From Alloalcanivorax dieselolei B5 (lineage in GTDB: Bacteria; Pseudomonadota; Gammaproteobacteria; Pseudomonadales; Alcanivoracaceae), in contig NC_018691.1 of NCBI RefSeq assembly GCF_000300005.1, forward strand, positions 3,224,001 through 3,288,000: a stretch of 64,000 bases of DNA, in the 5' to 3' direction. The position numbers and the translations under genes are program-made. Position 1 is the stretch's first letter. Each line of letters begins with the position of its first letter. Below are positions 1-64,000 of the stretch, piece by piece. The notes under the pieces were generated by a model that was given only the letters and a program-made list of their open reading frames with translations, was not told where the DNA came from and searched no databases.

Positions 1-924
1 CAGATTGAAGAAAAAGGCGGTGGTCATGTTCTTCGCCACCTGACCGCAAGCCAGCTCAACGAAGTAACGGCCCTCGATCTTGATCGCATTGTCGAAGTCC
101 ACCTGGGCGCCTTCCACCGCCGCCGCCAGGATATTGCGCGGTGCCGGATAATTGGCGCCTTTGAGCTGCTTGCGCAGATTGGCGGGGAACGCCGGCAGGT
201 TCTGCGCGAAACCGGGGTTGCTCGGCGAACCGCCGGGAATCTTGTAGCCTTTCTCGTCCCAGGGCTGTTTGGCCTTGGGGTTGGCTTTGATCCAGGCACG
301 GGCCTGTTCCAGCATCGCTTCCGGGGTATCCACGACTTCGTCGACAAGACCCAGCGCCTTGGCTTTGTCCACCTTGTGGCGCTGGCCTTGCAGCAGGACC
401 TGCATCAGAGCGTTCTGAATCCCCAGCATGCGCACGGTGCGTACCACACCGCCGCCACCGGGCAACAGCCCCAGGGTCACCTCCGGCAGACCGAATACCG
501 CTTTCGGATTGTTCAGCGCGATACGGTGATGACAGGACAAGGCGATTTCCAGACCGCCGCCCAGGGCGGTGCCGTTCAACGCGGCCACCACCGGAATCCC
601 CAGGGTTTCCAGGGTACGCAGCTGTGCCTTGGCGGTTTCCACACCGGCGGAAAATTCCGCCGCCCGCTCCGGCGTTACCTGGATCAGATCGTTCAGATCG
701 CCGCCGGCAAAGAAGGTGCTCTTCGCCGAGGTAATGATCACCCCGGTGATGTTGTCCTTTTCTTTTTCCAGCCGCTCGACGGTGGCGGCCATGGAGCGCA
801 TGTAGCGCTCGTTCATGGTATTGGCGGATTGCTTGGGATCATCCAGGACCAGGGTGACGATATTGTCCGCGTCCTGTTCCCAGCGGATGGTGCTTTCTTT
901 GTCGTTAAGGGTTTGCTCATTCAT
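1..924 (-). CDS. 3-hydroxyacyl-CoA dehydrogenase/enoyl-CoA hydratase, FadB/FadJ-like (3' end cut by window edge)
   Basis: The 308 visible residues are the N-terminal crotonase part of the bifunctional beta-oxidation enzyme, which hydrates enoyl-CoA before a C-terminal NAD-dependent dehydrogenase part acts. That second part lies outside the window. The crotonase signatures are an oxyanion-hole segment FFAGGDLNDL near residue 72, a second segment GTALGGGLEIALS near 118, and the acidic loop FGLPEVTLGLLPGGGG near 144. The frame stays open to base 1. The start is the ATG at 924, preceded by GGAGAG. It lies 22 bp downstream of fadA on the same strand, so the two are an operon with fadA first. Its short N-terminus before the crotonase core resembles the actinobacterial and Alcanivorax type more than E. 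coli FadB. Confidence 0.88.
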   Translation of the reverse strand, partial: MNEQTLNDKESTIRWEQDADNIVTLVLDDPKQSANTMNERYMRSMAATVERLEKEKDNITGVIITSAKSTFFAGGDLNDLIQVTPERAAEFSAGVETAKAQLRTLETLGIPVVAALNGTALGGGLEIALSCHHRIALNNPKAVFGLPEVTLGLLPGGGGVVRTVRMLGIQNALMQVLLQGQRHKVDKAKALGLVDEVVDTPEAMLEQARAWIKANPKAKQPWDEKGYKIPGGSPSNPGFAQNLPAFPANLRKQLKGANYPAPRNILAAAVEGAQVDFDNAIKIEGRYFVELACGQVAKNMTTAFFFNL

Positions 925-946
925 GATTCTTTTCTCTCCGTCCGGC

Positions 947-2158
947 TCACAGGCGCTCGATGATGGTGGCGATCCCCATGCCACCGCCCACGCAGAGGGT
1001 GCACAGTCCGTACTTCTGGTCACGACGTTCCAGCTCATCCAGCACGGTGCCCATGATCATGGCGCCGGTGGCGCCCAGCGGGTGGCCCATGGCGATGGCA
1101 CCGCCATTGACGTTCACCTTGTCGTGACTCAGGCCCATGTCCTTCATGAAACGCATGGCCACGGAGGCGAAGGCTTCGTTGATTTCCACCAGGTCGATCT
1201 GATCGATGGTCATGCCGGCTTTCTTCAGTACCTTGCGGCAAGCCGGCGCCGGGCCGGTGAGCATGATGGTGGGATCAGCGCCGCTGATGGCGGTGGCCAC
1301 CACTCGCCCTCGCGGTGTCATGCCGTAATCCTTGCCTACCTGGGCATTGCCGATGGCCACCAGAGAAGCGCCATCGACAATGCCGGAGGAGTTGCCGCCG
1401 GTGTGCACGTGATCGATCTTCTCCACCCAGTGGTATTTCTGCAGCGCCACGGCGTCGAATCCGCCCATTTCGCCCATGACGGCAAACGACGGATTCAAGT
1501 TGCCAAGCACATCGGCGGTAGTGCCCGCGCGCACATGTTCGTCCCGGTCGAGCACCACCAGGCCATTGCGGTCCTTCACCGGCACCACGGAGCGCTGGAA
1601 GTAGCCTTTTTCCCAGGCATTGGCGGCGCGGGCCTGGGACTCAGCGGCGAATTCGTCCACATCGCGGCGGGAAAAGCCTTCGATGGTGGCGATCAGGTCG
1701 GCGCCGATGCCCTGAGGCACGAAGCCGGTTTCGTAGTTGGTGATCGGATCCATCGCCCAGGCGCCGCCGTCGGAGCCCATCGGCACCCGGCTCATGGCTT
1801 CAACACCGCCGGCCAGAATCAGATCGTCCCAACCGGACGCCACTTTCTGGGCCGCCGTGTTAACCGCTTCCAGGCCGGACGCACAAAACCGGTTCAGTTG
1901 ATAGCCCGCCACCGTTTCCGGCAGACCGGCGGCCAGGGCCGCGGTCTTGGCGATACAGGCTCCCTGATCCCCCACCGGCGAGACCACGCCGAGCAACACA
2001 TCGTCGATGCGGTTGACGTCCATATTGGGGAAACGATCGCGCAATTCATCAATCAACCCCACCACCAGATCCAGAGGTTTGACGGTATGCAGGGAGCCAT
2101 CCTTCTTGCCACGCCCACGGGGGGTGCGGATGGCATCGTAAATATAGGCTTCGGTCAT
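947..2158 (-). CDS. fadA: acetyl-CoA acyltransferase (thiolase)
   Basis: This 403-residue thiolase releases acetyl-CoA from 3-ketoacyl-CoA in the last step of beta-oxidation. It has the nucleophilic cysteine segment [11 protein letters not shown] near residue 90, the GHPLGATGA histidine motif near 355 and the C-terminal CVGGGMG cysteine motif. An upstream in-frame extension to 2317 is possible, but the protein family begins at [15 protein letters not shown], so the ATG at 2158 is chosen. It is the first gene of a two-gene unit with the fadB-like gene. It could act as an acetoacetyl-CoA thiolase instead, because the family overlaps in sequence, but the operon partner favours fatty-acid degradation. 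Confidence 0.92.
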
Positions 2159-2218
2159 GTAAGCGTTCCTCTCGCCCTCGCGGCCTGAGCAGGCTCGGCG
2201 TTCCGGGGTAACGATAAT

Positions 2219-2250
2219 TATTGAGGTGAACAGATATTGAGGCGAACAGA
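2219..2250. repeat. 2 x 16-bp imperfect tandem duplication upstream of fadA
   Basis: Two adjacent 16-bp units (2219-2234 and 2235-2250) differ at one base. They lie in the divergent intergenic space 60-90 bp upstream of the fadA start. The arrangement matches several other short tandem duplications in this window. Confidence 0.75.
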
Positions 2251-2339
2251 GTGCCCCAGGGCCGAAACGGCCACAATGACGGGAGCGATCACGGATACTG
2301 AGCGAAAAAGACAGCATTCCGTCTCTTGCCTCCCTTTTA

Positions 2340-2358
2340 AATAATATTAATTCGCATT
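2340..2358. promoter_or_regulatory. candidate Fur box in front of the orfX-sodA pair
   Basis: Read on the minus strand, the site is AATGCGAATTAATATTATT, close to the common gammaproteobacterial Fur-box form with GAGAAT followed by an AT-rich half. It ends 12 bp before the start of the orfX gene. In Pseudomonas the orthologous sodA unit is iron-repressed by Fur, which agrees with this call. No binding data can be read from sequence alone. Confidence 0.5.
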
Positions 2359-2370
2359 ACGATTAACGGA

Positions 2371-2805
2371 ATGGACAGCAAAGCCCTGCTCCGGCTAGGT
2401 AACGAAGCCTTCGCCACGCAACGCTACGCCGAAGCTCAGGACCGCTACCGCCAGGCCATCAGCGCCCTGGCAACCGCCCTCCAATGCCGGCGCCCCGCCG
2501 ACACCGACGCCCTGATTCTGTATTCCATCGCCATTCAGAACCTCGCGGACACCCACGCCCGGCGCGAACGACCGGAGTTGATCCGGGATGTCCTGCTGGA
2601 AGGCTGTCTGCATCTGGCCCTGTGGATGAACGGAGCGTTGTCACGGGGTATCGGCGGCTGCGCGCTGGGCGAGTTTGGCCGGCTGAGGGTGCGGTTGCTG
2701 GCTTTGCATCAATCCGGCGCCGGATCGCTCGATCCACATCAGCAGCAGGCGCTGGAGGACGCCACACGTCTTTTAACGTTAGAAGGTAGTTACCATGATT
2801 CATGA
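2371..2805 (+). CDS. small alpha-helical TPR-like protein (PA4469/orfX-like)
   Basis: This 144-residue protein has no signal peptide and is rich in helix-forming residues. Residues 5-40 resemble a tetratricopeptide helix pair (LGNEAFATQRYAEAQDRYRQ). Its last 11 bases overlap the start of sodA, so the two are translationally coupled. The same kind of small gene (orfX) precedes sodA in the Pseudomonas fagA-fumC-orfX-sodA operon. Here fagA and fumC are absent. Function is unknown; a role linked to Mn-SOD expression or maturation is only a guess from position. Confidence 0.75.
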   Translation: MDSKALLRLGNEAFATQRYAEAQDRYRQAISALATALQCRRPADTDALILYSIAIQNLADTHARRERPELIRDVLLEGCLHLALWMNGALSRGIGGCALGEFGRLRVRLLALHQSGAGSLDPHQQQALEDATRLLTLEGSYHDS

Positions 2806-3430
2806 GTTTCCGGACTTACCGTACGCCTACGACGCCTTGGAACCGGTGATCGACGAGACCACCATGCGCGTGCACCACACCCGCCACCATCGCACCTATT
2901 ACGACAAGTTCGTTGCCGCCATTCGCGGCAGCGATCTGGAACAACAACCAATGGAGACCATTTTCGCCCGCATTTCCCAACACCCGCCTGCGGTGCGCAA
3001 CAACGGCGGTGGCTATTACAACCACACCCTGTATTGGAACGTGATGTCACCGGATGGCGGCGGCGATCCGGTGGGCGCGCTGGCGGATGCTCTGCTGGCC
3101 AAATACGGTTCCTTCGATGAATTCAAAACCGCTTTCGCCAACGCCGGCATCAACCAGTTCGGCTCCGGTTTTGCCTGGCTTTCGGTTACCACGGACGGTG
3201 ATCTGGCGATCAGCTCCACCGGCAATCAGGACAATCCGCTGATGGACACCGCCGAGGTGCGCGGCACACCGATTCTGGGTTGTGATGTGTGGGAGCATGC
3301 CTACTATCTCACCTACATGAATAAGCGCCCGGACTACATCGACGCCTGGTGGAAAGTGGTCAACTGGCCCTACGTGAACCAGTTGTATGAACAGGCTCTG
3401 GCTCAGGCACCGCGGCAAAAATCGGCCTGA
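2795..3430 (+). CDS. sodA: superoxide dismutase, Mn-type signature
   Basis: This 211-residue cytoplasmic enzyme converts superoxide to hydrogen peroxide and oxygen. The expected metal ligands are visible as H27, H77, D164 and H168 (DVWEHAYY). The second-sphere glutamine that separates Mn from Fe enzymes is placed as in MnSOD: glycine at residue 73 and glutamine at 145 in GNQDNP. In FeSOD the glutamine sits at the first position. Manganese is therefore the likely metal, with cambialism still possible. An Mn enzyme behind a Fur box fits use under iron shortage. Confidence 0.9.
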   Translation: MIHEFPDLPYAYDALEPVIDETTMRVHHTRHHRTYYDKFVAAIRGSDLEQQPMETIFARISQHPPAVRNNGGGYYNHTLYWNVMSPDGGGDPVGALADALLAKYGSFDEFKTAFANAGINQFGSGFAWLSVTTDGDLAISSTGNQDNPLMDTAEVRGTPILGCDVWEHAYYLTYMNKRPDYIDAWWKVVNWPYVNQLYEQALAQAPRQKSA

Positions 3431-3540
3431 CGGCGACACCGCTCCTGGCGCCTAGAGCCTGTTCATGATCTCACCGGCGCCAGGGCCATTGTTCCGACGC
3501 GGCGTCATGGCCAAGGTAGAGCGGAACAAGGAGGAGCCTT

Positions 3541-4320
3541 ATGTCATATCTGGATATCGCCCGCTCACTGGCTTCCAGCGCCGCGCAAAATGGCCGGGGC
3601 ATTGCCACCCGCCCGCGTGACAGGCAGCCGGAAGAGCCTTTGGAATTGTACGACATTGAAGCCTGTCCCTATTGCCGGCTGGTGCGTGAAACGCTCACCG
3701 AGCTGGATCTGGACGTGCTGATTTTCCCTTGTCCCAAAGGCGGCAACCGCTACCGGCCTCTGGTGGAAAATCTCGGTGGGCAAACCCGGTTTCCGTTCCT
3801 GATGGATCCGAACACCGGCGCGGCGCTGTATGAGTCGGAAGACATTATCGATTACCTGCACCGGGAATACGGCGACCGCCTGCCGCCCGGGCGCGGGCTG
3901 GCCTCCCGCTTGCGGTTAGTGTCGTCGTTCACCGCGTCGGTGCCCCGTGGCCGCCGTGGGCTGCGCGCGCGCCCCGCCGGCCTGGCGGAGCGGCCGCTGG
4001 AACTGTACTCCTTCGAGGCCAGTCCGTTTGCGCGCCTGGTGCGGGAGCGGCTGTGCGAGATGCAACTGCCGTACCTGATCCGGCAATGCGGCCGGGACCA
4101 TTGGATGGACTGGGTGCTGCCGGCGGTACGCGACCGCCTGAACCTGAATTACCGGCCCAGCCAGCGCAACCGGCGGCGTCTGATCACCATCACCGACATG
4201 GTGGCGATCCCGTATCTGGTGGATCCGAACACTGGCGAAGAGCGTTATGAATCGACTTCGATCCTGGAATATCTGGACTACGCCTACCAGGAACCCGATA
4301 CCGCTCCCCGGGCGGTGTGA
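3541..4320 (+). CDS. protein with two tandem glutaredoxin/GST N-terminal domains
   Basis: The 259 residues form two thioredoxin-fold modules of the GST-N/glutaredoxin type. The first, about residues 33-112, has a redox-type CPYC at 42-45 and a cis-proline segment FPFLMDPNTG. The second, about 152-245, has the same fold pattern (LELYSFEASPFARLVRER and IPYLVDPNTG) but SPFA in place of the cysteines. No GST C-terminal helical domain follows either module. The first module could reduce disulfides or bind glutathione; the second looks structural or substrate-binding. The start ATG at 3541 follows an AAGGAGG-type ribosome site. No operon partner is evident. Confidence 0.8.
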   Translation: MSYLDIARSLASSAAQNGRGIATRPRDRQPEEPLELYDIEACPYCRLVRETLTELDLDVLIFPCPKGGNRYRPLVENLGGQTRFPFLMDPNTGAALYESEDIIDYLHREYGDRLPPGRGLASRLRLVSSFTASVPRGRRGLRARPAGLAERPLELYSFEASPFARLVRERLCEMQLPYLIRQCGRDHWMDWVLPAVRDRLNLNYRPSQRNRRRLITITDMVAIPYLVDPNTGEERYESTSILEYLDYAYQEPDTAPRAV

Positions 4321-4405
4321 ACAGGGTCGTATGAATATTGCGTTGCGCCTCTTCTCCGGCGCCGGGTTCGGTGCTATATAGGTGGTGCGGCTTCGCCGCG
4401 CCTGT

Positions 4406-4468
4406 TATTACGAGTCTTTTGTATTACGGATCTTTTTTGCGAGTACAGAACAGAGAGTACTGAACATG
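4406..4468. repeat. two adjacent short tandem duplications in a leader region
   Basis: Units 4406-4421 and 4422-4437 are 16 bp and differ at three bases. They are followed at once by 14-bp units 4441-4454 and 4455-4468 that share GAGTACNGAACA. The second pair runs into the start codon of the small charged protein, so the duplication sits in its ribosome-binding region. Confidence 0.6.
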
Positions 4469-4633
4469 AGTCGTCGCCACTTTGATGACTACGACGCCAA
4501 AGAATGGCAAGAAGAGCATAGTCGGGTAGCGAAGGAACGTCGCAAGCGGGACGCCAAGAAGCATCGCCATCAAACCGATGACGAGGCTGCGGAGGCCCCC
4601 GGTCGCCCCCGATCACCGCGTCCCTCGCACTGA
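4466..4633 (+). CDS. small highly charged protein of unknown function
   Basis: This 55-residue peptide consists almost entirely of charged and polar residues, starting MSRRHFDDYDAKEWQEEH, with a basic middle (ERRKRDAKKHRH) and a proline-rich end. It has no signal peptide, membrane segment or cysteine. The start at 4466 is preferred over the upstream GTG at 4382 because the extra N-terminus is atypical. It is followed by a hairpin terminator, which supports it as a separate gene. Function unknown; the composition suggests nucleic-acid or ribosome contact, which is inference. Confidence 0.6.
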   Translation: MSRRHFDDYDAKEWQEEHSRVAKERRKRDAKKHRHQTDDEAAEAPGRPRSPRPSH

Positions 4634-4657
4634 TCGACCTTTTCTCCCGGTCCCCAA

Positions 4658-4692
4658 GGGGTATGCTCGCATACCCCCTGTGGTGCTTTTTT
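4658..4692 (+). terminator. hairpin terminator after the small charged protein
   Basis: An 8-bp perfect stem (GGGGTATG at 4658-4665, CATACCCC at 4670-4677) closes a 4-base loop. A run of six T follows about 9 bases later, which is further away than in a textbook intrinsic terminator. Confidence 0.45.
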
Positions 4693-4796
4693 CCGAATTC
4701 CGCCTTTCTCCCTCGCCACGAGGCCGACATCCCGCCGCTGCCATCCCCCGAGACTTTGTGTAACATCCAAATAAAGTTCCGTGTCCGGAGGGTGCC

Positions 4797-5390
4797 ATGA
4801 ACGACCATGACGACGATCTGTTTCGCAAAGAAATGACCGGTGTGGCACCGCTCAAGGACGACGGTCGCGTGCGCCTGAGCCGCCCTCAGCCCCCCAGCCT
4901 GGCCCAGCAGCAACGCCGCGCCGCCGCCACCGCCCGTGCCGCCCGGGACGGCAACCCCCTGACCTTGCCGGAATTCGTTCCGGAAGCCGGCCCCCACGAC
5001 ATCGTCGGGCAGAAGAAAAACGGCGTGCAGGAAGGGGTGTTCCGCAAATTGCGATTGGGCAAATACGAAACCCAGGCCCATCTGGACCTGCACCGGGTTC
5101 GTTTGCTCGATGCCCGCGAGCAGGTCTTCCGCTTTCTCCAGGAGGCACAGGTCCAGGGCTTGCGCACCGTGCAAATCAGCCATGGCAAAGGCCAGCACAG
5201 CGAGCGCCCCGGCCTGCTGAAAAGCTACGTACTGCACTGGCTCACCGAGTATCCGGAGGTGCTGGCCTTCCACAGCGCGCCGCAGAATCAGGGCGGCGCC
5301 GGCGTCACCCTGGCGCTGTTGAAGAAAAGCAGCGACGCGCGGCAGAAAAACCGGGAGTTTTTTTACGAGCGCAGCCGCGCACAGAGGTAG
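4797..5390 (+). CDS. smrA: Smr-domain DNA/RNA nuclease-like protein
   Basis: This 197-residue protein has a disordered charged N-terminus (to about 75) and a C-terminal Smr domain, the fold found at the end of MutS2. The motifs are LDLH near residue 98, the HGKG loop near 130 and GGAGVTLALLKK near 164, all typical of the SmrA/YdaL group. Smr domains nick DNA or cleave RNA; the target in this group is not firmly known. It is convergent with sthA. Confidence 0.87.
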   Translation: MNDHDDDLFRKEMTGVAPLKDDGRVRLSRPQPPSLAQQQRRAAATARAARDGNPLTLPEFVPEAGPHDIVGQKKNGVQEGVFRKLRLGKYETQAHLDLHRVRLLDAREQVFRFLQEAQVQGLRTVQISHGKGQHSERPGLLKSYVLHWLTEYPEVLAFHSAPQNQGGAGVTLALLKKSSDARQKNREFFYERSRAQR

Positions 5391-5423
5391 GTCGGACGTC
5401 AGACCTGTTTCGTCCGGCCTGTT

Positions 5424-6824
5424 TCAGCGTCTGACCCGGTTCACTCCGTTGATCGCCGCCACCCGGTAGGCTTCCGCCATGGTGGGATAGTTGAAGGTGG
5501 TATCGACGAAATAATGCAGCGTGTTGTTCGGCGCCGGCTGACGCATCACCGCCTGCCCCACATGCACGATTTCCATCGCCTGGTAACCGAAACAGTGAAT
5601 CCCCAGCACCGCCAGGGTCTCGCGGTGGAACAGGATTTTCAGCATACCCACCCGCTCACCGGTGATCTGCGCCCGGGCCAGATTCTTGAAGAACGCTTGC
5701 CCCACTTCGTAGGGCACCTTCGACTCGGTGAGTTCCTGTTCGGTCTGCCCCACCGAGCTGATACCGGGGATGGTGTAAATGCCGGTGGGGACATTCTCCA
5801 CCTGCTTCACCGGACCGCCGGTGACGATACCCTCGGCGCAGAACCGTCCCTGGTCGTAGGACGCGCTGGCCAGGGACGGCCAGCCCACCACATCACCCAC
5901 CGCGTAAACGTTCTCCGCCGCCGTGCAATAGCGCTCGTCGACGCTCAACTGACCGCGGCTGTTGGCTTCCAGCCCCAGATTCTCGATACCCAGATCCTGG
6001 GTGTTACCGGAGCGGCCGTTACACCACAGCAGCGCGTCCGCGCGCAATCGTTTTCCGGACCGCAATTCCAGAGTCACACCGTCGTCGTCGGCGATGATCC
6101 GCGAGTATTCCTCGCTGTGACGGATCGTGGCCCCTTCATCGCGCAGGTGGTAGCTGAGCGCATCGGAAATTTCCGTGTCGAGGAAATCCAGCAGATGCTG
6201 CCGGTTATTGACCAGGTCCACGCGCATGCCCAGGCCGGTGAACATGCAGCCGTATTCACAGCCGATCACGCCAGCGCCATAGACGATGATGTTACGTGGC
6301 GTGTGCGCCATGTTGAGGATGGTGTCGGAGTCATATATGCGCGGATGGTCGAAGTCCACGTCCGCCGGATGATAAGGCCGCGAGCCGGTGGCGATGAGAA
6401 TATTGCGGGTACGCAACAGCCACTGACGACCAACCGGATCATCCACGCGCACTTCGCCCGGCCCCTGGATATAACCGAGCCCGGAAAATAAACGTACCCG
6501 GTTACGAATATAGAAGTCGGTGCGCACTTGCACCTGGGAGTCGATCACTTCCCCGCTACGGCGGATCAGGTCCTGCCACTGCACCTGACGCGGATTGATC
6601 AGACCACGCAGCAACGGATTGCGTTGCGAGCGGATCACCTGACGCACCTGGTGACGCAGCGCCTTGGATGGGATCGTGCCCCAATGCGTGCAGTTACCGC
6701 CAACCCGGTTCTGGCTCTCGATCATGGCAACGCGCAGACCGCCCTTGGCCGCCTGCATCGCCGCCGCCTCCCCCGCCGGTCCACTGCCGATGATGACTAG
6801 ATCCCAACCGGAACTGATATCCAT
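5424..6824 (-). CDS. sthA: soluble pyridine nucleotide transhydrogenase
   Basis: The 466-residue FAD enzyme passes hydride from NADPH to NAD+ in the cytoplasm and so balances the two pools. The FAD site is [16 protein letters not shown] at residues 11-26. The NAD(P) site is [12 protein letters not shown] near 184, and an ATG/GD motif ([12 protein letters not shown]) binds FAD near 315. The redox disulfide of related lipoamide dehydrogenases is reduced to a single cysteine ([16 protein letters not shown]), which is the mark of SthA. Length and motifs match E. coli SthA. It stands alone, with hda downstream on the same strand after about 100 bp upstream of its start. Confidence 0.95.
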
Positions 6825-6847
6825 AGCGTCTCCTTATCGACTTAGTG

Positions 6848-6863
6848 GTGATCACGAGATCAC
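6848..6863. promoter_or_regulatory. palindrome upstream of sthA
   Basis: A perfect inverted repeat of GTGATC and GATCAC separated by 4 bases lies 24-39 bp before the sthA start, where an operator would overlap the promoter. It resembles a CRP site, but the spacing is GTGA-N8-TCAC rather than N6, so the regulator is unknown. Confidence 0.35.
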
Positions 6864-6921
6864 GCGAGGGTGTTCGGTGCTGTTTCGCTAGTATAGGAAA
6901 AAAGGCGGATCCCCGCCGGGG

Positions 6922-7611
6922 TCACCAATCAAAAACATCCTTGATGAAAGGGATGGTCAGCGCACGCTGACGGGCCAGCGCCATATGATCCAGCGTGGCC
7001 AGCCGCTCCAGCAGCGCCGCCGGTGAGCGCTCGCTGCGCATGGCCAGATAACGGGCGGCTTCACCATTGATGCGTAAACCGCGCTCACCGGCGCGCCTTA
7101 CCACCAATTCCGTCAGCGCCTGCTCATCCAGGGGTTGTAGCCGGATCACCGGTCCCGCCGCCAGCCGCGTGGCCAGATCCGGCAATTGCCAGGGCGTTGC
7201 CGCCGGTGAAGCGGAAGCGGTAAACAGCAGCACGCCACCGCCGGCCATGACGCGGTTATAGAGGTGGAACAGGGCTTCTTCCCAGCGCGGCTGGCCGGCG
7301 AACTGGTCGACGTCGTCCAGCGCCAGCAGAGCGAATTGCTCCATGCCGTCAAAGACATCGGGCACCAGCGGCAACAGCTCCTTGGCCGGCAACAGACAGG
7401 CGGAACGGCCCAGCGCCTGAGCGTGACGCACCGCGCCTTCCAACAGATGGCTCTTGCCCTGGCCCTCGCCGCCCCACAGCAATACCTGATGTTCCTCACC
7501 CTGGGCCGCGGCTTTCACCGAGGCCAGGGCCAGGCCGTTGTCACCGGCGTGAAAATTGTCCAGGTCATGCCCTTCACGCAATTGCAGGGCCAGCGGTAAC
7601 TGGTTGCTCAT
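6922..7611 (-). CDS. hda: DnaA-homologous replication regulator Hda
   Basis: The 229-residue protein promotes hydrolysis of DnaA-bound ATP with the DNA-loaded beta clamp, so preventing re-initiation. The N-terminus carries the clamp-binding motif QLPLAL at residues 4-9. A Walker A site GGEGQGKSH lies near 48, Walker B LLALDDVDQF near 98, and the rest is a short AAA+ domain without the DnaA DNA-binding part. The ATG at 7611 overlaps the stop of the upstream DUF2066 gene by 4 bases (ATGA), so they are translationally coupled. An earlier in-frame start would add 14 residues and bury the clamp motif. Confidence 0.92.
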   Translation of the reverse strand: MSNQLPLALQLREGHDLDNFHAGDNGLALASVKAAAQGEEHQVLLWGGEGQGKSHLLEGAVRHAQALGRSACLLPAKELLPLVPDVFDGMEQFALLALDDVDQFAGQPRWEEALFHLYNRVMAGGGVLLFTASASPAATPWQLPDLATRLAAGPVIRLQPLDEQALTELVVRRAGERGLRINGEAARYLAMRSERSPAALLERLATLDHMALARQRALTIPFIKDVFDW

Positions 7612-8717
7612 GGTTGCCAGCAATACAGGGCACGCCCCTGACTGTCCCCGCATTCGCTGAGGCCGGCCACATCCCGGGCCGGCGTCAGCCCCGCGGGGCT
7701 CAATTGGATCAACACCTGATCGCCGTCAAGGGAGCGAACCTCCACCGACACCACGCCGGGTGCCTGGGACAGCGCCTGACGCAAAGCGGTCAGGTCACGC
7801 AGAGAGCCAACCCCGCGTACCGCCAGCAACGTCATGTCATCGAAACTGTCCGGTCCGGTGGCGGACGGCGCCGGGCCACCGGGCACCACCGGCCCGATGC
7901 CGGCGGACGTGGCGGACGGAGAGGTCAACGGAGAGGTCGGTGGGTCCGTTTGCTGGCCGTCGGCGGCGCGGCTCTCATTGCTATAGCGCTCATTGAGGGT
8001 ATCGGCCACCGCCGTCACCATGGCGGAGAGCAATGCCCCTCGTTCACCGTTATCACGATCCTGCGTCACCGTTTCGCGGCCTTCCATCAAACGCCAGTTG
8101 AGGGTCTCCTGACGGCCGTCGTACAACACCGCGGTGGCCACCCAGTCACTGCCGTAACGGCGCGACGCCGCCAGCACCGGTTCATCGAAACGGCCACGGA
8201 TGTCCGCCACGGTGAGCGCCTCGCGGTCCTGTTCGTCCCAGGCCGGGAAGCGCAACGTCACGCCGCGTTGCGCCGCCACGTCCGTCATCGCATCGGCCAG
8301 ATCATCGCCGGCACTGACCACGCTGCCGCGCCCGCTGCCCGCCACCATCCACACCAGCACCGTGGGCGGCTCTCCCCGCCACACCGGCGCACCCTGGTTG
8401 GCCAGGTAACGGCGCAGGGCGGCACCGTCAAATTCCAATTCCAGCCGGGTGGCATCACCCTCCTGCTGATAGCGGTAAGCCTGCAGCCAGCGATCCGGCG
8501 TGGCCAGAGCTCCGGCCACGCCGGGCAGGTCGGCCACCTCGGCCTGGCCGGTCAGGCGTCTGGTCAGTGTTTCCAGCCCTGCACGGAGCGCCTCGTCGCC
8601 GGGCGCCTCACCACCGGGCCCATCGCTCACGGGCAGCGACACCTGCCCCAGGGTATCGGCCCCCGCGCCCGGCGCCAGGGCCAGCAATAACAGTATGCAG
8701 CACAGTAATCGGGTCAT
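7608..8717 (-). CDS. DUF2066 domain-containing exported protein
   Basis: The 369-residue product starts with a signal peptide (about residues 1-21, leucine-rich then ending GAGA). DUF2066 covers most of the first 230 residues, followed by a low-complexity Pro/Ser/Thr stretch and a C-terminal segment that looks like a small alpha/beta domain. The ATG at 8717 is chosen because it places the hydrophobic core at the N-terminus; an upstream start at 8753 would add 12 basic residues. DUF2066 genes beside hda and opposite purM are a standard gammaproteobacterial arrangement. Its role is unknown, probably in the cell envelope. Confidence 0.85.
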   Translation of the reverse strand: MTRLLCCILLLLALAPGAGADTLGQVSLPVSDGPGGEAPGDEALRAGLETLTRRLTGQAEVADLPGVAGALATPDRWLQAYRYQQEGDATRLELEFDGAALRRYLANQGAPVWRGEPPTVLVWMVAGSGRGSVVSAGDDLADAMTDVAAQRGVTLRFPAWDEQDREALTVADIRGRFDEPVLAASRRYGSDWVATAVLYDGRQETLNWRLMEGRETVTQDRDNGERGALLSAMVTAVADTLNERYSNESRAADGQQTDPPTSPLTSPSATSAGIGPVVPGGPAPSATGPDSFDDMTLLAVRGVGSLRDLTALRQALSQAPGVVSVEVRSLDGDQVLIQLSPAGLTPARDVAGLSECGDSQGRALYCWQP

Positions 8718-8817
8718 CAGTTCGGTCCAGCGGGCCTTGATTGGGCGCGCCATTATCCCCTATCCGAACGCCGCTGGCGAACCGTCCGTCGGCCCGTTTC
8801 CACTCCTGGTCCGCGAT

Positions 8818-8826
8818 TGCTAGAAT
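8818..8826 (+). promoter_or_regulatory. extended -10 promoter for purMN
   Basis: The sequence TGCTAGAAT at 8818-8826 is an extended -10 element 27 bp before the purM start. The -35 region (about 8798) is weak, as is usual for extended -10 promoters. Confidence 0.45.
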
Positions 8827-8853
8827 ACGCGCCTTCACCATCTGGAGTGCCCC

Positions 8854-9897
8854 ATGAGCGAACAGAAACGGCCGCTGACCTACCGCGACGCCGGCGTGGA
8901 CATCGATGCCGGCAATGAGCTGGTAAAACGAATCAAACCGGTGGCCAAGCGCACCGGCCGGCCCGAAGTGATGGGCGGTCTGGGAGGCTTTGGCGCTCTC
9001 TGCGCACTGCCGGAAGGGTACCGGAACCCGGTGCTGGTGGCCGGCACCGACGGCGTCGGCACCAAATTGCGGCTGGCCATGGATCACGACCGCCATGACA
9101 GCGTCGGCATCGACCTGGTGGCGATGTGCGTGAATGATCTGGTGGTGGGCGGCGCCGAACCGCTGATGTTTCTTGACTACTACGCCACCGGCAAGCTGGA
9201 TGTGGACACCGCCGCCCGGGTGGTGGAAGGCATCGGCGAAGGCTGCGTGCAGGCCGGTTGCGCCCTGGTGGGCGGTGAAACCGCGGAAATGCCCGGCATG
9301 TACCAGGGCGAGGATTACGACCTGGCCGGCTTTTGCGTTGGCGTGGTGGAGCGCGACGGTGTCATCGACGGCAGCCGCGTCCAGGCCGGCGACAAACTGA
9401 TCGGTCTGGCCAGCTCCGGCCCCCATTCCAACGGCTACTCCCTGGTGCGCCGCATTCTCGAACAAGGTGACGCCAGCGCCGATCTGGACGGCAAGCCGGT
9501 GATCGAGCATCTGCTGGAACCCACCCGCATTTACGTGAAGAGCCTGCTGGCCCTGATCAAGTCCGTGCCGGTGCACGCTCTCGCGCACATCACCGGCGGC
9601 GGTCTGCCGGAAAACCTGCCGCGGGTGCTGCCGGACGGCACGCGCGCGGTGGTCGATACCAATACCTGGACCTGGCCGCCAGTATTCCAGTGGCTGCGGG
9701 AACAGGGTCAGGTACCGGAAATGGAGATGTACCGCACCTTCAACTGCGGCATCGGCATGGTGGTGGTGGTGCCCGCCGACCACGTGGATCAGGCGGTGGC
9801 CGAGTTGGAAGCCGCCGGCGAACAGCCGATTCTGATCGGCGACATCCGTTCCCACGACGGCGCTGCGGAAGTGGTGATGGAGGGGCTCACTCCGTGA
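8854..9897 (+). CDS. purM: phosphoribosylformylglycinamidine cyclo-ligase
   Basis: The 347-residue AIR synthetase closes the imidazole ring in step five of purine synthesis using ATP. Typical PurM segments are visible: [17 protein letters not shown] at the start, GTDGVGTKL near 63, [11 protein letters not shown] near 142 and [13 protein letters not shown] near 246. The start follows GGAG by a normal distance. It overlaps purN by 4 bases, so the two form one unit. Confidence 0.96.
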
Positions 9898-10550
9898 CCC
9901 ACCGTCTGGCGGTGCTGATCAGCGGTTCCGGCACCAACCTGCAAGCCATTCTGGATGCCATCGATAACGGTTCCCTGGACGCCCACGTTGCTCTGGTGTT
10001 GAGTAACCGGGCCGATGCCGGCGGCCTGCAGCGGGCGCGCCGGGCCGGCGTGGACACGGCGGTGATCGATCATCGCGATTACTCGGACCGGCCCGCGTTC
10101 GATCACGCCATGATCGGCGAGCTGGATGCCCGTGGCGCCGACACCGTGGTGCTCGCCGGCTTCATGCGCATCCTCTCCAGTGACTTCGTGCGCCACTATG
10201 ACGGCCGGCTGATCAATATCCACCCTTCGTTGCTGCCGCTGCACCGCGGGCTCCACACCCACGCCCGGGCGCTGGAAGCCGGCGACCGCGAACACGGCTG
10301 TTCGATCCACTTCGTCACCGAGGAACTGGACGGCGGCCCGTTGATTGCTCAGGCGCGCTTACCGATACTGACGAACGATACCCCGGAAACCCTGTCCAAA
10401 CGGGTACAGGAATGCGAGCACGGACTTTATCCGGAGGTCCTGCAATGGCGGGCCGCCGGGCGTCTGCGTCTGACCACACAGGGAGTGGCACTGGATGGCG
10501 AAATCCTACCCCCACAAGGCCGGCAATGGGCACCGGCGGTTTCTCACTAG
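9894..10550 (+). CDS. purN: phosphoribosylglycinamide formyltransferase
   Basis: This 218-residue enzyme transfers a formyl group from 10-formyl-THF to GAR in purine synthesis. Motifs are [11 protein letters not shown] at the start, the catalytic INIHPSLLP segment near 106 and the DGGPLIAQ aspartate loop near 144. The start is GTG at 9894, inside a GTGA overlap with the purM stop. The canonical lysine-tyrosine-proline after HPSLLP is replaced by LHR, a small change outside the catalytic trio. The 3' end overlaps the next gene by 56 bases. Confidence 0.94.
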
Positions 10551-11235
10551 CGCCCTGCTGGCGCTGCTGACCCTGGCGACGGCCCCGGCCATCGCCGCCG
10601 AACCACCGATTACCCCGTTCCAGCTGCAATACCGGCTCAAGGCCCAGGGCATTCCCTTCGCGGTCACCGCCAACCGGACGCTGAAAGCCCTCGGCGACGG
10701 ACAATGGCAGATGGAAGTGGTGGCCAGCAACGTGCTCGGTGAAATTCGCGAGACCTCCCGTTTCGTCTGGAACGGGTGCACGCCGGTGAGCCGCTTCTAC
10801 GGTTACCGGCGCAAGGGACTCGGCCGGCTCAAGGAAGCGGAAGTAAGCATTCCGGCCGGCGGCACCACCGCCACCGCCAAACGCAGCGGCAAGGCGGATC
10901 GCCAGTACCCGGTGCCGGCGGCCGCGGTCACCGACAAGATTTCCCTGACCCTGGCCCTGCAGTGCCGGCTGGCCCGGGGCGAACGGGATCTGACCTTGCA
11001 TGTGGCCGATGAGCGGGAACTGGAAAGCCAGCATTATCTGGTCGAGGGCGAGGAAACCCTGAGCCTCGACGGCAAGCCGATCACCACGGTGAAGGTACGC
11101 CGCGACCGCAGCGGTAACAGCCCCCGCCAGACCTGGCTGTGGTTCGCACCGGAATACGGCTACATGCTGGTGCAACTGGTGCAGGAAAACGAGGACGGCC
11201 GTCATGTGATGACGCTGCAGGGAGCACTACCGTGA
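10495..11235 (+). CDS. DUF3108 exported protein 1
   Basis: The 246-residue protein has a signal peptide ending about residue 35 (ATAPAIAA) and a beta-rich DUF3108 domain over the rest. The N-terminus before the hydrophobic core is unusually long and basic because the gene begins inside purN; no better in-frame start was seen. DUF3108 genes commonly follow purN in Pseudomonas-like bacteria. The fold suggests a periplasmic beta-barrel-like lipid or polymer handler, but no function is established. Confidence 0.82.
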   Translation: MAKSYPHKAGNGHRRFLTSALLALLTLATAPAIAAEPPITPFQLQYRLKAQGIPFAVTANRTLKALGDGQWQMEVVASNVLGEIRETSRFVWNGCTPVSRFYGYRRKGLGRLKEAEVSIPAGGTTATAKRSGKADRQYPVPAAAVTDKISLTLALQCRLARGERDLTLHVADERELESQHYLVEGEETLSLDGKPITTVKVRRDRSGNSPRQTWLWFAPEYGYMLVQLVQENEDGRHVMTLQGALP

Positions 11236-11936
11236 TGCGCGGCGCGCTCCTGGCACTGGCTCTGGCGTTACCTGGCGGTGCCGCTCTGGCGGCCGAACCC
11301 TTGGCACCGTTCGCCGCCGAATACCGCATCCACGTCAACAAAATTCCAACGCCGATCAAGGCGACTCTGGTGCTGGAACCCGCGCCGGGAGAAGACCGTT
11401 ACCGCATGCTGTTCGAAGCGGACTCGTTCATGCTCACCAATACCGAGGAGAGCTGGTTCGAATGGAACGACTGTGAGCCGCGCACCGAACGTTATGTGCA
11501 TGAGTTCCAGGGGTTCGGCAAGCACCGCTATCACCACACCGACTTTTCCTGGTCGCCTCCCAGAGCGGTCAACAGCGACAGCAAGGAGGGCAAGGAGAGT
11601 TTCGATATTCCCGCCGATGCCCTGGACGAGCTGACCATGTTGCTGCGGGCCCGTTGCGTGTTCGCCACCGGCGACAAGGAATACACCGCCACCAGCGTCT
11701 ACGGCGATCGTGTCCGCCAGCATCATTTCATCGTCATCGACCGGGAAACCCTGGACACCCCCATGGGGGAACTGGACACGCTGATCGTGGAAAAGCGCCG
11801 CAAAGGCGACCGCAAGGAGAAACGCCGCACCCTGTTCTGGGTGGCACCGGCCAAGGACTACATGGTGGTGAAAGCCCGCCATATCGAAAGCACGCTGCTG
11901 CGCGGCGAGCTGATCATGATCGACTACGGGAATTGA
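11235..11936 (+). CDS. DUF3108 exported protein 2
   Basis: The 233-residue protein is a paralogue of the gene just upstream: signal peptide to about residue 17 (GGAALAAEP), then a DUF3108 domain with the same PFAAEYRI beginning and a closing WVAPAKDYMVV segment that mirrors WFAPEYGYMLV of its neighbour. The ATG at 11235 shares one base with the preceding stop; a GTG three bases earlier is an alternative. Adjacent, coupled duplicates suggest two subunits or a duplication with divergence. Confidence 0.83.
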   Translation: MRGALLALALALPGGAALAAEPLAPFAAEYRIHVNKIPTPIKATLVLEPAPGEDRYRMLFEADSFMLTNTEESWFEWNDCEPRTERYVHEFQGFGKHRYHHTDFSWSPPRAVNSDSKEGKESFDIPADALDELTMLLRARCVFATGDKEYTATSVYGDRVRQHHFIVIDRETLDTPMGELDTLIVEKRRKGDRKEKRRTLFWVAPAKDYMVVKARHIESTLLRGELIMIDYGN

Positions 11937-11973
11937 AAAACGTCGCGGACGGACCTTCAGAGATCGCTAACAA

Positions 11974-12016
11974 GGCCGCTGTAGGAGCCAGCCCTGCTGG
12001 CGAATCATCAGCGGCC
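11974..12016. repeat. REP-like palindromic element
   Basis: Outer arms GGCCGCTG (11974-11981) and CAGCGGCC (12009-12016) enclose inner arms GCCAGC (11987-11992) and GCTGGC (11996-12001). The inner part reads TGTAGGAGCCAGCCCTGC, the familiar form of Pseudomonas extragenic REP sequences. It lies between convergent genes, the usual REP place, and no second copy was found in the window. Confidence 0.7.
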
Positions 12017-12052
12017 TCGTAATCCGGTCCGCGGGACACCTCCTGTCAAACA

Positions 12053-12622
12053 TCAGGCCTTCGGCAGCGTCACGCCACGCTGACCCTGATACTTGCCGCC
12101 ACGGTCCATGTAGGACACCGCGCATTCCTCGTCGGATTCCAGGAACAGCATCTGCGCCACGCCTTCGTTGGCGTAGATTTTCGCCGGCAGCGTGGTGGTG
12201 TTGGAAAACTCCAGGGTCACGTGCCCTTCCCACTCCGGTTCCAGCGGCGTCACGTTGACGATGATGCCGCAACGGGCATAGGTGGATTTGCCCAGGCAGA
12301 TGGTCAGCACATTGCGGGGAATGCGGAAATACTCCACCGTCCGCGCCAGCGCGAAGGAGTTGGGCGGAATGATGCAGGAATCGCCCTTGATATCGACGAA
12401 GCTCTTCTCGTCGAAGTGCTTCGGGTCCACCGTGGCCGAATGGATGTTGGTGAAGACCTTGAATTCGTCGGCGCAGCGCACGTCGTAGCCATAACTGGAC
12501 ACGCCATAGGAAATCAGCTTGTTGCCCTCGCCGTCGACGCGCACCTGCTCGGCCTCGAACGGTTCGATCATGCCCTGCTCGCGGGCCATGCGGGAGATCC
12601 AGCGATCGGATTTAATACTCAT
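12053..12622 (-). CDS. dcd: dCTP deaminase
   Basis: The 189-residue enzyme deaminates dCTP to dUTP, feeding dTMP synthesis. Family segments are MSIKSDRWI at the start, SSYGYDVRC near 42, the catalytic [11 protein letters not shown] with its arginine and glutamate-bearing [10 protein letters not shown] near 130. The ATG at 12622 matches the family start; a longer frame to 12658 is unlikely. Length matches Pseudomonas Dcd. It lies downstream of the mrp gene on the same strand, a common pairing. Confidence 0.94.
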
Positions 12623-12685
12623 GACAAGCCTTGTCCAGTGATGGGGTGAATCGGCCAATGGTACAGAAGGAGTCCCTTCGGCCTC

Positions 12686-12719
12686 AATGCTGGGTGACCA
12701 CTAATGCTGGGTAACCACT
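12686..12719. repeat. 2 x 17-bp tandem duplication at the 3' end of mrp
   Basis: Units 12686-12702 and 12703-12719 differ at one base. On the minus strand the first copy encodes the C-terminal VVTQH of Mrp and the second lies just after its stop, so the duplication probably moved or created the present end of the protein. Confidence 0.7.
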
Positions 12720-13789
12720 TTCGGGAAACCGCGTTTGCCTTCCTCGGTGAGCGACAACCGCGCCGCCAGGCGCCGGGCCGCCGCCAGATACAGCGCGGCC
12801 TCCGGGCCGTCGGGCTCGGCCGCCACGGTGGGCCGGCCTGCGTCGGCCTGCTCGCGGATCTTCAGCGACAACGGCAAGGCCCCCAGCACCTCGGTGTGAT
12901 AACGATCCGCCAGCCGCCGCGCGCCGCCTTCCCCGAACACATGCTCCTGGTGACCGCACTGGCTGCACACATGCACCGCCATGTTCTCGATGATGCCCAA
13001 CACCCGCACATCCACCTTACGGAACATCTCCACCCCTTTGGTGGCGTCCAGCAAGGCAATGTCCTGGGGCGTGGTCACCACCACGGCACCGGCCACCGGC
13101 ACCTTCTGCGCCAGCGTCAGCACGATGTCACCAGTGCCCGGCGGCAGATCGACGATCAGATAATCCAGTTGGTGCCACAAGGTCTGCTGCATCATCTGCG
13201 TCAGCGCGCCGCTGGCCTTGGGGCCACGCCAGACCACCGGTGTCTGCTCAGTGATCAGGTAGCCCATGGACATGCTTTGCAGACCGTGGGCCTCCACCGG
13301 CACGAAGCGGTTGCCGTCACGCACCTGTGGTCGCGTACCCTCCGGCAGCCCCAGCATCAGTGGCTGGCTGGGGCCGAAGATGTCCGCGTCGAGAATACCG
13401 ACGCGGGCGCCTTCCCGGGCCAGCGCCAGGGCCAGGTTCACCGCGGTGGTGGATTTGCCCACGCCGCCCTTGCCGGACGCCACCGCGATCACGTTGGTCA
13501 CCTGGGCCATGGCCGGCATGCCGCCCTGGGCGCGGTGCGGCTTGATCGCCACCGTCACCGCCAGCAGCAAACGTCGCCCTTCGATCACCGCTTCCACCGC
13601 GCTGCGAATACGCTCGCGCAGCGCCGGCAGCACCGATGCGCAGGGGTAGCCCAGGGTAATCTCCAGCCGCACCTGATCCTGATCCACCCTCAGCGCCGAC
13701 AGGGCGCCGGCGCTGATCAGGTCGGTTTGCAAATCTTCCGGGATCAAATCGCCAAGAACCTGTCTAACCGCCTGTTCGACTTCCGCCAT
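12701..13789 (-). CDS. apbC: Mrp/ApbC iron-sulfur cluster carrier ATPase
   Basis: The 362-residue cytoplasmic protein binds and delivers a [4Fe-4S] cluster. An N-terminal MIP18/DUF59 domain (about 1-85) precedes a P-loop ATPase domain with the deviant Walker A SGKGGVGKST near 105, LDADIFGPSQ and LIVDLPPGTGD. The cluster-binding CSQC pair lies near 280 in HVCSQCGHQEHVFGEGG. The ATG at 13789 starts at MAEVEQAVRQVL; an upstream start at 13843 would add a hydrophobic peptide not seen in the family. In Pseudomonas apbC sits between metG and dcd; here metG is 42 kb away. Confidence 0.92.
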   Translation of the reverse strand: MAEVEQAVRQVLGDLIPEDLQTDLISAGALSALRVDQDQVRLEITLGYPCASVLPALRERIRSAVEAVIEGRRLLLAVTVAIKPHRAQGGMPAMAQVTNVIAVASGKGGVGKSTTAVNLALALAREGARVGILDADIFGPSQPLMLGLPEGTRPQVRDGNRFVPVEAHGLQSMSMGYLITEQTPVVWRGPKASGALTQMMQQTLWHQLDYLIVDLPPGTGDIVLTLAQKVPVAGAVVVTTPQDIALLDATKGVEMFRKVDVRVLGIIENMAVHVCSQCGHQEHVFGEGGARRLADRYHTEVLGALPLSLKIREQADAGRPTVAAEPDGPEAALYLAAARRLAARLSLTEEGKRGFPKVVTQH

Positions 13790-13887
13790 GGAACCTCCTG
13801 ATGATGAACCAGGAATGATAAAGTTCCCCGGGAACACAACCAAGGTCGCAACCGGAATTACTAACCAATGAATAAGGGAGTATCACA

Positions 13888-14586
13888 ATGCGCAACAAAC
13901 CGGCTCTTTTCGTCGTCGCTCTGGCCGTGCTGGGGCTGAGCGCCTGCGGCACGGACAGCGGCACCGCCACCGGCGAGCGCGACACCATCACCGTGTCCGG
14001 TGAGGGCAAGGTCAGCGGTCAGCCGGATATTTTCAATCTGCAGGCCACCGCCCGGGAGACCGGTGACGACATCGCCACCATGAAGGATCGCGTGGACGAT
14101 CAGGTCAAGGCCATGCTGGATCTGGCCGATTCCCTGGATATCGAGGAGCAGGACGTCACCGCCACCGATATTCGCGTTACCCCGCAGTGGCAGTACCAGC
14201 CGGAACGCAAGCTGATCGGCCATGAGGTGGCGCGGGAAGTGCGCTTCCAGGTCAAGGGCATCGAGGTCTATGCGGAACTGGCCGACGGCCTGACCAGACT
14301 GGGCCTGAAGGATATTTCCCCGGCCGGCACCGATATCAGCAACGCCGCCGAGCTGAACCAGCAGGCGCTGGAAGCGGCGGTGGAAGACGCCCGCGCCAAG
14401 GCTGAAATCGTCGCCAAGGCAGCGGACCGCAAGCTCGGCCCGGCCATTACCATCAATGTGCAGAGCCAGAGCCATCCGGTACCGATGATGCGTGCCGCCA
14501 TGGCCAAGGACGCGGTACAGGAAAGCTATCGCCCCGGCGAGCAGGACCTGAGTGCCCAGGTGATGGTTACCTTCCAGCTGCGCTGA
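13888..14586 (+). CDS. SIMPL-domain (DUF541) lipoprotein
   Basis: The 232-residue protein has a lipobox LSAC at residues 17-20, so it is predicted to be a lipid-anchored envelope protein. A SIMPL/DUF541 domain fills residues 30-232, starting with the typical ITVSGEGKVSGQPD. Related proteins such as E. coli YggE reduce oxidative stress effects by an unknown mechanism. It is monocistronic, divergent from mrp, and ends in a strong hairpin. Confidence 0.88.
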   Translation: MRNKPALFVVALAVLGLSACGTDSGTATGERDTITVSGEGKVSGQPDIFNLQATARETGDDIATMKDRVDDQVKAMLDLADSLDIEEQDVTATDIRVTPQWQYQPERKLIGHEVAREVRFQVKGIEVYAELADGLTRLGLKDISPAGTDISNAAELNQQALEAAVEDARAKAEIVAKAADRKLGPAITINVQSQSHPVPMMRAAMAKDAVQESYRPGEQDLSAQVMVTFQLR

Positions 14587-14601
14587 TCACCCCTCCCTTC
14601 A

Positions 14602-14634
14602 GCACAGAGCCGCTCGCTGGCAGCGGCTCTGTGC
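14602..14634 (+). terminator. strong hairpin after the SIMPL gene
   Basis: A perfect 13-bp stem (14602-14614 with 14622-14634) closes a 7-base loop, 15 bases after the stop codon. It is followed by GTTTGCCCCTTTC rather than a clean T run, so it may work with help or act as a 3' stabiliser. Confidence 0.65.
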
Positions 14635-14812
14635 GTTTGCCCCTTTCGCACCAATTCATTCTCCCTGATCTGACGCCTTCGCCGCCGGCAACCATGCCAT
14701 TAGCCAATGTCGATTTTTACAGTATTGTCCGACAATCCAGAACCGATGCCGCCGGAAGGGACGGCTACACTGAATCGCAATCCGGTTGTGCTAATGCTGT
14801 ATTGGCGTAACC

Positions 14813-14854
14813 ACGGAACACTCAACACGGAACACTCAACACGAAGTACTCAAC
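14813..14854. repeat. 3 x 14-bp tandem repeat upstream of the patatin gene
   Basis: Units 14813-14826 and 14827-14840 are identical (ACGGAACACTCAAC) and the third, 14841-14854, differs at three bases. They sit about 85-125 bp before the patatin start, inside the 351-bp gap 14587-14937. Apart from the terminator and this repeat I see no gene in that gap. Confidence 0.8.
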
Positions 14855-14937
14855 AATAAACATCTCCGGTCCGCCGATGGGCCGGCAGCGAGATCGGCGG
14901 CCCAACCACGGGCCGGTCGTCAGCCAGGGAGATCCGC

Positions 14938-16446
14938 ATGAATCGGACGCTCAAGCAGCTCGAGCGCGACATCGCCAACGCCACCACCTATCAGGTGTGG
15001 ATGGAAGCCAGTCTGGAACACGACCGGATATCCGGCGCCGACGAATGGAAGGACATCGACCGCTCCCCGCACTACGATTACGAACTGATCCGCAACCGGC
15101 TCTGGCAGATCCGCCAGGCCCGCGAGCGGCACAATGTCAACAAGCTGGTGTTCCACCTCCACGAGGGCCTGCACGGCAATCTCGGCAACATCTCCAACCC
15201 GGCGCTGTATCGTCACAGCCGGGTCGGCACCAAACATCTGATCGAGCGCTACCTGGACGAAGTCTGCGCCGCCCTGAACTATCTGTGCGACGAGTCCTTC
15301 GAACAATTCGGCCTGAAACAGAAACTGGATTTCTTCGAAACCACCGGCCAGGCGTTCGGGCAGAGCGGCCTGATGCTGTCCGGTGGCGCCGCCCTCGGGC
15401 TGTTCCATGTGGGCGTGGTGAAAAGCCTGTGGGAACAGGGCCTGTTACCGTGCGTGATCTCCGGCTCCAGCGCCGGCAGTATCGTCGCGTCGGTGGTCGG
15501 CACGCACAGCAATGATGAGCTGGCGGAAAAACTGCGCCCGGAGAACCTCTATCTGGAAGCGTTCCGCGCCGCCGGCTGGAAGGGCCTGGTACGCGGTACT
15601 CCGGTACTGGACGGCGATCATCTGGAAGCCTGCCTGGAAGAGAACATTCCCGACCTCACCTTCGAGGAGGCCTATCGCAAGACCGGACGCGAGATCAACA
15701 TCACCGTCAGCCCCTATGACCGCAACCAGCATAGCCGGCTGCTGAACTGGCGCACCTCGCCCAACGTTTTGATCCGCAAGGCTTCCCTGGCCAGCTGTGC
15801 GATTCCCGGTATCTATCCTCCGGTGAACCTGTGGGCCAAGAACATCGACGGCGAGCGGGTCCCTTACATTCCCGGGCGCAAATTCGTCGATGGCTCGATC
15901 CAGGATGACCTGCCGGTGCGGCGCCTGGCGCGCCTGTTCGGCGTCAATCATTCCATCGTCAGCCAGACCAACCCCCATGTAGTGCCGTTCCTGTCGCGCA
16001 GCGAGAGCACCGATTCCAGCTTCAGCACCCTGGCCGATTGGGGCGTGCGCAATTTGTCCATGAACCTGAACTACGCACTGGAACTGGCGCAGCGGCGGGT
16101 GCGCTCCAACGATCTGGGGCTGCTGATCAGCAAGGCGCAAAACGTGGTCAAACAACGCTACATCGGCGATATCAATCTGATTCCACCACGCCAGCCGCTG
16201 AATCTGCTGCGCATACTGCGCAACCCCAGCATGGACGATGTGCGCAATTTCATCAGCCTGGGCGAACGCACCACCTGGCCGAAACTCGACGTGATCGGCA
16301 ACTCCACCCGCATCAGCCGGACCTTCCTCGCCTGCCGCCAACGGCTGGATCAGTTGGAGGAGCGCACCCTCAACCGGCTGCAGCTGGCGTATTCCCCCGA
16401 CGATCCGGAGCGCCGTCGCGTCAGCGCCAACGATCTGTCGCACTAG
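14938..16446 (+). CDS. patatin-like phospholipase / triacylglycerol lipase with DUF3336
   Basis: The 502-residue protein joins an N-terminal DUF3336 region (about 15-130) to a patatin domain (about 140-360). The oxyanion segment is GGAALGLFHVG near 142, the nucleophile is S178 in GSSAG, and the catalytic aspartate is D318 in FVDGSIQDD. A C-terminal tail of about 140 residues follows. The same architecture is found in bacterial and yeast lipases that release fatty acids from stored or membrane lipid. No signal peptide is seen. In an oil-degrading lineage it may act on stored triacylglycerol or wax ester, which is inference. Confidence 0.87.
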   Translation: MNRTLKQLERDIANATTYQVWMEASLEHDRISGADEWKDIDRSPHYDYELIRNRLWQIRQARERHNVNKLVFHLHEGLHGNLGNISNPALYRHSRVGTKHLIERYLDEVCAALNYLCDESFEQFGLKQKLDFFETTGQAFGQSGLMLSGGAALGLFHVGVVKSLWEQGLLPCVISGSSAGSIVASVVGTHSNDELAEKLRPENLYLEAFRAAGWKGLVRGTPVLDGDHLEACLEENIPDLTFEEAYRKTGREINITVSPYDRNQHSRLLNWRTSPNVLIRKASLASCAIPGIYPPVNLWAKNIDGERVPYIPGRKFVDGSIQDDLPVRRLARLFGVNHSIVSQTNPHVVPFLSRSESTDSSFSTLADWGVRNLSMNLNYALELAQRRVRSNDLGLLISKAQNVVKQRYIGDINLIPPRQPLNLLRILRNPSMDDVRNFISLGERTTWPKLDVIGNSTRISRTFLACRQRLDQLEERTLNRLQLAYSPDDPERRRVSANDLSH

Positions 16447-16554
16447 GGCCGGTTCACACTAATAAGCGCGAAGAAGATGCTTAGCGCAATTCCGTCTTGC
16501 TGCCCCCCTTTAAAGCGTCATCATGAACCTCTATGTTCTCTGGAGCTGTCAACG

Positions 16555-16586
16555 AACATAACTGTCAGCCAACATAGCTATCAGCC
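16555..16586. repeat. 2 x 16-bp imperfect tandem duplication upstream of the peroxiredoxin
   Basis: Units 16555-16570 and 16571-16586 share AACATA, CT and TCAGCC and differ at two bases. The second unit ends 20 bp before the start codon and only a few bases before the AAGGAGG ribosome site. Confidence 0.7.
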
Positions 16587-16606
16587 AAATAAAAAGGAGG
16601 CTTAGC

Positions 16607-17242
16607 ATGGCACTGCAATTGGGTGATACCGCGCCGGACTTCAACCAGGAGTCCACCGAGGGTCCGATTTCCTTCCACCAATGGGCCGGGGACAACTGGG
16701 TGGTGCTGTTTTCCCATCCCAAGGATTTCACCCCGGTGTGCACCACCGAGCTGGGAGAAGTGGCCCGGCTGAAACCGGAATTCGAGAAACGCAACGCCAA
16801 GGTCATCGGTCTGTCAGTGGACCCGCTCGATGATCACAATGCCTGGTGCGGTGACATCGAGGAAACGCAGGGACAGGCTCTGAACTTCCCGCTGCTGGCC
16901 GACGCCGACCGCAAGGTCGCCAACCTGTATGGCATGATCCATCCCAACGCCAACGACACCCTGACCGTGCGTAGCGTGTTTGTCATCGACCCGAACAAGA
17001 AGATCCGTCTCACCATCACCTACCCGGCCAGCACCGGCCGCAACTTCGACGAGATTCTGCGGGTCATCGACAGCCTGCAGCTCACCGATGGCTACAAAGT
17101 GGCGACGCCGGTGAACTGGAACGACGGCGACGACGTCATCATCGTTCCTTCGCTCAGCAACGAGGACGCGCAAAAGCTGTTCCCCGAAGGCTGGGACGAG
17201 AAAAAACCCTATCTGCGCATGGTCAAGCAGCCGCAAAAATAA
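16607..17242 (+). CDS. 1-Cys peroxiredoxin (Prx6 type)
   Basis: The 211-residue enzyme reduces hydrogen peroxide and organic peroxides. The peroxidatic cysteine is in DFTPVCTTELG (C46) and the conserved arginine lies in LTVRSVFVIDP. Only the long Prx6-type C-terminal extension is present (NWNDGDDVIIVPSLSNE), with no AhpC-type resolving cysteine pair; the other cysteine is at about residue 82. A strong AAGGAGG site precedes the ATG. The reductant cannot be told from sequence. Confidence 0.9.
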   Translation: MALQLGDTAPDFNQESTEGPISFHQWAGDNWVVLFSHPKDFTPVCTTELGEVARLKPEFEKRNAKVIGLSVDPLDDHNAWCGDIEETQGQALNFPLLADADRKVANLYGMIHPNANDTLTVRSVFVIDPNKKIRLTITYPASTGRNFDEILRVIDSLQLTDGYKVATPVNWNDGDDVIIVPSLSNEDAQKLFPEGWDEKKPYLRMVKQPQK

Positions 17243-17263
17243 ACCTCCGGCCCGGCAAACGGC

Positions 17264-17289
17264 GACGGCGGCTCCCGGCAGCCGTCGTC
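17264..17289. terminator. shared hairpin between peroxiredoxin and LysR gene
   Basis: A 10-bp stem with one G-T pair (17264-17273 with 17280-17289) lies between two convergent genes. No T tract follows on either side, so termination is uncertain. Confidence 0.35.
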
Positions 17290-17343
17290 CATGGGCCGCA
17301 CAGACCGTCTTGCCGCGCCCCTGCCCCGGCGATCACCATGCCA

Positions 17344-18252
17344 TCAGGCCCGGTTGAACGCCGCGCCATTCAATATTTCCGCCACGAAATCGATGAAAAC
17401 ACGGACTTTTTCGGGCACATGCTTGCGTCCCGGATAGACCGCATGGATGCCGATTTCCGGAAGCCGCCAACCCGGCAGTACTTCCACCAGTCGCCCATCC
17501 CGGATCGCTTCCCCGACCAGGGACATGGCACTGTGTACCAGTCCTTGCCCCTGCTCGGCGGCCATGGTCAGAGGCAGGCCATAGTTTGAAGTGAAGCGCC
17601 CCCTGACGGGAATATCCACTTGCTTGCCGGCTTTATGGAACGACCAGACCACCGGCCCGCGGAAATTGGTGTAATGCAAACACTGATGAGCGAGCAGATC
17701 CCTGGGATGCCGAGGCCGCCCAGCGCTCTCCAGATAGGCGGGGGAAGCCACCAGCACCCGACGGTCACTGGCGAGGCGTCGTGCCACCAACCGGGAATCA
17801 TCCAGCCGGCCAATGCGGATGGCCAGATCAAAGCCCTCCGCCACCAGATCAACGAAGCGGTCTTCAAACTGGGCATCCAGGTGAACCTCAGGATAGCGCA
17901 TGAGAAATTCGGGCAGTCTTGGCGCCAGATGCGCGCGCCCGAAATTGACCGGGAGGGAGACCCGGATTTCCCCACTGGGTCCCAGGGTTTGCGCCCGCAC
18001 TAGCTCCCCGGCCTCGGTGATGGCCTCCAGAGCCGGCACCACACGTGACAGATAGGTTTCCCCCGCCGCGCTAAGCCGTACCGCCCGGGTGGAGCGATTG
18101 AGCAACCTTACCCCCAACCGTGCTTCCAGCCCGGCCAGACGGCGGCTGACGGCCCCCACGCTAATGCCCAGGTGTTCCGCCGCCGCGGTCAGGCTGCCCT
18201 TGCGCGCCACGGCGACCAAGGCCGTCAATTCTGAGAGAGTCGCGTCTTTCAT
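17344..18252 (-). CDS. LysR-family transcriptional regulator
   Basis: The 302-residue protein has an N-terminal LysR winged helix (residues 1-60; SLTAAAEHLGISVGAVSRRLAGLE) and a C-terminal ligand-binding domain of periplasmic-binding fold from about 90. It is divergent from the MDR reductase gene with 98 bp between the starts, the usual layout in which the regulator controls its neighbour and itself. The subgroup resembles regulators of quinone or aldehyde reductases. The inducer is unknown. Confidence 0.9.
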   Translation of the reverse strand: MKDATLSELTALVAVARKGSLTAAAEHLGISVGAVSRRLAGLEARLGVRLLNRSTRAVRLSAAGETYLSRVVPALEAITEAGELVRAQTLGPSGEIRVSLPVNFGRAHLAPRLPEFLMRYPEVHLDAQFEDRFVDLVAEGFDLAIRIGRLDDSRLVARRLASDRRVLVASPAYLESAGRPRHPRDLLAHQCLHYTNFRGPVVWSFHKAGKQVDIPVRGRFTSNYGLPLTMAAEQGQGLVHSAMSLVGEAIRDGRLVEVLPGWRLPEIGIHAVYPGRKHVPEKVRVFIDFVAEILNGAAFNRA

Positions 18253-18350
18253 TGTTGCACTTTACACAAAACTGACTTGCTTTTTTAGCGGTTCTTTTGC
18301 GTTTGCATCAATGACATAGTCCCGTCATCCATCCTCATCGGGAGACTCAC

Positions 18351-19406
18351 GTGAACACCTATCAATTGACCGCCATCGGCTTCGACGCGCTCACCCGAAC
18401 TGATCGCGCGCCTACACCACCGGGGCCCGGCGAGGTCAGAATCAGGCCCCACGCCGCCTCCATCAATTACAGGGACTTCGCGCTGATCCAGGGTATCTAT
18501 CAAGCCGACCTGCCCAAACCCTTCGTGCCCCTGTCCGACGGTGCCGGGACGGTGGAAGCCATCGGAGCCGGGGTTCGTAGATTCACCCCCGGCGACCGTG
18601 TGGTGGGTCACTACACCACCGGCTGGCTGGATGGCCCCTTCCAGTCGTCCTACCACGCCACCAAGCTTGGCGGGCCCCATGACGGCTGGCTGGCCGAAAC
18701 GGTGACGCTGCCCGAAGACGTGCTCTTGCCGGTACCGGAGTACATGACGTTGGTCGAAGCGGCCACCCTGCCCGTCTCGGGGCTCACCGCCTGGACCGCG
18801 CTCGGGGAACCGGACAATCTGAATGGCAAGTGGGTTCTCATACAGGGAACAGGGAGCGTTTCACTCATGGCGTTGCAGATTGCCCACGCGCTCGGCGCCA
18901 ATACCGTGCTCATGACCAGTAAGCGCAAGCATCACGCGACGCTGCGACGGCTCGGCGCCACACGAATCATCGATTATCGCGCCACCACCGATCTGGTTGC
19001 CGCCGTGCGGGAGGCGACGGACGGCAAGGGCATGGACCTCGCCGTCGAGGTTCTGGGAGGCGATCAGCTACTGCGCACCGTGGCGATGATGGCCGACAAC
19101 GGTGTCATGGCGATCGTTGGTTTCCTGCGAGGCTGCGAGATCCATGGTGATCTGATCGGCCCCCTGCTGGCCCGGCGCCTCACTCTGCGCGCCGTGAGTG
19201 GCGCCGGCAGCCGAACCCAGTTCCAGCGCTTCCTGGCCTTCCTGACCCGCCATCGGATTCATCCCGTGGTCGGCGACCGCTACGGCTTCCATCAGGCCGC
19301 GGACGCCATCAAAGAGCGCGGGCAACAGCCCGGCTTCGGCAAGCCGGTTATTATCATCAACCCGTCCGTCATCAACCCGTCAAAGAAGGCACCGGATTCG
19401 ATGTGA
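18351..19406 (+). CDS. NAD(P)H-dependent MDR-family oxidoreductase (quinone oxidoreductase-like)
   Basis: The 351-residue protein has the GroES-like N-terminal domain (NYRDFALIQGIY near 42, DGAGTVEAIG near 64) and a Rossmann domain (GTGSVSLMALQIAHALGA near 165). The structural zinc cysteines are absent, so it is a zinc-free reductase. GTG at 18351 is taken as start after GGGAG. The C-terminus contains a repeated INPS motif (IIINPSVINPSKK) caused by a 15-bp in-frame duplication. Its substrate is probably a quinone, enone or aldehyde sensed through the divergent LysR protein. Confidence 0.87.
   Translation: MNTYQLTAIGFDALTRTDRAPTPPGPGEVRIRPHAASINYRDFALIQGIYQADLPKPFVPLSDGAGTVEAIGAGVRRFTPGDRVVGHYTTGWLDGPFQSSYHATKLGGPHDGWLAETVTLPEDVLLPVPEYMTLVEAATLPVSGLTAWTALGEPDNLNGKWVLIQGTGSVSLMALQIAHALGANTVLMTSKRKHHATLRRLGATRIIDYRATTDLVAAVREATDGKGMDLAVEVLGGDQLLRTVAMMADNGVMAIVGFLRGCEIHGDLIGPLLARRLTLRAVSGAGSRTQFQRFLAFLTRHRIHPVVGDRYGFHQAADAIKERGQQPGFGKPVIIINPSVINPSKKAPDSM
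19353..19382 (+). repeat. 2 x 15-bp in-frame tandem duplication in the MDR gene end
   Basis: Units 19353-19367 and 19368-19382 differ at two bases and encode two copies of a five-residue INPS-type motif close to the C-terminus. Confidence 0.65.
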
Positions 19407-19519
19407 TAGTGGCCCGCCACTCGGGCGAGCAAGAGGCCATGACGTTGGATGACACCAAACACCGTTCGGGGCCATGTTAAGATCACTCTTTCCAATGAAC
19501 AGACTTGGTGACACCGGGC

Positions 19520-20764
19520 ATGGACACCGCTCACGCCTTTACTCCGAACGAGCTGGCGCAACTGCGCGAACACAATATCGTGATCTGGGCCGGCCGCGTC
19601 ATCTTCGAGGCACAGCCGCCCATCAGTGATGACGCTCTGAGGGACATCCGCCAACACCTCCGTGGCACCCTGCCCGAGGATCTGCTGTCGCTCTGGCGGC
19701 TCACCGCCGGCGGCCGCCTGGACTACGACCTGCGGCTGACCATGAACGGCAACCAGGAAGCCATCTCCTGGGCCGAGCTGTTTTATCACGACAGCGACGG
19801 CTATCGCGATCTGCCCGGCTGGATCGAACACGAACAGGCGCTTGCTGAAGAGGCCGCCGAGGCTCGTGGACAAAATTGGGACGGTAAAATCGACGCTCTG
19901 CCCATCGGCGGCTTCGAATACTGCGACCGGATCTATGTGGTCACCGACGATAACGCCTTGGATTACGGCCACGCTCTGGCCTGGAAAATGGGCTTGCCGC
20001 CAGCCTGGCGCCACGCCATGCACGGAGACGGACTGGCCACCATCGCGCCGACCCTGCGGGACGCTTTCCAATGTCTCGGGCTGGAAAAAGATCCGGCCTC
20101 CGACGACAGCGCCGATACAGGCCTGGAATTATTGGAGTATCTGGATTGCCGCCGGCAAGACCATGGCCTGCCAGACGCTCTGGCCAATAAGGTAATCGGC
20201 TTTTACCGGCGTGCCGTGCTGGATTGGCGTGGCGCGCTCGAAGCCGACACCCTGAGTGACTACCCGCTTCTTGCCACGCTGGCGCTGAGCCACGCCATTC
20301 AACAGGACGACGCCGCCCTGCTGACGCAATTGCTCGACCGCGGCGTCGCACCGGATATTCCGCTACGCGGCGACATGGGCCCGCTTTCCCTGGCCGTCAT
20401 CAGCAATGCCTGGGCAGTCTTTCAGGCACTCCTGGACCGTAATCCGCCGCTCCCCGAACGTCTGCTGGACGACGTTAATGGTCCCGTTCCCAAGGAACTG
20501 GTGGTCCGCCTGCTGACCCACCCCAACCAGGCCTCGGTACAGGCAACACTGCGCTGCGTCTTCCATGGCGTCCCCGACAGCGCCCACTGCATCGCCGAAC
20601 AGCTGTCCGTACAGCAACGCGCTACCCTGCCGGAACAACAGCAAGCACTGCTGACGTCATTGCGTACGAGTTTGGAAAAGGTGAGACAGGGCAAACTCGC
20701 GCACTACCTGGGTGAAGACGGACTGCGCTTACAGGTGGAGCGGCTGGAAGCATTCCGGCTCTAA
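19520..20764 (+). CDS. SMI1/KNR4 (SUKH)-like protein with ankyrin-like C-terminus
   Basis: The 414-residue cytoplasmic protein begins with a region that resembles the SUKH superfamily (about residues 1-180): a short helix, the LPEDLLSLWRLTAGG motif near 53, and a beta-rich centre with LPIGGFEYCDRIYV. The second half (about 195-410) is helical with ankyrin-like units such as LATLALSHAIQQDDAALLTQLLDRG. SUKH proteins are often immunity proteins for contact-dependent or polymorphic toxins, but no toxin gene lies beside this one. The ATG at 19520 is preferred over GTG at 19508 or TTG at 19505. Confidence 0.65.
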   Translation: MDTAHAFTPNELAQLREHNIVIWAGRVIFEAQPPISDDALRDIRQHLRGTLPEDLLSLWRLTAGGRLDYDLRLTMNGNQEAISWAELFYHDSDGYRDLPGWIEHEQALAEEAAEARGQNWDGKIDALPIGGFEYCDRIYVVTDDNALDYGHALAWKMGLPPAWRHAMHGDGLATIAPTLRDAFQCLGLEKDPASDDSADTGLELLEYLDCRRQDHGLPDALANKVIGFYRRAVLDWRGALEADTLSDYPLLATLALSHAIQQDDAALLTQLLDRGVAPDIPLRGDMGPLSLAVISNAWAVFQALLDRNPPLPERLLDDVNGPVPKELVVRLLTHPNQASVQATLRCVFHGVPDSAHCIAEQLSVQQRATLPEQQQALLTSLRTSLEKVRQGKLAHYLGEDGLRLQVERLEAFRL

Positions 20765-20770
20765 CGGCTC

Positions 20771-21445
20771 TCAAGGCGCGTAAGCAACCCAGCCCCTGAA
20801 GGTAAACCCCGCGTAGAACAGCTCCGCCCCTTCGAAGCCCGCTTCCCGCAGGAGCGCCTCCTCCTGCTCCGGGGCAAGCAAGGGCAGCCGGGCGCCAATG
20901 GCGTCGATGGCTCTTTCGGCATCGACTCCGGCAACCCCGGACGACGCCGCGAAAGCAGCGTAACGCTTCAGCCAGCGCCGTTTCCCACCCTCGTCCTGGG
21001 GAAAACTGTGATGGGCCACCACCAGCGGCGCTCCGGGTTTCAAGCGACGCCGCAGCGCCGCGAGCGTGTGCCGGCGCTGCTCCATCGATAGAAAGTGCAA
21101 GGTCAACAGGCAGGTGGCACCGTCAAAGGCCATGTCCGGCGCCTGGTCGATATAGCCCTCGAGAAGCGCCACACGGTCCTCAAGCGGGCCCAGCGTATCC
21201 GCCGCCAGCTTCAACATCCGCTCCGAGGGATCGACACCCAAAAAACGCCATCCGGACCGGGCTTGCGCGAAGGCTTTCAGTTCCAGGCCGCCACCGGCAC
21301 CCAACACCAGAATATGCCCCTGTTCGGGGACGCTCTCCGCCAGCAGCAGCTCCGCCATTCTCTGCAGCGCATGGAAACCCGGCACCTGTCTGACTGGACC
21401 ATCAGCGTAGCGAGCAACGGATTGGGAATCGGAAAAAGAGGACAT
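20771..21445 (-). CDS. class I SAM-dependent methyltransferase
   Basis: The 224-residue protein has the class I Rossmann motif I as HILVLGAGGGLELKAFA near 44, motif II GVDPSERML near 71 and a post-I acidic segment. The TCLLTLHFLSMEQRR segment near 115 resembles small-molecule methyltransferases. The substrate is unknown. The gene is convergent with the SUKH-like gene, with only 6 bp between their ends. Confidence 0.82.
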   Translation of the reverse strand: MSSFSDSQSVARYADGPVRQVPGFHALQRMAELLLAESVPEQGHILVLGAGGGLELKAFAQARSGWRFLGVDPSERMLKLAADTLGPLEDRVALLEGYIDQAPDMAFDGATCLLTLHFLSMEQRRHTLAALRRRLKPGAPLVVAHHSFPQDEGGKRRWLKRYAAFAASSGVAGVDAERAIDAIGARLPLLAPEQEEALLREAGFEGAELFYAGFTFRGWVAYAP

Positions 21446-21477
21446 GGAAGCCGCCGTGAATGCTGTTTCGCCTTATT

Positions 21478-21494
21478 GTAACATCAATTGTTAC
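21478..21494. promoter_or_regulatory. palindrome upstream of the methyltransferase gene
   Basis: A perfect inverted repeat GTAACA/TGTTAC with a 5-base centre lies 33-49 bp before the methyltransferase start. It is in position to be an operator; the regulator is unknown. Confidence 0.35.
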
Positions 21495-21517
21495 CATAAA
21501 GGCCACTCACCGCGTCA

Positions 21518-21742
21518 CTAAAGCGTCTTATGCACCACGTCGATCGGCGTCCACTCACCACAGCCGGCAATCATGCCATCACCCTGGGCATTGAGCTTCC
21601 TGAGGCAGATCGCGGCCTTCCTCTCCTTGCCGTCAATCAACATCACCGTGAACTTGTCCAGCGTGACCGCCGTCAGATCATTGCCGCCACCACAACCGGC
21701 GAGCAAGAAGAGCACCGCCACTCCCCAGAACCACTTCCTCAT
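21518..21742 (-). CDS. small lipoprotein of unknown function
   Basis: The 74-residue protein has a clear lipobox LLAGC at residues 13-17, followed by a glycine tether and about 50 residues with two further cysteines (AICLRK and AGCGEW) that could form a disulfide in the periplasm. I do not recognise a family. Confidence 0.7.
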   Translation of the reverse strand: MRKWFWGVAVLFLLAGCGGGNDLTAVTLDKFTVMLIDGKERKAAICLRKLNAQGDGMIAGCGEWTPIDVVHKTL

Positions 21743-22023
21743 GTCGCGTCCTTCATCCGTTGGTCTTCATGAAATCGCTTTCCAGGAAGAAAGGATACCG
21801 CATCCTGACAGGGCCCGTTCCACCATTGGTGGCCGAGGTGTTATTTGTGGTGGATGAGGAAAAGATTCGGGAGCCACTCCAACCCTCCATAGTCTTCTGT
21901 TTTTAAAGGAATTATTCGAATTGAAAAATCATGGCCCGACGTATGAACAGGAATCGGTTGATGATATCTTCGTGAAAAAGCCGCGCGATCTACCCAGGCC
22001 CTTACCCCGATACGGAGACCACG

Positions 22024-22329
22024 ATGACTCGCTCCCTCATCCTTGCCAGTTTTCTGGCGCTTGGCTTGCCCGCTTTTTCCCATGCCTCGTCGGCTGACGC
22101 ATGGGCCGAGTTCCGCACTGATGTGCAAGCCGCCTGCGAGGCGTTGTCCCCGAAGGAGGGCACCATTCTGGTCGAGGTCAATCCGTTTGGCTCGGAAAGC
22201 TACGGCACAGCCCTTGTCTATCATCGGACGGATGCGGGACTTGATCGCTATGTCTGCATCTATGATAAACAGTCGAAGGAGGCGGAACTTAGCGCCGCCT
22301 TCCCAACGGCCGCAGCGGATAGTCCCTAA
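22024..22329 (+). CDS. small exported protein of unknown function
   Basis: The 101-residue product has a signal peptide with likely cleavage after FSHA (about residue 21). The mature part has two cysteines (VQAACEAL and RYVCIYDK), which could form a disulfide. It stands alone, and the 281 bp before it contain nothing I can identify. Function unknown. Confidence 0.62.
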   Translation: MTRSLILASFLALGLPAFSHASSADAWAEFRTDVQAACEALSPKEGTILVEVNPFGSESYGTALVYHRTDAGLDRYVCIYDKQSKEAELSAAFPTAAADSP

Positions 22330-22380
22330 CCGGCGGACACCATCCGCAAAGTTTGCTTCAAGCGGGCATGGCCCGCTATC

Positions 22381-22740
22381 TCACGCCAGTACTTGAGACC
22401 AGCCGCGACGAGAAACGAGGCCATTGGTCACGGACCGCACTGCCAAATTCCCTCGAAGGAACGGCTTGCCCCCGTCCGCCCGTTCGTAAGTCAGCGTCGC
22501 CGGGCGAGGAGGAGATTCCCCACCTCCGATGGCGGGGCCACGGATAGCGATGCTGATCGTTTTACCTCGTCCGGTGAATGTGGGATCGCCGGTGATGCCG
22601 GCCACTCCCCCGGGCGCGCCGATGCGCTCCACATAACCCGATACCTTTACGATTCCTTGGGACGGTTCATTCGACGCTACAACGCCCGTGGCGTAGAGAA
22701 TGGGCGGAGCGTCTTCCTCCGAGAAGCTGCAAGACGGCAT
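22381..22740 (-). CDS. doubtful ORF or gene remnant beside tRNA-Gly
   Basis: A 119-residue frame starts MPSCSFSEEDAPPILYATG and continues as a beta-rich sequence without charge bias (SGYVERIGAPGG, FTGRGKTISIAIRG), which looks like genuine protein. No signal peptide or convincing ribosome site is present. The N-terminus may be lost, leaving a fragment of an exported protein. It lies just downstream of the tRNA-Gly terminator on the same strand. I cannot assign a family. Confidence 0.35.
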   Translation of the reverse strand: MPSCSFSEEDAPPILYATGVVASNEPSQGIVKVSGYVERIGAPGGVAGITGDPTFTGRGKTISIAIRGPAIGGGESPPRPATLTYERADGGKPFLRGNLAVRSVTNGLVSRRGWSQVLA

Positions 22741-22788
22741 CAACACGCTGTCCGCTCAGTACTGGATGGCTAAAAAACACGCCAAACC

Positions 22789-22811
22789 AAAAAGGCCGCC
22801 ATAAGGCGGCC
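22789..22811 (-). terminator. intrinsic terminator of tRNA-Gly
   Basis: On the minus strand a perfect 7-bp stem (GGCCGCC/GGCGGCC, 22794-22800 with 22805-22811) with a 4-base loop is followed at once by TTTTT (22793-22789). It begins 10 bp after the tRNA 3' end. Confidence 0.88.
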
Positions 22812-22820
22812 CTTTCAGTT

Positions 22821-22894
22821 TGGAGCGGGTGAAGGGAATCGAACCCTCGTCGTAAGCTTGGGAAGCTTCTGCTCTACCATTGAGCTACACCCGC
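22821..22894 (-). tRNA. tRNA-Gly (anticodon CCC)
   Basis: The 74-nt gene encodes its own CCA. The acceptor stem is GCGGGTG/CACCCGC with discriminator T. The D arm (GCTC AATGGTA GAGC), the anticodon loop TTCCCAA (anticodon CCC, reading GGG) and the T arm (GAGGG TTCGATT CCCTT) are all visible. The anticodon stem has four clean pairs and an apparent G-A opposition at 27-43. The gene is single, with its own promoter and terminator. Confidence 0.93.
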
Positions 22895-22908
22895 CTTGGC
22901 GAAACGGC

Positions 22909-22937
22909 AATATAGTTAACGCCTTATGCCATGTCCA
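22909..22937 (-). promoter_or_regulatory. sigma-70 promoter of tRNA-Gly
   Basis: On the minus strand TGGACA (22937-22932) and TATATT (22914-22909) are separated by exactly 17 bases, and the tRNA begins 15 bases after the -10. The bases after the -10 are GC-rich, as in growth-rate-controlled stable RNA promoters. Confidence 0.75.
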
Positions 22938-23027
22938 CTGTCCGACGGCACTTTTCGTCATGCGTCGTCTAACCCGACCGAATGCCCGGGCATCCGGGGC
23001 ATCAATGGCGTCCCGATTATGGCGTCA

Positions 23028-23270
23028 TCAATTTTTGACGGAAGAGCGATACAGCGCCCATTCCTCGACGACACGGCCGTCCGGCAGATGGCAATAGCCC
23101 ACCTGACCATCTTGTTCGTCGCGGATTTCCAGTTCGCCCCCCACCTTTTCACAGTACTGCGAAGCCGGGTTGGCCATGCCGACAGCCTCGGCCGGATTAT
23201 CCTGTTCCGTGGTGTTGGACATACAAGCACTCAAGGGAAGCATCAGAACAATAGCAAGGAGGCGATACAT
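23028..23270 (-). CDS. DUF333 lipoprotein
   Basis: The 80-residue protein has a lipobox LSAC at 13-16 and a DUF333 domain over residues 30-75, recognised by NPASQYCEKVGGELEIR and GYCHLPDG followed by EEWALYR. Two cysteines are likely to be bridged. DUF333 proteins are small envelope proteins of unknown role, sometimes fused to HslJ or META-type domains. Confidence 0.85.
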   Translation of the reverse strand: MYRLLAIVLMLPLSACMSNTTEQDNPAEAVGMANPASQYCEKVGGELEIRDEQDGQVGYCHLPDGRVVEEWALYRSSVKN

Positions 23271-23439
23271 ACAAAATTCCCATGGGATTCATGCCTGGAT
23301 CAGCATGCTTTCCGCGGGAGACGAATGCAACAGATCCGCGCCGGAAGCGCGCTTGTGAGAGATCCAATGGCTCAGGACAGACGCGAGGGGGCCGTCGGAA
23401 GCCAGGGATCGAAGCCGTTAAGTGCCGCAGGATAGCGGG

Positions 23440-23661
23440 TCAGGCGGAAACCTGGTTGTGCCGCGGTTCCGGCCGCAGGAACGCCAGCACCGCCATGTAT
23501 ACCAAAGCGAACGGCGGCACCAGGGACATGAACAGACCCAGTACGGCGGCAAGAATCGGCGCGCGAACTTTCTTGCGTGCCAGAAAATAGGAAATCACTG
23601 CACAGAGCACAGCCCAGACGACCGCCATCTGCCCCAGCAGGGTGGTACTGATATCCATCAT
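23440..23661 (-). CDS. small two-helix membrane protein
   Basis: The 73-residue protein has two hydrophobic helices, about residues 7-28 and 32-60, joined by a basic RKKVR turn that should face the cytoplasm. A short basic tail follows. It starts at the doublet ATGATG. Function unknown; 147 bp separate its stop side from the tandem repeats upstream. Confidence 0.65.
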   Translation of the reverse strand: MMDISTTLLGQMAVVWAVLCAVISYFLARKKVRAPILAAVLGLFMSLVPPFALVYMAVLAFLRPEPRHNQVSA

Positions 23662-23807
23662 TGGCCTCTACCTTTTGTTATCGAATAGTATCGGTTTGGA
23701 TGTCGTTCTCTACGGGGGGCACCGATCCGGTTCGTACCGCGCGGCCCCTCCCGATCCGTAAACAGACTTGATCCAACATCAGGGAGCGACGATCAAAAAT
23801 CAACCCC

Positions 23808-24035
23808 TTTTTTATGACCGCCGTCCATGGCGGTCACCCTTCGGGCCGTCGCAGAGCAACGTTAAAAATCGTTCCCGACGATTTTTTATGACCGCCGTCC
23901 ATGGCGGTCACCCTTCGGGCCGTCGCAAAGCAACGTTAAAAATCGTTCCTGACGATTTTTTATGACCGCCGTCCATGGCGGTCACCCTTCGGGCCGTCGC
24001 AAAGCAACGTTAAAAATCGTTCCTGACGATTTTTT
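23808..24035. repeat. 3 x 74-bp tandem repeat of hairpin pairs
   Basis: Full units start at 23808, 23882 and 23956, with the first 10 bases of a fourth at 24030. Units two and three are identical and unit one differs at two bases. Each unit has one hairpin with arms GACCGCC/GGCGGTC around GTCCAT, and a second with arms AAAAATCGT/ACGATTTTT around a 5-base loop, which looks like a bidirectional intrinsic terminator. The unit length is not a multiple of three, so the ORFs crossing it are unlikely to be coding. The array fills most of the gap 23662-24148 before the PhnD-like gene. Confidence 0.9.
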
Positions 24036-24070
24036 ATGGCCGTGCAGCGTCTTCCCAGCACCGGAAACGG

Positions 24071-24088
24071 CTGTCACGGAACGGTCAC
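24071..24088 (+). promoter_or_regulatory. Pho-box-like site upstream of the two-gene sensor unit
   Basis: CTGTCAC (24071-24077), four bases, then CGGTCAC (24082-24088) has the 7-4-7 layout of a PhoB box, matching the CTGTCAT half-site at six and five of seven bases. A third perfect CTGTCAT lies at 24107-24113, out of the 11-bp phase. A TTTTAA that could serve as -10 starts at 24096, in the place expected for a PhoB-activated promoter. Confidence 0.42.
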
Positions 24089-24148
24089 AGCTCCCTTTTA
24101 ACCTGCCTGTCATCAAACCAAGATACCGCCAAACACTTCGTTTCCTTG

Positions 24149-24985
24149 ATGACCAAACCTGTTTACCTGACATCGGTGGCGCTGATTCTGCTCGCCGGAA
24201 GCGTCATGGCCGTGGCCCTGTCGTGGATGCCCGTGGCGCCAATAGCGCTGGGGCCCTTGCACGTCTATCGCTGCCAGACCGCCGGGGGCCACGCAACGGA
24301 CACGTTCCATATCCTGACGGTGACCAACTACGGTGCCCAGGCTCTGGCGGACCGCCTCTGCGCATCGCCCACTCTCTCCCGCCAATTCGCGGCGGTGGAG
24401 ATTTCCTGGCAGCCCCGCGGGCAATTGAGCGGCGGAGATTTGGTGGAGGATCGCTTCGATTTGCTGTGGAATCGGGAGCGCGTCCTCAAGGGCTTGCTGT
24501 CCAATTATCAGGACTATTATCGCCAGGTGCAGCGCACGCCACGGTATTCCGTGTATTGGCTGAGCAATAAGGACAAGCCGCAATTATCGGCGGACTATTT
24601 CGCCGGCAAACGCCTGGGGCTATTGCGGGATCAGGCCAGTCAGTCCGGCTTCCAATCGCCGCTGGGTCAGCTGCATGCGGCGGGCATCGATGCCAAAGCG
24701 CTGGATATCCATTACTTCATCGATCGTGACAGTCAGTACCGGGCATTTCTGTCCGGGGAGGTGGATCTGATCAGCGGCGTGCCCCGCGCTGGTGACCTAA
24801 CCATTCCGGCGGACCACCGCTTGCTGATTACCGATCAAGCGCCCTCCGGCGCCTGGTTCCTTCACCGTCGACATCCGCGGGCATTGCGTTGCGATGTGTT
24901 GCAAGCGCTGACGGTGTTACAACCGCTTTACCAGCATATTAACCCGCATTTCAAAGCGCCCGGCGCCAGTTGCGAAGCCTCATGA
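24149..24985 (+). CDS. PhnD-like periplasmic binding protein, membrane-anchored
   Basis: The 278-residue protein has a single hydrophobic segment (about 6-28) that may be an uncleaved anchor, then a periplasmic domain. The fold pattern resembles the PhnD/substrate-binding group: an N-terminal strand and helix (LTVTNYGAQALADRL near 57), a middle ADYFAGKRLGLLRDQASQSG segment that mirrors the PhnD 'GKR...SGY' motif, and a LSGEVDLISGVPR segment. No ABC permease or ATPase is nearby. The gene overlaps the next by ATGA, so the two are made together. A sensor role is inferred. The start is ATG at 24149, not the TTG three bases earlier. Confidence 0.6.
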   Translation: MTKPVYLTSVALILLAGSVMAVALSWMPVAPIALGPLHVYRCQTAGGHATDTFHILTVTNYGAQALADRLCASPTLSRQFAAVEISWQPRGQLSGGDLVEDRFDLLWNRERVLKGLLSNYQDYYRQVQRTPRYSVYWLSNKDKPQLSADYFAGKRLGLLRDQASQSGFQSPLGQLHAAGIDAKALDIHYFIDRDSQYRAFLSGEVDLISGVPRAGDLTIPADHRLLITDQAPSGAWFLHRRHPRALRCDVLQALTVLQPLYQHINPHFKAPGASCEAS

Positions 24986-26163
24986 AGGGAATCCGCCTGG
25001 TTGTGCTCGCCACCGTGCTGTCTCTGTTCATGGCAGCGTTATCCTGGTTCACCGCCGTTTTCTCCACTACCCATGAACTGGAAAGGAGGCTGGGGCGGAT
25101 CCTGCCCCCGGCGGTGGACCAGGCCTTGATCAACGGCGATGACCGTGATGCCGCCATGGAACACATTCGACGACGCCTCGAGCAATACTTGAACCCTCTA
25201 CCATCGGCCACCGGTTGGGCAGCGGCGGAGTGCGCCGTCAGCGTTGATTATCTGGGTACGGCGGCCGACTCCGCGTCAGATCACGCCGACTTCGACATCC
25301 GTTGGCGGCACCAGAATCAGCCTCTGCAGGCGAGCCTGAGCCTGCATTGCTCGCCCCGTGCCCTCCCTCTGGCGCTGCGCGGCCTCGGCCTGGGCGTCCT
25401 GACTTTGGCTGCCCTGCTGTGGCTGCCGGCACCATTGACCCGCAAACAGCGATTCTGGCGGCAAAAGCTGATGGAAGAAGGCCTGCCCCGACGGCAGGCG
25501 GCAAGGCTGGTCGCGCCTCTGCGATCCGGGTTCAATGCCGCGCAGGCCCACCTGCTCGAAACCCTGGTGAAAGAAGTGGATCGTCCTTTCGAAACGCTGC
25601 GGGACTGGGCCTTGATGCCGCAAAGCGCGGATCTGCCCGCGAACCGTCACGCCGCCTTCCTGCTTGCCCTGCGACGGCTTGACTATGACCCGGTGGCCGC
25701 CCATGCCAGCGCCCGCTCCGAGGACCATCTGCATGTCGACCTGGCTAACGGCCAGGTACGGGTACGCGGTATCGCCATCCCGCTGCCACGTACTCCCCTG
25801 CTTTACTATGCCTGGTACGCGCTCAGACGCCGGGATGGTGACGGCTGGCTACTCAATCCACCCTCCAACCGGCCGGACCGGGAGCAAGGCGAACAGCTGG
25901 CGCGGTTCATGCAAACGCAGCAAGGACACCCCAAAGCGATCAACGATCTGCTCGACCATGGCCTGCGCGCGAAAACCCTGGATCAGAACCGCAACCGCAT
26001 CAAAGAGGAGCTGGTGGCGGTACTTGGTGAAGCCCTCGCCGCTCCCTATTTGTTCGTCAGCGAACGTCATGGCGCCCAGGCTCGTTCCCGCTACCGGCTG
26101 ACATTGCCGCCCACCGCCGTCACTGTTGACCTGATCTCCACCACCGACGCCGAACCCGCGTAA
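24982..26163 (+). CDS. two-TM protein with periplasmic domain and cytoplasmic winged-helix-like domain
   Basis: The 393-residue protein has TM1 at about 5-27, a periplasmic segment of about 100 residues (28-127) with three cysteines in the 80-125 region, TM2 at about 128-150 and a cytoplasmic part of 240 residues. Residues 249-380 follow a winged-helix pattern: a strand pair (LHVDLANGQVRVRGIAIPLP), a helical middle, the TLDQNRNRIKEEL helix and a closing wing SRYRLTLPP. The pattern recalls OmpR-type effectors and, as I remember it, the C-terminal domain of CRISPR ring-nuclease-like proteins. It is translationally coupled to the PhnD-like gene and followed by a terminator. A ToxR-like one-component regulator is my inference; I do not recognise the family. 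Confidence 0.6.
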   Translation: MKGIRLVVLATVLSLFMAALSWFTAVFSTTHELERRLGRILPPAVDQALINGDDRDAAMEHIRRRLEQYLNPLPSATGWAAAECAVSVDYLGTAADSASDHADFDIRWRHQNQPLQASLSLHCSPRALPLALRGLGLGVLTLAALLWLPAPLTRKQRFWRQKLMEEGLPRRQAARLVAPLRSGFNAAQAHLLETLVKEVDRPFETLRDWALMPQSADLPANRHAAFLLALRRLDYDPVAAHASARSEDHLHVDLANGQVRVRGIAIPLPRTPLLYYAWYALRRRDGDGWLLNPPSNRPDREQGEQLARFMQTQQGHPKAINDLLDHGLRAKTLDQNRNRIKEELVAVLGEALAAPYLFVSERHGAQARSRYRLTLPPTAVTVDLISTTDAEPA

Positions 26164-26177
26164 ACCCAGGCTTCCGG

Positions 26178-26209
26178 GATATCTCCAAGCACCCTTGGGA
26201 TATCTTTTT
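26178..26209 (+). terminator. intrinsic terminator closing the two-gene sensor unit
   Basis: Arms GATATC+CCAAG and CTTGG+GATATC pair over 11 bp with one bulged T (26178-26204) and are followed by TTTTT. It starts 15 bp after the stop codon, so the preceding two genes form a closed unit. Confidence 0.75.
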
Positions 26210-26284
26210 AATCGATCCGACATCCGCCCCGACCAACCTGCCCCCTGATTTTTTCCCACAACCCGAAACGATCAGGAGCCATTC

Positions 26285-27286
26285 ATGAAGCTCACCTCTT
26301 TCACGCCCTGGGCCTTCCTTGCCGGCCTGTTGCTGAGCGGACCCGCCAGCGCGCTGAACATTCTGCTGACCAACGACGACAGCTGGCATACCGCCAATAT
26401 CCAGACCCTGGCCGATGCCCTGCGTGCCAATGGCCACGACGTGATCATGTCCGCGCCCTGTACCGGTCAGAGTGGCAAGGGCGGTTCAATCAGTTTCCTC
26501 AAAGCGGTTGGCGTGGACACCAGCAAAGCCGCCCAGCAGGAATATTGCGTTGGTGACACCGATGAAACCGTGCCGTTCGAGGACTTCGTGGAAGGTACGC
26601 CGGTAATGGCGGCGCTCTACGGCATCGATGTGCTGGCCCCCGCTATCTGGGGCGGCGAGCCGGACCTGGTCATCTCAGGGCCCAACGAAGGCAACAACCT
26701 GGGCTACCTGAACAACACCTCCGGCACCCTGGGCGCCACCATGGTGTCCATCGCCCGGGGCATTCCCGCCATCGCCGTCAGTGCCGCCGACGGTGACGAG
26801 GACAAGGCCGGCGCGGTAGCCGGCATCGTCGTCGAGATCGTCGCGCAGTTGGAGAGCAGCCGCCGCCAGGGCGAGGCGCTGCTGCCGCCTTTCACTGGAC
26901 TCAATGTGAATACGCCGGCGAACGTGACCGACCACAACGGCTATCGCTTCACCCGGGTGGCCTGGAACTCCGGCGGTATCAACCCTCAGTTCGTCGAAGA
27001 TATGTCCCAGGATGAAACGTCCATGACTTACATCGCCGCCGGTATCGCCGAGAGCACCGGCATGTCACTGGAGGAAGCTCGCGCTATCGCCGAAGCAACC
27101 TATGCCGGCCGTGCGGGCATCTCCGTCGCCATGGGTGGTGACCTGGTGGACGACGACAGCGCCGACGCCGAGGGCAGGCTGGTGAACCAGGGCTATATCA
27201 CCATCAGCACCATCGATGCCCAGGTGCAGGCCAGCCGCGCCAAAACCGCCCTCACCGCCCGCAAACTTGACGCTCTGAGCCGCTGA
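26285..27286 (+). CDS. exported SurE-family phosphatase/nucleotidase
   Basis: The 333-residue protein has a signal peptide (cleavage near residue 23, GPASA) followed by a SurE domain with the metal-binding LLTNDDS at about 27 and SGPNEGNNLG near 130. Cytoplasmic SurE removes phosphate from nucleoside 5'- and 3'-monophosphates; this exported form probably works as a periplasmic or secreted acid phosphatase. It is longer than SurE (about 250), with a C-terminal extension. The following lipoprotein gene is 11 bp away and probably co-transcribed. Confidence 0.82.
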   Translation: MKLTSFTPWAFLAGLLLSGPASALNILLTNDDSWHTANIQTLADALRANGHDVIMSAPCTGQSGKGGSISFLKAVGVDTSKAAQQEYCVGDTDETVPFEDFVEGTPVMAALYGIDVLAPAIWGGEPDLVISGPNEGNNLGYLNNTSGTLGATMVSIARGIPAIAVSAADGDEDKAGAVAGIVVEIVAQLESSRRQGEALLPPFTGLNVNTPANVTDHNGYRFTRVAWNSGGINPQFVEDMSQDETSMTYIAAGIAESTGMSLEEARAIAEATYAGRAGISVAMGGDLVDDDSADAEGRLVNQGYITISTIDAQVQASRAKTALTARKLDALSR

Positions 27287-27297
27287 GGAGCACCGCC

Positions 27298-27966
27298 ATG
27301 CACTCGAACCCATCCATTCTGCCAGGCGGCGCTTTGCTCGCCGCCATCGCTTTACTGCTGACGGCCTGTGGCGGCGACAGCAATCACCGCGACGACAATA
27401 CCAGCGGCCTGCGCGGCCAATACACCGGGGTCTACCAGGACCAGCAAGGACGGCCGGCTCTGGCCACCGTAACGGTGATCGACGAACAAAACCTGACGCT
27501 GGTTTTACGGGACGACAACGACCAGACGAGCCGTTATACCGGCGTTCACGATACGCAGGCGGCGTTGCTGACCTTCACCGATCAGGGCAGCTGTGAAGCC
27601 GAAGCGGCGACATTGAGTTGTCGCTTCAATGATATTCCGGTGACCTTGAATCCACGGAGCGACCTGCCGGCAACGCCCGATTTGTCGGCTCTGGCCGGAG
27701 CCTATCAGCATCGGGGAGACGACGGCATCGCCACCCTGAATGCTGACAGCGATGGCACCTTTGAGGTGGAAAGCGAAGCTTGTCATAGCGCGGGCCGCTG
27801 GGCCGCGGCGCCGGATGGCCGGCTAATGGCGATCTCCGTGACCAGCTCGTCCTGTGCCGAAGCACCGTTGAACGGTTATCTGAAAGTTGACGGGCTGTAC
27901 ACCGACGGCGACACCCTCGAAGTACACCTGCCGGACACCGCTCTGGCCGGGTTCTGGTTTCGTTGA
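27298..27966 (+). CDS. lipoprotein of unknown function
   Basis: The 222-residue protein has a lipobox LTAC at about residues 21-24 and a Gly/Asp/Asn-rich tether. Two similar beta-rich halves follow (about 38-118 and 125-222), each opening with a GQYTGVYQD or GAYQHRGDD type strand and each with a cysteine pair (SCEAEAATLSC; CHSAGR with SSCAEA). This suggests a duplicated small beta domain stabilised by disulfides. It follows the SurE-like gene closely. Confidence 0.68.
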   Translation: MHSNPSILPGGALLAAIALLLTACGGDSNHRDDNTSGLRGQYTGVYQDQQGRPALATVTVIDEQNLTLVLRDDNDQTSRYTGVHDTQAALLTFTDQGSCEAEAATLSCRFNDIPVTLNPRSDLPATPDLSALAGAYQHRGDDGIATLNADSDGTFEVESEACHSAGRWAAAPDGRLMAISVTSSSCAEAPLNGYLKVDGLYTDGDTLEVHLPDTALAGFWFR

Positions 27967-27989
27967 AAGCCCTGTGGCCACTGAAAACC

Positions 27990-28026
27990 AAAAGAAAGGG
28001 GCACCGCCAACAGCACGGCGGCGCCC
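27990..28026 (-). terminator. terminator of the rhodanese gene
   Basis: On the minus strand a 10-bp stem with one G-U pair (28026-28017 with 28008-27999) is followed by CTTTCTTTT. It begins 17 bp after the rhodanese stop codon. Confidence 0.6.
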
Positions 28027-28042
28027 TCCCCTGCCGGCGGTA

Positions 28043-28369
28043 TCAGGTCTCCAGCGGATAGCCCGCTTCCTGCCAGTCCGCCTTGCCTTCCACGTATTCC
28101 AATACGTTCCGGTAACCGGCGCCGCGCAGAAAGCCGGCGGCGATGCGCGAATTCTGGCAACCGGTATTGGCGCAATACACCACGATGGTGGCGTCCTTGT
28201 CCGGTAGCATGGTGCCGGCGCGGGCACTCACCTGCTCATGCGGGATATTGATCGCCCCGGGCAGATGACCACTCTGAAAATGCCGCTCCGGCAAGGCTTC
28301 CACCAGCACCATGGGGTCGCCGTTATCCAGGCGCTTTTTCAATTCATCACGTTGAATGCTGTCGTTCAT
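28043..28369 (-). CDS. single-domain rhodanese-like protein
   Basis: The 108-residue protein is one rhodanese domain with the active-site loop as YCANTGCQNS near residue 70, where the first cysteine is the expected persulfide carrier. The ERHFQSGHLPGAINIPHEQ segment near 30 is typical. It is cytoplasmic. The gene is divergent from a marR gene, and two palindromes lie between their starts, so its expression is probably controlled by that regulator. The long upstream in-frame extension to 28798 overlaps marR and is not real. Confidence 0.88.
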   Translation of the reverse strand: MNDSIQRDELKKRLDNGDPMVLVEALPERHFQSGHLPGAINIPHEQVSARAGTMLPDKDATIVVYCANTGCQNSRIAAGFLRGAGYRNVLEYVEGKADWQEAGYPLET

Positions 28370-28391
28370 GGTTCCACTCCTTTTTCCATTT

Positions 28392-28444
28392 GGTTGCAAA
28401 TACAACCAGAACAACCCTACGCCCAACCGGTTGCACTTGCAACC
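28392..28444. promoter_or_regulatory. two operators between the rhodanese and marR genes
   Basis: Site one, GGTTGCAAATACAACC at 28392-28407, and site two, GGTTGCACTTGCAACC at 28429-28444, are palindromes with the shared arms GGTTG/CAACC. Site two is perfect over 7 bp per arm. Their centres are 37 bp apart and they fill the 91-bp divergent space. They are well placed for a MarR dimer that represses both genes. Confidence 0.75.
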
Positions 28445-28460
28445 AGCTATCGTTATTCTG

Positions 28461-28901
28461 ATGAACATGAATACGACTCCCACGGAACACACGATTGCCG
28501 TCTGGGCCCGACTGCTGCGCGTCCACACGCAATGGCAGGAACGGGTGCAATCGGCACTGAAAGCAGCGGAACTGCCGCCCCTGGCGTGGTACGACGTGCT
28601 GCTGGAGCTGCATCGCAAACGGCACGGCCTGCGGCAGTACGAGATCGGCGAACGCATGCTGCTGCCCAAGCACAACCTGTCCCGCTTGCTTGATCGCCTG
28701 GAAAAGGAGGCGTTAGTGGCCCGGCGGGCCAGTCCGGAAGACGGCCGGGGCAACCGGGTTCTGATCACCCGTTCCGGCCGCCGGCTGCTGCAGCGCATGT
28801 GGCCGGTCTATGGCCGGGTTATTCAGGAATGTCTGGAACAGCGCCTGACCGCCACCGAGGTGACCACTCTGGCGAAACTGCTGGATAAACTGCAGCAATA
28901 G
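28461..28901 (+). CDS. MarR-family transcriptional regulator
   Basis: The 146-residue protein has the MarR winged helix at about 35-110 (QYEIGERMLLPKHNLSRLLDRLE recognition region and the RRASPEDGRGNRVLITRSG wing). There is no cysteine, so redox sensing by thiols is unlikely. Start ATG at 28461 is used, with ATG 28467 equally possible. It is divergent from the rhodanese gene and probably represses itself and the rhodanese through the two palindromes. Confidence 0.88.
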   Translation: MNMNTTPTEHTIAVWARLLRVHTQWQERVQSALKAAELPPLAWYDVLLELHRKRHGLRQYEIGERMLLPKHNLSRLLDRLEKEALVARRASPEDGRGNRVLITRSGRRLLQRMWPVYGRVIQECLEQRLTATEVTTLAKLLDKLQQ

Positions 28902-29015
28902 CCGGCCCTGAATAAAGCCTCTGACGCTTTGGACCCAGGGTCCGAATCGTCCTATTCTACGGGTTGGAATAACAGAACAACGCAGGACACGTCCTGAACG
29001 CATGAGGTAGCAACC

Positions 29016-29867
29016 ATGACGTCTTCCCGGCCCGGCGCCGGGCGTTCCCCCGATGAAGATACGCCTTTGGTGGATCCGTCCCCCCGTTACGCTTACCTGG
29101 AATACGGCCCCGAGCCAGGATCCGGTGATCAGCCCCTTGCCGCCGAGGTGGCGGTGGCGATCAGCTATAACGGCATCAATCACGCGGTGATGATGGCGAC
29201 CCCGAACGATGTGGAGGATTTCGTTACCGGCTTCACGCTGACCGCGGGTCTGGTGGACAACCATCAAGCGATCTACGACATCGATCTGACACCACTGGAA
29301 GATGCGATCCAGGTTGACGTGACCTTGAGCGGCCGCGCCTTCGCCACCTTCAAACAACGGCGCCGCAGTCAGGCGGGCAGCGGTGGTTGCGGCCTGTGCG
29401 GGGTGGAAGCCCTGGATCAGGCCTTGCCGCCACTGCCCGCACGGGACACGGCGCCACTACCGCCGCTGGCCCATTTGGCGGGGTTGCGTGAACGCTTCCA
29501 GGCAACACAGGCGCTCGCTCGCCACAGCGGCGCCATGCATGCGGCGGTTTATGTGGATGGTGCCGGTAAAACACGCCTGTGCCGCGAGGACATCGGTCGT
29601 CACAATGCCCTGGACAAACTGATCGGCGCCTGCGCCCGCGCGGGTCTGGATCCGGCCGACGGCTTTTTCGCCATCACCAGCCGTTGCGGTCTGGAGCTGA
29701 TCCACAAAGCGGTGCGCGCCGGTGCCGGCACCCTGGTGAGTCTGTCCGCGCCATCATCGCTGAGTGTACGGCAGGCACGCCGCAGCCGGCTGAATCTGAT
29801 TCACCAACCCCACCGTGGCGTTCCCCGGCTGTTCAGTCCGTCCCCCAGCGAGCAAACCGGGAAATAA
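29016..29867 (+). CDS. fdhD: formate dehydrogenase sulfurtransferase FdhD
   Basis: The 283-residue protein sulfurates the molybdenum cofactor of formate dehydrogenase, passing sulfur from a cysteine desulfurase. The functional cysteine pair is in GCGLCGVEAL near residue 123. Other typical FdhD segments are NDVEDFVTGF near 64 and CREDIGRHNALDKL near 190. It is convergent with fdsD and is the maturation factor of the fds enzyme; in other fds clusters the equivalent is called fdsC. Confidence 0.94.
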   Translation: MTSSRPGAGRSPDEDTPLVDPSPRYAYLEYGPEPGSGDQPLAAEVAVAISYNGINHAVMMATPNDVEDFVTGFTLTAGLVDNHQAIYDIDLTPLEDAIQVDVTLSGRAFATFKQRRRSQAGSGGCGLCGVEALDQALPPLPARDTAPLPPLAHLAGLRERFQATQALARHSGAMHAAVYVDGAGKTRLCREDIGRHNALDKLIGACARAGLDPADGFFAITSRCGLELIHKAVRAGAGTLVSLSAPSSLSVRQARRSRLNLIHQPHRGVPRLFSPSPSEQTGK

Positions 29868-29901
29868 GCCGGCCCTGGGCAAACACCTCAAGTGAGGCAA
29901 C

Positions 29902-30138
29902 CTAGGAAGGCTTGCGCGCCGCCTTCAAATGCTCAACCGCCCGTTTTGAGAGCGGTGCCAGTTCGCTGCCATCACGCTCCGCATAGTCGATAATCTGTTC
30001 CTTCATGCTGCGTGCCCAGAATTTCTTCAGGTGACCGGCCACCTGTTCCGCGGCCTGGTCCTCGCCGCCCTGGGCGGCCATGTTGACACTGATCTGATTG
30101 ACCATCTTGATCAGGTGTTGCAGCCCGTGTTCGCTCAT
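29902..30138 (-). CDS. fdsD: NAD-dependent formate dehydrogenase delta subunit
   Basis: The 78-residue protein matches the small FdsD family: LIKMVNQISVNM at the start, then a helical region (QVAGHLKKFWARSMKEQIIDY) and a basic end. FdsD is needed for activity of Cupriavidus-type formate dehydrogenase. It starts at ATG 30138, 23 bp after the fdsA stop, and is the last gene of fdsGBAD. Confidence 0.87.
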   Translation of the reverse strand: MSEHGLQHLIKMVNQISVNMAAQGGEDQAAEQVAGHLKKFWARSMKEQIIDYAERDGSELAPLSKRAVEHLKAARKPS

Positions 30139-30161
30139 GGATCGGTTTCCCCGACAAAGAA

Positions 30162-33089
30162 TCATTTGGATGTGGAGGCCGCTTCCCGATCGGTGCTCTC
30201 TATGCTCTCCATACTCCCCGTACTCTCAAGATAAGCCTTTTGCCGTTTGTCGAAATGTTGAAAGTGCTGCTGCCATTGCGACGGTTGCGTGACTTTCTCC
30301 ACCTGCACCGCCGTCACTTTGTACTCCGGACAGTTGGTGGCCCAGTCGGAGTTGTCGGTGGTGATCACATTGGCACCGCTGCCGGGATGGTGGAAGGTGG
30401 TGTAGACCACGCCAGGCAGCATACGGTCACTGACCTTGCAACGCAGTACGGTGTGCCCCACGCGGCTGGCGACGCCCAGCCAGTCGCCATCGCGAACGCC
30501 ACGCACCTCGGCATCACTGGGGTGGATCTCAAGGACATCCTCCTCATGCCACAGACTGTTGTCGGTACGCCGCGTCTGCGCGCCGACATTGTACTGGCTG
30601 AGGATACGACCGGTGGTCAGCAACAACGGGTAGCGCCGATTGGCGCGCTCATCGGTGGCCACGTACTCGGTGACCGCGAAGTGGCCCTTGCCAATGGGGA
30701 AGTCCACTTGGTGCATGGTGGGCGTGCCGTCCGGATGGGTGTCGTTACACGGCCACTGAATGCTGCCCAGTTCCTCCAGTTTGGCGTAGCTGACGCCGGT
30801 GAAGGTGGGCGTAAGTTGGGCGATCTCGTCCATGATCTCGGAGGGGTGGGAATAGTTCATCGGGTAGCCCAGGGCGTTGGCCAGATCCTGGGTCACCTCC
30901 CAGTCCTCCTTGCCGGCCAGTGGCGGCATGACCTTGCGCACCCGGTTGATACGCCGCTCCGCGTTGGTGAAGGTGCCGTTCTTCTCCAGGAAGGTGGAAC
31001 CGGGCAGCAACACATGGGCGTACTTGGCGGTTTCGTTGAGGAAGATGTCCTGCACGATCAGACAGTCCAGCGAAGTCAGGGCCGCCTCCACATGCTGAGT
31101 GTTCGGGTCCGACTGGGCAATGTCCTCGCCCTGCACATACAGCGCCTTGAACGTACCGGCGATGGCGGCGTCGAACATGTTGGGAATACGCAGCCCCGGT
31201 TCGTCGTCGATTTTCACTTTCCAGACCGCTTCAAAACGCTGGCGCACCACCGGGTCGGCCACGTGCTGATAGCCGGGCAATTCATGCGGGAAGGAGCCCA
31301 TGTCACAGGAACCTTGCACGTTGTTCTGGCCGCGCAACGGATTCACGCCGACGCCTTCGCGGCCGATGTTGCCGGTGGCCATGGCCAGGTTAGCGATGCC
31401 CATCACCATGGTGGAGCCCTGGCTGTGCTCGGTGACGCCCAGGCCATAATAAATGGCCCCGTTGCCCGCGGTGGCGTAGGCACGAGCGGCTTCGCGCACT
31501 TTGCCGGCGGGCACGCCGGTTTCCGCTTCCAATGCTTCCGGCGAGTTGCGTTGTTCCAGAATGAAGTCGCGCCAGGCCTGGTAGGCCCCGGACTCACAGC
31601 GGGAGGCGATGAACGCCTGGTCCTCCAGCCCTTCGGAAACCACCACATGGGCCAGAGCGTTGATCAGTGCCACGTTGGTGCCCGGGCGCAGGGCCAGGTG
31701 CATCGCCCTGCCACCGTGGGGTGTCTTGAGCAGATCGATGCGGCGCGGGTCGGCGACGATCAGGGTGGCACCTTCGCGCAGCCGGCGGCGCATCTGTGAA
31801 CCGAACACCGGGTGGGCATCGGTGGGGTTGGCGCCGATCACCAGAATAGTGTCCGCTTGCATCACTGAATCAAACGTCTGGGTACCGGCGGACTCCCCCA
31901 TCGTGGTCTTCAAGCCGTAACCGGTGGGCGAATGACACACCCGGGCGCAGGTGTCGGTGTTGTTGTTGCCGAAGGCGGCGCGAATCAACTTCTGCACCAG
32001 ATAGGTTTCCTCGTTGGTGCAGCGCGAGGAAGTGATGCCGCCGATGCTTTCGCGGCCGTACTTCGCCTGCGTTTCTTTCAGGCGCCGGGCGGAGAACTGG
32101 ATCGCATCTTCCCAGGACACCTCCCGCCACGGCTCGTCGATCGAGTCCCGGATCATTGGCGTCCGGATGCGATCCTTGTGGGTGGCGTAGCCGAACGCGA
32201 AGCGGCCTTTGACACAGGAATGGCCGTGATTGGCGGCGCCGCCCTTGTACGGAACCATGCGCACCAACTGGTCGCCCTTCATCTCCGCCTTGAACGAACA
32301 CCCCACGCCACAGTAGGCGCAGGTGGTGACCACACTGTGTTCCGGAACCCCCTGATCGATCACGCTCTTTTCCATCAACGTCGAGGTGGGACAGGCCTGC
32401 ACACAGGCTCCGCAGGAGACACATTCGGAATCCATGAAATCCTGGTCCTGGCCGGCGGCCACTTTGGAGTCGAAGCCACGGCCGTCGATGGTCAGCGCGA
32501 AGGTGCCCTGGACTTCCTCGCAGGCACGCACGCAACGGGAGCACACAATGCACTTGCTGGGATCAAAGCTGAAGTAAGGGTTGGAGGCGTCCGTCTCCGC
32601 GTCCAGGTGGTTGGCGCCCTCGAAACCATAACGCACCTCCCGCAGTCCCACCGCGCCGGCCATGTCCTGCAGCTCACAGTCGCCGTTGGCCGGACAGGTC
32701 AGACAATCCAGCGGGTGGTCGGAGATGTACAGCTCCATGATATTGCGGCGCAGTCCGGCCAGCCTGTCATTCTGCGTGGTGACCGCCATGCCCTCCGCCA
32801 CTGGCGTGGTGCACGACGCCGGGTAGCCGCGCCGGCCCTCGATATGCACCGCGCACAGACGGCAGGAACCAAACGCTTCCAGGTTGTCGGTGGCGCACAG
32901 TTTGGGGATGGTGATACCGGCCAGGGCGGCGGCACGCATCACCGAGGTGCCCTCCGGCACGCTGATTTCCAGACCGTCGATGGTCAGAGCCACCTGCTTT
33001 TCGGAGAATCTGGCTGGCGTGCCCAGGTCCCGGTCGGGGTTCGGATCGGGATGGGCGTGCGGCTGGCGCGGATCGAAATAATTCAACAT
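30162..33089 (-). CDS. fdsA: NAD-dependent formate dehydrogenase alpha (catalytic) subunit
   Basis: The 975-residue molybdopterin enzyme oxidises formate to CO2. In order it has an NADH-dehydrogenase G-type [2Fe-2S] domain (CATDNLEAFGSCRLC), a His-Cys cluster (DHPLDCLTCPANGDC), two ferredoxin clusters (CIVCSRCVRAC and CVSCGACVQAC), a further [4Fe-4S] site (CAYCGVGC) and the molybdopterin domains. The molybdenum ligand is C385 in ARVCHSP, where E. coli FdhF has selenocysteine, so no selenium is needed. The start at 33089 overlaps fdsB by 7 bases. The C-terminus has a 9-bp repeat-derived ESTGSMESIEST tail. Confidence 0.94.
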   Translation of the reverse strand: MLNYFDPRQPHAHPDPNPDRDLGTPARFSEKQVALTIDGLEISVPEGTSVMRAAALAGITIPKLCATDNLEAFGSCRLCAVHIEGRRGYPASCTTPVAEGMAVTTQNDRLAGLRRNIMELYISDHPLDCLTCPANGDCELQDMAGAVGLREVRYGFEGANHLDAETDASNPYFSFDPSKCIVCSRCVRACEEVQGTFALTIDGRGFDSKVAAGQDQDFMDSECVSCGACVQACPTSTLMEKSVIDQGVPEHSVVTTCAYCGVGCSFKAEMKGDQLVRMVPYKGGAANHGHSCVKGRFAFGYATHKDRIRTPMIRDSIDEPWREVSWEDAIQFSARRLKETQAKYGRESIGGITSSRCTNEETYLVQKLIRAAFGNNNTDTCARVCHSPTGYGLKTTMGESAGTQTFDSVMQADTILVIGANPTDAHPVFGSQMRRRLREGATLIVADPRRIDLLKTPHGGRAMHLALRPGTNVALINALAHVVVSEGLEDQAFIASRCESGAYQAWRDFILEQRNSPEALEAETGVPAGKVREAARAYATAGNGAIYYGLGVTEHSQGSTMVMGIANLAMATGNIGREGVGVNPLRGQNNVQGSCDMGSFPHELPGYQHVADPVVRQRFEAVWKVKIDDEPGLRIPNMFDAAIAGTFKALYVQGEDIAQSDPNTQHVEAALTSLDCLIVQDIFLNETAKYAHVLLPGSTFLEKNGTFTNAERRINRVRKVMPPLAGKEDWEVTQDLANALGYPMNYSHPSEIMDEIAQLTPTFTGVSYAKLEELGSIQWPCNDTHPDGTPTMHQVDFPIGKGHFAVTEYVATDERANRRYPLLLTTGRILSQYNVGAQTRRTDNSLWHEEDVLEIHPSDAEVRGVRDGDWLGVASRVGHTVLRCKVSDRMLPGVVYTTFHHPGSGANVITTDNSDWATNCPEYKVTAVQVEKVTQPSQWQQHFQHFDKRQKAYLESTGSMESIESTDREAASTSK
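30193..30228 (-). repeat. 4 x 9-bp imperfect in-frame repeat at the fdsA 3' end
   Basis: Four 9-bp units encode EST, GSM, ESI and EST in the C-terminal tail of FdsA. The units differ at one to three bases each. Confidence 0.5.
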
Positions 33090-34639
33090 GGCGTACCTCC
33101 ACGGGGGTGGATCAGGTCGTCCGGAAAATGTTTGAGCACACTCTGCACCGGGAAAGGGGTCATCCCGCCCATGGCGCACAGCGAACCGTCCACCATGGTT
33201 TCGCAAAGCTCGGACAGCAGCTGGAGATTGGCGTCGCGCTCGGTGCCGGCGCGGATGCGATCGATCACCTCCACGCCGCGCACCGCGCCGATGCGGCACG
33301 GCGTGCATTTGCCGCAGGATTCAACGGTGCAGAATTCCATGGCGAAACGGGCTTGCTCGCCCATGTCCACGGTATCGTCGAACATCACCACGCCGCCGTG
33401 ACCCACCACGCCGCCGAACGACGCGAAGGCTTCGTAATCGATGGGACTGTCCCACTGGCTTTCGGGCAGATAGGCCCCCAGCGGCCCTCCCACCTGCACC
33501 GCCTTGAGCGGCCGGCCACTCAGCGTGCCGCCGCCGAAGTCCTCCATCAGTTCGCGCAGGGTCACGCCGAAGGCCAGTTCCACCAAACCGCCGCGCTTGA
33601 CGTTGCCCGACAATTGCAGCGCCAGCGTGCCGCGGGACTTGCCCATACCATAGTCAGCGTAGGCCTGAGCCCCCTGATCCAGAATGTACGGAACCGCCGC
33701 CAGTGACAGCACGTTGTTGACCACCGTGGGTCGGCCGAACAGCCCCTGGATCGCGGGCAGAGGCGGTTTGGCTCGCACCATGCCACGCTTGCCTTCCAGA
33801 CTGTCCAGCAGCGAGGTTTCCTCGCCGCAAATATAAGCCCCCGCGCCAAGACGGACTTCCAGGTCGAAACGCTTGCCGCTGCCGAGGATATCGCTGCCCA
33901 GGTAGCCCGCCTGACAGGCTCGCTCGAGAGCTTCGCTGAACAACCGGTGGGCCACCGGGTATTCCGAACGCAGATAGACGTAGCCCTGGGTGGCGCCCAC
34001 CGCCAGCCCAGCGATGGTCATGCCCTCGATCAACATGTAGGGATCGCATTCCATCACCAGCCGGTCGGCGAAGGTGCCGGAATCCCCCTCGTCGGCATTG
34101 CAGACGATGTATTTCTGACCAGGCGGCTCATCGTGGACCGTTTGCCATTTGATGCCGGTGGGAAAGGCAGCCCCGCCGCGTCCGCGCAAACCGGACGCCT
34201 TGACCGCATCGACAATCGCCTGGGGCGTCATCGGCAGCGCTTTTTCCAGGCCGGCGAAGCCACCGTGGGCACGGTAGTCGTCAATGGACAGTGGATCGGT
34301 AATGCCAATGCGCGAGAACGTCAGCCGTTGCTGCGCCTTGAGGTAGGGAATCCGGTCGGTGCGGCCGTGGGCCAGCGAATGAGTTTGGGCGCCTTCGAAC
34401 AGGCCGGTGTCGGCCAGTTCAGCAACATCGGACGGCGCTACCGGACCATAGGCGACACGCCCCTCGGCGGTCTCGACCTCGACCAGCGGCTCCAGCCAGA
34501 ACAGACCACGCGAACCATTGCGAACCAGCTTCAGGTCCAGACCGCGCGCCTGCGCCTCCTGCTCGATCCGCGCGGCCACACGGTCCGCCCCCATAGCCAG
34601 GGCGGTGGTATCACGGGGCACATAAACGGTCACCGTCAT
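33083..34639 (-). CDS. fdsB: NAD-dependent formate dehydrogenase beta subunit (NuoF-like)
   Basis: The 518-residue flavoprotein takes electrons from FdsA and reduces NAD+. An N-terminal thioredoxin-like region (1-100) precedes the NuoF core with the FMN-binding GRGGAAFPTGIKW near 178, the NAD-site NADEGDSGTFADR near 205 and the [4Fe-4S] motif ESCGKCTPCRIG near 455. It overlaps fdsG by one base (TGATG) and fdsA by 7, so the three subunits are coupled. Confidence 0.94.
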   Translation of the reverse strand: MTVTVYVPRDTTALAMGADRVAARIEQEAQARGLDLKLVRNGSRGLFWLEPLVEVETAEGRVAYGPVAPSDVAELADTGLFEGAQTHSLAHGRTDRIPYLKAQQRLTFSRIGITDPLSIDDYRAHGGFAGLEKALPMTPQAIVDAVKASGLRGRGGAAFPTGIKWQTVHDEPPGQKYIVCNADEGDSGTFADRLVMECDPYMLIEGMTIAGLAVGATQGYVYLRSEYPVAHRLFSEALERACQAGYLGSDILGSGKRFDLEVRLGAGAYICGEETSLLDSLEGKRGMVRAKPPLPAIQGLFGRPTVVNNVLSLAAVPYILDQGAQAYADYGMGKSRGTLALQLSGNVKRGGLVELAFGVTLRELMEDFGGGTLSGRPLKAVQVGGPLGAYLPESQWDSPIDYEAFASFGGVVGHGGVVMFDDTVDMGEQARFAMEFCTVESCGKCTPCRIGAVRGVEVIDRIRAGTERDANLQLLSELCETMVDGSLCAMGGMTPFPVQSVLKHFPDDLIHPRGGTPC

Positions 34640-35184
34640 CACTTCACCTCCACCACCGTCGTGGCCAGCTCGTCCACCAATTGATCGAATCGGGCGGCGG
34701 TGACCCTGCCATGAATCTCGTCGTCCACCCGAATCGACGGCCCGCAGGCGCAATTGCCCAGACAGTACACCGGCTCGAGGGTGAAGACGTTGTCGTCGCT
34801 GGTCTGATGAAAATCCACGCCCAGCTTATCCCTGATATGCGCTTCAAGCCGGCGGCCACCAACCGCCTGGCAGGCTTCGGCGCGGCACACCTGCACCACA
34901 TGGCTGCCGATCGGGTGCGTTCGAAAATGATGATAGAAACGGATAATGCCGTGGACCTCGGCACGGGTATGGCGCATCGCCTCGGCGATGATCGGCACCG
35001 CCGCATCCGGGATATAGCCAAAGCGATCCTGGATTGCATGGAGGATCGGTAACATGGCTCCGGGTTTGTCCTTCAGGGCATCGACTTCCCGCTGGATCAA
35101 CTCCGGCGTCCACGCCGGCGGCCAACGCTCTTCCGGAGTGGACATGGACAAGCTCTGGTCAGTGTGGTTATTGTGCTTATACAT
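34639..35184 (-). CDS. fdsG: NAD-dependent formate dehydrogenase gamma subunit (NuoE-like)
   Basis: The 181-residue protein carries a thioredoxin-like [2Fe-2S] domain with cysteines in VCRAEACQ and YCLGNCACGPS, the four NuoE ligands. It passes electrons in the diaphorase part of the enzyme. The start at ATG 35184 has AGGA 12 bases upstream; ATG 35145 would give 168 residues and is possible, since residues 1-13 are unusual. It is the first gene of the fdsGBAD operon, with 86 bp to the divergent regulator. Confidence 0.9.
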   Translation of the reverse strand: MYKHNNHTDQSLSMSTPEERWPPAWTPELIQREVDALKDKPGAMLPILHAIQDRFGYIPDAAVPIIAEAMRHTRAEVHGIIRFYHHFRTHPIGSHVVQVCRAEACQAVGGRRLEAHIRDKLGVDFHQTSDDNVFTLEPVYCLGNCACGPSIRVDDEIHGRVTAARFDQLVDELATTVVEVK

Positions 35185-35270
35185 ATGAATAACCAATCCT
35201 AATTTTTTTGGCGCAACAGGCTATTTATCAAACCTAGCACTCTCCATTACGTCTAAAAATATGAACTGTC

Positions 35271-36368
35271 ATGCCTAATAAAAAGCTGCGTATTTCACCC
35301 GCCTGGGTCTTCACCACCGAACAGGGCGAACTGTTTGATCCGGTGGTGTTTCGCCTCCTCGAAGGGGTGCGCGACTCCGGCAAGTTGACCATGGCCGCGC
35401 GGGACGCCGGCATTTCCTATCGCCACGCCTGGAACCTCCTCAATCGCGGTGCCGACTTCTTCGGCCTCCCCTTGGTGCGGATGCGCAAGGGGCATGGCAC
35501 CCGACTCTCGCCCCTGGGTGAAAAGCTGCTGTGGTCCGAACAGCGCCTCAAGGCCCGCCTCGGACCGCAGATTCACAGCCTGGCCTCCGAACTCAACACC
35601 CAGCTTCAACAGTTGCTCGCCGGTGCGCACCCGGTGCTGCGCCTGCATGCCAGCCACGGTTACGCGGTGGCGCTGTTGCCGGATTTCTCGGACTGGGTGG
35701 AGCTGGATTTGCAGTACACCAATCCGGCCAATGCGCTGAATGTGCTGGCCAGAGGCGAATCGGATCTCGCCAGCTTTCATTTTCCGGTGTGCCCGCGGCT
35801 GGCGGATCAGGTCATGGCGATCTACCAGCATCAGCTCGATCTCGACAACCTGCGGGTCATCCGTTTCGTCACCCGCAAACAGGGCCTGATCGTCCGCCAC
35901 GAAAACCGCGCGGCCGTCGGCGGCCTGCGGGATCTGACCAACCCGGATATCCGCTTCATCAACCGCGACCGCTATTCCGGCACCCGTGTCCTGTTCAACC
36001 TGCTGCTGAGGGAACAGGGTATCGCCCTCGACGCTATCCGCGGCTCTGATCAGGAGGAATTCACCCACACCGCCGTTGCCGCCTATGTGGCCGCCGGCAT
36101 GGCGGATGCCGGGTTTGGTGTGGAGGCGGCGGCCCGTCAATTCGGACTCGAGTTCATCGAACTGGCCAACGAGCACTACCTGCTGGTCTGTCATAAGGAC
36201 AAACTCGAGCATGACACCCTGCGCCAGTTGCTGGACCTGATGCGTTCGCCGGAATTCGGTGACGAACTCGACACCTTGCCGGGTTATGCACCGGACCGCT
36301 GCGGCGAGGTCTGTACCTTCGCGCAACTGCTGGCCGGCGACCGGCATCCCGGACCCGGCCCGGTCTAG
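35271..36368 (+). CDS. ModE/LysR-like regulator with periplasmic-binding-type domain, likely for the formate operon
   Basis: The 365-residue protein starts with a ModE-N-type winged helix (about 10-100): FRLLEGVRDSGKLTMAARD, ISYRHAWNLLNRGADFF and the KGHGTRLSPLG wing. The rest (about 125-345) is a PBP-like ligand domain of the molybdate or LysR kind (LRLHASHGYAVALLPDF, GTRVLFNLLLREQGI, VAAYVAAGMADAGFGVEA). It diverges from fdsGBAD. In Cupriavidus a LysR-type FdsR acts there, so this different protein probably takes that role, sensing formate or molybdate. The 3' end overlaps the next gene by 4 bases. Confidence 0.8.
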   Translation: MPNKKLRISPAWVFTTEQGELFDPVVFRLLEGVRDSGKLTMAARDAGISYRHAWNLLNRGADFFGLPLVRMRKGHGTRLSPLGEKLLWSEQRLKARLGPQIHSLASELNTQLQQLLAGAHPVLRLHASHGYAVALLPDFSDWVELDLQYTNPANALNVLARGESDLASFHFPVCPRLADQVMAIYQHQLDLDNLRVIRFVTRKQGLIVRHENRAAVGGLRDLTNPDIRFINRDRYSGTRVLFNLLLREQGIALDAIRGSDQEEFTHTAVAAYVAAGMADAGFGVEAAARQFGLEFIELANEHYLLVCHKDKLEHDTLRQLLDLMRSPEFGDELDTLPGYAPDRCGEVCTFAQLLAGDRHPGPGPV

Positions 36369-38023
36369 AACAGTGCCGCCGCTTTCTCCAACGCGATATA
36401 CAAACCGATCAGAAACGGAATACCGACGCCCAGCCAACACAGCACGCCCATAATGCCGAACTTGCCACGCGCGGCGGTGTTCGCATCGGCGGTTACCCGA
36501 TGCTCATGCTGCAGCGATCGCTCATGGGCCACTTCCTCTTCCGTCATCTGGTCGGATGCCTTCACCGGACGCACCAGCGCATTGCAGATCAGACCCAGGA
36601 GCAACAGCCCCGCCATGATATAAAGCGTGCGGTCATAAACCAGGCTGGGCGCCACACCGGCATCGAGCTGAGCTTCGCGCAGAGCGGCGATGATCAGCGG
36701 ACCGATCAGACCGGCCGCGGTCCAGGCGGTGAGCAGGCGGCCATGAATCGCCCCCACCATCTGAGTTCCGAATATGTCCGCCAGATAAGCCGGCACCGTG
36801 GCAAAACCGCCACCGTACATGCTCAGGATGATGCAGATGGAAATCACGAACACACCCGCCATGTTCAGGTGTCCCCAGGTGGGCAACAGACAATACAAGG
36901 CAATGCCGATCACAAAGAAACAGTGGTAGGTGTTCTTGCGTCCGATCCTGTCGGATAACGATGCCCAGAACAGACGGCCAACACTATTGAACAGACTGAT
37001 CAGCCCGACCAGACCCGCCGCCGCCGCGACAACGGCCGCCTTCTGCGCTTCGGACAGAGTGGCGGAAGCATCATCAAGACCGACCAGGCTGCCGCCGAAC
37101 ACGTCCTGCAACATAGGGCTGGCCATGGAAATGACGGCGATGCCGGCGGTGACGTTCAGGAACAGCACGCCCCAGATCAACCAGAATTGTCGGGTCTTCC
37201 AGGCGCGGTTCAAATGCACATGACCTTTGGTGATCATGGCGTTGGCGCCGTGATCCTCGGGAGGCTGCCAGCCTTGTGGCCGCCAGCCATTGGGGGGCAC
37301 CCGGAAGCCGAGGGCGCCACTGGCCATCACCACCATGTAGATGATGCCCATGACGATCAGTGTCATGGCCACACCGGTGCCGCCATTCGCCGAGAAGTAT
37401 CCCATCAACAACACCGCCAGCGGCGCACCGACCATGGCGCCGCCGCCATAGCCCATGATCGCGAACCCGGTGGCCATGCCGCGCCGGTCCGGGAACCACT
37501 TGATCAGGGTGGACACCGGCGTGATGTAGCCCAGCCCCTGCCCCACGCCGCCGAGTACCCCGGCGCCCAGATAGACCAGCCAGAGTTGATGGACCATAAC
37601 GCCGATACCGCCGACGATCATGCCTCCCCCCCAGCACAGCGCCGCGATGCAACCGGCCTTGCGTGGCCCGGCGTGCTCCAGCCATGCGCCCCAGATCGCG
37701 GCGGAGACACCCAGCATGGCGATGAAGATACCGAACACATAAGTGACCTGCGCCACCGTCCAGTTGCAAGTGGTGGTGGTCAGCGCCTGCATCAGGCCGA
37801 TGTCGGCACAGCTGGCCGGCGGGTTGGCGATTTCGTTGCTCATCGGCAGCCAGAAGACCGAAAAGCCATAGGCCATCCCGATACACAGATGAATCGCCAG
37901 CGCGGCGGTGGGCACCAGCCAGCGATTGAACCGGGGACCGGCGATGGTTCTTTCACGATCAAAAAAACCGACGGATCTTCCGCCGTCCGAAGTCCAGCTG
38001 TCTTCTTCGGTGATGCCATCCAT
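36365..38023 (-). CDS. MFS carrier of the oxalate/formate antiporter (OFA) family
   Basis: The 552-residue membrane protein has 12 predicted transmembrane helices, a long loop between TM6 and TM7 (about 240-285) and an extra hydrophobic C-terminal helix. MFS signatures are ADIF/FPDRRGMATG near 178 and LSDRIGRKNTY near 375. Its length and the C-terminal addition match YhjX/OxlT-like carriers. Position next to a formate dehydrogenase and its regulator suggests it moves formate, oxalate or a similar small acid. It is convergent with and overlaps the regulator gene by 4 bp. Confidence 0.85.
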   Translation of the reverse strand: MDGITEEDSWTSDGGRSVGFFDRERTIAGPRFNRWLVPTAALAIHLCIGMAYGFSVFWLPMSNEIANPPASCADIGLMQALTTTTCNWTVAQVTYVFGIFIAMLGVSAAIWGAWLEHAGPRKAGCIAALCWGGGMIVGGIGVMVHQLWLVYLGAGVLGGVGQGLGYITPVSTLIKWFPDRRGMATGFAIMGYGGGAMVGAPLAVLLMGYFSANGGTGVAMTLIVMGIIYMVVMASGALGFRVPPNGWRPQGWQPPEDHGANAMITKGHVHLNRAWKTRQFWLIWGVLFLNVTAGIAVISMASPMLQDVFGGSLVGLDDASATLSEAQKAAVVAAAAGLVGLISLFNSVGRLFWASLSDRIGRKNTYHCFFVIGIALYCLLPTWGHLNMAGVFVISICIILSMYGGGFATVPAYLADIFGTQMVGAIHGRLLTAWTAAGLIGPLIIAALREAQLDAGVAPSLVYDRTLYIMAGLLLLGLICNALVRPVKASDQMTEEEVAHERSLQHEHRVTADANTAARGKFGIMGVLCWLGVGIPFLIGLYIALEKAAALF

Positions 38024-38358
38024 AAAATCATCCTCTCTTTATTATTCGCCTTATCGGGGAGCCGCCGCGGACAGAACCCCGCCTGATATATGAATCAGAG
38101 AACCTATTTTGGATTATTTCATGTCTTTCTATACCGACGGGGTTACTGGATACTAACCATCAATAAAGTGCAACTCGCCAAAAGTATTATGACTGCTCAT
38201 ACATATATTAATGGCGCGCTCTCATCCGATAGCTTGTCGGTAAATCACCATTGGCAGGCAGCAATAGTCCTACACGAATTTCAGCCTGAGCCTGCATTCT
38301 TGGCCCTTCGCCCTCTTCTACACTGGTTCCCGTCAACGGATGACCAGGAGGAACAAGG
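38024..38358. other. 335-bp intergenic region, AT-rich
   Basis: This space separates the divergent OFA carrier and ligE starts. It is clearly richer in A and T than its flanks (for example 38090-38250). A 102-residue frame (38090-38398) overlaps ligE and has no gene-like features. I see no palindrome or promoter that I would defend. Confidence 0.4.
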
Positions 38359-39237
38359 ATGTCCCGCCCAATTTTGTATTTCATCGGCGCATTATTGATC
38401 GCCGCTGCTCTGGTAATGGCGGAAGCGGCCCGGGCAGCGAAAGCGCCGGCGCTGATGCAAGCGAGTGTTTATGAAGAAGGCATTGACCTGACCGGTTACT
38501 GGGTCAGTGAAAAATTGGATGGTGTGCGCGCTTACTGGGACGGCCAGCGGCTGCTGTCACGCAACGGCAACGTGATCGATGCCCCGCCGGATTTTACTGA
38601 AGGTTTTCCCGGGCAGCCCCTGGACGGCGAGCTGTGGATGGGGCGCGGCACCTTCAGCCAGTTGGTGGGCATACTCAACCGGCGCACGCCGCCGGCGGAA
38701 CCCTGGCGGCACATTTATTTCATGGCGTTCGATCTGCCCTCATCCGCGGGCCCGTTCGATCAGCGCCTGCCGCGTCTGCGCAAACTGATTGACGATGCCG
38801 CCCTGCCCCACCTGCATATGGTCGACCAGCGCCAGGGACGCGACCATGCCTCGCTGATGCGCGATCTGGAGCAGGTGGTGGCGGCGGGTGGCGAAGGCCT
38901 GATGCTGCATCGTGGCGGCGCCCCTTATCGGGGCGAACGCAACAACGACCTGCTCAAGGTGAAACCCTATCTGGACGCGGAAGCGGAAGTGGTCGCGGTG
39001 ATCCCCGGTGAAGGCAAGTACACCGGGATGATGGGGGCATTGCTGGTGAAAACACCCGGCGGGCGTCATTTCCGTCTGGGCACCGGTTTCAGCGATGGGT
39101 TGCGAGCACGGCCGCCGGCCATCGGCAGCGTCGTCACTTACAAATATCACGGCCACACCCGCCACGGCCTGCCCCGGTTCGCCAGCTTCCTGCGGCTGCG
39201 CGAAGAGGGTCCGGGCTTTACACGCTCCTCGCGCTAG
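38359..39237 (+). CDS. periplasmic ATP-dependent DNA ligase LigE
   Basis: The 292-residue enzyme seals DNA nicks using ATP. A signal peptide covers about 1-27 (AEAARAAKA). The nucleotidyltransferase lysine is K52 in SEKLDGVRAYW, motif III LDGELW lies near 93, motif IV GGEGLMLH near 178 and motif V LLKVKPY near 198. A short OB-fold of about 80 residues follows. Lig E has only these two domains and an export signal, so it is thought to act in the periplasm, perhaps on incoming DNA. GGAGGAACAAGG precedes the start. Confidence 0.9.
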   Translation: MSRPILYFIGALLIAAALVMAEAARAAKAPALMQASVYEEGIDLTGYWVSEKLDGVRAYWDGQRLLSRNGNVIDAPPDFTEGFPGQPLDGELWMGRGTFSQLVGILNRRTPPAEPWRHIYFMAFDLPSSAGPFDQRLPRLRKLIDDAALPHLHMVDQRQGRDHASLMRDLEQVVAAGGEGLMLHRGGAPYRGERNNDLLKVKPYLDAEAEVVAVIPGEGKYTGMMGALLVKTPGGRHFRLGTGFSDGLRARPPAIGSVVTYKYHGHTRHGLPRFASFLRLREEGPGFTRSSR

Positions 39238-39276
39238 GCGATAACCGGAGACAAACCATGAACGGGGAGCGACTCT

Positions 39277-40266
39277 ATGCCCAGCGCCTTTATCACCGGA
39301 GCCCGGGGCTTTCTCGGCGGCCATCTTGCCCGCCTGTTGGTGGAACAGGGCTGGGAAGTCACCGCCCTGCTACGCCCGGGCAGCGATGGCCAGGCGCTGC
39401 GGGAGGCGGGCCTGAAGGTTGTTCACGCGCCGCTGAACAACGCCACCGAGCTCACTCTGGTAATGCCGCCGGCGGTGGACGCGGTGTTCCACGTAGCCGG
39501 CAACACCAGTCTCTGGCGCCGCCGCCGCGATCAGCAGTATCAGGACAATGTCATGGGAACCCGGGCGGTAGTCACCGCCGCCCTGCGCAACCAAGCCGGC
39601 AGGTTGATTCATACGTCTTCGATTTCCGCCTGGGGCCAGCAGGATGGCATTATCCACGAGGAAATCCCCTCCAACGCCGCCAGTGATTGGATCGGTTACA
39701 ACCGCACCAAATATCTGGCGGAAGAAGAGGTCCGTGATGGCGCCCGTCAGAGTCTCAGTACGGTGATCCTCAACCCCTGCGCCATCATCGGCGCCGGCGA
39801 CACGCATAACTGGTCGCAGATGATCAGCCTGATCGATCAGCGCCGTCTGCCCGGCGTTCCCCCTGGCGGTGGTAATTTCGGCGCGGTGGAGGAAGTGGCG
39901 CGGGCCCATCTGGCGGCCTGGGAGGCGGGACGGGACGGACACAACTATATCCTGGCCGGCGTCGAGGCCAGTTTTCTGGAACTGGCGCAAACCATCGGGC
40001 GGCTGCTGGGCCGGCCCGCGCCCCGCAAAGTAACGCCGCGTTGGGCGCTGGGCCTGCTGGGGCAGTTGTCTCCCATCGCCGCCCGTTTCACCGGTGACGA
40101 GCCGCGTCTGACGCCGGAAAAGGTGGCGCTGATTTCCACGCGCAGCCGGGTCAGCGGCGCCAAGGCGGTACAGGAGCTCGGCTTTGACGATCAGGTACCA
40201 CTGGAGGTCATGCTGCGTCGATGCATCGACTGGATGCGCGCGGAAGGGATGCTGAGCGCCGCCTGA
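39277..40266 (+). CDS. NAD-dependent epimerase/dehydratase (extended SDR)
   Basis: The 329-residue Rossmann protein has the NAD motif ITGARGFLGGHL at 6-17, the VFHVAGN segment near 70, a TSSISAWG segment with the catalytic serine near 112, and YNRTKYLAEEE with the YxxxK pair near 145. The extended-SDR C-terminal part is present. Related proteins reduce dihydroflavonol-like or sterol-like ketones; the substrate is not clear. The start at 39277 follows GGGAGCGAC. It ends 11 bp before rsmC, convergent. Confidence 0.82.
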   Translation: MPSAFITGARGFLGGHLARLLVEQGWEVTALLRPGSDGQALREAGLKVVHAPLNNATELTLVMPPAVDAVFHVAGNTSLWRRRRDQQYQDNVMGTRAVVTAALRNQAGRLIHTSSISAWGQQDGIIHEEIPSNAASDWIGYNRTKYLAEEEVRDGARQSLSTVILNPCAIIGAGDTHNWSQMISLIDQRRLPGVPPGGGNFGAVEEVARAHLAAWEAGRDGHNYILAGVEASFLELAQTIGRLLGRPAPRKVTPRWALGLLGQLSPIAARFTGDEPRLTPEKVALISTRSRVSGAKAVQELGFDDQVPLEVMLRRCIDWMRAEGMLSAA

Positions 40267-40276
40267 GCCTGAGCCC

Positions 40277-41245
40277 TCAGCGACGGGCGCGATAAACCCG
40301 GAAGCGATTGGTTTCCCGCATCACCGTCACTTGCCGGAAGGCGTCGTCCAGCCACTGGGCATAGGGCAATTCCCGGTTCGCCACCAGCCACAGCTCCCCA
40401 TCGGCTTGCAGATGCTCCGGCGCCTGCCGAATCAAACGGCGGGTGATCTGGGTGGTACGCTCACGGCCATCATGGAACGGGGGGTTGGTCACCAGCAGAT
40501 CAAAACGACCGGTGATCCCGTCAAACAGATCGCCGCCCTGTATCTCGGCGCTCAAACCGTTGTCGGCCAGAGTGGCGCGGGCGGCGGTCACCGCCGTGGC
40601 ACTCGGATCCAGCGCCTGCACCCGGCAACCGGCCCGGGCCAGCCAGACCGTCAATACGCCGGCACCGCAGCCGATGTCCAAAGCCTTGCCACCACCGACA
40701 TCGGCGGCTTCCAGGGCATCCAGCAGCAAGTCACTGCCCTCGTCGAGGCGGCCGTGGCTGAACACGCCGGGATAGCTGGTCACCCGTGCACCGCGCACGT
40801 CGATCACCACGGCCTGCTCCGCCAGGGATAGCGGCGGCCCGGGCCTCAGTTGCCCCTCGTACAGTTTGCAATGGCGGGCACTGTCGAGCAGCTGGATGTC
40901 ATCGGCGAACTCCTTGAGCCGGGTGACGCCACCTCGAATCCCGCCCTTGGCGGGTCCCACCAGCCACAGTGACAGCGGCTTGCGGATCACGCCGGCCAGA
41001 TGCCGCAACAGCAGCGTCATGCGGTCCGCCGCCTTCGGCAGCGGCAGGATCAACAGATCGGTGTCTTCCGGCACTTCCGGCAACGGCCGCCACTGATCCG
41101 CCGCCACGGTAAAGTCATCGGCATGCCGCCACAGGGATGCCGACGGCAGATCGGCCAGGGCCGCGTCATCGGCCTCCACCACCCCGACCCGGCGTGCCGC
41201 CAGCGCGGACGCCTGGCGTTGCAAAAGTCGTGTGCTGTTTTCCAT
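40277..41245 (-). CDS. rsmC: 16S rRNA m2G1207 methyltransferase
   Basis: The 322-residue SAM enzyme methylates G1207 of 16S rRNA in the small subunit. An inactive N-terminal half (1-150) precedes the catalytic half with motif I ALDIGCGAGVLTVWLA near 195 and the N6/N2-type motif TNPPFHDG near 258. The two-domain form and the FHDG ending distinguish RsmC/RlmG from other methyltransferases. ATG 41245 is used rather than GTG 41254. Confidence 0.87.
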   Translation of the reverse strand: MENSTRLLQRQASALAARRVGVVEADDAALADLPSASLWRHADDFTVAADQWRPLPEVPEDTDLLILPLPKAADRMTLLLRHLAGVIRKPLSLWLVGPAKGGIRGGVTRLKEFADDIQLLDSARHCKLYEGQLRPGPPLSLAEQAVVIDVRGARVTSYPGVFSHGRLDEGSDLLLDALEAADVGGGKALDIGCGAGVLTVWLARAGCRVQALDPSATAVTAARATLADNGLSAEIQGGDLFDGITGRFDLLVTNPPFHDGRERTTQITRRLIRQAPEHLQADGELWLVANRELPYAQWLDDAFRQVTVMRETNRFRVYRARR

Positions 41246-41388
41246 CACGGTCACCGGTCGGGGCAGGCGAAAAAGGGGCGACAGTATAAACCCGGGTACC
41301 AGCGCCGCCTCAAGTTTTACATTCGCCGCGCACGCCTGACGGCCGCGCCTCGCTAGAATGGTGAGATCACCCTACGAATGGAGGCAGG

Positions 41389-43332
41389 ATGATCCGTCGC
41401 GCCGTACTGGTTTTCAGTTTCGCTTGCAGCGCCCTGGCGTGCGCCGCACAACCCGTGAACACAAGCTTCGAGGACGCATTAGGGGCGGCTCGCGACAATG
41501 ACTGGGAAACACTGGCACGGCTGGAGCCGCGCATCGCACAGGATTACCCGCTGCGCGACTATCTCGAGTTCCACCACCTGCGCAGAGACCTGCCGGAACT
41601 GAATCCGTCGCGTCTGCGCGACTACCAAAACCGCTATCCCCGATCCCCGTTGCCGGCGGACATCCGCCAGATTGCCTTGATCGCCTACGCCAAGGCCGGT
41701 CGCTGGGACGCCGCCGCCGAGGCCATGGACAGCCCTCCCAGCGCCATCGAAGCCCGCTGTTACTACCAACGGGCCCAGTTGCGGCGTAATCGCGACGCCG
41801 CGCTGCAGGACGCCCGTGACATCTGGCTGGCCGGCCAATCCCGTCCTTCCGCCTGTGATCCGCTGTTCGAAGCCGCCCGGGCCGCCGGCGTCATCGGTCA
41901 GGAGGAGATCTGGCAACGCATGCAACTGGCGTTCGAGGCTCGGGCCACCGGGTTGATGCGCTACCTCAAGCGCATGCTCGACGAGCCCGACCAAACCGCC
42001 GGTGAATGGCTGGAGCAGCTTTATCATAATCCGGACAAGGTCGGAGACCTGCCGGCGACTCTGCCCGCCACCCGGCGCCAGGAATTGATCTCCGCGGCCC
42101 TGCAGCGCATGGCCTACACCAATACCAGCGGCGCCCGCCAGGCCTTCGAACAAAGGGCCAGACGATGGGGGCTCACTGATCCGGACCTGCGTAATGCCGC
42201 TGGCAACCGAATTGCCTTTTATTCCACGATTCGCGGCGTTCGCGAGAATCAGGACTGGCTGGACCGCTGGTTGTCGGATCACCCCGATACCGCCCTGCTG
42301 GACCAGCGTATTCGCCGTGCCATCATCGAACAGGACTGGCCCGCCGTGGCGCGCTGGATTCAACATCTGCCCGACGAAGAAGCCAGCGACAGCCGCTGGC
42401 GTTACTGGGCCGGCCGCGCCGCCTGGGAAAACGGCCAGCGGAACCAGGCGACACCGCTGTGGCAACAGGCCGCCGAACAACGGAATTTCTATGGTTTTCT
42501 GGCCGCCGATCGCCTCGGACAGAGCTACAGCTTCAATCAGCACGCCTACCAACCCGATGCCAATATCACCCTGCCCCCCGGCGTGATCCGCGTGCGTTTA
42601 CTGCGTGATATGGGAGAGTACGGCGCCGCCTGGAAAGAATGGCATTGGCTGATGTTGCACAACGACCGGCCCCATCAGGACCGTCTGGCCCAGTACGCGC
42701 TGGAACAGGGTTGGTACGATTTGACCGTGCAGGCTTCCATCCAGGCCAAGGCCTGGGACACGCTGGCCTGGCGCTTCCCGGCCGCCTACAGCCAGGAATT
42801 CGCCCGTGCCAGCGCCCGCCACAAACTGGACCCATGGCTGGCGATGGCCATTTCCCGCCGCGAGAGTGCCTTCAATCCCCGCGCCCAGTCCCATGCCGGC
42901 GCCATGGGCCTGATGCAGCTGATGCCCGGTACCGCGCGCAAGGTCGCGCTGGATGAGAAGCAGCCGGCACCGTCCCGTGATCAGGTGTTTGATCCGCGGA
43001 CCAACATCAATCTGGGCAGTCGCTACCTCTCCGATATGCTGGGCCGTTTCAACGGCAACCGGATTCTGGCACTGGCCGCCTACAACGCCGGCCCGGGCCG
43101 TATTCCCCGGTGGCTGCCGGAATCAGGCGACGCCCGTCCGATGGACGTATGGATCGAGTCAATCCCCTTCCGTGAAACCCGCGAGTATGTACAGGCGGTG
43201 CTCACCTACCGGGTATTGTTCGCCGGTCTGCATGCGCCCGACGAAAAAGTGCATCTGACCACTCCAGCGGAGCGCAACGCGGATTATTCCCAGGCGCTTT
43301 TGCAAAGCGATGAAGCTCTGGTGCGGAAATGA
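41389..43332 (+). CDS. slt: soluble lytic murein transglycosylase
   Basis: The 647-residue periplasmic enzyme cleaves the glycan chain of peptidoglycan to anhydro-muropeptides. It has a signal peptide (cleavage near 21, ACAAQ), a long superhelical U/L region (about 30-460) and a C-terminal SLT domain with the catalytic E492 in SRRESAFNP, followed by GLMQLMPGTA and a NINLGSRYL segment. Length matches E. coli Slt70. A TAGAAT lies 30 bp upstream as a possible -10. Confidence 0.93.
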   Translation: MIRRAVLVFSFACSALACAAQPVNTSFEDALGAARDNDWETLARLEPRIAQDYPLRDYLEFHHLRRDLPELNPSRLRDYQNRYPRSPLPADIRQIALIAYAKAGRWDAAAEAMDSPPSAIEARCYYQRAQLRRNRDAALQDARDIWLAGQSRPSACDPLFEAARAAGVIGQEEIWQRMQLAFEARATGLMRYLKRMLDEPDQTAGEWLEQLYHNPDKVGDLPATLPATRRQELISAALQRMAYTNTSGARQAFEQRARRWGLTDPDLRNAAGNRIAFYSTIRGVRENQDWLDRWLSDHPDTALLDQRIRRAIIEQDWPAVARWIQHLPDEEASDSRWRYWAGRAAWENGQRNQATPLWQQAAEQRNFYGFLAADRLGQSYSFNQHAYQPDANITLPPGVIRVRLLRDMGEYGAAWKEWHWLMLHNDRPHQDRLAQYALEQGWYDLTVQASIQAKAWDTLAWRFPAAYSQEFARASARHKLDPWLAMAISRRESAFNPRAQSHAGAMGLMQLMPGTARKVALDEKQPAPSRDQVFDPRTNINLGSRYLSDMLGRFNGNRILALAAYNAGPGRIPRWLPESGDARPMDVWIESIPFRETREYVQAVLTYRVLFAGLHAPDEKVHLTTPAERNADYSQALLQSDEALVRK

Positions 43333-43338
43333 AAGGGG

Positions 43339-44085
43339 CTAGTTCAGCTGGCGGATATGGTAGTTAAGGCGTCCGTCGCGCACGAATGAAGCCAACGCCG
43401 GATGCTCCTGCACCCGGCGCCGCAAGTGAACGCTGCGCGCCGGCAAGCGGGAAAACGCCACCACCGCGTTGTGGCAATCACCGCAGGACAGACGAAAACG
43501 GCTGGCCCAACCGGCCATGGCGGCGGAACCGGCCGCGTGGCTGTCGCGAAACTCGCGATAATCACCGAAGTTCATCACCAGCACACCCTGTTCGGAAACA
43601 TGCCGGCTCAAGCTGTCGCACCAGTCGCGATCCGCCGCCACCGCCCGCGTTACCGATTCATCCCTGGGCGCGAACAGGTCCTCGATGATCAGATCGAAGG
43701 GCGGCCCCTGGTAATCACGCAGCCACCGCACCGCATCACCTTCCACGGTTTCCATATCATCATCGATCACCTGAAACACTTCCCGCGCCACGGTCAGATG
43801 CAATGGGTCCATTTCCACCGCCACCAGACACTCCGGCTTCAGTAACCGGCGCAGCGGCGGAATCAGCGTGCCGCCTCCCAATCCCAACACCAGCACCCGC
43901 CGCAGCCGCTCCGGTTCTCCCAATAAGGCCGGCAGCCACAACAGATCCCAGACACTGCCGGTGACCAGGCGACGGGGGTGGAATTCGGAGTGCTGCACCC
44001 CATTGGCGTACAGCTCCAAAGTCGTTCGCCGGCGACGCACCTGATAACACACCCCGTCGTGCTGCTGCTCCCAGATCAAACTCAT
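43339..44085 (-). CDS. spermidine synthase-like methyltransferase-fold protein
   Basis: The 248-residue protein has the Rossmann SAM-binding pattern (VLVLGLGGGTLIPPLRRL near 65, VAVEMDPLHLTVARE near 89, EDLFAPRD near 135) of the spermidine synthase-like group. Its N-terminal beta part is short. It ends 7 bp from slt and its start touches the stop of the DUF748 gene, so it is likely downstream in one unit with that gene. Whether it makes polyamines or methylates something else cannot be said. Confidence 0.75.
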   Translation of the reverse strand: MSLIWEQQHDGVCYQVRRRRTTLELYANGVQHSEFHPRRLVTGSVWDLLWLPALLGEPERLRRVLVLGLGGGTLIPPLRRLLKPECLVAVEMDPLHLTVAREVFQVIDDDMETVEGDAVRWLRDYQGPPFDLIIEDLFAPRDESVTRAVAADRDWCDSLSRHVSEQGVLVMNFGDYREFRDSHAAGSAAMAGWASRFRLSCGDCHNAVVAFSRLPARSVHLRRRVQEHPALASFVRDGRLNYHIRQLN

Positions 44086-47000
44086 TTAATCGTTGCCCAG
44101 GCCAAGTTGAATGCCAGCCAGTTTACCGTCCATGGCCGGTTCGCCGAGACGGACGCGGCCCGCATCCAGCCCATGCTGCTCCACCAGTTCGTTGCGCGCG
44201 TTCTCCGCCCGCTGGGTCGCCAATGTCCGCAGCGTCTGTGCGCTGACGTCCTTGGCGGCGGCTTCCACCAGCCGATCCCAGGCCAGCTGGGCGCGGCGAG
44301 CATCGGCCTGGTCATCGCGGCCTTCCACGCCCAACTCGGCGCTGTCGGTATCGAATCGTTTTTCAAATTCCTTGACGATGCGCTTGCCCCAGCGGCTATC
44401 GGCCAGAGCCGCCTGCTCCCCCGGCCAGTCACCACGGAACAGGCCTTCACTCAGCTGCTCTCCCAGAGCCTGGCGGGCAAAGGCGGCCCGATCCTCGTCA
44501 TTGGTTTGTCCACTGAGCGCCACCGACAGGCCCGGCCTTTTGCTGAGCACCTCATTCAAAGTCGCCAGATTCTGCCGGGTCTCCGCACCGGGCACGGCTT
44601 CACCGGCGGGAAACGCGATCTGCTCCAGATCCTTGCCGCCGGCCAGACTGGACAACAACGAGAATGGCGCGGTGGCGGCCTTCACCAATACATTCTTGAT
44701 CACCGTGAACACCAGTCCGGCAACACTGAAACTGGGATCATTCATATCTCCGGACACATTCAGCGGAAGATTGATCATGCCCGAGGAATCACGCAACACC
44801 GACAAACCCAGCCGCACCGGCGCATTCACTGCATCGTCGCTCTGCACCCGGTCACCCAGGAAAAAGCGGTCGGCGGCCACCGTGGAGCGGCTTTCCAACT
44901 GATTGTTTTCGATCTTCAACGTGGAGTTCACGCTCAGCAGGCCACGGCGCACCGCGTAGCCGAGAAAGCGCCCGGTATAGGGTGTCAGCCCTTCCATACC
45001 ATAGCTTTGGAAATCCATTTTCAGGTCCAGGAACAACGGATCCGGTGACACCGTGCCTTCCGCTTTCAAAGGCGCGTTGCCGTTCACCTTGCCATTCAAG
45101 GTGATCGCGGCACGGCCCCCGCCGGTGTCGAAATTGCGCACCGTGCTGTTCCATTGTTCCAGGGAAATGGCGAACGGTTTCGACAGCGACGCATCGTTGT
45201 GCGCCAGCTTCGAATTCTTCACACGGACCTGTTTAAGACCAACCCGCCAGGCTGGCCCGCCGGTGTCACCGCCACCACCGCCAGTATCGAGCCGCGACAC
45301 CAGGTCCCGGCCCTGGGCGTCCACGCGATTGACCAGATCCAAACCGCTGATATCGATATTGGCCACCGTGGCGCGATGCTCGGCGGTGTTGACCGACACA
45401 CCGCTGGCCTGCATCGCCGCCAGCCTGGCGAAGCGTTGGCCATTTCCTTCAAGCAGGTCAAGATTATTCAATCCAGCGCCGCCGGACACGGTCACCACCG
45501 GTTCCTCGCCGGACACATCCACTTTCACGTCCGCACTGGCCTGGCCGCTGCGTATGGTGATCGGCACCGCCTGTTTCACCCAGGGCGCGAACGCCGGAAG
45601 CGGGATAGCGTCCGCTTTGATCGCCGCGGAGACGTTCAGCGGCGACAGACTGCCTTCACCGCTGTGATTGAGCTGGCCACTCTCCGCCAGCAGCGCGTCG
45701 CCCTGCCAATGCCAGCTGATCTGGTCGCCCACGGTCACATCGGTGACGGTCAGATTGGTGTTGGTCAGCGCCACCGGCGTGGCCGGATTCACGGTTTTGT
45801 CCAGCAGTGTCAGTTGCGCTTGTTCCAACGCCACCGTTTGCAAGGTTACCCGCCAGGGTGCGCCGGCACTGTCTTCGGTGTTTTCATCGTCCTCTTCGGA
45901 CGCGTTACGCGGCAGGAACAGGGTGGCCAGATCAAGCCCTTCCTGATCCAGCTCCGCTTTCACCACCGCGTCACTGATGCGCACTTCCGGCACCATTACC
46001 TCACGGGCCACGGTATCCAGGCTTACACCGTTGACGGCGATGCGTGGCAGGGTCAGATTGGCCTCTTCCTGGCCGGCACGGCGGATAACCAGGTTATCCA
46101 GTTCCAAAGAACCGTTGCTCACCGTCAGGCCCTGCCCCTGTTCCGCCGAGAACCGGTAATCCGCGCTCAACGCCAGATGGCCGGACGGAATGCGGAAATC
46201 GAATTGGGAGCGCAACAACTGAGCAAAGGACACCAGATCCACCTGGGTCATACTCAGCTGCCCATCGGTGCTCAACGGCAGGAGATTAAAGCGACCGCTC
46301 CATTCCAGCGTGCCACCATCCGGCCCCTCGATATTCAGGGCATAGCGATTGTCTTCCTGCTCCGGCGCCCGGGTGGTGAGATCCTCGACCTTGAATTCCA
46401 CCGGCAGCGTCAGTGTCACCGGTTCCTCGCCGGTGGCCTCGATGAAGCGCACCTGGCCGGCGGTCAATTGCAGCACGTCCACGGTCAGCGCCGGCACCGG
46501 GGATTCCTGTTGTTGCGCCCCGTCAGCCTCGCCGGTCGGTGTTTCTTCCGCTACCGGCTGTTCCTGTGGCTCTTGGGGTTCCTGTTGCTCCTGCTCTGGC
46601 GCGACATCTTGCTGCTCCGGTTCGCTGTCCGCCACGGTATCGGGGCTCTTCTTATCGGCGTTATCCGTATCAGCGCTGTCCGCATCGGCGGCCGGTTGTG
46701 AAAGCCTGGCGAGAATATCGTCGATACTCAGCTCGCCGCCCTTGCCCCGCCACAGCCCCGCGTCCAGCCCATCCAGGCTGATTTCCCTGACCCACGGGCG
46801 CCAATGGAACAGCGAAGACCAGAACTGGGCATTGACGAACAAACGCTGAAACCCCAGCAGAGTGTCGGTACGGTCGTCGGCGATATCGAACCCTTCCACG
46901 GTGGCCGATAACACAAAGGGATTGAGACTGACCTTTTCCACGGTCACCGTCCGGCCCAGCAACGAGGACAGCTCTTCCTCCGCTTTGCCACGCAGCCAGC

Positions 47001-47112
47001 CGGGCAGGATCAGTCCCACCACCACCAGATACAACACGTAGAGGAAAAGGCAGATCACCACCGTACGCCGGCCCCAGCCCTGGCGGCGCCACCACTGTAA
47101 TGGGGTGTCCAT
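44086..47112 (-). CDS. DUF748/AsmA-like envelope protein
   Basis: The 1008-residue protein has one N-terminal transmembrane helix (about 17-38, VVICLFLYVLYLVVVGLIL) and a very long periplasmic part. The RTVTVEKVSLNPF segment near 65 is the usual start of the DUF748/AsmA type repeated-beta groove. A low-complexity Asp/Glu/Gln stretch lies around residues 140-200, and the last 130 residues are helical and resemble an OmpA-like or DUF748 C-terminal part. AsmA-type proteins are thought to carry phospholipids between the membranes; that role here is inferred from fold. Confidence 0.85.
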   Translation of the reverse strand: MDTPLQWWRRQGWGRRTVVICLFLYVLYLVVVGLILPGWLRGKAEEELSSLLGRTVTVEKVSLNPFVLSATVEGFDIADDRTDTLLGFQRLFVNAQFWSSLFHWRPWVREISLDGLDAGLWRGKGGELSIDDILARLSQPAADADSADTDNADKKSPDTVADSEPEQQDVAPEQEQQEPQEPQEQPVAEETPTGEADGAQQQESPVPALTVDVLQLTAGQVRFIEATGEEPVTLTLPVEFKVEDLTTRAPEQEDNRYALNIEGPDGGTLEWSGRFNLLPLSTDGQLSMTQVDLVSFAQLLRSQFDFRIPSGHLALSADYRFSAEQGQGLTVSNGSLELDNLVIRRAGQEEANLTLPRIAVNGVSLDTVAREVMVPEVRISDAVVKAELDQEGLDLATLFLPRNASEEDDENTEDSAGAPWRVTLQTVALEQAQLTLLDKTVNPATPVALTNTNLTVTDVTVGDQISWHWQGDALLAESGQLNHSGEGSLSPLNVSAAIKADAIPLPAFAPWVKQAVPITIRSGQASADVKVDVSGEEPVVTVSGGAGLNNLDLLEGNGQRFARLAAMQASGVSVNTAEHRATVANIDISGLDLVNRVDAQGRDLVSRLDTGGGGGDTGGPAWRVGLKQVRVKNSKLAHNDASLSKPFAISLEQWNSTVRNFDTGGGRAAITLNGKVNGNAPLKAEGTVSPDPLFLDLKMDFQSYGMEGLTPYTGRFLGYAVRRGLLSVNSTLKIENNQLESRSTVAADRFFLGDRVQSDDAVNAPVRLGLSVLRDSSGMINLPLNVSGDMNDPSFSVAGLVFTVIKNVLVKAATAPFSLLSSLAGGKDLEQIAFPAGEAVPGAETRQNLATLNEVLSKRPGLSVALSGQTNDEDRAAFARQALGEQLSEGLFRGDWPGEQAALADSRWGKRIVKEFEKRFDTDSAELGVEGRDDQADARRAQLAWDRLVEAAAKDVSAQTLRTLATQRAENARNELVEQHGLDAGRVRLGEPAMDGKLAGIQLGLGND

Positions 47113-47149
47113 GTCAGTCTCCTGTTCCTTGTGTCCGTGAGAGCACTAT

Positions 47150-47183
47150 TACTGTCCCGAGATAGCTACTGTCCCGGGATGGC
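47150..47183. repeat. 2 x 17-bp tandem duplication upstream of the DUF748 gene
   Basis: Units 47150-47166 and 47167-47183 share TACTGTCCCG and differ at two bases. They lie 38-71 bp upstream of the DUF748 start in the divergent space before the DUF4442 gene. Confidence 0.7.
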
Positions 47184-47316
47184 CTTTGTCGATACCGCCA
47201 GCCAAACCCCGGCCCGGCTCAATTATCGACGACGAGACCGCCGCCGGGGTTTCCACGGCCATTGTGCCGGGAATCAGCGCCTGCACAATCGGGGCCTTCC
47301 TTTCTGGAGAGCCCCC

Positions 47317-47793
47317 ATGAGCGACAATTATCTGCTTAATCTGTACCGCAAAACCCGACGGATTCCCAAGGGGCGGGAATTGTTTTCCCTGATTTTCAGC
47401 CGCAAGGCGCCTTATTTCCGCACCGTCCGGCCCCTGATCGCCGAATTGCGTCCCAACTACTGCGAAGTTCACATCAAAAAACGCAAGGCAGTGGAGAATC
47501 ACATCGGCACGGTTCATGTCATCGCCATTTGTAATGCCCTGGAAGCCGCCATGGGCGCCATGGCCGAAGCGTCCATTCCCAAACACCTGCGCTGGATTCC
47601 CAAGGGCATGGACGTGCACTACACCGCCAAGGCCAGTAGCGACATCGTCGCCACCGCCGAAGTGGCCGCCGATGCCTGGGAAAACGGCCCGGATCTGCCG
47701 GTCACTGTCACCGCCCGGCGCGACGATGGCACCGTGGTGGTGGCCGGCACCATCCACCTCTGGATCACCGAAAAACCGGCCCGGGACGCCTGA
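47317..47793 (+). CDS. DUF4442 hotdog-fold protein (thioesterase-like)
   Basis: The 158-residue protein matches the DUF4442 family, a hotdog fold related to PaaI-type thioesterases: FSLIFSRKAPYFRTVRPLI near 22, a NHIGTVHVIAICNALEAAMG helix near 66 and a final beta sheet. Substrate unknown, probably an acyl-CoA. ATG 47317 follows GGAGA; a longer frame to 47131 is not convincing. The last 29 bases overlap the convergent hydrolase gene. Confidence 0.82.
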   Translation: MSDNYLLNLYRKTRRIPKGRELFSLIFSRKAPYFRTVRPLIAELRPNYCEVHIKKRKAVENHIGTVHVIAICNALEAAMGAMAEASIPKHLRWIPKGMDVHYTAKASSDIVATAEVAADAWENGPDLPVTVTARRDDGTVVVAGTIHLWITEKPARDA

Positions 47794-48439
47794 CATCCGC
47801 TAGTGCATCGATGAACTCAACGATGCGATCCGCCGCCTCACGCAGGTTGTCCTGATGGCTTACCGGCGCCGATTTGCGCGGCTTCAGGTCATGGTCGCCA
47901 TCGGGTAGCCAGGTCACCGTCACCCGGCTGCCCAGAGCATAACCGGCCACTTCCGGCGGCTTGCCGAACGGATCCCGCTCTCCCTGGCAGATCAGCGTCG
48001 GCCGCGACAACGACGGCAGGTGTTCAGTGCGGGTACGTTCCGGCTTCCCCGGCGGATGAAACGGGTAGCCCAGGGCCACCACGCCGGTCCAGGGCTGCTT
48101 GTCCGCTTCGGTGTCCGCCGCCAGCAGCGTCGCCATGCGGCCCCCCATGGATTTGCCGCCAATCCATAGTGGCAATCCGGTGCCGGCTTCCTCGAGCACC
48201 TGACCGACAACGGCGTCGAACCGGGCCAGCAATCTGGCGGCCCGGTCCGGCGGTGCCTTGATGCCTTCGCGGCGCCTTCGGTCCATATAATCAAATTCAA
48301 AGCGGGCCACCTGAATACCCCGCTCCGCCAGCAGTTCCGCCATGCCCGTCATGAACGGACTGTCCATCGGCGCCCCGGCGCCATGGGCCAGCACCAGGGT
48401 GGCGCTTGGCCGCTCCGGCCGATTCCACAACAACGACAA
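47765..48439 (-). CDS. alpha/beta hydrolase of the KANL3/Tex30 type
   Basis: The 224-residue hydrolase has an LVLAHGAGAPMDSPFM start, the nucleophile motif GGKSMGG near residue 95 (serine in GxSxG form), an acid in CQGERDPFG near 157 and the histidine in DGDHDLKPRK near 183. These are the marks of the small family related to KANL3/Tex30. It is cytoplasmic and of unknown substrate. It is convergent with the DUF4442 gene and overlaps it by 29 bp. Confidence 0.82.
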   Translation of the reverse strand: MSLLWNRPERPSATLVLAHGAGAPMDSPFMTGMAELLAERGIQVARFEFDYMDRRRREGIKAPPDRAARLLARFDAVVGQVLEEAGTGLPLWIGGKSMGGRMATLLAADTEADKQPWTGVVALGYPFHPPGKPERTRTEHLPSLSRPTLICQGERDPFGKPPEVAGYALGSRVTVTWLPDGDHDLKPRKSAPVSHQDNLREAADRIVEFIDALADVRRPGPVFR

Positions 48440-48453
48440 TGATCGGTCTCCTT

Positions 48454-48738
48454 AGAGCCTGTTTGCGATCTATACACCGCCGCGCCGGAGTTCCCTTCTC
48501 ACCTGGTAGAAAGTGTCGTCAGGCCGTGATTTCGATTGTGCGGTGTAGTCATTCTACATAAACAAGCGTAATCACGGCCTGGCGGCAAAAGGGGCCCGGC
48601 CCTTCGGGTTGCGCTGGAAAAACCGTCAGACGACGCCCCGGCCTTTGCCTTTGGCCCCACCAAAGCCTGCAGTCCGCGACGCCGTCTGACGGTTTTTCCA
48701 GCAGCAACGCGGTGGCGTATAGATCGCAAACAGGCTCT
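48454..48738. repeat. 285-bp element of nested perfect inverted repeats
   Basis: The outer arms, 48454-48475 and 48717-48738, are a perfect 22-bp inverted repeat, extended by nine more bases with two mismatches. Two further perfect pairs sit inside: 48521-48531 with 48570-48580 (11 bp, AGGCCGTGATT) and 48613-48632 with 48683-48702 (20 bp). A shorter TGTAG/CTACA hairpin is at 48544-48558. No protein gene fits, and no target-site duplication is seen. The outer end, beginning AGAGCCTGTT, has a degraded relative at 3454-3471. It fills the 303-bp gap between the hydrolase and an SDR gene. Confidence 0.85.
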
Positions 48739-48742
48739 CACA

Positions 48743-49504
48743 TCAGGCCTGCAACCAGGCGGCAATACGACGGGTCACCAGACGTGGGGAGAATTTGCCA
48801 AGCCAGATCAGCAACCGGTTGCGCCAGCCGGTTACCACGATGGCCCGCCGCCGGTGCTCCAGAGCCTGACGCACCACATCGCCGGGCTGCATGGCACCGG
48901 CCTTGAACAGCCGGGTCCCGCTCATGTTGGCCTGCTCGGCGAATTCGGTACGGGTGGCGCCGGGACAAAGCGCACTGACCCTAATGCCCTGCCCACGCAA
49001 TTCCTCATGCAGGGCTTCACTGAAGGACAGCACGAACGCCTTGGTGGCGTAGTAGATCGCCATATTCGGCCCGGCCTGAAAGGCCGCGGTGGAGGCCACG
49101 TTGATGATGAACGCATCGCGGGCGGTGCTCAGTTGCGGTAGCACCTGCCAGGTCAGCGCCACCAGAGCATTGACGTTCACCTGGATCATGTTCATCTGCC
49201 GTGGCAATGGCAGATCCTTGAACGGCCCCCGGTCACCAAAACCGGCATTATTGATCAGCCCCACCAGCCGAATCGCACGAGTATCCAGGTCGTGTATCAG
49301 GCGCGACACCGCATCGGGGCTGGCCAGATCGCATTCCAGCGCCACCACCTCGATATTGAACGAAGCCGCCAGTTCCTCACCCAATCGTTGCAGGGCAGGC
49401 AAACGTCGCGCCGCCAGTACCAGATTATACCCTTCCGCCGCCAATTGCCGGGCGAAAGCATCGCCAATACCGGCACTTGCGCCAGTGATCAGTACCGCTT
49501 CCAT
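48743..49504 (-). CDS. short-chain dehydrogenase/reductase (DltE/YqjQ-like)
   Basis: The 253-residue NAD(P) enzyme has the TGASAGIGDAFA cofactor motif at 7-18, an NNAGFGDRG segment near 88, and the catalytic NVASTAAFQAGP serine with YYATKAFVLSFSEAL (YxxxK) near 150-165. The basic C-terminal tail (RNRLLIWLGKFSPRLVTRR) may touch the membrane. The substrate is unknown. It ends a few bases beyond the nested inverted-repeat element. Confidence 0.85.
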   Translation of the reverse strand: MEAVLITGASAGIGDAFARQLAAEGYNLVLAARRLPALQRLGEELAASFNIEVVALECDLASPDAVSRLIHDLDTRAIRLVGLINNAGFGDRGPFKDLPLPRQMNMIQVNVNALVALTWQVLPQLSTARDAFIINVASTAAFQAGPNMAIYYATKAFVLSFSEALHEELRGQGIRVSALCPGATRTEFAEQANMSGTRLFKAGAMQPGDVVRQALEHRRRAIVVTGWRNRLLIWLGKFSPRLVTRRIAAWLQA

Positions 49505-49622
49505 ACCCCGCTCCGTTGATGATTCAGATGCGCTCAGTTAACGCTTTTTTCACTGCATCTTTAAGTGTCGATTCGTAAAAGCCTGTTCAAAATGGCGCAG
49601 ACGGCGGGCACCGGGAGACATC

Positions 49623-50669
49623 CTAATCCCCCCACAGGCTCATCTGGCCTTCCAGGCCCGGTGGTCGAAAACCGGAGACATCCAGCTCGAAACCTTCCCG
49701 GGGCGCCAAGCCGTGGCGCTGGCAGGCGTTGCGGAAACGCTGGGACAACAACGACGCCCAGGGCCCTTTACCCTGATGGCGATGGAACCAACGGCTGTCA
49801 TAGGCGGCGCCGCCATGCAGCTCCCGCAGCGTCGCCATCACCCGTCCGGCGCGATCCGGATAATGCGCCTGCAGCCATTGCTCCCACAGAGCGCCCAGTT
49901 CATGGGGCAGACGCAGCACCACATAACCGGCGCTGCGGGCACCGGCGGCGGCCACCTGCTCGACGATATCTTCCAACTCGTGATCATTGATGAACGGAAT
50001 CAACGGCGCCACCAGCACCGTCACCGGCACACCGGCCCGGGCCAGCTCCCGCACCACCCGCACCCGCTCGCGGCCGGCGGTGGCACGTGGCTCCAACTGA
50101 TTCTTCAGCGCGTTGTCCAGGGTGGTCACCGACACCGCCACGCTGGCCCGCCCGTTCCGCGCCATCGGCGCGATCAGATCCAGGTCCCGCAGCACCAGAG
50201 CGCTTTTGGTGATCAGACTGAACGGGTGCGCGCAATCGGACAACACCTGCAGGATCTCCCGGGTAATGCGCCGCTCCCGTTCCACCGGCTGATAAGGATC
50301 GGTGGCGGTACCGATCACCAGCGGACGGCACCGGTAGCCCGGCTTGCGCAGCGCATCACGCAACACCTCGGCGGCGTTGTCCTTACAGAAAATCTCGCTT
50401 TCAAAATCCTGCCCCGGGGACAGATCCACATAGGCGTGATTGGGGCGGGCGAAACAGTAAATGCAGCCATGCTCGCAGCCCCGATAGGGATTGATGCTGC
50501 TGTCGAAGTGCAGATCCGGGCTGCGATTATGGGTAATAACGGAACGGGCGATTTCCCGATGGTAACGGGTGGGCCGCGCCGCCGGGGGCTCATCCCGTTC
50601 TATCCGGGTTACCGCGAAACGGCCCGGGCATTCGCTCAGGGTACCCCGATTACCGGTTTGGTTGGCCAT
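49623..50669 (-). CDS. PA0069-family radical SAM protein
   Basis: The 348-residue protein belongs to the radical SAM group related to spore photoproduct lyase. The [4Fe-4S]-binding CEHGCIYC lies near residue 65, followed by a GTATDPYQPVERE segment near 120 and a TKSALVLRDLDL segment. Members of this family (Pseudomonas PA0069) have no proved reaction; DNA repair or RNA modification has been suggested. It begins at ATG 50669. Confidence 0.87.
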   Translation of the reverse strand: MANQTGNRGTLSECPGRFAVTRIERDEPPAARPTRYHREIARSVITHNRSPDLHFDSSINPYRGCEHGCIYCFARPNHAYVDLSPGQDFESEIFCKDNAAEVLRDALRKPGYRCRPLVIGTATDPYQPVERERRITREILQVLSDCAHPFSLITKSALVLRDLDLIAPMARNGRASVAVSVTTLDNALKNQLEPRATAGRERVRVVRELARAGVPVTVLVAPLIPFINDHELEDIVEQVAAAGARSAGYVVLRLPHELGALWEQWLQAHYPDRAGRVMATLRELHGGAAYDSRWFHRHQGKGPWASLLSQRFRNACQRHGLAPREGFELDVSGFRPPGLEGQMSLWGD

Positions 50670-50746
50670 GATCCACCCTCGAAATACTGTTCTTTTGGAC
50701 AGTATTATCAGGACAGATCAGAGTCGACGCAAGCGCTTTGGAGAGC

Positions 50747-51058
50747 TTAGTGCAGCGGTATAGGCTGGACCAGCACCCAGGGCTTGACCACCAGAGTCCA
50801 TAGCTCCTGATCGGTCTCGAACCAGTCCTTCGCCTGCTCATCCTGGACCAGATCCACTGCGCCGCTGTGTCGCCAGGCGGCGATTTGCGCCGCCTGATCC
50901 TCGGCGAACGCCGCCGCCACATCGATCAGGTCCAGGTGGCCGGCCACCGCCACCACCTGGCCCCGGGCGAAGAACGGTTGCAGTTCGGACCAGCGTATCG
51001 GAGCGGTTTCCTGATTCAGTTTTTCTCGCAATACCTGGCCGGGGGAAGGCTCGGTCAT
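50747..51058 (-). CDS. DUF2288 protein
   Basis: The 103-residue cytoplasmic protein matches DUF2288: LREKLNQETAPIRWSELQPFFARG at the start (first part), VAGHLDLIDVAAAF and a closing WTLVVKPWVLVQ. Function unknown. It starts at ATG 51058 after a poor ribosome site; a longer frame to 51166 overlaps the phoD gene. It follows phoD on the same strand with 64 bp between, so they may be co-transcribed. Confidence 0.82.
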   Translation of the reverse strand: MTEPSPGQVLREKLNQETAPIRWSELQPFFARGQVVAVAGHLDLIDVAAAFAEDQAAQIAAWRHSGAVDLVQDEQAKDWFETDQELWTLVVKPWVLVQPIPLH

Positions 51059-51122
51059 GACGGCTCCGGTCGAAAAAAGGGGCGCCATTATGGCCCAGGT
51101 GACGAGCGGGGAAAAACCGCCG

Positions 51123-52535
51123 TCACCATTGGATTTCCCGGCCCACCTGCGGCAGCGGCTCGCCATGCCGGTCGTAGGCGGTCAGCGAGGCGCCATTATC
51201 GTCGAGCACAATCCGCGAAAACGCATCACGGCTATGCACTTCGCCGGGCACCGACACCTTGCCCATCGATAACCGGCTCAAACCGCGCAGGCTGTGCTGA
51301 TCACGGATCATCGGCCGGTACCAGCGAAACGCCATCAGCGCGGTGGGCCAGAACAGCCCTGAGCAGATCCAGGCGTGCACCGGCGCGCGGCCACGGGCAT
51401 CCAGGCGTGCGTAAAGCGAGGCATGCACATCGCCGCTGAGCACCAGTACACGCCGACAGCCGGCATCACGAATACCCTCCAGCAGCCGCTGACGCTGTCC
51501 CCGGAACCCTTCCCAGGCGTCGTTGCCGCGGAACGGCCAGCGTTGTTCCGGGAACAGCGGCACCGAGGACACCAGACATTTGATTCTGTCAGGTTCGGTA
51601 TTAAGCCACTCCAGCACCGCTTGTTCCTGCGCCTTGGAGGTAATCCGCTTCTGCCATGGCCAGCGGCTCAGCACTCGCTCGGTGCGCAGGTCCATCATGA
51701 AGAAGTCCGCGCAGCCCCAACGGAAGCGGTACCAGAGCGCATCCGGATCACGGTCCAGCCGGGTGCCGGCGTCGTTCAGCGGCACCGCCGGCGAATGCGA
51801 GGCCTGATAGATCTGGTAGGCCTTGATCGCCGCCGGGTACTTGCTGGTCCAGAGATCGGCGTCCGCCCGCGCCGGCCAGTTATTCTCGATTTCATGGTCA
51901 TCAAGGATCATGTGCTGGTTGTAGCGGGACATCAGCCGCTTGATGTTGGGCTGACCGAAACTCTGCCGGTACAGGTCGAAGTAATGCTGTTGGGTGGACG
52001 CCGCCGCCAACCGCCAGGTGGCATCGGCATAGACCTGATCGCCGCCAAACATGACGAAATCAGTGGGCTCGTGCTCGGCGACGCCGGCCATGGTGGCGAA
52101 CACCCGGTCGGCCCGGGCGTCCTCCACTTCCCGGTCGGGTCCGACGAAGCGGTAGCAACAGGAGCCGAACAGGAACCGCGCCGGTGCTTTTTCATCCAGC
52201 GGCGAGGTACGGAAGGTCCCGTCGTCGGCCCCATCCCATTGCAATGCCGTATCGGCCACGGCACTGTCACTGACCCAGCCGGCCTGGAACTGGTAACGGC
52301 ATCCCGGCTCCAGTTCCGAGAGCACCACCACGCCGCTGCTGTCGAAATTGCCGTTGATGCGAAAATGCTTCGGCCCGCGCCAGTGGTGTTCCCCTTCGCG
52401 GCGCCAGCGAATCCTCCCCAATGCCTTCTTTTCCCCGGCCACCAGCGACGCGGTCGGCATCACCCCCAATATACGCACCCGCCGTGGCGCTACCGCTCCC
52501 ACCACGGGTCCCACCGAAAATGAGTGGACTTTCAC
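51123..52535 (-). CDS. PhoD-family metallophosphatase
   Basis: The 470-residue enzyme has the calcineurin-like motifs of the alkaline phosphatase D group: FLFGSCCYR near 138, MFGGDQVYAD near 183, ILDDHEIENNW near 228 and LSGDVHAS near 345. An N-terminal fibronectin-like segment precedes the core. Unlike secreted PhoD it has no Tat or Sec signal, so it is predicted cytoplasmic. It may act on phosphodiesters; substrate is not known. Confidence 0.85.
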   Translation of the reverse strand: MKVHSFSVGPVVGAVAPRRVRILGVMPTASLVAGEKKALGRIRWRREGEHHWRGPKHFRINGNFDSSGVVVLSELEPGCRYQFQAGWVSDSAVADTALQWDGADDGTFRTSPLDEKAPARFLFGSCCYRFVGPDREVEDARADRVFATMAGVAEHEPTDFVMFGGDQVYADATWRLAAASTQQHYFDLYRQSFGQPNIKRLMSRYNQHMILDDHEIENNWPARADADLWTSKYPAAIKAYQIYQASHSPAVPLNDAGTRLDRDPDALWYRFRWGCADFFMMDLRTERVLSRWPWQKRITSKAQEQAVLEWLNTEPDRIKCLVSSVPLFPEQRWPFRGNDAWEGFRGQRQRLLEGIRDAGCRRVLVLSGDVHASLYARLDARGRAPVHAWICSGLFWPTALMAFRWYRPMIRDQHSLRGLSRLSMGKVSVPGEVHSRDAFSRIVLDDNGASLTAYDRHGEPLPQVGREIQW

Positions 52536-52631
52536 ATTCCCCCCTACTTTGGCTTTCTATTTCACGGTGGCAAGGCCGCCATACTTAATTAATACTATCC
52601 GGATGGATCGCCTCATCGGGTTACAACGATT

Positions 52632-55442
52632 TTGATCAAGGACGCACCGAACCGTTCAATCTGGCTCGCACTTTCGGGCTTGCTCATCTTACTGCTGTCG
52701 GTAAGCGCGCACGCCGTGGAAGCGGTGGTCATCAACAACGGCGACGATGACCTCTCGCCCTATTCCCACCTGGACTATTTCTGCGCCCCGGCCAATCAGG
52801 TACCCGACCGCGACACCCTGACCCGTGATCCGCAACGCTGGCCGTGGCAACCGGCCGGTGAGCACGCCCCCAATCTCGGCTTCACCCGGGACCATTGCTG
52901 GTTCCGGCTGCCCGTGGAGAACCGGGATCCAGCGCGCACCGACTGGCGCCTGGAAATCCCCTACGGCCTGTTGGGGCGGCTACAAGTGTACGTGCTGGAC
53001 AGGCAAAATGCGCTGCTCTCGGAGTATCGGGCCGGGATCGATCTGCCCTTCCAGGCGCGCCCGGACCACCACACCCTGCCGGCATTCCCGTTAAAGCTGC
53101 CCGCCGGCGAGCCGCGCACCGTACTGATGCTGGTGGATTCCGCCCACAGCATTCAACTGCCCATGCAGTTGCTCAGTTCGGAGCGTTTTCATCAGCAGTT
53201 GCAGCACAGGACGCTGCTGCAAGGCCTGTTCTTCGGCGGCATGCTGGTGATGATTCTCTACAATCTGGTGCTGTTCTTCACCATCCGCGAGCGCGTTTAT
53301 CTGCTGTACGTTTGCTGGTCCCTGGTGGTGACCCTGTTCATGGCCACGTTACACGGGTTCAGCCAGCAATATCTGTGGCCGGGTTCCGCTTTGATCAGTC
53401 AGTACTCGGTGCATTACCTGCTGCCGCTGATCGTCATCATGCCGTCGCTGTTCAGCCTCAATTTCCTCAGTCTGGCGGAGCGGGCGCCGCCGCTGGCCCA
53501 GTTGCTCAGGGGGCTGGTGACGGTGGGCGTGGTGCTGCTGTTGGCGGCCCCCTTCATCAGCCGCGATACGCTGATCCCGATCTGCGTGCTGGCGATCCTG
53601 GTCATGGATGTCAGCATCATGGCGGTGGCGGTGGCCCGGGCTCTGGCTGGGGATCCCGACGCGCGCATTTTCACTCTGGCCTGGACCTGCTTCATGATCG
53701 GTGCCGCTACCATGGCGCTGAACAAATACGGCGTACTGCCACGGACCACGCTCACCGAGAATCTGGCGCAAATCGGCGTGTTCCTGGATGTGGTGCTGTT
53801 GTCCCTGGCGCTGGCCCGGCGCATCACCCGGCTCAAGGAGGCCCACGCCCATTCCGTGCGCGACAAGGCGGTGGCCGAGATGGAAGCGTTCAAGGCCGGC
53901 GCCCGCAACCAGGCCAAGAGCGAGTTCCTGGCCACCATGAGCCACGAAATCCGCACCCCCATGAACGGCATCATCGGCATGACCGACCTGCTGCGGCGCA
54001 CTGATCTGACGCACCAGCAGGGTCAGTATGTGGACACCATTTATCAGTCCACCCAGTCGCTGGTGACGGTCATCAATGACATTCTCGATTACTCGCGCAT
54101 CGAGTCGGGCAAGCTGGAACTGGAGCTTCAGGAAGTGGACCTGGAGGCCCTGGTGGATGATTGCGTGCGGCTGTTCACCGCCCGCGCCAACGAAAAACGG
54201 CTGCCTCTGTACACCTACATTGACTCGCGGGTGCCGCAGCACATCCAGGCCGACCCGATCCGCCTCAAGCAGATTCTCACCAATCTGCTCAGTAACGCCT
54301 TCAAATTCACCGACCGCGGCCAGGTGGCCCTGCACCTGACCGTGCGTCAGTCACCCGACGACCAGGGCTATTGCGTGCTGATGATGGAGGTGGTGGACAC
54401 CGGCCTCGGCCTGGACGAGGCGCAACAGCGCAATCTGTTCCAAGTGTTCAACCAGAGCCCCCACGGCGCCCGCCACAAGGCCCAGGGGGCCGGACTCGGG
54501 CTGACCATCTGCAAACGGCTGGTGCAGTTGATGGGCGGCGAGATCGGCGTATCCAGCTCGCTGGGGCGCGGTGCCACCTTCTGGTTGACCCTGCCCACCC
54601 GGGTTCAGCGCGGTCCACGGCAGGACCGGCCTCTGGCCGGCCGCAAGGTCATGCTGCTCAATCAGGACGCGGCCCTGTCGTTGAGCCTGTCCCAGTTGCT
54701 CACCCGCTGGGGCCTGCAAGTGTATGAGAACAGCGATGCCCGCGAAGCCCTGAACACCCGCCCGGCGGACCTTGAGGTGGATCTCCTGATCGCGGCGGAG
54801 GACAACCTGCAGCTGTGCGACGACCTGCTTGCCGCGCGACGCGCCTTCGGCAATCCGCCCCTGATGATCCTGCAGACCATTGGCGCCCAGTTGGAAGGTG
54901 AATTGCCGGAAGACATGCTGCTGCTGGAAACACCGGTATCGTCCCGGGGCCTGAAAAACACCCTGGGCCAGTTGCTGCGGCAGCAGCAACCGGTCACCCC
55001 CGAGGCAGACCCGCGCCCCACCGTCGGCGGCTCACCGCTGTCCCGACTGAATGTCATGGTGGTGGAAGACAACGCCGTGAACCAGTTGGTGATCGACTCC
55101 ATCCTGCGTTCACTGGGCATTCACGCCACCCTCCTCGACCACGGCGGCCAGGCGCTGGAACACGCGATGCAGACGCCGGGGGGCTGGGACGTGATCTTCA
55201 TGGACTGCGAAATGCCGGTCATGGACGGCTATCAGGCCACCCGCGAGATCCGCCAGTTCGAGGCGGACCGGGAAGTGGACCCGAGCTGGATCATCGCGCT
55301 GTCCGCCCACGCCACCAACGACTACGTGCAGAAAGCGCGGGAAGCCGGCGTGGACGACTACCTCAGCAAACCGGTCTCCCGCGACCAGGTGCTGGAGGCG
55401 CTGCAACGCAACCGGGCCATCGCCAATCTGAGCGCGCCTTAG
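52632..55442 (+). CDS. hybrid sensor histidine kinase with 7TM-DISM sensor and two REC domains
   Basis: The 936-residue membrane kinase has a signal peptide (about 1-29), an extracytoplasmic 7TMR-DISMED2 domain (about 35-180) and a 7TM region (about 200-400). These are followed by a HisKA domain with H438 in [12 protein letters not shown], a HATPase (about 535-660, DTGLGLDEA) and two receiver domains. The second receiver (about 800-925) keeps phospho-acceptor D858 in [11 protein letters not shown]. The first (about 670-790) is degenerate: no aspartate at the acceptor site, and ETP instead of the KP motif. The start is TTG at 52632. It resembles RetS/LadS-type sensors, whose ligand is often a carbohydrate. 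Confidence 0.85.
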
Positions 55443-55567
55443 CCGATTCTCCCGCGGGTCGCCCCCAAACCCGTTTTGTATCCGCCGGCGCGGCCGAATC
55501 AGGCGTGAAAATAACCGCCATGGCCAGTATCATAGCCGGTCCGATTCCGTCCACGATGTAGTCTTCC

Positions 55568-57601
55568 ATGAGCGACCAAACCCGTAAGATCCTGGTTACC
55601 AGCGCCCTGCCCTACGCCAATGGCCCGATTCACCTGGGTCATCTGCTGGAATACATTCAGACCGATATCTGGGCGCGCTTCCAGAAACTGCGTGGCGTCA
55701 ATTGCCTTTATGTCTGCGCCGACGACGCTCACGGCACCGCCATCATGCTCAAGGCGCAGGAAAACGGCATCACGCCGGAGCAGCAGATCGCCCAGGTGAA
55801 AGCCGATCACGAACGGGATTTCGCCGACTTCCTGATCCGCTTCGATAATTACTACAGCACCCACAGCCCGGAGAACAAGGCGCTCTCCGAAATGGTGTTC
55901 CAGCGTAACAAGGACGCCGGCTACATCGTCGAGAAGACCATCACCCAGCTCTACGACCCGGAAAAGGGCATGTTCCTGGCCGACCGCTTCGTCCGCGGCA
56001 CCTGCCCGAAATGCAAATCCCCGGATCAGTACGGCGACAACTGCGAGGTGTGCGGCGCCACCTACTCGCCAGCGGAGCTGATCGAGCCCTATTCCGCCAT
56101 CAGCGGCGCCACTCCGGTGGAAAAAGACGTCACTCAGTTATTCTTCGACCTGCCCCAGTTCGAACAGTTGCTGCGCGAATGGACCCGCTCCGGCTCCCTC
56201 CAGGAAGGGGTGGCCAACAAGCTTCAGGAATGGATGGAAGACCTGCAGCCCTGGGACATCTCCCGGGAGGCCCCCTATTTCGGCTTCGAAATTCCCGGCT
56301 ATCCGGGCAAGTTCTTCTATGTCTGGCTGGACGCCCCGATCGGTTACATGGCCAGCTTCCAGAACCTTTGCCAACGTGAAGGGCTGGATTTCGATGAGTA
56401 CTGGCAACCGGACTCCAAGACCGAGCTGTATCATTTCATCGGCAAGGACATCATCAACTTCCACGGCCTGTTCTGGCCGGCGATGCTGGACGGCGCCGGG
56501 CTGCGCAAACCCACCGCCATTTTCAGTCATGGCTTCGTCACCGTGAACGGCGCCAAGATGTCCAAGTCCCGCGGCACCTTCATCAAGGCACGCACCTATC
56601 TGGAGCATCTGAACCCGGAGTACCTGCGCTATTACTTCGCCGCCAAACTCAACAACCGGGTGGACGACTTCGATCTCAACCTGGCCGACTTCGCCCAGCG
56701 CGTAAACACCGACCTGGTCGGCAAGGTGGTGAACATCGCCAGCCGCACCGGTAACTTCGTCAAGAAATTCGGCGGTACTCTGAGTGCCCAGATGGATAAT
56801 CCATTACTGGTGCGAGAAGCCCAGGAAGCGGCCCCTCGCATCGCCGAATTCTATGAACAACGTGAGTTCGGCAAGGCCATGCGCGAGATCATGGCGCTGG
56901 CCGATCACGCCAACGGCTACATCGCCGACAAGGCCCCCTGGACCCTGGCCAAGGAAGAGGGTCGGGAACAGGAAGTGCTGGCTGTGTGTACCACTGCCCT
57001 GAACGTGTTCCGTCTGCTGACGCTGTATCTGAAACCGGTATTGCCGGGTCTGGCGGAACGGGCGGAGCAATTCCTGGCGGTCGAACCGATGACCTGGGCG
57101 GATGCCGACAAGCTGCTGCTGGAGCACCCGATCAACAAGTTCACTCCGTTGATGGCGCGGGTGGATATGGCTCATATCGAAGCCATGCTGGAAGCGTCCA
57201 AGGATTCCACGCCGGCGGCGGCAACGAAAAAGGAAGACGACAGAGCGGCCAGGGCGGCGGAGCAAAGTGATGGTCACATTGATATCAGTGATTTCAGCAA
57301 AGTGCAGCTGCGCGTCGCCAGGGTGATCGAAGCGTCCCACGTGGAAGGCGCCGATAAACTGTTGTGTCTGCGGCTGGACGTCGGCGCACTCGGCGAGCGC
57401 ACCGTATTTTCCGGTATCAAAGCCAAATACAGCCCGGAACAATTGGACGGCCGGTTGCTGGTACTGGTAGCCAATCTGGCGCCACGCAAGATGAAATTCG
57501 GTGTTTCCGAAGGCATGATTCTGGCCGCCGGCCCCGGTGGCGAGGATATCTTCCTGCTGTCCCCGGACAGCGGCGCCGAACCCGGCATGGAAGTGGGCTG
57601 A
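55568..57601 (+). CDS. metG: methionyl-tRNA synthetase
   Basis: The 677-residue class I synthetase charges tRNA-Met. It has HLGH at 22-25 (the HIGH motif), a zinc knuckle [17 protein letters not shown] near 146-162, KMSKS at about 331-335, and a C-terminal EMAP/Trbp-like tRNA-binding domain (from about 575) joined by an Ala/Lys-rich linker. Length matches the E. coli dimeric form. It is followed by a strong terminator. Confidence 0.96.
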
Positions 57602-57627
57602 ACAAAACGGCCATGGACGGTGGCCAC

Positions 57628-57659
57628 AAAAAAAGCGGGCCTTTGGCCCGCTTTTTTTT
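57628..57659. terminator. bidirectional intrinsic terminator after metG
   Basis: GCGGGCC/GGCCCGC (57635-57641 with 57645-57651) has a 3-base loop, preceded by seven A and followed by eight T. It serves metG and, read the other way, the convergent Spy-like gene. Confidence 0.92.
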
Positions 57660-57676
57660 GCCAGACAACCTCGCGT

Positions 57677-58132
57677 TTAGCGTTGTTGCTGCTGTTGTTG
57701 CTGCATCTGCTGCATACGTTGTTGCATCTGACGCTGCTGTTCCTCCATTTTCTTCTGCAGCTCGGCGCGTTGCTCTTCGGTCATCACCGATTCCACCTGA
57801 GCTTGCAGCAGTACTGTTTTACCGGTGATCTCGCCCATCACTTCGCCCAGTTTCTTCGCCGTGCGAGTAATATTGCGCTCGCTGTAACCGGGCTTCACTT
57901 CGCCTTGCAGCTTTTCCTGAAGGCTGCGAGCTTCCGCCTGGAGCTTGCGGACCTCGGCATCGGTGGACTGAATCAGACCACGGATTTCCTTCTGCTGATC
58001 GTCGGTCAGATTGACCAGACTGGCCAGCTGCGCCACTTCATCCGGCTGCCCAGCCTGCTGCGCCTGAGCAGCCAGCGGCAAGCTCAGAGTCAAAGCCGTC
58101 AGGGCCACGCCGAGCAATCGAAAAAGTTTCAT
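57677..58132 (-). CDS. Spy/CpxP-like periplasmic protein
   Basis: The 151-residue exported protein has a signal peptide (cleavage near 24, AAQAQ) and a helical body with two LTxxQ-like motifs, NLTDDQQKEI near 42 and VMTEEQRAEL near 118. These motifs are typical of Spy/CpxP envelope-stress chaperones. The C-terminus is a low-complexity Q/M stretch ending in a run of seven glutamines. ATG 58132 is chosen over 58153, which would put seven residues before the basic signal start. Confidence 0.78.
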   Translation of the reverse strand: MKLFRLLGVALTALTLSLPLAAQAQQAGQPDEVAQLASLVNLTDDQQKEIRGLIQSTDAEVRKLQAEARSLQEKLQGEVKPGYSERNITRTAKKLGEVMGEITGKTVLLQAQVESVMTEEQRAELQKKMEEQQRQMQQRMQQMQQQQQQQR

Positions 58133-58153
58133 AACATCTCCATTGAAATTCAT

Positions 58154-58632
58154 CTTCAGGTCCGATACGCCGTGTACCCTATCTCATTCCCCCGGGAAAA
58201 ACGCGGTGCGGTATGGAAAACACGACACTTTTTACGCTTGTTCAACATCAGCGGGCCGTCGCCGGGACAACCGCTTATTCATGACTCGCGCGCCCCATTA
58301 CCCTGCATGAGAAGGCGGGTTAATGTCCAGCCCAGCCGCCACAAAACGGTCCGCCGGTCCCGGTCGAGCCGGCCATGGCCAGCCCCGGTAACCAGGATAT
58401 CGGTCGCCTACCGGAGAACGGAACGGCACTTGACTCACAACAAGCCTCCAAAAGGAAAATAGCCGCATAATCCAGCCGAAGAGGCGATGTCTTATAACGA
58501 AACCGCCGGGTAGGGCAAACAAAACCGTCTTGTTCGGCATATTTCCCTGTCCCATACTATGCCGCCTTCGTAAACTGGTGAGAAAACAGGCCTGCGACGC
58601 CTTGGCGTCGAGCGGCCGGACGGGCTTCTGTA
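58154..58632. other. 479-bp intergenic region before rsxA
   Basis: This divergent space holds the promoters of the Spy-like gene and the rsx operon. A hairpin with perfect 7-bp arms CGACGCC/GGCGTCG lies at 58595-58610, just before the rsxA ribosome site, and could affect translation. No gene-like frame was found. Confidence 0.4.
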
Positions 58633-59217
58633 ATGACCGACTACCTGCTCATTCTTGTCAGCGCAGTGCTGGTGAATAACTTCGTGCTGGTCCAGTTCCT
58701 GGGCCTGTGCCCGTTCATGGGTGTCTCCAATAAAGTGGAGACCGCCATCGGCATGTCCCTGGCCACCACGTTCGTGTTGACGCTGTCGTCGGTGCTCGCC
58801 TACCTCACCTGGGCCTATATCCTCCAGCCGCTGTCGCTGGAATACCTGCGTACCATCAGCTTTATCCTGGTGATCGCGGTGGCGGTGCAATTCACCGAGA
58901 TGTTCGTCAAGAAGGCCAGCCCGCTGCTGTATCGGGTGCTGGGCGTGTTCCTGCCGCTGATCACCTCCAACTGCGCGGTGCTTGGCGTGGCGCTGCTGAA
59001 CGTGCGCCAGGAAGACGCCACCTTCATGACCTCGCTGACCTATGGGTTCGGCGCCGCCCTCGGTTTTTCCCTGGTGCTGATACTGTTCGCCGCCATGCGC
59101 GAGCGAATCGCCGCCGCCGACGTGCCGGAAGCGTTTCGCGGCCCCAGTATCGGCCTGATCACCGCCGGTCTGATGTCACTGGCGTTCATGGGGTTTTCCG
59201 GGCTGGTGAAGTTATGA
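58633..59217 (+). CDS. rsxA: electron transport complex protein RsxA/RnfA
   Basis: The 194-residue membrane protein has six predicted helices, with [20 protein letters not shown] near 24 and the [15 protein letters not shown] segment near 112 that are typical of RnfA. Its cysteines C25 and C113 lie where the RnfA/RnfE pair holds a cluster. The Rsx complex moves electrons from NADH to ferredoxin-like acceptors, and in E. coli keeps SoxR reduced. It is the first gene of the operon. Confidence 0.93.
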
Positions 59218-59260
59218 AGGGACTGGACGCCAAGCGCCCGGCTCGTCCGGAGGCGCGATC

Positions 59261-59845
59261 ATGACCACGATCCTGATTGCCATCGCCGCACTGCTGGCAC
59301 TGGCCGCCGTATTCGGCGCCGCGCTGGGCTTCGCCTCGGAGAAGTTCAAGGTCGAGGGTGATCCCATTGTCGATCAGATCGACGCCCTGCTGCCGCAAAC
59401 CCAATGCGGCCAATGCGGCCATCCCGGCTGCCGTCCCTATGCCGAAGCCATCGCCAACGGCGAGGAACACAACCGCTGCCCGCCCGGCGGCGAGGTCACG
59501 GTGGAAGCGCTGGCCGAACTGCTCGGACGCGAGGTGCTGCCGCTGGACGACGATGGCAGCGAGGATGCCACGGTGAAGAAAGTGGCCTATATCCGCGAGG
59601 ACGAGTGCATCGGCTGCACCAAGTGCATCCAGGCCTGTCCGGTGGACGCCATCGTCGGCGCCGCCAAGCTGATGCACACAGTGATCGTCGATGAGTGCAC
59701 CGGCTGCGATCTGTGCGTGGAGCCCTGCCCGGTGGACTGCATCGACATGGTGCCGGTGGCCCCAACCCTCGGAACCTGGACCTGGCAGCGGCCGGCCGGC
59801 GCCGGCCAAAGCCCCGAACAACGCATCGACGTGGTGAATCTGTGA
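59261..59845 (+). CDS. rsxB: electron transport complex iron-sulfur protein RsxB/RnfB
   Basis: The 194-residue protein has one N-terminal membrane helix and a large iron-sulfur region. A [4Fe-4S] domain ([13 protein letters not shown] near 48-60 with a later RCPPGG) is followed by two ferredoxin clusters [12 protein letters not shown] near 117 and [12 protein letters not shown] near 147. This is the RnfB layout. The stop codon overlaps the start of rsxC. Confidence 0.94.
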
Positions 59846-62316
59846 TGTTGGCGAAACTGTTCCGGGGCGGCAGCCGCGAGATTTTCGACTTCCCCGGCGG
59901 CATTCACCCGCCAGAGCACAAGAGTGAGTCCAACACCACACCGATCCTCCCCGGCCCGCTTCCTGCGCAGCTGATATTGCCGTTGAACATGCATATCGGC
60001 GCCCCCGCCCGGCCCCTGGTCCAGGTCGGTGACAAGGTGCTCAAGGGGCAGCACTTGGCCGAAGGCAACGGCACCGTCAGCGCTCCGCTCCATGCGCCGA
60101 CTTCCGGCACCGTCGTTGCCATCGGCCCGCGCCCGATCCAGCACCCTTCCGGCATGGACGCCCAATGTCTGGTGCTGGAACCGGACGGCGAGGATCGCTG
60201 GGGAGATCGGGCATCGCTGGATGACCCTTTCGCACTGAGCCCCGGTGAATTGCTGGAACGTATCGCCGAGGCCGGCATCGTTGGCCTTGGCGGCGCCGGT
60301 TTTCCCACCTCGGTGAAGGTGTCACTGGGTGATCATCAGCGCGTGCGCGAACTGATCATCAACGGGGTGGAGTGCGAGCCTTTCATTACCGCCGACGACC
60401 GTCTGATGCGTGAAAGAGCGGCGGACATCGTTCAGGGCATCCAGGTGCTGCAGTACCTGCTGAACCCGGAACGGACCCTGCTCGGCATCGAGGACAATAA
60501 ACCGGAGGCCGCCGCCGCTCTGCGGGCTGCCGCCGTCGGCGCCGATATCGACGTCCGCGTGGTACCCACCAAGTACCCCTCCGGCGGCGAAAAACAGCTG
60601 ATTCAGTTACTCACCGGCAAGGAAGTCGGCAGCGGCGGTCTGCCGATCCAGGTCGGCGTGGTGTGCCAGAACGTGGGCACCGCCTACGCTCTGAAGCGAG
60701 CCCTGTTTGACGGCGAGCCGCTGATCAGCCGTATCACCACGGTGACCGGGGACGCGGTGGCGCGGCCGGGTAACTATGAGATTCTGCTCGGCACCCCGGT
60801 GGCGGCATTGCTGCAACACGCCGGTGTCGACAAGACCCGACTGCAACGGCTGGTACTGGGCGGCCCGATGATGGGCTTCACCCTGCACAATCCGGCGATC
60901 CCACTGGTGAAAACCAGCAATTGCCTGATCGCCGCATCCACTGATCTGCTGCCGGAACCGGAGCCTGAACAGGCCTGTATCCGCTGCGGCGCCTGCGCCA
61001 ATGCCTGCCCCGCCAGTCTGTTACCCCAACAGCTGTACTGGTACGCCAAGAACGACGATCTGGAGCGGGCTCAACAGCAGAATCTGATGGACTGCATCGA
61101 GTGCGGCGCCTGCGCCTATGTCTGCCCCAGCCATATTCCGCTGGTGCAGTATTACCGCTACGCCAAGGGTGAGATCCGTACCCAGGCGGCGGAGCGGGCC
61201 AAGGCGGACCGGGCCCGTGAGCGGTTCGAGGCCCGGCAGGCACGGGTGGAAAAGGAGCAGGCGGAGAAAGAGGCACGCCGCCGCGCGCGCCAGCAGGCCA
61301 ACCGCGCCCCCGCGCCCGCCGGAGACAACGCCGCCGCCCTCAAGCAAGCCTCTCTGGACGCCTCCAAGGCCGAGGCGGACCTCAAGAAACAGGTCGCCGA
61401 CGCCTCCGCCGCTTACAAGAACGCCCTGCGCGAGGCCAAGGCCGCGCTGGCGGAAGAGCGGGAGGATGCCGCCGCACTGCAAAGCCGGGCGGATACCCTG
61501 AAAGCAGAGGCGGACCGGCTCAAGGCCGCCCTGCGTGATGCTCGCGCCGGGAAGCCCGCAGAAGCCCCCACGGCCGCCCCGGATCCGGTGGAGGCACTGA
61601 AAAAGGCCGTGGCCGAGGCCTCGTCCGCCTACAAGGCCGCGGTGAAAGCGACCAAGGAAGCGGAACAAAACGAAGCCGATGATGTGGCCCGGTTGCGCGC
61701 TGAAGCGGACCGCCTGAAAGCCAAGGCGGACGAACTCAAGCAACAATTGCGGGACGCCAAGACCGCGGCGCCCGCCACGCCAAAAACAGCGCCGCCGCCC
61801 CCGGCCGCCACAGCCGCGCCGACAACGACCGAACCGGCCAGTGTCGGCGGTCAGGAGCCAGAAGGCGACGAAGAAACGGCCAAACGGCAAAAACGCCTGA
61901 ATGCCTTGAAGACCGCCTACAAGATGGCGCACAAGCAATACAAGGAAGCCCATTCCGCCCTTGACCGGGCCCGCCGCGACGGCGCGGTGGACCTGGCTAC
62001 GATGGAAGCCCGGGTGGAAAAACTCAAGGCCAAAACCGATCATACCCGCGATGCCCTGGACGCCTTGATGGACGAAACCAAGGCGTCGCTGCTCGCCCAT
62101 ACCGGCAAGGACCTGAAAACCCTCAAGCTGGACGCCGCCCGCGCGGAAACGGCACTGCGGGACAAGAGCGACGAGTTGAAACACCTGCGCGATACCGCCG
62201 ACGAAGACACCCTGAAACGGCTGACCTCGGAACTGGGCACCCTGGAACACGACGCTCATCTGGCGCGGCGGGCCCTGAAACAGGCCCTGGAAGAACACGG
62301 ACTGGCGGAAGAATGA
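59845..62316 (+). CDS. rsxC: electron transport complex subunit RsxC/RnfC
   Basis: The 823-residue protein is a NuoF-like flavoprotein. The core (about 1-450) holds the NADH/FMN part with GLGGAGFPTSVK near 150 and NGVECEPFITADD near 172; two [4Fe-4S] motifs, CIRCGACANACP near 378 and CIECGACAYVCP near 418, follow. From about 450 the protein is a Lys/Ala/Glu-rich coiled coil with three related units of about 60 residues (near 513, 585 and 687). Such a tail is common in proteobacterial RsxC but varies in length. The start ATG 59845 overlaps the rsxB stop. Confidence 0.93.
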   Translation: MLAKLFRGGSREIFDFPGGIHPPEHKSESNTTPILPGPLPAQLILPLNMHIGAPARPLVQVGDKVLKGQHLAEGNGTVSAPLHAPTSGTVVAIGPRPIQHPSGMDAQCLVLEPDGEDRWGDRASLDDPFALSPGELLERIAEAGIVGLGGAGFPTSVKVSLGDHQRVRELIINGVECEPFITADDRLMRERAADIVQGIQVLQYLLNPERTLLGIEDNKPEAAAALRAAAVGADIDVRVVPTKYPSGGEKQLIQLLTGKEVGSGGLPIQVGVVCQNVGTAYALKRALFDGEPLISRITTVTGDAVARPGNYEILLGTPVAALLQHAGVDKTRLQRLVLGGPMMGFTLHNPAIPLVKTSNCLIAASTDLLPEPEPEQACIRCGACANACPASLLPQQLYWYAKNDDLERAQQQNLMDCIECGACAYVCPSHIPLVQYYRYAKGEIRTQAAERAKADRARERFEARQARVEKEQAEKEARRRARQQANRAPAPAGDNAAALKQASLDASKAEADLKKQVADASAAYKNALREAKAALAEEREDAAALQSRADTLKAEADRLKAALRDARAGKPAEAPTAAPDPVEALKKAVAEASSAYKAAVKATKEAEQNEADDVARLRAEADRLKAKADELKQQLRDAKTAAPATPKTAPPPPAATAAPTTTEPASVGGQEPEGDEETAKRQKRLNALKTAYKMAHKQYKEAHSALDRARRDGAVDLATMEARVEKLKAKTDHTRDALDALMDETKASLLAHTGKDLKTLKLDAARAETALRDKSDELKHLRDTADEDTLKRLTSELGTLEHDAHLARRALKQALEEHGLAEE

Positions 62317-62347
62317 ATCCTATCGGAACACCAGGAGCGCAACGCAC

Positions 62348-63373
62348 ATGGCGCTGATCAACGCCTCCTCGCCCCACGCGCGCGGCCCGGTCGACACCGG
62401 CATGGTGATGCGCCAGGTGATCTACGCCACCCTGCCCGGCCTGGCGATCCTGACGCTCTTGTTCGGCATCGGCACTTTGCTGAACGTGATCTGGGCGATA
62501 CTGGTGGCGCTACTCTGTGAAGCGGCCATGCTGCGTGCACGCGGCCGCCCTGTCGCTTTGTACTTACGCGATGGCAGCGCCGTGGTCACCGCCGTGCTGC
62601 TGGCTCTGGCATTGCCCCCCACCGCGCCCTGGTGGCTGACGTTTATCGGCGTGGCGTTCGCCATTATCGTCGCCAAGCAGCTGTACGGTGGCCTGGGTAT
62701 GAATCCGTTCAACCCGGCCATGATCGGCTACGTGCTGTTGCTGATCTCCTTCCCGGTGGCGATGACCAACTGGGTCGGCGGCGCTCCCTATCGCACCCCC
62801 GATGTTCTGGAAAGCGTGCTTCAGTTCCTCGGCCATGGCGCGCTTGACGGCCTTTCCGGAGCAACCCCTCTGGACACCTTTCGAACCTTCGCCGGCAACG
62901 CCGATGCGCTGGACCGTATGATTGTTCTGCATGGTCGCTGGGCCGGGCTGGGCTGGGAATGGGTCAATCTGGCGTTTCTGCTCGGCGGGGTATATCTGCT
63001 GTTCCGGCGCGTGATCGGCTGGCACATTCCGCTGGCCTTTCTCGCCGGCCTCGCGGTGCCGGCGCTGATCGCCTGGCAGATCGACCCGCTGCGTTATGCC
63101 GATCCGCTGTTTCATCTGTTTTCCGGTGGCACCATGCTGGGCGCCTTTTTCATCGCCACCGATCCGGTCAGTGCCGCCACCAGCTCACGCGGGCGTCTGA
63201 TTTACGGCGCGCTGATCGGAATACTGATCTGGGTGATCCGCACCTTCGGCGGCTATCCGGACGCGGTGGCGTTCTCGGTGCTGCTGTTGAACCTGGCGGC
63301 GCCGTTCATTGACTACTACACCCGGCCACGCACCTATGGCCACGAACGCGCCAAGCGGGGAGCCGGCTCATGA
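62348..63373 (+). CDS. rsxD: electron transport complex subunit RsxD/RnfD
   Basis: The 341-residue membrane protein has about 10 helices and the covalent-FMN threonine T173 in LSGATPLD, the expected RnfD site. It starts 31 bp after rsxC and overlaps rsxG by ATGA. It is part of the membrane path of the complex. Confidence 0.93.
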   Translation: MALINASSPHARGPVDTGMVMRQVIYATLPGLAILTLLFGIGTLLNVIWAILVALLCEAAMLRARGRPVALYLRDGSAVVTAVLLALALPPTAPWWLTFIGVAFAIIVAKQLYGGLGMNPFNPAMIGYVLLLISFPVAMTNWVGGAPYRTPDVLESVLQFLGHGALDGLSGATPLDTFRTFAGNADALDRMIVLHGRWAGLGWEWVNLAFLLGGVYLLFRRVIGWHIPLAFLAGLAVPALIAWQIDPLRYADPLFHLFSGGTMLGAFFIATDPVSAATSSRGRLIYGALIGILIWVIRTFGGYPDAVAFSVLLLNLAAPFIDYYTRPRTYGHERAKRGAGS

Positions 63374-64000
63374 TTGGCCAGGCAATTACCCGCAACGCGG
63401 TGATTCTCGGTCTGTTCGCCATCGGCACCGCCGCCACTCTGGCACTGACCAACCAGGCCACCCGGCAGCGAGTGGAGTGCAACCGGCAAAGCGCCCTGGC
63501 GGACGCTCTGGCCCAGGTGATGCCGCCGGCCCGGCACGACAATCCGCTATTGGATGACAGCATTACCGTCACCGACCCTTTGTTGGGCCACGGCGAACAT
63601 CAGCTCTACCGCGCCCGTCTTGGCGGCGAGGCCAGCGGCGCGGTACTGGAAGCGGTGGCGCCGGACGGCTACGGTGGTGATATCCGTTTGATCGTCGGTG
63701 TCGACCATGACGGCACCATACTCGGCGTGCGAGTGGTGCCACCGCATAATGAAACACCGGGCCTGGGCGATAATATCGAGATTCGCAAATCCGACTGGAT
63801 TCTGGGATTCAATGGCGCGTCCCTGGAACAGCCATCCACTCCAGGTTGGGCAGTGAAGAAGGATGGCGGCCGGTTTGACAGTTTCACCGGTGCCACCATC
63901 ACCCCCCGGGCGGTGGTAAGCGCCGTACATGGCGCCCTGCGTTACTATCAGGCACACGGAGATGAGGTGTTCAAGACGCCCGCCCAAGCGCAGACAACGG
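63370..64000 (+). CDS. rsxG: electron transport complex subunit RsxG/RnfG (cut by window edge)
   Basis: The first 210 residues are visible. A membrane helix (about 10-28) is followed by a periplasmic FMN-binding domain with the GLGDNIEIRKSDWI segment near 131 and the FMN-attachment site FTGATIT, whose threonine is T176. The canonical S/TGAT motif is kept. rsxE is expected just beyond the edge. Start ATG 63370 overlaps the rsxD stop. Confidence 0.92.
   Translation, partial: MIGQAITRNAVILGLFAIGTAATLALTNQATRQRVECNRQSALADALAQVMPPARHDNPLLDDSITVTDPLLGHGEHQLYRARLGGEASGAVLEAVAPDGYGGDIRLIVGVDHDGTILGVRVVPPHNETPGLGDNIEIRKSDWILGFNGASLEQPSTPGWAVKKDGGRFDSFTGATITPRAVVSAVHGALRYYQAHGDEVFKTPAQAQTT

Follow-up and report, generated by a model that had tools for sequence, protein, structure and literature searches.

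Is the nested palindrome between two genes of Alloalcanivorax dieselolei B5 a mobile element, or does it work as a structured RNA? The first-pass annotation had offered both readings for positions 48454-48738 of the window (the whole 64,000-nucleotide stretch of DNA analysed), where it described a perfect 22-bp terminal repeat enclosing perfect inverted repeats of 11 and 20 bp. All three repeats were recovered, each within a longer one. The terminal arms (48454-48484 and 48708-48738) are 31 nt long and 94% identical, and their outer 22 bp are perfect. The two inner repeats (26 nt, 85% and 32 nt, 88%) include the perfect cores of 11 and 20 bp and form hairpins A and B (Table 1). The expectation that such nesting exceeds chance also held, since the plus strand folds at -176.8 kcal/mol while shuffled sequences fold at -98.4 kcal/mol (sd 4.4, z -17.7, 0 of 200 shuffles). 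The minus strand folds at -183.9 kcal/mol (z -15.1), and again none of 200 shuffles is as low. The 21-nt end occurs twice in the 64-kb window against 0.00 expected. Absence of coding potential had been claimed as well; counting from 60 aa up, only short frames of 64-88 aa overlap the element or its flanking base, and no sign of a gene was seen.

Table 1. Features of the element, its surroundings in the window, and its other full copies. Positions are those of the window, except for the full copies, which are placed in the genome.
Feature	Position	Strand	Basis or remark
Downstream neighbour host gene	47765-48439	-	224 aa ORF; no NCBIfam match; alpha/beta-hydrolase-like by motif
Left target-site duplication TTA (TCA in empty sites)	48452-48454	.	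Empty sites in G006 and G007: CTCC-TCA-CCATC
Left TIR GAGCCTGTTTGCGATCTATACACCGCCGCG	48455-48484	+	Repeat search, alignment of copies
Optional small hairpin module m1 CTTCTCACCTGGTAGAAAG	48494-48513, approximate	+	Copy alignment; orthologous pairs L081/L102, L213/L222
Hairpin A	48514-48587	+	Arms 48514-48539, 48562-48587
Hairpin A tip GTGTAG...CTACAT	48543-48559	+	Sequence
Central small hairpin CGGCCCTTCGGGTTG	48597-48611	+	Strongly conserved, common to GGG-ended relatives
Hairpin B	48613-48702	+	Arms 48613-48644, 48671-48702
Right TIR	48708-48737	-	Repeat search
Right target-site duplication TCA	48738-48740	.	Empty sites
Frame overlapping the element	48499-48765	minus	88 aa
Frame overlapping the element	48712-48906	plus	64 aa
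Frame touching flanking base 48738 only	48738-48968	minus	76 aa
Upstream neighbour host gene	48743-49504	-	SDR family oxidoreductase-like; NCBIfam matches below curated cut-offs
Full copy	717452		92% to window copy
Full copy	1634981		84% to window copy
Full copy	4259139		83% to window copy

Empty sites in relatives, which had been proposed as a check, are present in two sister species. Each of the 13 genomes of the genus has a match to one or both flanks of the element, in most of them to just one. In G006 and G007 both flanking genes are present and the site is empty, with a single TCA. The empty site reads GGTCTCC-TCA-CCATCAGG, and the window reads GGTCTCC-TTA-[GAGCC...GGCTC]-TCA-CATCAGG. 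This comparison defines an element of 283 bp (48455-48737) with near-perfect terminal inverted repeats (TIRs) around two hairpins, flanked by a TNA duplication that is imperfect in the window copy, TTA and TCA being one base apart. The extent first proposed therefore stands for the element itself, but its outermost A and T are part of the target duplication. G010, which is more distant, has its two flank matches separated by 41 bases, too few to hold the element. Both neighbouring genes lie on the minus strand, and the insertion separates the stop codon of the SDR-type gene (read on the plus strand as TCA, 48743-48745) from the start of the gene that follows it. On the minus strand, the change from TCA to TTA turns TGAGGAG into TAAGGAG (within 48440-48454), at the likely ribosome-binding site immediately before the start of that following gene.

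At the same site, G008 has a shortened remnant that retains TCA and the left end, plus a fragment that includes the central mini-hairpin; this shows one route to a solitary end. The insertion is common to G008 and the A. dieselolei genome (G000) and absent from G006 and G007, both of which are nearer to G000. By flank identity G006 is nearest, then G007, then G008, suggesting the branching ((G000,G006),G007),G008. With this branching, one gain does not by itself explain an insertion confined to G000 and G008, and either clean losses or a second insertion are needed. Independent insertions in G000 and G008 are a real possibility, although a somewhat doubtful one. Both copies have the TIR variant TTTGCGATC, found in 7 of the 128 ends listed, and both have the same TCA, which fits a single ancestral insertion followed by clean excisions in G006 and G007.

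The TNA duplication is also seen at other sites. From the fetched loci (one genome per species was sampled), 88 paired-end elements were collected after removal of duplicate loci, 75 with GAG ends like those of the window copy and 13 with GGG ends; collapsing same-site copies left 74 distinct sites. Of the 62 GAG sites, 28 are flanked left and right by TNA, and in 20 of these the two are identical; shuffling left against right flanks 2000 times gave on average 7.85 identical TNA and at most 16. The GAG sites have the flank consensus C-TNA-G. The remaining 34 sites lack TNA on one or both sides, which the decay of old duplications could explain. No identical flanking 3-mers occur at the 12 GGG sites, as expected if the GGG duplication is a 2-bp TA.

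The first-pass annotation also suspected a repeat family of this genome (4,928,223 bp in a single contig). It consists of four full copies, 83-100% identical in a genome search with the element, and eight solitary TIRs. A search with the end pattern (22 nt, up to three mismatches) found 16 places, eight in full copies and eight solitary, against none for the reversed control. No convincing partner of the solitary ends was found within about 1,500 bases inward; two of them have weak candidates with 4 and 5 mismatches in 16. The degraded end that had been pointed out at 3454-3471 belongs here. AGAGCCTGTTCATGATCTC at 3454-3472 (+) is a solitary end as seen elsewhere, apparently intergenic, and is a probable single-TIR remnant of another copy. 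A minus-strand match at 3390-3399, apparently at the end of a reading frame, is probably due to chance.

Solitary ends of one variant are located at G000:C1 4138782 and 4027935, at G006 C13 8382 and C45 176221, and at G007 C2 40193. Since the same variant recurs in sister species, some solitary ends may be old and shared. Lone pieces of the body exist as well: a hairpin A (84% identical) in the A. dieselolei genome (L005 1501-1574; G000:C1 1157235-1157308) and pieces resembling it at G006 C12 188395 and G007 C22 157114, none of them with paired ends in its surroundings.

With the element as query, 44 of 193 genomes (the A. dieselolei genome included) matched at E<=0.01, many in the core only. 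The GAG end pattern was found in 14 of 46 Alcanivoracaceae genomes, belonging to two of eight genera. A plasmid search returned two records covering 15-19% of the query. A sequence unique in the genome, no empty site, and no pairing conserved in relatives were the three findings named at the outset as speaking against the element; the opposite was found for each.

What could have moved such an element is indicated by its ends. PF13340 (DUF4096), presumably part of IS5-type transposases, was searched as a profile in 293 genomes of the order; 32 matched, 31 of them over the cut-off. Five of 30 PF13340 loci (L178-L207) have GRGCCTGTT inverted ends 790-866 bp apart. L193, from another family of the same order, has GAGCCTGTTTAAAATCT ends 866 bp apart with TTA flanking both. 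Its end agrees with the family end GAGCCTGTTTACGATCT (copy at 717452) in 15 of 17 bases and, by eye, with the window copy in 14 of 17. The 173-aa ORF of L193 reaches 140 bits with NF033580 "IS5 family transposase", for which the cut-off is 110; there is a stop codon inside the PF13340 stretch of the locus. L192, L194, L195, and L201 have GGGCCTGTT ends. It is reported that the IS1031 subgroup prefers TNA with a 3-bp repeat and that one member, ISLrh, has GAACCTGTCTAGTATCT ends (PMC12016507); as given there, the ISLrh end agrees with the family end in 13 of 17 bases and, by eye, with the window copy in 12 of 17. IS elements with like ends are found in G078 (GAG type) and, alongside GGG-ended relatives, in G231 and G322.

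These comparisons make it highly probable that 48455-48737 is a MITE, a non-autonomous element inserted at TNA and moved in trans by an IS1031-like transposase of the IS5 family. It is shorter than 500 bp and lacks a transposase gene, has TIRs, is flanked by a target duplication confirmed by empty sites, and occurs in dispersed copies. The mobile half of the first proposal is upheld by the dispersed copies, the empty orthologous sites, the TNA duplication, and the autonomous IS5-family elements with like ends elsewhere. With the IS1031 group, as described for ISLrh (PMC12016507), the element shares the end sequence, the TNA target, and the 3-bp duplication, but it is 283 bp long against about 860 bp. 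It is a derivative and not a member of that group, since it encodes no transposase (longest frame 88 aa). Apart from the ends, nothing of its palindromic body turned up in the IS elements. An IS1031-like transposase would recognise the GAGCCTGTT ends in trans and carry the element to TNA targets.

A present-day source of this transposase was sought in the Alcanivoracaceae. PF13340 is found in two of the 46 Alcanivoracaceae genomes, G025 and, as a truncated gene, G000. Neither of the two PF13340 loci of G025 has a GAG-type end pair. The PF13340 searches therefore gave no intact GAG-end mobiliser among the 46 genomes, and the copies of the A. dieselolei genome are probably stranded. PF01609 matched three of the four genomes G000, G006, G007, and G008, and PF13586 none; the PF01609 loci inspected (L169-L174, from G000, G006, and G008, with L175-L177 of G008 left out) have no GAG-type ends. 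The truncated IS5-type gene of the A. dieselolei genome (L208, about 1316-1553; G000:C1 3074815-3075052) scores 30.6 bits against the PF13340 cut-off of 34.3 and is adjoined by an end, CTAGGGTGCGTTAACACTA. Gene and end are possibly the remains of a GGG-type mobiliser.

The body of the element reaches much further than its GAG ends. Its central part matched genomes without such ends; the matching loci hold elements about 267 nt long, bounded by AGGGCCTGTT-like ends and likewise ordered as hairpin A, CCCTTCGGG mini-hairpin, hairpin B. The tip of hairpin A is either retained in these GGG-ended relatives or altered on both sides to GTTTGG...CCAAAT. A GGG-ended relative aligns with its own reverse complement (69%, 1-267), and hairpin B therefore looks like an inverted relative of hairpin A. 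That the core is the leader of a conserved gene was considered and rejected, as ten neighbouring ORFs gave seven different Pfam families and three none, and as full elements with GGG ends were recognised at these loci. The central motif occurs in at least 120 stretches of named genomes. The 80 matches listed are gammaproteobacteria, for example Thiodiazotropha, HTCC5015, Methylophaga, Psychromonas, Porticoccus, Marinimicrobium, Alcanivorax, and Alloalcanivorax. TIRs were identified for 80 of 103 cores; of the remaining 23, several sit at the end of a locus.

A GGG-ended query matched 36 of 369 Gammaproteobacteria genomes (32 of 272 genera) at 1e-8, a count that includes G673 (100%), probably of the query's own species. 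It also gave matches in six of nine genomes tested. Of the five genomes that have an IS with such ends, G231 and G322 matched the GGG query and G060, G290, and G078 did not. G231 has an 808-bp IS5 element and six MITE matches. In G322 both ends were found at 16 of 25 fetched places, and these 16 copies and a 790-bp IS5 element have the same first 19 bases at both ends, with one mismatch (L374); 14 of the 16 copies are flanked by CTA and TAG. Judged from these sequences, the strongest indication that a resident IS5 element mobilises such copies comes from G322, and it concerns the GGG-ended relatives. Hairpin A, the CCCTTCGGG mini-hairpin, and hairpin B together are taken to be an old non-coding unit; its GGGCCTGTT-ended carriers are probably moved by another IS5-family subtype, IS427-like with a TA duplication.

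A body so widely kept could also be one whose hairpins act as RNA and are held by selection on RNA pairing, mobility being incidental. The very stable fold and the hairpins kept in distant relatives are what such a role would predict, and it is reported that QMITE1 of Coxiella yields sRNAs, according to the account in PMC5896051. A count of one-sided stem changes appeared to point the same way. In 56 GAG elements of at least 255 nt, with pairs taken from the plus-strand fold, G-T outnumbered A-C by 217 to 5 in hairpin A, 140 to 47 in hairpin B, 37 to 24 in the TIRs, and 142 to 8 elsewhere. Note that a fold of the plus strand favours G-T; the count is biased by taking the structure from that strand, and the conclusion of RNA selection drawn from 217 against 5 was withdrawn.

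When pairs predicted on both strands were used, the excess disappeared. G-T and A-C numbered 28 and 36 in the GAG set (p 0.38) and 35 and 32 in the GGG set (p 0.81). This test drew on 68 GAG rows with a minimum of 255 nt and 85 GGG rows of 255 to 300 nt, with identical rows removed; closest pairs up to 25% apart were compared, each used once. Other mismatches numbered 23 (GAG, 33 pairs) and 58 (GGG, 39 pairs), and stem changes of both partners 77 (GAG) and 66 (GGG). Pairs of one fold only leave a lean in the GAG set, with G-T in nine columns of the plus-fold-only pairs against A-C in two columns of the minus-fold-only pairs, but it is missing in the GGG set (three columns each). No sigma-70-type promoter or terminator-like site was found in 48300-48900. 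Rfam at gathering score gave just a tRNA in the 64-kb window, elsewhere than the element, and at E<=1 one sub-threshold match in ten loci, outside the element. With one-sided stem changes strand-symmetric and no Rfam family at gathering score in the element, the structured-RNA half of the first proposal was not borne out; there is no good evidence for RNA-level selection, and a role of this kind is very unlikely. REP or BIME-type palindromes spread by a RAYT (Y1 transposase) and not by a DDE transposase are likewise palindromic and multi-copy and leave single-end remnants, but the long inverted ends, the TNA and TA duplications, and the match to IS5-family ends speak against them, as does the length of 20-40 bp given for REPs (PMC3733652), and this origin is extremely unlikely.

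The ends of the element themselves show an unusual pattern of change. Within a copy, the mean difference between the two 22-nt ends is 0.66 bases, and between copies it is 4.40; 33 of 59 copies have perfect end pairs (the sample being the 59 of 62 GAG sites longer than 190 nt). At orthologous sites, end changes are 14 single against 1 double in 10 independent pairs, and 24 against 2 in all same-site comparisons. Between different sites with interiors less than 8% divergent, they are 34 single against 61 double in 19 pairs, of which one (L138/L151; 1 single, 0 double) is probably orthologous, with similar flanks. L217 and L218 differ by 2% in the interior, yet have 10 matched end changes. Since changes are one-sided in orthologues and matched between sites, the match between the two ends appears to be established during or ahead of transposition and not in place. 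Matched ends suggest either that one arm is copied from the other or that matched ends are filtered for. Copying of arm onto arm via a hairpin would fit, and so would a set of old source loci, each with matched ends of its own, that gene conversion keeps alike in their interiors.

The interior changes in another manner. Module m1 is present in some copies and absent from others. Orthologous copies show patchy changes together with clean gain or loss of 15-17-nt hairpin modules (L081/L102, L082/L104, L083/L107, L115/L126, L213/L222), which favours conversion or slippage inside elements. One module was found in four genomes as 10 exact copies and one with a single mismatch, all inside collected elements; five matches with two mismatches were left out. 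In L083/L107 and L082/L104, the same 17-nt hairpin module stands at different positions or is missing in one species. Turnover of the small hairpin modules is fast. A further-reaching idea is that the body is a long-lived passenger of Gammaproteobacteria whose ends are renewed via a hairpin intermediate, and which swaps between the GAG/TNA and GGG/TA subtypes by changing both ends together. This idea is speculative and, on balance, unlikely. If end renewal is true, each new insertion begins with perfectly matched yet altered ends.

In the literature covered (titles and abstracts, most subscription journals being outside its scope) the family was not named, and its end sequences searched as text gave no match. 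Correia elements, RUP, and ERIC are palindromic bacterial MITEs that may affect RNA processing. Their ends, sizes, and target sites differ from those of the present element. Correia elements and ERIC are treated in a review (PMC10969869). In Coxiella burnetii, QMITE1 (300-400 bp) and QMITE2 (150-190 bp) have inverted ends, stable folds, and many copies (PMC5896051). By that description they are alike as gammaproteobacterial MITEs, and QMITE1 has direct repeats of 2-3 nt; as far as the account goes, no orthologues of QMITE1 are reported in other genomes, whereas the family described here spans the class. MITEPsy1 of Pseudomonas syringae is also suspected to be of IS5-family origin, but as described it is 100 bp long with TIR GGAAGGTCTGAAAAAGCC and a 4-bp CTAG or YTAA duplication (PMC3189936). 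In the IS427 group, duplications are mostly of 2 bp, according to a table for Paracoccus (PMC3281130). Here the likeness is to the GGG-ended relatives (G322, with its CTA and TAG flanks) and not to the window copy. Duplication length, two-ORF layout, and size would place the GGG-type IS in this group.

MITEs are often regarded as debris that a single IS leaves for a short time in a single lineage. In this family, one and the same palindromic body can be recognised in 36 of the 369 Gammaproteobacteria genomes sampled and, having diverged, under two kinds of IS5 ends, with end pairs that alter jointly from site to site but singly in orthologues. The copies form a data set for how non-autonomous elements hold matched ends and track changing transposases. 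For annotation, the family explains unannotated hairpin repeats that are open to confusion with regulatory RNAs, and the both-strand comparison of G-T and A-C is a cheap guard against mistaking repeats for RNAs.
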